Shown here: one piece after another, positions 1 to 21,110 of the stretch
Position numbering within the stretch: position 1 is the stretch's first letter
Layout: each line of letters starts with the position of its first letter
From: a virus
Strand: one strand, 5' to 3'
IMG/VR virus record: IMGVR_UViG_3300042731_003217
Location: 1 to 21,110 of that record
Length of the DNA: 21,110 nucleotides
Translations under genes and position numbers: made by a program
The notes under the pieces: model-generated
Database searches by the model: none
What the model was told of the DNA's origin: nothing
What the model saw: the letters and a program-made list of their open reading frames with translations, nothing else

Positions 1-953
1 CTGATACTTTCCGGTCCTGTCTTGTTCTTGATCTTCAGTCCGCCGTGCCATCCCCATACACCGACACTTCTACCGCTTCCACCGCAATCGATAGTTGGCA
101 ACCCAGTTCCTGGTAGTCCATCAAAGCATTTGATGAATTGCGTTGGGTCAGATCCCGTCAGCGTAACCTCGCCGGCTAGCATTGATTCCAAGATCTCGCC
201 CTGCACGAAGGAAAGATCCAGCATCTTGCAGTACATGACTCTGCACTCACCATCCATGACTCCAGATAGGGTGCAGCTGGAAAACTCGGTGCCAGCAACA
301 TTGGCTCCGTCTTCAACATGTATCTCTGTTCGAAACATGCCCTGACCAGAGATCACCATGTTCTGCACATTGTCACCCGTTGCGAGAGTGATCGATGACA
401 GCATGTAAAGTCTGCTAAGTCCTCGGTACTGAGCGATCATCATCGCGTCGGGAACGTTGTTTGACGGCTGCTTCAACGTTCCTGTCGGCATAAGCGTTCC
501 GGCGACCCCTCTAACGGTATCGATGCAGACGCCTCGATCAAACGCACCGAACTCGATCAGCGACGAGGAAATCAGCCCGGCTGAATTGTTTGGGCGCACG
601 GACACCTGATTAACGTTCGTCACGTCCTGCACGTTGGTGTTGGCACCGACGAACCTCACAGCGTATTGACCATCCTCGAACGTGACCGAATACGGAGCCA
701 GGATCTCGACGATTCGCGCGTAATCGATCCCGGAAAGTGTTACCGAGGTCGCGTGAATATGCGTCTTTGGCCAAGGTCTACCGTCTGGATCATCCTCCAG
801 ATCGCGGAGCGTTAGTCTAAGTACATCGATGTCAAGCTCGCGGATCTCTGGGCTCGCTTGCACCAATGTCATATCAGCCTTGGGTATATAGATCTCGTAT
901 GGCACACCGCCGGGTGTGGATCCTGTGCCTGGCCAGTCTACCGAGATCGTCAC
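1..953 (-). CDS. Phage structural/adhesin-like protein, 3' end cut by window edge
   Basis: A GTG-started frame is open for 317 codons and runs off the left edge. I chose GTG at 953 because an AGGAGG Shine-Dalgarno (962-967) lies 8 nt upstream and overlaps the stop of the preceding gene. Residues about 85-130 read SVTFEDGQYAV, then DVTNVNQVSVRPNNSAG. I recognise this as a recurrent block in phage virion proteins near fibre or baseplate genes, where it often precedes other domains. Residues about 165-317 are rich in short beta strands, Gly, Thr and Ser, with several Cys, in a pattern suggesting a beta-solenoid. It is the last visible gene of a run of large beta-rich proteins, so a surface-exposed virion component is inferred. 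The exact role (fibre, baseplate or head decoration) cannot be decided. Confidence 0.75.
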   Translation of the reverse strand, partial: MTISVDWPGTGSTPGGVPYEIYIPKADMTLVQASPEIRELDIDVLRLTLRDLEDDPDGRPWPKTHIHATSVTLSGIDYARIVEILAPYSVTFEDGQYAVRFVGANTNVQDVTNVNQVSVRPNNSAGLISSSLIEFGAFDRGVCIDTVRGVAGTLMPTGTLKQPSNNVPDAMMIAQYRGLSRLYMLSSITLATGDNVQNMVISGQGMFRTEIHVEDGANVAGTEFSSCTLSGVMDGECRVMYCKMLDLSFVQGEILESMLAGEVTLTGSDPTQFIKCFDGLPGTGLPTIDCGGSGRSVGVWGWHGGLKIKNKTGPESI

Positions 954-965
954 CCTACCTACCTC

Positions 966-3383
966 CTATGCGTCGGAAATGCGCGAAGCTGGCACGCTAA
1001 ATCCGGAAGCTCCAAAGGTCGCCGTGCTCTTGGCTACCTTGATCGGTCCGTTGCGCAGCGCCGTGTAGCCATTACGCACCGTGATCACAAACTGCGTCGA
1101 GCCGGCCCCCTTGACCGCAGTAAAAGACGCCGTGCCGTCCGCAGACATCTCCTTATCGATCGGTGCCCGCATGACATCGTTGCTGATCGCCGCGTTACTG
1201 GGCGCGGTGCCGACGATCTCGAAGTACCTGCTCCCGTCGTGTGAATCGTACGGAATCAAGTCCATGTTGCCGTCGCTGTCGCGTTCGACGCGGAGGTTTC
1301 CAATCTGCGGCGTGTTGTCTGGGATGTTTCCTGCACCCACATCAACCTGAGTCGAGGTCGCTGCGACCAACGCAGTCGCTAGCGCCATCTCATCGTAATC
1401 CGGCTCAGGATCGTTGTTGACATCGTAACTCGACCCGTCCCACGGGTAGCAGGTCACCGTGTCGTATTCCTTCAACCCGGTTACCTCGCCGTCTTGGTTG
1501 TTCGGGGGCTCCTGCTCGCCGCCGTCCAGATCGGGATACTTGTCGCCGACGATCGCGTCACTCGGATCGATCGAGATACCGAAATTGGTTTGATAATTGG
1601 TGCCCGTGTAGACGCCGACGAATTGGTTATTGATCGTGCGCGTTTGCGGCGTGCCATCGACCAGGCAGTCAGCATCGGACGTCATCCCGTAGATCTCGGA
1701 GTTGTCAACCGGGAGCACGCCGGTCAGGCGCGAGATATACAGATCATCGTCGGTCGTGTCGTCAGCGATCAGCGTGCCGGTTCCGGACGCCGTGTTCGTG
1801 CCGACCGTGCTGGTCGTTCCGTCGCCGCCAGAGTCGAGACCCGTCATAGTCTTGGAGGTCCCCGGCAAGGCGTTGCCGCCGAAATCAAACACGCCGGTAC
1901 CAGTCGCGCCAGCATCGTTCTGATAGAGCAACCGGCCCCAGGTCGGCGTACCGGCTGTGTCGAACTCCACGACCTCACCGACCGTGAAGTTCGTGCTCTG
2001 ACCGGTCCAGGTGATGACGGTTCCCCAGCAAACCTTCTCGTCCTCGGAGAACGCGCCAGTCAGGTTGTCGTACGGGAAATTGAGGTTGATCCCGTCGAAG
2101 TACGTGGCGTCCCGACCGAAGATCGTCTCAGCGGTACCCCTGCGTTGGATGTACTTGGTACGCTCGTAGCACTGCAGGGAGCTTGCGGACCCGAAGTCGA
2201 TCTTCAAACCGAATGGCTGGTTGCCGTTGCCGTTGTTGTGATTGATCAGCTGGAAGCCCTCGGTCAGCACGATCGTGTTGTAGGGCGCTCCAGCCACCGT
2301 CGCAGCAGCCGTCTGGTTGTTGCCGTCTGTCGAGGAGAACAACGCAAGAGCCGTCGAGGCTGTGCCAAGTGTCGTCCCGCCTGTGAAGTAGATGTTATTG
2401 AACTCCAGCAGTTTGCCCTTGACGCGCCGACCGTCGATGTCCACGCCGTCATGTCGAGTCTTGAGCATGATCCGGACCTGGCCCTTAATGCTGTCCGGCA
2501 TGTAAGCGTTTTTCCAGTAGTCAGTCACGATCGCGTCGTTCTGGATGATCACCGGCTGCGTGTCACTCTCTGGACTGGTGACCTGCACGTCGAGACCGGA
2601 GATCAGCTGCTTGCCGCTGTCCTGCGAGATCGATCCGCCGTACATGTGCTTGATGACGGTAGCGTCGATGTTCACGGTACCCAGCAAGGAGATAATCTCG
2701 TCCGTGGAGCGGTCAGACGGAGTGGGGTCAACACGGGAGAGGTCATCATCGTCATAGATGTCCTCGTCATCGTTGAGGTCCGCGAGCATCCGGTGGAGGT
2801 CAAGCGGAGAGTAGGCCCGCGTGTGGACCTGGCCGTCCACGACTCCGTCGCCGCTGCCGCCGTTGGTGAAGGTGGCGTTGTCGTCTGGCAGTCCCAGTGT
2901 ATCGAGCGGAGTGATGAACCGGACATTGTACTCGCCGCTTGCACCGACATCGGACTCGATCTCGATCAGCTCGGCCTTCTGGCCACCACTGAACTCCAGG
3001 ATGTCGCCGACGATGCAGTTGGTGGTCTGCCCATCGAACTTGAAGCTGTGCGTGGTGCCCAATGCTGGCGCACCGCTGTCCCAGGTGATGTTACCGTTGC
3101 CGGCAACCTCCAGATCCTGACGAGCGTATGCGGGGTATGCGATCAAGGCTGCATCCTCGACGGCATCAGCTGTCGTGGAGCCCTGAGTCATCTGGTCGTT
3201 GTCATCTGGGATCGTGCCTGTGAGGAGCGCACAGTACAGCTTGCCAGTCGTTCCCCTGTCGATCACTGTGATGATGAAGCCTGACGATGCAGCCGCATCC
3301 CAAGTCAGATTCGCTCCTTCCGCCGTGAAAGGACCTGACGCCTCGTTGTCATAATCCACTACAAAATAAACGGGATTGCCCAT
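966..3383 (-). CDS. Large beta-rich virion protein (fibre/adhesin-like), 805 aa
   Basis: ATG start with an AAGGAG site just upstream; the gap to the preceding gene is 19 nt. The protein is rich in Gly, Thr, Asp and Asn with alternating hydrophobics, typical of beta-sandwich or beta-helix virion proteins, and has no signal peptide or membrane segment. Two stretches look like related small beta modules: residues about 90-165 (NITWDSGAPALGTTHSFKF...GDILEFSGGQKAELIEIE) and a similar WTGQSTNFTVGEVVEFDTAG...WGRLLY block in the middle. Both resemble strand-turn-strand units repeated in other phage structural proteins. An acidic, probably helical patch (LADLNDDEDIYDDDDLSR) lies near residue 210. Its stop overlaps the ribosome binding site of the next gene, so the two are probably translationally coupled. 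A structural function is inferred from composition and position; no enzymatic motif is seen. Confidence 0.75.
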   Translation of the reverse strand: MGNPVYFVVDYDNEASGPFTAEGANLTWDAAASSGFIITVIDRGTTGKLYCALLTGTIPDDNDQMTQGSTTADAVEDAALIAYPAYARQDLEVAGNGNITWDSGAPALGTTHSFKFDGQTTNCIVGDILEFSGGQKAELIEIESDVGASGEYNVRFITPLDTLGLPDDNATFTNGGSGDGVVDGQVHTRAYSPLDLHRMLADLNDDEDIYDDDDLSRVDPTPSDRSTDEIISLLGTVNIDATVIKHMYGGSISQDSGKQLISGLDVQVTSPESDTQPVIIQNDAIVTDYWKNAYMPDSIKGQVRIMLKTRHDGVDIDGRRVKGKLLEFNNIYFTGGTTLGTASTALALFSSTDGNNQTAAATVAGAPYNTIVLTEGFQLINHNNGNGNQPFGLKIDFGSASSLQCYERTKYIQRRGTAETIFGRDATYFDGINLNFPYDNLTGAFSEDEKVCWGTVITWTGQSTNFTVGEVVEFDTAGTPTWGRLLYQNDAGATGTGVFDFGGNALPGTSKTMTGLDSGGDGTTSTVGTNTASGTGTLIADDTTDDDLYISRLTGVLPVDNSEIYGMTSDADCLVDGTPQTRTINNQFVGVYTGTNYQTNFGISIDPSDAIVGDKYPDLDGGEQEPPNNQDGEVTGLKEYDTVTCYPWDGSSYDVNNDPEPDYDEMALATALVAATSTQVDVGAGNIPDNTPQIGNLRVERDSDGNMDLIPYDSHDGSRYFEIVGTAPSNAAISNDVMRAPIDKEMSADGTASFTAVKGAGSTQFVITVRNGYTALRNGPIKVAKSTATFGASGFSVPASRISDA

Positions 3384-3402
3384 GTCTCAAACTCCTTGCC
3401 TG

Positions 3403-5523
3403 CTACTCATCAGACTGCATCAGTACAGTTAGCGAGACTCCGTCAACGCTATCTACAGTACCAGATAATTCCTGCCTGACATACCGAGGCGACCTTGTGC
3501 CCTTGGCCGCGAATCCTTCAATCGCCTGATCGGAGCTGAAGACCCTGGAGTCAGACACAATGCCAGAAGCTGGGGTTCGCTCGTCGATCAGAACTGCTGT
3601 CGCGGTTATCGTGCCAGTTGCCGGCGTGGCGGGGGCACCGGAAACCGGGTAGGTGAAGGTCGTTGCACCTGTCACCGTGATCGTCTTGATTCGATTGTAC
3701 TCGTTCTGGTCCGCGCCGATGATCTCGATCTTGTTATTGGTAGCGAGGTTGTGTGCAGCTGCCATCGTTACCGTAGCCACAGAACCAGAGCGCGTGATCG
3801 AGGTCACCGAGGCGTTGTATGGGAAAGGCCCGGAGCCTGCCATGCGAACCGTGACCGCTACCCTCTCAATTCCGGCCTTCGTGATGCCGTCCAGGCAGGT
3901 CACCTTTGTCGTGACTGGATCGGCCACGATAACGACTGTTGCGCCAGCTGTCCTGTATGTCGGGGTGTCACCACCAGAGACGTTGATCGTGCATGTCCCT
4001 GACGAGGCCGACACGTAGATCGCAGCCTGCTCTGTGGTGTCCGCTCCGTAGCCGTTGAAGAAGATGTTGGTCAGCGTGTAGCTCGTCGCCGTATCCAGCT
4101 CGATAGCGTGACCCTTCATCCCTCCACGAGTGTCCTGCTCGAAGGTTACATCGTGCAGGTCCGTGGTCGTGCCGAACGTGGGGTCCTGCAAGCAAGCTTC
4201 GCCTGGGTCCGCGCTCGTTACGATCTTGACGTTCTCGATATCCGCGCTGCCCTGTGTCAGAAGCTTGCACTCAAGGGTGCCCCCGTCCTGACTGGCTCCT
4301 GACGTGAACGTAATGTTGCGGTGATTCAGCCAAGCGCAAGCGTCCAGCGTGGCGCTGCCGCTGGTCCCGGTGACGACCATATCTGGTCGGCTATCCGTTT
4401 GCTTGGTGAGGTTGTGCGTCTCGGTGCCGCCGCTCTGGGATAGACTGACCTGGGAGGTGTCTGCGAAGCTTCCCTGGCGCGTCGTGTGGATGCTGATCGA
4501 GTCGTCAGTGACCTTGCGAACCCAGTAGTCCGTTGACTCGCTTAGCCCCATAGAGTCGGAGCCGCCGTCCTTGCTGTACTGAACGTGATCGCCGGTCTCG
4601 AAGCCATGGGCCGTGATGTCCAGCTCATCGTTGGTGGCGTCAACGTCGTCGTTGGTATGAAACTCCTGATAGACGGCCTCGCGGCCCTCGCCGACAAACG
4701 TGCAGCTGGTGATGGAGATAACCGAGCTGGCGTGCTGGAGCCCGATGGCCAGCCCGACCGTCCCAGCTCCGAATCGTCCGTCCGGATAGAAGATCTGTCT
4801 GTTGGTGTCGGTGAAGTCGGTCTCCGTGCTGCTTCCGATCGTCAACGTGCCGTAGACGAAGATCGCCCGGCCCCGTGTGCTGACCACGCCCCAGCTGTTC
4901 GCCTGGGTGCCCTCGTCCTTGGTGACGAAGTCCTCGAACTCCCCGTCCGGATCGGTTCCTGTTCCGGCCGTGAGTGTCATCCCCTTACCCACGTCGAAGA
5001 ACGACAGGATGTCATGGACGACGTTCTCGGACTTTGCTGTGCCGGCCATGTCTGCCCACCAGCCGTGGTAGTCCACCGCTGTCAAATCGGGCGAGCCCGT
5101 CGTGCTGTCTCGATATGCCACGAGGTTCGGATCGATCAACGAGATGATCCAGCCGCCGAGCTTGGGATAGGGGGTGTAGAGCCCGTGAAGGTAGTATTCA
5201 TAATAGGCGCTGGGTCCGCTTCCGATCTGCTGTGCTGTGCCCTTGGCAACCGTGAAGTCAATAGCTCCGTAGTTCGTGACCTGCACCAGAGACAGGACAA
5301 CGCGCTTGGTCGTGTTTAGATCCCGCGCTGTCGTGGCGTCGAAATCGACTCCGCCGGTACCGTTGCTGACCTTGTCCGAGATCGCGTAGTCGTTGCTGTA
5401 TACGAAGTCGCCTTCCTGGGTCGGGCTCTGCGTTGCGCCCCACTTATCCCAGGTTCCGCTATCGGTCTCCGATTCAGCTCCGGAGATGACCGTACCGTCG
5501 AATGCCACATTAACAACCGTCAC
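3403..5523 (-). CDS. Multi-domain beta-rich virion protein with Ig-like modules, 706 aa
   Basis: The start is taken as GTG at 5523, which overlaps the upstream stop as GTGA and has a GGGAGG site about 7 nt before it. A TTG further upstream at 5550 is in frame but has no such site. Residues about 300-372 contain the module 'DITAHGFETGDHVQYS...LSESTDYWVRKV...DSISIHTT'. Residues about 571-642 contain 'VTSITRSGSVATVTMAAAH...GADQNEYN...ATTFTYPVSGAP'. Both match beta-sandwich modules I know as repeats in phage tail, fibre and adhesin proteins. The middle (about 425-540) has short strands and DVTFEQD/TLTNIFFNGYG patterns resembling a beta-helix. Neighbours are similarly large beta-rich proteins. A fibre, adhesin or head-decoration role is inferred; no catalytic motif is visible. 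Confidence 0.8.
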   Translation of the reverse strand: MTVVNVAFDGTVISGAESETDSGTWDKWGATQSPTQEGDFVYSNDYAISDKVSNGTGGVDFDATTARDLNTTKRVVLSLVQVTNYGAIDFTVAKGTAQQIGSGPSAYYEYYLHGLYTPYPKLGGWIISLIDPNLVAYRDSTTGSPDLTAVDYHGWWADMAGTAKSENVVHDILSFFDVGKGMTLTAGTGTDPDGEFEDFVTKDEGTQANSWGVVSTRGRAIFVYGTLTIGSSTETDFTDTNRQIFYPDGRFGAGTVGLAIGLQHASSVISITSCTFVGEGREAVYQEFHTNDDVDATNDELDITAHGFETGDHVQYSKDGGSDSMGLSESTDYWVRKVTDDSISIHTTRQGSFADTSQVSLSQSGGTETHNLTKQTDSRPDMVVTGTSGSATLDACAWLNHRNITFTSGASQDGGTLECKLLTQGSADIENVKIVTSADPGEACLQDPTFGTTTDLHDVTFEQDTRGGMKGHAIELDTATSYTLTNIFFNGYGADTTEQAAIYVSASSGTCTINVSGGDTPTYRTAGATVVIVADPVTTKVTCLDGITKAGIERVAVTVRMAGSGPFPYNASVTSITRSGSVATVTMAAAHNLATNNKIEIIGADQNEYNRIKTITVTGATTFTYPVSGAPATPATGTITATAVLIDERTPASGIVSDSRVFSSDQAIEGFAAKGTRSPRYVRQELSGTVDSVDGVSLTVLMQSDE

Positions 5524-5966
5524 GCCGACGCCCTCCCGATAATGCGGCAAATGTTACGATTCGTACACGCCACAACAACTAGCGGCTTGCCTAGTCGGCG
5601 ACTCCAGATCTTGAGCAGTTTGATTGTCTCTGCATCGGTCTCTTGACCTGGGATAAGCAGCTTGGCCATCACCGAGTTGTCGATGGCCGGCTGCCTGTCA
5701 AAGATGATCCCCAGTTTGTCTGGGCGATCCTCGTCGCTGCCCATCCCTCGCAACCACAGGCACTCGTAGACCTTGCAGTCGTCTGGCCGAGTTGGATAGC
5801 AGGTGCAGTTGTCCGAGCCGACGGCCCGGTAATGGCTACCGTCTGCTTCCGGCTTCTCTGGTGGAGACTTGAGATGCTTACAGGGAACACCAGGACGTTT
5901 GTCCAACTCGGCAATGCCTGCATGGATGCAACAGGCTATGCAGTCGCCACAGTTTCTCACCGTCAC
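5520..5966 (-). CDS. Small CxxCxxCC cysteine-cluster protein (YkgJ-like), 148 aa
   Basis: The N-terminus carries C-G-D-C-I-A-C-C, the CxxCxxCC signature of the YkgJ/UPF0153 family of putative zinc- or iron-chelating proteins. It is followed by PCKHL and NCTCYPTRPDDCKVYECLWL, which keeps the family's later cysteines. I chose GTG at 5966 because it gives a GTGA overlap with the upstream stop, like neighbouring junctions, and starts just before the Cys cluster. A TTG at 6041 would extend the protein through a region already used by the upstream gene. No strong Shine-Dalgarno is seen, so expression probably depends on translational coupling. Family members probably bind metal, but their biochemical role is not established. 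Its place between two adhesin-like genes is unusual. A maturation or metal-loading role for a neighbouring protein is only speculation. Confidence 0.75.
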   Translation of the reverse strand: MTVRNCGDCIACCIHAGIAELDKRPGVPCKHLKSPPEKPEADGSHYRAVGSDNCTCYPTRPDDCKVYECLWLRGMGSDEDRPDKLGIIFDRQPAIDNSVMAKLLIPGQETDAETIKLLKIWSRRLGKPLVVVACTNRNICRIIGRASA

Positions 5967-7129
5967 GCCGCAAAGTACTGGACCATCGGCCGAGGCTGAC
6001 GCTCCATGAACTTGGGCCACATGAGCGGACGGCCCGACCAACCACCGTGGGGATCTACACTGATTCGATTCAGGTCGTCTGCGATCCCCGCATCAAACTC
6101 GAAAGCGTACTCCCCGTCCATACAGGCCGTAAGCCTCCCGTGCTGCGCGTGGAGACTGCACCAATGCAGCTCGTAATCCGACACCACCTTGTCCACGATA
6201 GCCTCTCCGCCGGTTTCACCTGTCGCGGCGGAGGTAGCACGGAACTTGCCGTTGCTGGCCCGAATCCAAGCGCTGACATGATCCGTGCTCTGGGCCCCGT
6301 CCTTGTAGACAGAGAACAGCCGAATGAAGGACGTGGGAATCCGTTTCGGGGTGATGATCGGTACCAGAACCGTGAACTCCCGATTGACCGTAGGCGCGAT
6401 CTCCCACACCACTGGATCGTCAGCTTGGCGGGTCTGGTTGCTGTCTACCGCATCGATCCGGCTGCTGGGATAGAGCCCGCTCTCGAGCTGGACGTGATCA
6501 AACCAGGTGTTGACTGTCGAGCCGTCACCCGTGCTGTTGAGGTTGCCGTTTGTCTCGATGCTGTAGATGAAGGTGTTGGTGGCCGCTGCATTGGCCAAAA
6601 ACACCAGCCAGGCAAAACACCAGGGAGGATCACCCCCCAAAGACTGGATTCCAGAGCCAACAATCGTTCCGATGGAATTACCAACCTCCACCAGGTCGAG
6701 GTCAAAGTACTTCCCTCTGCCACTGTTGCCATCGTACAAGGCGATATACTTGAAGTTGCCCTGCTTCGCGATGCACCAATAAGCGTGATTGACGCCCGAG
6801 AGGGTCTTGCCCAGATAACGTCTATGCTGCCCCGTGGTGTTATCAGCGATCAGCCCGTCAGCCGTCGCCTCCCCGTAGAGACCAAGGGCCCCATTGGTGT
6901 CTGTGGAGTCGCCAGCGATCCCTTTGGTCCACTGGTCAATCTGATTTGAGTAGGTCCGGAGGTTCGCGCGAATCGGCTCCAGCCTCAACCCGCGAAGGTA
7001 CAGGCCGCTTACCGGATCCCGCTGGGTCTCCCAGCGTAGCCAGTTGTGCCCCACCCGAAACTGACGTACTGGCTTGTCAGCTACGTTGAGCAGGTGCCTC
7101 TGAGCCGTGGCTGGACTGTTACGCGCCAT
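5963..7129 (-). CDS. Carbohydrate-binding/LamG-like virion protein, 388 aa
   Basis: The start is ATG at 7129, giving a TGATG overlap with the upstream stop; a longer in-frame reading to 7219 would overlap the preceding gene in another frame. Residues about 40-235 fit a module common in phage spike and fibre proteins. It begins RLEPIRANLRTYSNQIDQWT and ends with F-D-H-V-Q-L-E-S-G-L-Y-P-S-S-R-I, then TRQADD. This resembles the concanavalin-like carbohydrate-binding beta-sandwich with its typical QLE-G-PSS-TR-AD ending. The remaining ~150 residues (REFTVLVPII...DYELHWCSLHAQHGRLTACMDG) look like a second LamG-type sandwich. The upstream gene is also LamG-like. A role in binding host surface or environmental glycans is inferred from fold resemblance; ligand-binding residues cannot be assigned. 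Confidence 0.8.
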   Translation of the reverse strand: MARNSPATAQRHLLNVADKPVRQFRVGHNWLRWETQRDPVSGLYLRGLRLEPIRANLRTYSNQIDQWTKGIAGDSTDTNGALGLYGEATADGLIADNTTGQHRRYLGKTLSGVNHAYWCIAKQGNFKYIALYDGNSGRGKYFDLDLVEVGNSIGTIVGSGIQSLGGDPPWCFAWLVFLANAAATNTFIYSIETNGNLNSTGDGSTVNTWFDHVQLESGLYPSSRIDAVDSNQTRQADDPVVWEIAPTVNREFTVLVPIITPKRIPTSFIRLFSVYKDGAQSTDHVSAWIRASNGKFRATSAATGETGGEAIVDKVVSDYELHWCSLHAQHGRLTACMDGEYAFEFDAGIADDLNRISVDPHGGWSGRPLMWPKFMERQPRPMVQYFAA

Positions 7130-7968
7130 CAGAAACTCACCGGATAGGCGGTTGCGTGGTTGGCGTCGGCTATCGCGCCGGCAAGCAAGGCGTGTTGCTC
7201 TCGAGCCGTGGCCTGCCACACCGTGGTGTTGGAGCTGCCCCCTGGAAACCAGTCTGTCTTTTTGTACAGCCTGGCCGCCACAATTCCCCCAGCAAACGGG
7301 TTATCTGAAAGCTGGCTCCCGTTGCCGATCTGAAAGGGACCATCGTTGGTCAGCGATCCCAGACCCCAGCCGAAGCCCACCCCGCCATCCTCACCATCGA
7401 TGTAGATCCGGAGTGCGATAGTCCCGTCGGAGTTGTCGAAAAACATCCACACGTCAGCATAGCGCCCCAGTGACCAGGCCGGGGCGGCGTTGTGGCTTCG
7501 AGACGCTAGCCCATTAGTCTTGATCCATGCACTAAACTGGCTGGTCCCCGAGAAATACAGCAGGTACCCGTCACCCGGGCCCGCGCTCGAGACCTTGCCG
7601 ATGATGTAGTCTGATGCCTGGTTGGGCCAGACGATAGCGTGAAGTGCTAAATCCTCTAGAGCCACCTGCGTATCGTCAGGAGCCGGATTCATCTCCCAGA
7701 ACTTGGCAGCCTTCAACAGCACTGCCGCATCACCAGGATTTGGCCCCTCGAGTCCCACGTCGGGGCTATCCCCTGTGCCAGTCAGCGTGGCTACGTTGGT
7801 GGGCTTACATTTGCACGGCCAGCCACCGAGGGTTGCTTGATTGGCATCTAAGAACAGAGATGGGGCCACCACCTGAGAATTGCACTCCACCTCCAGCTCA
7901 TCGAATAGCCGAACAACTCCGCCGCGCAGAGCTGAGGCCATGTGGATCTCGGCGTTACGATGACTCAC
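7129..7968 (-). CDS. LamG/concanavalin-like virion protein, 279 aa
   Basis: GTG start 2 nt after the preceding stop; the ribosome binding site is weak (GGTGAG). An internal ATG at 7941 is an alternative. Residues about 95-270 have the texture of a LamG jelly roll. Examples are YLLYFSGTSQFSAWIKTNG, a strand with RYADVWMFFDNSDGTIALRIYIDGEDGG, then GPFQIGNGSQLSDNPFAGGIVAARLYKK. That last pattern is the usual closing strand set (FQIG...F.G.I...R.Y) of LamG-like domains. The N-terminal 80 residues include a Cys-containing segment (WPCKCKP) of unknown role. It is coupled to another LamG-like gene downstream, suggesting a pair of related surface-binding components. The fold assignment is from pattern recognition only. 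Confidence 0.75.
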   Translation of the reverse strand: MSHRNAEIHMASALRGGVVRLFDELEVECNSQVVAPSLFLDANQATLGGWPCKCKPTNVATLTGTGDSPDVGLEGPNPGDAAVLLKAAKFWEMNPAPDDTQVALEDLALHAIVWPNQASDYIIGKVSSAGPGDGYLLYFSGTSQFSAWIKTNGLASRSHNAAPAWSLGRYADVWMFFDNSDGTIALRIYIDGEDGGVGFGWGLGSLTNDGPFQIGNGSQLSDNPFAGGIVAARLYKKTDWFPGGSSNTTVWQATAREQHALLAGAIADANHATAYPVSF

Positions 7969-7970
7969 GG

Positions 7971-8339
7971 CTAGCTCACCGTGATTGTGCCGGTCACCGT
8001 GTCGTCAGCTCCACCGCTGTTGTAGTCCCAGAACACCGCGATGAAGGGATAGCCCGTTTTCAGCTCCAGCTTCACCGTCCCCTCGGCCGAGATTACAGGA
8101 CTTTCCGGCGAGGCCAACGCATCGGCCTCCACCAGGGCCGCGTTGTCACCAGCCAGGATCTTGAATACCCCGTTGGCGTCGAACGATCCCCCCCCCTGGG
8201 TGACGCGCAGGTCGATCGCCACCTGGTTCCTGCCTCCTTTGTTCACGATCACGCTGGTGCGGTCCGCCCCCAACGTTATAGCGGAAAACACCGTGGTTTT
8301 GAGAGAGCCAACCCCCTCAGCTCCAAGAGGATAGAGCAT
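7971..8339 (-). CDS. Small beta-rich structural protein, 122 aa
   Basis: ATG start with a strong AAGGAGG site. The protein is rich in Ala, Gly, Val and Thr and appears all-beta (SVIVNKGGRNQVAIDLRVTQGGG, TVKLELKTGYPFIAVFWDYNSGG, TVTGTITVS). It has no Cys and no signal peptide or membrane segment. I do not recognise a family. The size, the sandwich-like strand pattern and the position a few genes after the capsid protein suggest a capsid decoration or fibre-associated subunit, or a small head-tail component. This is inference from context. Confidence 0.65.
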   Translation of the reverse strand: MLYPLGAEGVGSLKTTVFSAITLGADRTSVIVNKGGRNQVAIDLRVTQGGGSFDANGVFKILAGDNAALVEADALASPESPVISAEGTVKLELKTGYPFIAVFWDYNSGGADDTVTGTITVS

Positions 8340-8348
8340 GCGTCCTCC

Positions 8349-8642
8349 TTACGGTACGACCGCGAACAGAGCCTCGAAGCTTACACCAGCCGCAGAGGCG
8401 ATCGTCCAGAAGCACCCGATGTTGATGGCCACCTCGAGCCCCATCCCAGACGGAATCGTGAGCCCGTTCCCCGCTCCAGCGTCCGCGGCCTTCTGAGTGA
8501 AGAACACCTCGAGCGACTCGGAGCTGGAGCGGTTCTGGATGATCACCAGTGAGGTCTGGCCCGGGGTGTTCCACCTTGCGAGCGTCGTCCCGGCCGTGCC
8601 GTTCAAGTGGGTGGCAGCGCCGGGCAGCGGGTAGTTGCTCAT
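8349..8642 (-). CDS. Small beta-rich structural protein, 97 aa
   Basis: ATG start with a GAGGAG site that overlaps the end of the upstream gene. The sequence (LVIIQNRSSSESLEVFFT..., NGLTIPSGMGLEVAINIGCFWTIASAAGVSFEALFAVV) resembles small jelly-roll-like phage head proteins, which typically have 'NxS' turns, an 'LxIPxG' strand and a 'WxIASA' strand. I recognise this general texture from small proteins near phage capsid genes but cannot name a family. It lies in a row of four small genes directly after the capsid gene. A decoration, head-fibre or joining role is plausible. Confidence 0.65.
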   Translation of the reverse strand: MSNYPLPGAATHLNGTAGTTLARWNTPGQTSLVIIQNRSSSESLEVFFTQKAADAGAGNGLTIPSGMGLEVAINIGCFWTIASAAGVSFEALFAVVP

Positions 8643-8646
8643 AGGA

Positions 8647-8952
8647 CTACTCCTCGAGGTACCCGTGAATCAGGACGTGGGTGATCTCCGCCGCCGTGCC
8701 GCCCTTGAAGGTGAAACCGGTGGTTTTGATCGTGGACTCGTCCACGCAGAAGGCGTCGCCCAGGCTCTCGGTCGTCTCGCCCTGGAGCATGATGACGTAG
8801 GCCGTGTCCCTCATGTTGGGCAGGTCCAGGTCGGCGAAAACGATCTCGTCGGCTGCCCCGGCGTGCGTGTGCTTGAAGGACATGAACTTCTTGCCCGCCT
8901 GATCGACCACGTTGGACAGAGCCTCGCCCTCGCGGTGTGTTTTGCGTCCCAT
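8647..8952 (-). CDS. Hypothetical head-region protein, 101 aa
   Basis: ATG start with an AAGGAG site overlapping the stop of the upstream gene, so translation is probably coupled. The sequence has a basic N-terminus (MGRKTHREGEAL), a middle section with FADLDLPNMRDTAYVIMLQGE, and a C-terminal beta-like part (TTGFTFKGGTAAEITHVLIHGYLEE). It contains one Cys and no membrane segment or enzyme motif. I do not recognise the family. Its place between the capsid gene and the small beta-rich genes points to a virion or assembly protein. It could be a minor capsid protein, but the sequence does not decide this. Confidence 0.6.
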   Translation of the reverse strand: MGRKTHREGEALSNVVDQAGKKFMSFKHTHAGAADEIVFADLDLPNMRDTAYVIMLQGETTESLGDAFCVDESTIKTTGFTFKGGTAAEITHVLIHGYLEE

Positions 8953-8953
8953 G

Positions 8954-9319
8954 TTACTTCTCCTTCCGGGCCTCGCGGATCGCCGAGACCAGCTTGAGCT
9001 TTGACCAGCGCCCGTCCACCTCGAGACCCATCCCGTTGGCGAGCTCGAGGAGCTCGGCCTTGGTGTGGTCCTCTATGGCCGGTGCTGGCGGTTCCGTGTC
9101 CTCGGCGGCCGGCGCTGGCGCGGCGGGCACTTCGACGACCGTCGACGGCGCCCGCGGAAGGTCTGGCGTCGACGAGACCCTCCGCCACATCTTGCCCTGT
9201 AGGACTAGCGCGGCGTGTTCCTCCGGCACCTCGATGGCACCGGTGGAGTCGAGCTTGTACGTCACTCCACGGACCAGCAGGATACCGCCCTTTCGCCGCT
9301 GGTGTCTTAGCTTCACCAC
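8954..9319 (-). CDS. Head-associated protein with C-terminal HeH/SAP-like helix-extension-helix, 121 aa
   Basis: GTG start (a GTG-GTG pair) 7 nt after a GGAGG site. Residues 1-50 (GGILLVRGVTYKLDSTGAIEVPEEHAALVLQG) look like a compact basic beta domain seen in small phage head proteins. Residues about 55-85 are a Pro/Ala/Glu-rich flexible linker. Residues about 86-118 (HTKAELLELANGMGLEVDGRW, then SKLKLVSAIREA) fit the HeH/SAP/Rho-N-type helix-extension-helix motif. That motif often ends phage head-tail or capsid-associated proteins and can bind nucleic acid. It is the first gene after the capsid protein, the usual place for a head-completion component. Its Shine-Dalgarno lies in a hairpin (see separate entry), suggesting translational control. 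A DNA-binding role is inferred only. Confidence 0.7.
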   Translation of the reverse strand: MVKLRHQRRKGGILLVRGVTYKLDSTGAIEVPEEHAALVLQGKMWRRVSSTPDLPRAPSTVVEVPAAPAPAAEDTEPPAPAIEDHTKAELLELANGMGLEVDGRWSKLKLVSAIREARKEK

Positions 9320-9326
9320 TTCTGTG

Positions 9327-9340
9327 CCTCCTTTCGGAGG
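9327..9340 (-). promoter_or_regulatory. Hairpin burying the Shine-Dalgarno of the gene at 8954-9319
   Basis: Read on the minus strand, a CCTCC-GAAA-GGAGG palindrome has a five-pair stem closed by a GNRA (GAAA) tetraloop. Its 3' arm is the GGAGG ribosome binding site lying 7 nt before the GTG start at 9319. The fold would hide the site until melted, for example by a ribosome. The stem is short, so the strength of any effect is uncertain. Confidence 0.5.
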
Positions 9341-9348
9341 TCAGAGGG

Positions 9349-9372
9349 CCCCCCGGGCCTAAACCCGGGGGG
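9349..9372 (-). terminator. Strong GC hairpin after the capsid gene, without a U-tract
   Basis: A perfect nine-pair stem (C6G3 pairing with C3G6) with a six-base loop lies 30 nt after the major capsid stop. No run of T follows on the minus strand, so it does not look like a standard intrinsic terminator. It may be a partial attenuator, an RNA-processing or message-stabilising hairpin, or a terminator dependent on other factors. Strong hairpins after capsid genes are common in phages and help produce excess capsid message. Confidence 0.5.
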
Positions 9373-9401
9373 TTATGTAATCCCTCAGACCCCGTTAAGG
9401 G

Positions 9402-11112
9402 TTAAGGGATCTGCGCGTTGTCCAGCCCGCTGGACCCGGCGGCCCTCGCCACGTTCTTGTAGATCACGCTCTTGCCCGGCGCGTAGACCACGGGCGCGCC
9501 GTACAACAGCTGCATCCAGCGGATCGACGTGTCGATGGTCGCGAGCGGGATCTTGACCGCGGGTGCCAGCTGTTTGAACGAGAAATACTCCAGGTTCTGC
9601 TGGATCAAGAACGCGGTCGAGCAGCCCGGCAGGTCGGCGTTGAGGTCCGTCATGGCGGTCGTGGCGCCGGACCTGGCCACCGTCGTCATCAGACGCTCGG
9701 TGCCCTGGGCCCCGTCCTTGTCCGTCCGATAGATCTCGAACGCCGTGCCGGCCGTCGAGCCATCGGCCACCGTGAAAGTGACCTTCTCGCCGGCGGCGAC
9801 CGTGACCGGCCCCGTCAGCTGAAGCACGGCGCTCTTGCCGTACCTGTTGATGGCTCTGATCGAGTAGTAGTAGTCCCCGGCGTCGGAGGCGATGAACTGG
9901 GAGTCCGAATCCGCCGAGGTCGCGGGCGCCACGCTCTCCGTCGGCGCCGAGGGGATCTTCGCGGCCGGGCCGACTCCACCGCTGCCGACCAACGGGCCGA
10001 ATTGGATGAAGAGATCGGGGTTGAACTTGATGGGACCGAACTGGCTGTAGAAGCCCTGGATGTTCAGCCCGACCATCCCCTGCTGCCAACCCGCGGGGGG
10101 CAGGTTGATCCGCTCCGCCGGGTAGAACTGCTTGGCCAGGTCGGAGAAGGCGCCGTCGGCGCAGTAGAGGTCGGTCGCCCTCCCGTAGTTGGGCTCGGTC
10201 TTGACGATCAGGCAACCGTCGTTGAGGAGATCCTCGGTCAGCGGCTTGCCGCGCAGATCGACGATGTTGAGGCTCGCGTCGGGAGCTCCGTCGGTGATCA
10301 GCTTGAGCAGGCCATCCCACTGCACCGGGATGAGGCTGCTGTCGCCGAAGAACAAGGCGCGCTCGATCTGCTTGAGCAGCCACGCCATGCCGTTGACGGT
10401 TTCCTGCGCGATGACGTTGCCGTGCGCCGGTCGGATCAGGCTCATGACGTGGGTCACGGCCCGGGTCGTCCCGACGTACTTGATCACCGTGTACTGCCGG
10501 CTGTAGGTGCTGTCGTCCGCCTCGGGGAGATCTCCCTCGTCGATGAACGCCGCCACCCCGGAGCCGTAGCTCTCGAGCCGGTTGTACTCCTCGCATCAGT
10601 TACGCGGGCTGTTTAGACCCGCTCCCGAGGTTTCCCTCGGGTGTCGGACTATCTCACCACCCCAAAGGGTGCCGGGCACTCGTGGGACCGGTTATCGCTT
10701 GCGCTGCTCACGGTCCTAGTCTCTGAACCTTCCAGGGTACTGTTTGCGCTTCCCCTGGCTTGGCTGCGGATCGGCATGGGTGGCCGGCTGCCACCTTTAG
10801 CGTTCCCGCAATTCACCCGGTTATTCAAAACGAGTCTCCTCGTTAGGCCGCCAACTCGACGGTGTTGAACGCCGGAAGCTTGGTCACCGACTGCCACAAG
10901 CGGACATCGTCCATCTTGTAGGTGACCACCTTGAGGGTGTTCTCCAGACTCTCCGTCCGGAGCGGGAAACCCTCACCCGCTGCGGCCGACGGGGCGTTGA
11001 TGTCCTGACCCGCCGCCAGGGCTTTTCGGAGGTCGGCGACCTCCTCCCCGGACACCTGCCCGAACCCCTCGAGGCCGGCGTAGTCCTTCCAAGATACCAT
11101 GTCTCCGTGCAT
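9402..11112 (-). CDS. Major capsid protein, split by a group I intron (join 11112-10859 and 10593-9402), 481 aa
   Basis: Exon 1 (ATG at 11112 after a GGAGGA site) encodes residues 1-84 plus two bases of codon 85. Exon 2 (10593-9402) continues in the same frame. Joined, the junction reads LPAFNTV-EEYNRLESYGSG, which is continuous capsid-like sequence, and the length is exactly 482 codons including stop. The assignment rests on position after protease and scaffold, the N-terminal arm (KALAAGQ, GEGFPLRTE, KVVTYK), and core segments such as IKYVGTTRAVTH, AQETVNGMAWLLKQIERALFFGD and LYGAPVVYAPGKSVIY. Residues about 299-408 look like an inserted Ig/FN3-like domain (DAGDYYYSIRAINRYGKSA...TAFEIYRTDKDGA) that could project from the capsid surface. 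Without splicing, translation ends at a TAA inside the intron after 89 residues. The N-arm segment 30-69 is shared with the protease. Confidence 0.88.
10594..10858 (-). ncRNA. Group I intron (subgroup IA-like), 265 nt, no ORF, inside the major capsid gene
   Basis: Core elements can be read directly on the minus strand. The P2 hairpin is AACGAG-GAGA-CTCGTT (10844-10829). P3 is CCGGGT (10820-10815) with GCCCGG (10677-10672). P4 is TGCGGG (10810-10805) with TCCGCA (10770-10765), and a P5 hairpin is GGTGGC/GCCACC. P6a is CCAGGG/CCCTGG. The R element GTTCAGAGACTAG (10728-10716) gives P7 with TAGTC (10651-10647) in the S element GAGATAGTCC. An extra GGACCG/CGGTCC stem lies between P7 and P3', typical of subgroup IA. 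P8 is CACCC/GGGTG. P9 is CCCGAGG-GAAA-CCTCGGG, followed by a GCGGG/CCCGC stem. The 5' exon ends in U (10859), pairing with an internal guide GCGG (10851-10848) as U-G; the intron ends in G (10594). Removal restores the frame exactly. Confidence 0.93.
10906..11025 (-). repeat. Capsid N-arm copy of a 40-residue segment shared with the prohead protease
   Basis: Encodes residues 30-69 of the capsid protein. It aligns without gaps to residues 195-234 of the protease (12426-12545) with 29 of 40 identities. The identical blocks are KALAAGQ, GEGFPLRTE, LE and KVVTYK. The DNA is also visibly similar, for example around the CTCCGTCCGG and CTTGTAGGTGAC words. This indicates common descent of the two segments rather than chance. 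Confidence 0.9.
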
Positions 11113-11155
11113 TTGTTCCTCCGTGAATGTCCTTCTGACGGCCCGCTCAACGTCT

Positions 11156-11175
11156 AAAAGCCCGGGGTATCGGGC
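11156..11175 (-). terminator. Weak terminator-like hairpin between scaffold and capsid genes
   Basis: On the minus strand a five-pair stem GCCCG/CGGGC with a six-base loop is followed directly by TTTT. It sits 5 nt after the scaffold stop and 43 nt before the capsid start. The stem is short and the T run is only four, so partial attenuation or no effect are both possible. Confidence 0.35.
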
Positions 11176-11179
11176 GTGT

Positions 11180-12277
11180 CTACTTCGCGAGAGCCTCCTT
11201 GATCTCCGCGAGCATACTCTTGGAGATCTTGCGGCTGAGCTCGAACCTCGTGACGGCGCGGTCGATCGGCTCGCCGCACTTCGCGCGACCGCCGCTGTCC
11301 TTGTGCTGGGCCATGAGCAGGTGGAGCCCCTTGAAGATCTGCTCCTCGTTCAAGCCGATCTCGTTCGGCTCCTGGCCGGCGAAACCCTTCTCGAGGGGCT
11401 TGGCCTCGGCCGGGGTCGCCGCGCTCTTGCGCCCGACCGGCTGCTGCTCGACTACGCCCAGGCGCTTGGCCAGGGCGTCGTTCTGGGAGGACAGGCTCTT
11501 GATCATGTCCCCCTGGGACTGGATCACGTGAGCGACTCCGCGCATGGACTTGGCCAGGGCCTTGTTGAAGGTCTTCTGGTCGCCCATGCCCTTGGAGAGG
11601 TCCTCGCGCATGATGTCCAGGCCGGCGCCGACGGCATGGCCGAACTTCTCGAGAAACGGCGAGGCGTCGTAGTCCTCGCTGAACTCCTCGATGAAGACCT
11701 CCTCGAAGCCCTTCTCCATTGGCTCCTCGACCTCGCCACCCTTGTTGATGGCATCCTCCGGCTTCGGGTCGTTGGCCCCCAACAGGTCCATGAGCTCGAC
11801 CCGCTCGTCATCGGTCAGGGTGCCCTCCTCGAGCGCCTTGGCGAGCTCGGCGCGGCGGTCGATCTCGGGCTCCTCGACGCCCTCGGCGGCCGCGTCCAGG
11901 GCGTCCATCGCCTTCATCAGGTCGTCGGAGTCGATCTCGCCATCGTCGACCACGATCGGGGACTTCTCGGACTTCTCGGCCGTCTCCTCCTCGTCCTTCT
12001 CGTCCTCGTCCTCCTCGTCCTTCTCGGCCTTGTCGATCACCTTGCCGCCAGCCTCCGGGCGGAAACCGCCCTCGGCGCCGGACCGTCCCTCGCGCCCGGT
12101 CGGCATGGCCCCGGCGCCACCCTTCTCGAGGGGATCGGGCGCGGTGCGCTGGTGGTTCGCGGTTCTGGGCTGGGCGCCCTGGCCTTGCCGGCTTCCGCCC
12201 TTGAACATCGCCTCGGCCACCTCGGCCGCTTGCTCGTCTGCGGTTTTCGGCTTGTCGATCTCGTTCTCGTGTCCCAT
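11180..12277 (-). CDS. Putative capsid scaffolding protein, acidic, 365 aa
   Basis: ATG start with an AAGGAG site overlapping the end of the protease gene. The protein is highly charged and acidic. Residues about 85-110 are almost entirely Glu/Asp/Lys, followed by long predicted-helical stretches (SDDLMKAMDALDAAAEGVEE, KTFNKALAKSMRGVAHVIQSQG) typical of scaffolds. Short related words PLEKGGAGAM and PLEKGFAGQE occur in the N- and C-terminal parts. The basic helical C-terminus (FELSRKISKSMLAEIKEALAK) fits the usual capsid-binding end of scaffolding proteins. Its position between protease and major capsid protein is the classic scaffold slot. No enzyme motif is seen. The assignment is by composition and position; a minor internal head protein is the main alternative. 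Confidence 0.72.
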   Translation of the reverse strand: MGHENEIDKPKTADEQAAEVAEAMFKGGSRQGQGAQPRTANHQRTAPDPLEKGGAGAMPTGREGRSGAEGGFRPEAGGKVIDKAEKDEEDEDEKDEEETAEKSEKSPIVVDDGEIDSDDLMKAMDALDAAAEGVEEPEIDRRAELAKALEEGTLTDDERVELMDLLGANDPKPEDAINKGGEVEEPMEKGFEEVFIEEFSEDYDASPFLEKFGHAVGAGLDIMREDLSKGMGDQKTFNKALAKSMRGVAHVIQSQGDMIKSLSSQNDALAKRLGVVEQQPVGRKSAATPAEAKPLEKGFAGQEPNEIGLNEEQIFKGLHLLMAQHKDSGGRAKCGEPIDRAVTRFELSRKISKSMLAEIKEALAK

Positions 12278-12278
12278 C

Positions 12279-13127
12279 TCAAGCTGCTCCTTTCATCGCA
12301 TGTTGGATGAGTCTGTCGGCGAGCTCGCGGGGCGCGCCCGGGTATCGCTGACGGATCAGGGTCCTCGCCTGGCCCTTGGTGAGCCGGCGCTTTTTACGCT
12401 TGCGCTTCTCCTCGTCCTCTTCCTCGTCCTCCACCTTGTAGGTGACGACCTTTTCCTCCTCCTCCAGCTGTTCCGTCCGGAGGGGGAACCCTTCCCCTGG
12501 TGCTGCCCCTGGGTTGTTCACCGCTTGCCCGGCGGCTAGGGCCTTGTGAACACACTCGTCCGATGTACAACCAGGACATTGATCTTCCTGTTCGAGCACC
12601 ATCATGCTCTTGGCGATCAGGTCCAATCCGGTCTGTGTGTTGACTGGGCAATTAGTGATGGCAACGTTGCGGACAAGCGCTTGCGCAATGACCTTTCCGT
12701 CGCGGCCGGTACGTCGACGCACCTTACCTTCGATGGAATATCCAAGACGCCTATCGGTCTGCTGGAGCTGGTTGGCAAGATTCCAGATCTTGGAGGCTTT
12801 GTCGTGCCTGGGATCATCTCCTGGTGGCAGGAGATAAGCCTCCATCCGGGTCGCCGGCTTCCCGTAGTGGGTTGTCCGCTCGACCTTCAATGGATAGCCG
12901 ACTACGCCGTCCGTGTCTCTGGAATGATTATCATTTATCCAACCATGCTCCAGGAACGGATCGAAATCGAGACCTCTCTGGATCACGATTTCGCCCTGCT
13001 GGTCCTGGTGCTCCGTGGAGATGATCCCGGAGATGCGGCGCTCCTTGCCGGCCTCGCCGGCCTTGTGGAACACCTCGACGGGAACTTCGATTCGGAACGG
13101 GAACTCTTTGCAGGAATCAGGGGCCAC
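12279..13127 (-). CDS. Prohead maturation protease (XkdF/S78-like) with extended tail, 282 aa
   Basis: The N-terminal ~170 residues match the herpesvirus-assemblin-fold prohead proteases. RISGIISTEHQDQQGEIV is the opening strand block, FLEHGWINDNHS carries candidate catalytic His (H61 or H68), and LGYSIEGKV carries the candidate nucleophile Ser131. VRNVAITNCPVNTQT is the closing block. Such enzymes cleave scaffold and capsid arms during head maturation. The tail is unusual: a CPGCTSDEC cluster (184-192), then a 40-residue segment shared with the capsid N-arm (195-234), then a Glu-rich stretch and a KRKRKKRRLTKGQ basic helix. The start is GTG at 13127 with a poor ribosome binding site; no better start exists in frame before the upstream stop, so the N-terminus is less certain than the rest. 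Confidence 0.82.
   Translation of the reverse strand: MAPDSCKEFPFRIEVPVEVFHKAGEAGKERRISGIISTEHQDQQGEIVIQRGLDFDPFLEHGWINDNHSRDTDGVVGYPLKVERTTHYGKPATRMEAYLLPPGDDPRHDKASKIWNLANQLQQTDRRLGYSIEGKVRRRTGRDGKVIAQALVRNVAITNCPVNTQTGLDLIAKSMMVLEQEDQCPGCTSDECVHKALAAGQAVNNPGAAPGEGFPLRTEQLEEEEKVVTYKVEDEEEDEEKRKRKKRRLTKGQARTLIRQRYPGAPRELADRLIQHAMKGAA
12426..12545 (-). repeat. Protease-tail copy of the capsid N-arm segment
   Basis: Encodes protease residues 195-234, 29/40 identical to capsid residues 30-69 (10906-11025). In this copy the residues just before KVVTYK are Glu-rich and the segment runs into an acidic then basic tail, whereas in the capsid it continues into the core fold. Confidence 0.9.
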
Positions 13128-13194
13128 AATCCACCAATCACCCCGCCTCTCTCGGCTTACGCCACAGGCCCCTGGGGTACGTGAGGATTACAAC

Positions 13195-13434
13195 CTACGG
13201 TGATGTATTGGCGCTGTCAACATTTTTGCGGGTCCGGACGATCAGGCGCCTGCGGACCAATGCCTTCCGGAAGCTTTCGGAGAGCTCCAAAGGGAGTTGG
13301 ATCGTCGTCCCGCACTTGGTACAGACCCCCTCTGCCTGTGGACCGTCGAACGCCACAATCCGAGTCCTGACGCGGATCTTTCCGTCCTGACTCTTCTTGA
13401 CGAAGGCGGTGCGGCAGTTAGGGCAGTGGGTCAT
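13195..13434 (-). CDS. Small zinc-ribbon protein, 79 aa
   Basis: ATG overlaps the upstream stop as ATGA, implying translational coupling. The sequence opens MTHCPNCRTAFV and has a second knuckle VCTKCGTTIQLP near residues 37-47, so two CxxC pairs could bind one zinc ion in a ribbon. The remainder is basic (FRKALVRRRLIVRTRK), consistent with nucleic-acid binding. Length and layout recall small zinc-finger regulators in phages such as Mu Com, but I see no specific similarity beyond the Cys pairs. It could be a translational or transcriptional regulator, or a small structural zinc protein. A 67-nt stretch with no recognised element separates it from the protease gene. Confidence 0.75.
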   Translation of the reverse strand: MTHCPNCRTAFVKKSQDGKIRVRTRIVAFDGPQAEGVCTKCGTTIQLPLELSESFRKALVRRRLIVRTRKNVDSANTSP

Positions 13435-13943
13435 TTGGACCTGCGCATGACAGCAATGATTGCCGGGCGGGCCGCTGACATGGACTCGAACCGTCCGAGC
13501 TCGGGTCCTCCTACTTTGTCACCGCTGACGAGCACCCATTCATCACCGACCTTGTCGATCCTCAGCTCCCTGGTCCTGTCGTAGGTTTGCCAGCTGGCGT
13601 AACCAGGACCGCCGCTCATGTACTGCCAACCAGCATCGTCCATTTTTCGATTAAATCGCTGGATCTCGAGTTTCTTCTCGTGCTCTGGCGTGCGTTTCGG
13701 CTTGGCCTTCTCGTTCTCGGCCCAATTCAAGGGCTTCCACTGGTAGTTGTCGCCCTGGCCCTTGGCCCAGCCGTTTGGCGTCCGGCGCCAGCCACCACCA
13801 GGTGGGGGCTTGTGGCCACCCTTCGACGGCACAGTCAACCGCCGCTTTGGGGCAGCCGTGGGCTTGGCCGGGCCCCGGGACTCGATCTCGCGCTGTTCCG
13901 GCCGCCGAGCTCCCACCGTCAGCTTTGGCTGCTTCGCCTTCAT
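13431..13943 (-). CDS. Hypothetical basic protein, 170 aa
   Basis: ATG overlaps the stop of the large MuF gene as ATGA, and its own stop overlaps the next start, so it sits in a three-gene coupled set. The first ~100 residues are basic, Pro/Gly/Lys/Arg-rich and probably disordered (PKRRLTVPSKGGHKPPPGGG). The C-terminal ~65 residues look folded: DAGWQYMSGGPGYASWQTYD, then RELRIDKVGDEWVLVSGD and a final helix MSAARPAIIAVMRRSK. I do not recognise a family. The basic disordered half could bind DNA or RNA, or act as an internal head protein packaged with the MuF protein, but this is inference from composition and neighbourhood. Confidence 0.65.
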   Translation of the reverse strand: MKAKQPKLTVGARRPEQREIESRGPAKPTAAPKRRLTVPSKGGHKPPPGGGWRRTPNGWAKGQGDNYQWKPLNWAENEKAKPKRTPEHEKKLEIQRFNRKMDDAGWQYMSGGPGYASWQTYDRTRELRIDKVGDEWVLVSGDKVGGPELGRFESMSAARPAIIAVMRRSK

Positions 13944-16900
13944 GTTCTTGTTTCCTGCGGTGTTACGGTGAACCCTCCGAGCTCGCGTCGACGCGATCGG
14001 CGCTCCTGTTCATCGTCGAGCCACTCCCGGTTCCGCTCGGCGTTGCGGTCGATTTCAACGTCAACCTCGGGATGGTCCCGGACATATCCGTCGGTGTACT
14101 GCACGGGACTGATCGCGATGGCGTCCCTCTGCTCCTTTCGGTCCTGCTTCTTGCGCTTCTTCTTTTTCTTCTTCTTGCGCGCATCCGGGCCGTATGGGTG
14201 ATCCGTGGGCGGCTTGGCGGCGTAGGTGTTCTCGCCGGGCGTCCTTGCCGGTTTGCCAACGTGCCCCATGGTTCCGACAGGGCGGTCGATCCCTACCAGA
14301 CCAGCGGTCCCTGGGAACTGCTTCGCCGCCTTGATCAGGTCACGCCAGCGGCCGCGGTAGCTCTTGTCGTACCTGCCCAGGAGTGACTCGAGACCCGAGG
14401 ACTCCGGCGGGATGTAGCGCTCCATCTGAAAGACCTTGGCCTGGAGATACCGATCCAGGGTTCCGGGGTGCCTCTCTTTCTTTGGCACCTCGGCCAGGTA
14501 GTCGCTGACCCGCACCTGCTCGCTGGTGAGCTCGTGCTGCTTCCAATTCATGACCATCTGGTTGACGATCGAGCTGTCGAACTGCACCAGGTCGGCGGCC
14601 CACTGGCGGAAGGCGCCCTCTTTCTGCTCGAGCTCCAGATCGAACTCCTCCGGGTGCGCCTCAAAGAACCCCAGCCAAGCCTCGGTCTCGTCGAAGTCCG
14701 GATCGTCCCCAGCCCCAGCCCAGGCCCTCATCCGGGGCCCGAGCTCGGCCTCGGCCTCTCTGGTGAGCACGTCTTTCGCGCTCTTGATCTTGGACAGGCC
14801 GCGGAGGGCCTCGCGCGGAGACTTGGCGAGCTCGAGCACGCGCTCCTCGGGCAGGCCGCGGGCGCTCCAGTAGGCGGCCGCCACCAGCTGGATCGTCCTC
14901 TCGGCCATCTGTTCCGGCTGCGAGCCACCCAGAAAGTGGAGCTTGGGGAACCGTCCGGCCTTGTACAGCTTGGTCACGAACGGGATCATCACGTCCATCG
15001 GCATGGGCTTTTTCGCCATCGGCAGCCCGATCACGAAGTTGCCCTCGCCGAATGCCTCCGAGGCGGCGATGTAGTCCTGGGCCAGGCCCTCGGGGTCACG
15101 AGCCTGGAACGGCACGATGAACTGCACCCCACGTTTCAAGAGCTTCCGCACCCTTTTGGCATACTTTAGCCGCAATTTAGCCGTTTTTTCGGCGTCACCA
15201 ACACGATCCGGCGCCACGACTGTCACCGTCCCCGGTGGGAAGGCATCGGCCAGCCGGTCATAGGCTGCAAAGATCTTCCCGAAATCCAGCGCCCTGGACT
15301 TGACCTTGAGCCTGGCGAGGCGGGTTTCAGCCTTGGTGATCTCTTCCGGATCGGCTTTTTGACGACGGAGCTCCTTGATCTTGGCCTTGGCGCCTGGGAT
15401 GGACATCTGGGCAGCGAACCGCGGGTATTCGCCAGAATCCACCATGAGCTTGAGCCCCTCGCGGTGCGCGTGTTGGGCGAACCGGTCGATAGACTTCTTG
15501 CTCTTGGGGATCTCGTGGGCCGTGATCTGCACGCCTAGGTTGCGGCCGCCCAGGCCGCTGACCCCCTCGAGGGGGACAAAGCGGGCCCTTTCCCCTCCAC
15601 CTGAGACGTTGAGGTACAGGGTGGAAACCACCGCGATCGGGTCCGCCGCCATCTTGCGGTTGATCTCCTGCTGGCGGGCGAAGAACACGCGCTGGCCGCG
15701 GTGGGTTTCTGGCACCTTTGGCACCTTGAACTCGGGGTACTTGTACTCGTATCCCCCGCCCGGCTTGGGTCTGCGGAGAGCTCCCTTCTTGGAGGCGGGA
15801 GCCGGTTGCCAGACGAAGGCAGTCTGCTCTCCTACCTTGCGCGCTGGCTCGGCCTTGCGGATCTCCTTTCCGTCGCGGTAGTCGCCGCCCAAGGCGTGGT
15901 CCACGAACTGTTGGATCGGGATCACGGACATAGACCCGTAGAACTTCGGATTGTCGAAGTGCCGGAGGTACTCCCGCTTGGCTCGCTTGGCCGTCAGGAA
16001 GCCCAGCATCACCTTGTCTTCATCGTACTCCTTGAAATGTGGAGCTTTCTTCTGGTGTACAACGTAGGCGAACTTGGCGTCCTCGTGAGGACCCAGAAAC
16101 ACGTCGACGTGGTCACCGTCCGCGGCCTCCGTCATACGGATGTAGCCGTAGGGCCACCTCATGAGCGTTTCGCCAGTGGTCTTGGTGTGTGGATCGTACC
16201 AGTAGCGCTTGGAGCCGCGCTGGTTCTCGATCGAGATCGGCAGGCCGCGGAAGGTCGTCTTGTAGTGGAGCTTGCGACCCTTGGCGACATCCTCGCTGCG
16301 CACGAGCTCGGTGGCGGCCGCCACGATCGCGCCCGCCTCGCTGCCAGTCCGGCTGTAGGTCTCGAGGCCGGCCGCAACCGCCAGGCCGGGCCGAGTCTCC
16401 GCCAGGCCGGTGAGCGTCGTCTTCCACGAGCTCGCCCGCTTTGCCCACTTCTTGCGCTTGAGCACCTTCCCGACCGGGGTAGGTTCCTTCCCCGGGTGGA
16501 CTACCGCCGGGGTGAACGGATCAGCCTCAACGGTCGGGATCTGCTCATACCGCCCGGCCACCGCCGCGGTGATCGGCCCCCGATGGCCGGCGCGCCGGAG
16601 GGCCAGGGCCGCGCCCTCGATCGTGGCTCCGGAGGTGAAGACATCGTCGACCAGGAGGATCGGAGTGTCAGGGTGGACCCGGGAGAGGTCGGCCGCCATG
16701 GTCTCGGCGTGTTTCGCCGCGCCGAGGCCGCGCTTCCCCTTTTTCCGGCGAGCTCGGGCGCTCTCCACCGCCTTGGTTCGCCGCATCCCGCCGTAGGCTT
16801 GCCCAACCCCCTGGAGGGTGAGCTCGCGCGCTAGGGCGGTCAGGCGCGCCTTGCCGGCGCCGGCGCCCGGGATGGCGACCACCAGACCGCGAAAGCCCTT

Positions 16901-18019
16901 CAGGCCCGGCAACTGAGCCATGAGGGCGGCCGCCTGGCGGGTCGCGGCCTCGTCGCCCTTCTTGACGCCCTCGATCAGGTCCTGTACGCGGTCCCACTTT
17001 GGTGACAGCCCCCGGTGCAGGGTCCTCGAGGCATAGGCCACCGCCGAGCTCACGGGCCTCCAGCTGCCGTCGGCCTGCTTCTGATGCCAGCCCGATCTCC
17101 ACGCCCGGACCTCACCAGGCCGGGCCGCGGCCCCCTTTAGGACCTGGTCCGGTAATTTTTCACCTTTACTGATCTCCTCGAGCGGCACCAGGTCCCACGC
17201 ATCATCGAACCCCCAGCCGGCCGGCACGCGAACCGCCTGACACTGGCACCAGGGGTGCATCGCGCCCATCACGGGCTTCCACTCCGCCCGCTTCCGTCCA
17301 TAGTTGGCCACCCCCTGGCCCATCCACCACTCGACCGGCTCCACCCGGGGCTTGCCGTCAGCGTCCAGGTACAGCCGGAGGCAGTCCTCGCAGGCTGTCG
17401 GCTCGGGCATCTTCGCCATGCCCTCGCCCATGCCATACTTCTCGGCCAGGTTCTCGATGAACCCCATCTGGTGAGCCATGTGACTCTCTGTCGCGGCGAT
17501 CCGGCCCCAGTCCCGCGCCCAGTCGTCTGACATCTGGCGCAGCCGGGTGGTCAGCCGGCCGATCGTCTCGCGCCGGGCCGCAGCCTGCCCCGATTCGCTC
17601 TGGATCGAGTACCTGAAAGCCTCGGCCAGCTCCTGGTCAAGGTCCGCGGCGACCAGGGCCATCTCGCCCTCGTAGCGCGTGCCCAGGCCGACGCAGAACT
17701 GGCCGGCTCGCCCGGCCAGGAACTCGTAAGCTCGGCGCTCCTGGTCCGAGAGCTCCACCGGGTTCGCGGCCAGGTAGTTGATGAACTGCTGGTAGCTCAT
17801 TTGGGAGGCACCCGGGAGCTTCTCCATCAGGCGGCCGAACTCGAAGGCGTCGAGCACGATGTTGTGCAGGTCGTCGGGGTCGATGAACCCCTCGTCCACC
17901 AGGCGCCTGATCTCCTTTTCGGAGACCTCCATCCCGGTGGTACTGATCGCCAACGAGGTGGAGGCGTCACGGATGATATCCCTGATCTGGGCGATCTGTT
18001 CGGCCGTCAGCAGTGCCAT
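13940..18019 (-). CDS. MuF-type polyvalent virion protein: MuF + phosphoribosyltransferase + pyrophosphatase + TGT/DpdA-like, 1359 aa
   Basis: ATG start after an AAGGAG site inside the upstream gene's end. Domains in order: (1) residues about 1-270, Mu gpF-like head morphogenesis domain with CEDCLRL (210-216) and the family's closing HPWCQC (255-260). (2) about 376-490, ComF-like phosphoribosyltransferase with PRPP loop ILLVDDVFTSGAT (454-466) and an upstream PGAGAGK loop. (3) about 579-710, phage-type inorganic pyrophosphatase with GLPISIENQRGSKR and GYIRMTEAADGDHVDVFLGP (625-644); D634, D636 and D639 form the DxDxxD metal motif. (4) about 775-1060, TIM-barrel region resembling tRNA-guanine transglycosylase/DpdA: VDSGEY (860-865), VVAPD (934-938), IVPFQ (968-972), VIGLPM (996-1001) and LHFLGGS (1027-1033). 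The last 300 residues are unrecognised and end in a Lys-rich, hydrophilic tail. MuF proteins are packaged in virions, so the enzymes may enter the host with DNA. No TGT nucleophile Asp is evident. Confidence 0.88.
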   Translation of the reverse strand: MALLTAEQIAQIRDIIRDASTSLAISTTGMEVSEKEIRRLVDEGFIDPDDLHNIVLDAFEFGRLMEKLPGASQMSYQQFINYLAANPVELSDQERRAYEFLAGRAGQFCVGLGTRYEGEMALVAADLDQELAEAFRYSIQSESGQAAARRETIGRLTTRLRQMSDDWARDWGRIAATESHMAHQMGFIENLAEKYGMGEGMAKMPEPTACEDCLRLYLDADGKPRVEPVEWWMGQGVANYGRKRAEWKPVMGAMHPWCQCQAVRVPAGWGFDDAWDLVPLEEISKGEKLPDQVLKGAAARPGEVRAWRSGWHQKQADGSWRPVSSAVAYASRTLHRGLSPKWDRVQDLIEGVKKGDEAATRQAAALMAQLPGLKGFRGLVVAIPGAGAGKARLTALARELTLQGVGQAYGGMRRTKAVESARARRKKGKRGLGAAKHAETMAADLSRVHPDTPILLVDDVFTSGATIEGAALALRRAGHRGPITAAVAGRYEQIPTVEADPFTPAVVHPGKEPTPVGKVLKRKKWAKRASSWKTTLTGLAETRPGLAVAAGLETYSRTGSEAGAIVAAATELVRSEDVAKGRKLHYKTTFRGLPISIENQRGSKRYWYDPHTKTTGETLMRWPYGYIRMTEAADGDHVDVFLGPHEDAKFAYVVHQKKAPHFKEYDEDKVMLGFLTAKRAKREYLRHFDNPKFYGSMSVIPIQQFVDHALGGDYRDGKEIRKAEPARKVGEQTAFVWQPAPASKKGALRRPKPGGGYEYKYPEFKVPKVPETHRGQRVFFARQQEINRKMAADPIAVVSTLYLNVSGGGERARFVPLEGVSGLGGRNLGVQITAHEIPKSKKSIDRFAQHAHREGLKLMVDSGEYPRFAAQMSIPGAKAKIKELRRQKADPEEITKAETRLARLKVKSRALDFGKIFAAYDRLADAFPPGTVTVVAPDRVGDAEKTAKLRLKYAKRVRKLLKRGVQFIVPFQARDPEGLAQDYIAASEAFGEGNFVIGLPMAKKPMPMDVMIPFVTKLYKAGRFPKLHFLGGSQPEQMAERTIQLVAAAYWSARGLPEERVLELAKSPREALRGLSKIKSAKDVLTREAEAELGPRMRAWAGAGDDPDFDETEAWLGFFEAHPEEFDLELEQKEGAFRQWAADLVQFDSSIVNQMVMNWKQHELTSEQVRVSDYLAEVPKKERHPGTLDRYLQAKVFQMERYIPPESSGLESLLGRYDKSYRGRWRDLIKAAKQFPGTAGLVGIDRPVGTMGHVGKPARTPGENTYAAKPPTDHPYGPDARKKKKKKKRKKQDRKEQRDAIAISPVQYTDGYVRDHPEVDVEIDRNAERNREWLDDEQERRSRRRELGGFTVTPQETRT

Positions 18020-18020
18020 A

Positions 18021-18257
18021 CTACTCCTTGAGCACTTCGGCGATCTTGGCCATCATCTTGGCGCGGATCTTCTGTACCGTCCGCCCCGCCCGGTCCACGC
18101 CCCCCTGGAGAGCGGGCAAGTCCAGCTTCCGCGGTTGCTGGTCTTGCTTGGCCTTCTCCAGATCACAGTGGTGCCCCGCGATCTTGCGGATCACCCTGAT
18201 TGCATCCTCGGCGCGCTCCTCGAGCTCGCCGGGCCGCGCTTCGACCCGGATCTTCAT
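18021..18257 (-). CDS. Small helical charged protein, 78 aa
   Basis: The start is ATG at 18257, overlapping the previous stop as TGATG; a longer reading to 18809 would run through the portal gene in another frame and is rejected. The protein is short, charged and probably helical (ELEERAEDAIRVIRKIAG, then VQKIRAKMMAKIAEVLKE), with a Pro-containing break near residue 42-52. Its stop lies inside the ribosome binding site of the MuF gene, so the two are coupled. I recognise no family. Between portal and MuF genes, a small head-assembly or scaffold-like helper is plausible. Confidence 0.7.
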   Translation of the reverse strand: MKIRVEARPGELEERAEDAIRVIRKIAGHHCDLEKAKQDQQPRKLDLPALQGGVDRAGRTVQKIRAKMMAKIAEVLKE

Positions 18258-18640
18258 CAGCCGGCCAGGTAGTACGTGAGCGTTACCGTGGCACCGGTAC
18301 CGTTGCTGACGGCAATCGCCGTGAGCTCGCCCTCCCACATCACCTTTGCCTTCTGGCCACTCACCGGGACGAGCTTGAGCGAGTCGGATCCTCCGTTGAA
18401 CTTGAAGGAGAGCTCCCCATCGCATTCCATGTAGAGGATCTTGGCGGAGGTGACCCCGCCGAACTGGATCGTCTCGTCGGTGGCGCCGTCTGCAACCTCC
18501 GTCGTGCCAGACATCTCCTCCGTGATATCCGTCCGGGTGGTCGTTGTGGTCACGTCCTCGGTGCGCTGGAAGCCGATCTGCTTCTTTTCCGAGCTCAGCG
18601 CCGAGAGAATCTGAAAGGTCAACTCTGCGTAAAGGCTCAT
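18257..18640 (-). CDS. Small beta-rich head-region protein, 127 aa
   Basis: ATG overlaps the portal stop as ATGA. The first ~20 residues are helical, then comes a Thr-rich stretch (VTTTTTRTDITEEM), followed by an apparently all-beta part (AKILYMECDGELSFKFNGGSDSLKL...VMWEGELTAIAVSNGTGATVTLTYYLAG). The strand pattern resembles small jelly-roll phage decoration proteins. I do not recognise the family. The unusual place, between portal and MuF genes, may mean a portal-associated or head-decoration role; no catalytic motif is present. Confidence 0.7.
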   Translation of the reverse strand: MSLYAELTFQILSALSSEKKQIGFQRTEDVTTTTTRTDITEEMSGTTEVADGATDETIQFGGVTSAKILYMECDGELSFKFNGGSDSLKLVPVSGQKAKVMWEGELTAIAVSNGTGATVTLTYYLAG

Positions 18641-20325
18641 AGCTCAATCTCGTAGGTTCGGGTGTTGTTCGGTAGGGCCTTTTCCGTGACCCTTGCCTTC
18701 TTGATATCCGCCTCGAACCATTGGCCCTTGGCGGCCTCCATTGGCTGACCCGTTTCCTCCGGCCAACCTGGTCCTTCCTCTTCTGGGGCGCCCCCCTCGA
18801 GCTCGCCACCCGGCTCGCCCATCATCGCATCCCAGGCCCCGCCTTCCTCTCCCTCGCCCATGGCTGCCTGGTCCTTCTGCTGTGAGAACTGGAGCCACGT
18901 CGGGTCTAGGATCACGTCGCCCTTCCCATCCGGCAGCGGCGGTAGATCGTCCTCGGCTCGAATCTCGTCCACCGTCATCTTGTAGGAGACCTGCTTCTTC
19001 TCCTGGTCGATCACGTCGCTGGCATCCTTGGGGTTGATGCCGGTGAAGTTGATTTCCATGTCCGGCTCGATCGGCCAGATCAGGTAGCGGTTGATCCAGG
19101 TGGCCATCGACCGCAGCAGCGGCCGCAGACCGCGATCCTTGCTGCTCTTGACTCGCTGCTCCGCCGGCGCCTGGAACATCTGAGAAGACTGGCCGGTGTT
19201 GCCGTAGGTGAAATTGATCTCGGTCGGGTCGAATTGGTAGACACCGCAAGCGACCTTGATCAGGAAGTCGAAAAATGCCGAAAATTCCATGTCTCTGTTA
19301 CTGGCATGGAGATTGATCCACTGGAGCTCCTCGGCGTTGGTGATCGGGGTCCTCCAGGCGTTCTGCACGCCGTTGATCATCGCGTACCAGTGGCGCCTGA
19401 ATGCGTCGAGCTTGCTGTCCGGGATGGATCCCTTGAAGTTGAGCACGCCCTTGGTCGCGCTGCCCTGGCTGAAGAACCTGCGGTTGTACTCGAACGCCCA
19501 GAGCATGGCCGTGATGGTGGAGATCAGCATCTCGAGCTCGGAGAACCCGTAGCCGTTGAGGCGGATCCCGGTGCGCGGGTTGCGGACTCCGAAACAGAGC
19601 TCCTGGATCGCGAACTCGGCGATCACCACGTCATCATAGATCTGGACGTAGCGGGCCCGGTCCGGATCATCTTGCACGTCTGCGCCGGGCGGGAGGTCTG
19701 CGATCCGGATCGTCGCGGCGTCGACGGCATAGAAGTCCGCCGGATCACCTTTCCGGTTGGGCACCACCTCGAACGCGGCCTGATCGTAGGTGAGGGAGTC
19801 CCTGGTCAGCTTGCGAAGGAACTGCTCAAAGGTGTCTTTCCCGAGGGATTGGGAGCTCCCGGTGTTGAGGAGCCAGCGGGAGATATCGTCAGCGCGCTGC
19901 TTTTCTTTCTTCGTGGCGTTCTTGTCCTTGTCCCGGAGCACGATCTGGAAACCGGGCTCGCGGTCGTTGGGCTGGAGCACCGCGAAGTTGGCCACCTGGT
20001 TGATCCTGGTCTGGACGATCGCCGCAACCACTGGGACTCGGCGGGTCATCTCGGCCAGGGTATAGTAGGTGATCCCGCTCGGCCGATCCTTGTACCCCAG
20101 CTGGTCGATCACCGCGAACGGATCGTACAGCAGGGCCTTCGGATCGTCCTTCGCCGGCTCGGGCAGGCCGGCTGGCAGGTCTCCCGGGTAACCGTCCTGA
20201 TTTCGGTTGCGGGCAACGTCCGCAGCGGCCTTTTCGAAGCTATCCGCGGCTACGTTGCCCACGAAGCCCAGGGCGCCGCCCAGGGCGTCGGAGACCCTGC
20301 CCCGTAGATTGTCAATCACGCCCAT
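18637..20325 (-). CDS. Phage portal protein, 562 aa
   Basis: ATG start with a GGAGG site. Length and sequence fit the HK97-type portal family, which forms the dodecameric ring through which DNA enters and leaves the head. Recognisable parts are YTLAEMTRRVPVVAAIVQTRINQVA near residue 86 and the central SLTYDQAAFEVVPNRKGDP. Others are YGFSELEMLISTITAMLWAFEYNRRFFSQGS and GVYQFDPTEINF followed by a GQSSQMFQAPAEQRV stretch. These match the clip-wing-stem pattern of portals. The C-terminal ~80 residues are Gly/Glu/Pro-rich and probably disordered (GEGEEGGAWDAMMGEPGGEL). The stop overlaps the next start, coupling it to the small protein downstream. Terminase genes would be expected to the right, outside the window. 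Confidence 0.92.
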   Translation of the reverse strand: MGVIDNLRGRVSDALGGALGFVGNVAADSFEKAAADVARNRNQDGYPGDLPAGLPEPAKDDPKALLYDPFAVIDQLGYKDRPSGITYYTLAEMTRRVPVVAAIVQTRINQVANFAVLQPNDREPGFQIVLRDKDKNATKKEKQRADDISRWLLNTGSSQSLGKDTFEQFLRKLTRDSLTYDQAAFEVVPNRKGDPADFYAVDAATIRIADLPPGADVQDDPDRARYVQIYDDVVIAEFAIQELCFGVRNPRTGIRLNGYGFSELEMLISTITAMLWAFEYNRRFFSQGSATKGVLNFKGSIPDSKLDAFRRHWYAMINGVQNAWRTPITNAEELQWINLHASNRDMEFSAFFDFLIKVACGVYQFDPTEINFTYGNTGQSSQMFQAPAEQRVKSSKDRGLRPLLRSMATWINRYLIWPIEPDMEINFTGINPKDASDVIDQEKKQVSYKMTVDEIRAEDDLPPLPDGKGDVILDPTWLQFSQQKDQAAMGEGEEGGAWDAMMGEPGGELEGGAPEEEGPGWPEETGQPMEAAKGQWFEADIKKARVTEKALPNNTRTYEIEL

Positions 20326-20340
20326 GGCGCCCTCCGGTGT

Positions 20341-21110
20341 CTACTCGGTCCGCTTGGCGTCCCTGTTGTAGGCGACGTTGATGTTGGCCTGGCCGTCGCG
20401 CGTGTCCATCCGGTGCAGACGGCGCGTGTACGGGTCGTCATCGTCGATCACCTGGATCGGCGGAGACTCGGACTTGGTCACCCTGGCAGGGGTCCGGACC
20501 ATGGGCTCTTGCGTCCGCTGAGCGTCCGTGAACCACGAATCCAGCCCACCCTGGCCATCGTTCCCGGCCGGGTCGTCCCGGATGATCGCGGTGTCCGCCT
20601 GGTCGCGGGCCACCGCCTCGCGCTGGTCGGCGCCCTCTTCGGTGAACCCCTCGCCGGCCTTGACGGACTTCCGCATGGTCTTGCTGGCGTGGGTCCGCGG
20701 AGAGATCCCGATCCCGAACTCGCCGTCCTCGAGCGACTTGGCCAGGGCCTCGTCTGCTTCCAGATGCACCTGGCACTTGTTCACGAGCACCGACTTGGGC
20801 TTGCTCAGCTTGTCCTCTCCCTCTTCTGGCTTCATCGTCTCCTCTTCTTTCAGGGCCTTTTCGGCCTCTTTTCTCGCCTTCTTCTGCCCGGCGAGCTTCT
20901 TGCTGGTCTTGCTGGTCTTGCTCGGCACTCCGCCGGCGCGGCGGTAGACCGTGGCAGCCACGGCCGCGGGGTCGGAGGGTGGTCTCTTGGAGCTCCGGAT
21001 TTTGGCCTCGAGTTCGCTGAAGTGGTACTCGTGGCCGCGCTGGCTGACCATCGTCTTCGAGATCTCGTGCTTCCGGCGTAGCTGCTCGGCCCGGCGGGTG
21101 TGCTCGTGGC
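20341..21110 (-). CDS. Partial charged phage protein, 5' end beyond window
   Basis: An ATG at 21051 begins a 236-codon frame, but the same frame stays open through 21110 with coding-like residues (RRAEQLRRKHEISKT), so the true start is probably outside the window. The visible part has a basic helical region with YHFSELEAKIRS and DPAAVAATVYRRAGGV, then a Lys/Glu-rich stretch (SKKLAGQKKARKEAEKALK). A Cys-His segment follows (VNKCQVHLEADEALAKSLED), and the C-terminus is hydrophilic. The SDPAAVAA part loosely recalls short helical motifs in phage structural and MuF-associated proteins. No enzyme motif is seen and it does not look like a terminase large subunit. Position just before the portal suggests a packaging or head-related role. 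Confidence 0.65.
   Translation of the reverse strand, partial: HEHTRRAEQLRRKHEISKTMVSQRGHEYHFSELEAKIRSSKRPPSDPAAVAATVYRRAGGVPSKTSKTSKKLAGQKKARKEAEKALKEEETMKPEEGEDKLSKPKSVLVNKCQVHLEADEALAKSLEDGEFGIGISPRTHASKTMRKSVKAGEGFTEEGADQREAVARDQADTAIIRDDPAGNDGQGGLDSWFTDAQRTQEPMVRTPARVTKSESPPIQVIDDDDPYTRRLHRMDTRDGQANINVAYNRDAKRTE

Follow-up and report, generated by a model that had tools for sequence, protein, structure and literature searches.

The window analysed here is a 21,110-base stretch of DNA from the IMG/VR virus record IMGVR_UViG_3300042731_003217. A large gene (P0001) in this window encodes a 1359-residue protein with known homologues and lies among phage head genes. The preliminary description had proposed a single frame of 1359 codons at this position, leaving the strand unstated. 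The frame is real and contains all the quoted motifs, but it is read on the minus strand; on the plus strand the same interval contains stop codons. The features of the locus are as follows, residue numbers referring to the large protein.

18637–20325, minus strand: portal protein gene (PF04860, 9.9e-20; PHROG portal, 2.9e-51), upstream of the large gene
13940–18019, minus strand: the large gene, encoding a MuF polyvalent protein (1359 aa)
17180–18019, minus strand: MuF-like head domain, residues ~1–280 (28-sequence alignment; family profile match to a PF04233 protein)
17240–17257, minus strand: HPWCQC motif of the MuF-like domain, residues 255–260
17060–17083, minus strand: inter-module linker QKQADGSW, of the same type as a linker in related locus L003
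16475–17044, minus strand: ComF-like phosphoribosyltransferase (PRTase), residues ~326–515
16736–16783, minus strand: basic loop RRTKAVESARARRKKG of the PRTase
16622–16651, minus strand: PRPP motif VDDVFTSGAT of the PRTase, residues 457–466
15875–16285, minus strand: polyvalent-type inorganic pyrophosphatase (InPase), residues ~579–715 (PF18823, E 1.9e-29)
16097–16120, minus strand: DGDHVDVF, residues 634–641, holding the InPase DxDxxD metal motif (DGDHVD)
15737–15760, minus strand: inter-module linker GGGYEYKY, directly before the barrel and the same in L037 and L040
14714–15640, minus strand: TGT/DpdA-like TIM barrel, residues ~794–1102 (profile, model and six-sequence alignment)
15428–15445, minus strand: barrel motif MVDSGE, residues 859–864
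15194–15220, minus strand: barrel motif VVAPDRVGD, residues 934–942
15098–15115, minus strand: barrel motif VPFQAR, residues 969–974
14924–14938, minus strand: barrel motif HFLGG, residues 1028–1032
14867–14881, minus strand: AAAYW, near the barrel's expected nucleophile position
14300–14713, minus strand: conserved helical region behind the barrel, residues 1103–1240
13943–14299, minus strand: conserved C-terminal tail with a GTMG motif and a Lys-rich run, residues 1241–1359
13431–13943, minus strand: small 170-aa gene after the large gene, with a linker-like PPPGGGWRRTPNGW stretch
12279–13127, minus strand: head maturation protease gene (phrog_1028, 2e-39)
11180–12277: scaffold-like gene
10624–10878, minus strand: group I intron (RF00028, 65 bits, E 9e-15) that splits the major head protein gene

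The protease, scaffold-like and major head genes all lie downstream of the large gene. Exon 1 of the major head protein gene is contained in 10843–11112 and exon 2 in 9402 to ~10600, and both match phrog_752. The order of portal, MuF protein and head protease is kept in relatives; of the related loci, 25 carry a portal homologue, and the small gene that separates portal from MuF recurs in them too. The gene order therefore places the large gene in a phage head module. The 170-aa gene on its other side has no homologue detected in the related loci and no family match in Pfam or PHROG.

A MuF domain had been proposed from the HPWCQC motif, and comparison of profiles bears this out. The Pfam Phage_Mu_F model itself gives a weak match in 6 of the 28 family members. 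The profile of the family matches a PF04233 protein with a P value of 6.6e-6 (hhalign), the match including the HPxCxC end, and relatives at 57–60% identity adjoin portal genes. The profile match, the motif and the position between the portal and head-protease genes support the assignment of the N-terminal domain as a divergent MuF domain. In one relative (L008), an intein/Hint-type insertion at 4209–5972 interrupts the conserved HPxC motif itself, between HPH and CRCQ; insertions of this type are also found in the MuF domains of L055, L057 and L032. The same L008 gene has an in-frame TAG (5970–5972) between its MuF part and its InPase-barrel part. No obvious start codon follows directly, and the InPase lies past the TAG in the continuing frame. 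The TAG may reflect a mutation, an error or readthrough.

The pyrophosphatase module, previously suggested by its DGDHVDV motif, scores 102.7 bits against a PF18823 cut-off of 26.8, so far above it that its identity as an InPase is certain at the level of sequence. The same module matches the terminal part of chain L in PDB entry 9b41 (phmmer, E 4e-10), a chain that bears the name 'gp19 Portal'. In that chain, as in BcepF1-type portal-InPase fusions (PMC5512222), a head protein ends in the InPase, but neither PRTase nor barrel is matched there. A role in clearing PPi or in attacking nucleotide signals has been suggested for such InPases (PMC5512222).

The PRTase module is more divergent. On its own it matches PF00156 weakly (0.022) and the PADLOC ShosT model at 2.2e-6. 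The corresponding domain of L040, 42% identical to it, passes the Pfam cut-off (PF00156, 6.8e-7), and in the window the acidic pair and the PRPP loop are intact. The identification first made from VDDVFTSGAT thus holds through this relative and the intact motif. A DNA pattern search for the PRTase motif and a PRTase-only scan gave no match. PRTase-profile matches in L003 and L004 were rejected, being linker matches and not PRTases. MuF-PRTase fusions have been reported, their role being called enigmatic (PMC5512222).

A scan with the MuF profile recovered 32 viral loci and one locus from a Planctomycetota MAG. Together with the window and L008, these form 27 clusters at 95% identity, hereafter the distinct MuF relatives. 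They are alike in the N-terminal MuF domain and in the C-terminal tail but differ in between. The tail is common to L002, L003, L008, L031, L032 and L059, most of which are without the window's cargo. The InPase is found in 24 of the 27 relatives (it is absent in L042, L056 and L058), mostly without PRTase or barrel, and the barrel in five, plus L011, whose contig begins after any MuF domain. A Mom-like GNAT occurs in three, two of which have a barrel (L003 and L040). The PRTase occurs in two, the window and L040, both with a barrel; this association (chance ~0.03 by simple sampling) is suggestive only. The helical region 1103–1240 accompanies the barrel in L037, L040, L003, L008 and L011. Further cargo includes RadC in L040, a C39 peptidase with PAPS_reduct in L003, ddrB-ParB in L042, L043 and L045, DarA_C in L043, and DUF5661 in L033 and L039. 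A PolyA_pol head, which is tRNA nucleotidyltransferase-like, recurs as MuF-InPase cargo in L041, L046, L049/L051, L055 and L057, and possibly acts on tRNA ends.

The module order is MuF-RadC-PRTase-Mom-like-barrel-InPase in L040, MuF-barrel-InPase in L037, and MuF-C39-PAPS_reduct-InPase-Mom-like-barrel in L003. A search for other MuF proteins with the same domain order had been proposed; it recovered the same trio of PRTase, InPase and barrel in L040, but there the order differs and RadC and the Mom-like GNAT are added. Short linkers such as GPRGGK(W/I/V) and GGGYEY recur at the borders between modules. The first of these appears in many MuF loci, for example L002, L031, L040, L046 and, in three places, L043, and is a candidate hinge, recombination site or protease-processing site. 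The possibility that the frame is an assembly chimera of separate genes was rejected, since both protein ends recur in relatives and the modules are also found linked, in a different order, in L040. Two marks of phage polyvalent proteins are present, namely at least two effector domains on a virion carrier and exchange of domains, here among the 27 relatives. The window protein is a modular phage polyvalent protein.

Two readings of this architecture can be weighed on the survey. MuF proteins are known as toxin carriers (PMC5576092), and the protein might accordingly be a polymorphic toxin whose C-terminal part poisons rival bacteria, with the neighbouring gene encoding immunity. This is very unlikely: the variable modules are internal with the conserved tail after the cargo, each chain contains several enzymes, and nothing points to a cognate immunity gene, as the gene at 13431–13943 has neither a homologue detected in the related loci nor a Pfam or PHROG match. 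The preliminary description had instead read the trio as one metabolic pathway, in which the PRTase makes or uses a nucleotide, the InPase pulls the reaction and the barrel exchanges a base into tRNA or DNA. That the three modules occur together twice, in differing orders, and that the active-site motifs of PRTase and InPase are intact would fit such a pathway. Yet nearly all relatives have an InPase but neither of the other modules, and the barrel lacks a PRTase in L003, L037, L008 and L011. Because the InPase persists in nearly all relatives while the cargo changes, it is most simply taken as part of the common chassis rather than as a partner of the PRTase and the barrel.

The barrel is known from six members, the window, L003/L004 (one type), L008, L011, L037 and L040, all in phage contigs; the others are 38–49% identical to the window. 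Sequence searches against Pfam, PDB and annotated phages gave no match, and no homologue was found in bacterial genome contigs. None was found in 294 genomes from the phylum of the L059 MAG either, in a search run without a positive control. AlphaFold prediction on the six barrel sequences gave a TIM barrel, with block pLDDT mostly 80–97 over model residues 50–290. For the trimmed model, the top 50 VIA-align matches listed are all TGT (Z 12.2–12.8 over ~200–220 residues, rmsd 3.3–5.4). On this model the fourth region does not appear to be an unrelated fold, and TGT is its best structural match by VIA-align.

Fold alone is not proof of TGT kinship, because both the untrimmed model and Foldseek mix barrel families. 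Before trimming, the model matched deoxyribose-phosphate aldolase (Z 12.4) and TGT (Z 11.6) without separating the two; TGT was better discriminated once the model was confined to the domain and two more sequences were included. With the trimmed model, Foldseek placed sugar epimerases above TGT by E-value. These results would be expected if the barrel were another TIM-barrel enzyme, of aldolase or epimerase type, resembling TGT through the common fold only. That alternative is quite unlikely. The profile of the barrel matches that of nine phage DpdA proteins at P 4.3e-5 (hhalign probability 69%, significant but modest), as against 0.14–0.24 for DeoC, DHDPS and cellular TGT, and the best P among 100 column-shuffled DpdA profiles was 0.035. 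Phage DpdA itself matches cellular TGT weakly in the same comparison (0.014), so the missing match to cellular TGT is no argument against kinship. The aligned similarity to DpdA extends over strands 2–4 and includes the motifs DSG and D-x-I-G-D-P-x-x-T. Given the DpdA-specific profile match, the aligned motifs and the TGT structural matches, the barrel very probably belongs to the TGT/DpdA superfamily by descent, as its motifs had initially suggested. Among viral proteins, the top fold match to the barrel is BFVD A0A6J5LU57 (Foldseek E 4e-8, 19% identity), a protein of 877 aa from an uncultured phage whose name refers to an ART-PolyVal domain; judging from this match between models, the barrel may occur in further polyvalent proteins.

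Catalysis by TGT relies on Asp102 and on Asp280, the nucleophile of the initial step, and the enzyme is characterised by a zinc site of Cys3-His type (PMC6165067). The six barrel sequences all keep an Asp102-type DSG, an Asp following strand 4, a QxR following strand 5 and a strand-7 His. No invariant acidic residue is found among the six in the stretch matching the TGT nucleophile (Z. mobilis D280). In the alignment with DpdA, the segment YSVDSS, which from the TGT fold and its own invariance is likely to hold the DpdA nucleophile, is gapped; the last strand, strand 8, is absent from the model prediction. The barrel has no Cys3-His zinc site, and the only five Cys of the protein are all in MuF. 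With neither an Asp at the nucleophile position nor a zinc site, canonical base exchange is not supported by the sequences and the model, although the barrel is TGT/DpdA-like in fold and profile. Either another residue replaces the nucleophile, or the barrel binds without exchanging.

The missing Asp also weighs against the single pathway, as does the genetic context. No QueC, QueD or FolE gene was found in ten records (mostly fragments, and the host may supply the base), including the 109-kb record of the barrel-bearing L037. These records, in which no preQ0-synthesis gene was found, give no support for a standard phage dPreQ0 system. Of the pathway as first proposed, the recurrence of the trio in L040 stands; with the InPase belonging to the chassis and the nucleophile Asp, zinc site and preQ0 genes missing, the pathway as a whole is unlikely. 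A degenerate barrel could instead serve as a reader or decoy, recognising marks of the 7-deazaguanine type that belong to Dpd-like or BREX-related defences of the host. Residues of the base-pocket type are invariant at the strand ends while the nucleophile-position Asp is absent, and QTRT2, a non-catalytic partner subunit of TGT with altered catalytic Asp residues (PMC6165067), offers a precedent. Against this, polar residues are invariant at many positions (E, D, D, Q, R, H and Y), which suggests chemistry beyond binding, and we consider a reader or decoy possible but rather improbable.

Comparison with known systems places the protein among the polyvalent proteins of Iyer et al. 2017 (PMC5512222), which likewise join a MuF carrier to effector domains and whose listed modules include the InPase and the ComF-like PRTase. 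TGT has no occurrence in the main text of that paper, whereas the window adds the TGT/DpdA-like barrel and its relatives the Mom-like GNAT. No TGT in polyvalent proteins was found in the literature searched (subscription papers lay outside it, and absence is not proof). MuF-InPase and MuF-PRTase architectures are thus already known, and the TGT/DpdA-like barrel as cargo appears undescribed in the literature searched.

Phage DpdA, for example that of Enterobacteria phage 9g (PMC6884629), shares with the barrel the strand 2–4 profile and the two motifs given above; the barrel differs in lacking the YSVDSS Asp segment, in being fused within a head protein and in having no preQ0 genes in the 10 records searched. 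Bacterial tRNA-guanine transglycosylase shares the TIM fold and the D102-like Asp, but at ~10% identity, and the barrel is without its conserved D280-position Asp and zinc cysteines. For BREX-related capture (BRC) systems, DNA modification has been proposed as the task of a GNAT/TGT pair whose members are sometimes fused (PMC12839542). In relatives, the barrel and the Mom-like GNAT form a comparable pairing, an independent parallel likened by domain pairing alone; the BRC pair acts in host defence, the window's barrel lies in a phage head protein.

We favour, at a probability of roughly 55%, a head protein delivered by the virion with exchangeable base- or nucleotide-modifying cargo, probably directed against restriction or nucleotide-based defence. 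The MuF domain and the conserved tail would anchor this tailed-phage protein in the capsid beside the portal. Its interior consists of exchangeable enzyme modules on recurrent linkers, which would be packaged in the head and carried in with the DNA; delivery of this kind is suggested by the MuF domain and the gene order beside the portal. The InPase, as the standard module, would remove pyrophosphate or cleave a nucleotide-type pyrophosphate, and the ComF-like PRTase would couple a free base to PRPP or break such a bond. The barrel would bind a guanine-like base through the Asp of DSGE, the Asp of APD, the Gln and Arg of QxR and the His. Its target may be the entering DNA or host tRNA, in which a base would be altered or recognised without the usual covalent Asp. 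A common theme of base or nucleotide modification at DNA entry is proposed because the barrel keeps company with the PRTase, the Mom-like GNAT, a PAPS-reductase-like PP-loop domain and RadC, and restriction or nucleotide-based defence would be its probable target. A narrower version, in which the barrel represents a new virion-delivered TGT/DpdA-like family that lacks the covalent Asp and, with the PRTase and in relatives the Mom-like GNAT, modifies or strips bases of DNA or tRNA at genome entry, is tentative and well short of even odds.

DpdA-type phage base-modification systems are expressed from phage genes after entry. Base-modifying enzymes carried in the head would act on, or protect, the first genome copy, at a stage too early for newly expressed genes. 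This set of modules offers concrete candidates for the treatment by a phage of its own DNA or of host tRNA before transcription, and the barrel would be a new cargo family of polyvalent proteins, TGT-like and with an unexplained active site.

A second polyvalent protein was observed in L002. Encoded at 9375–16079, directly after a short MuF-InPase gene, it is 2234 aa long and combines an SNF2/strawberry-notch helicase with LPD1.
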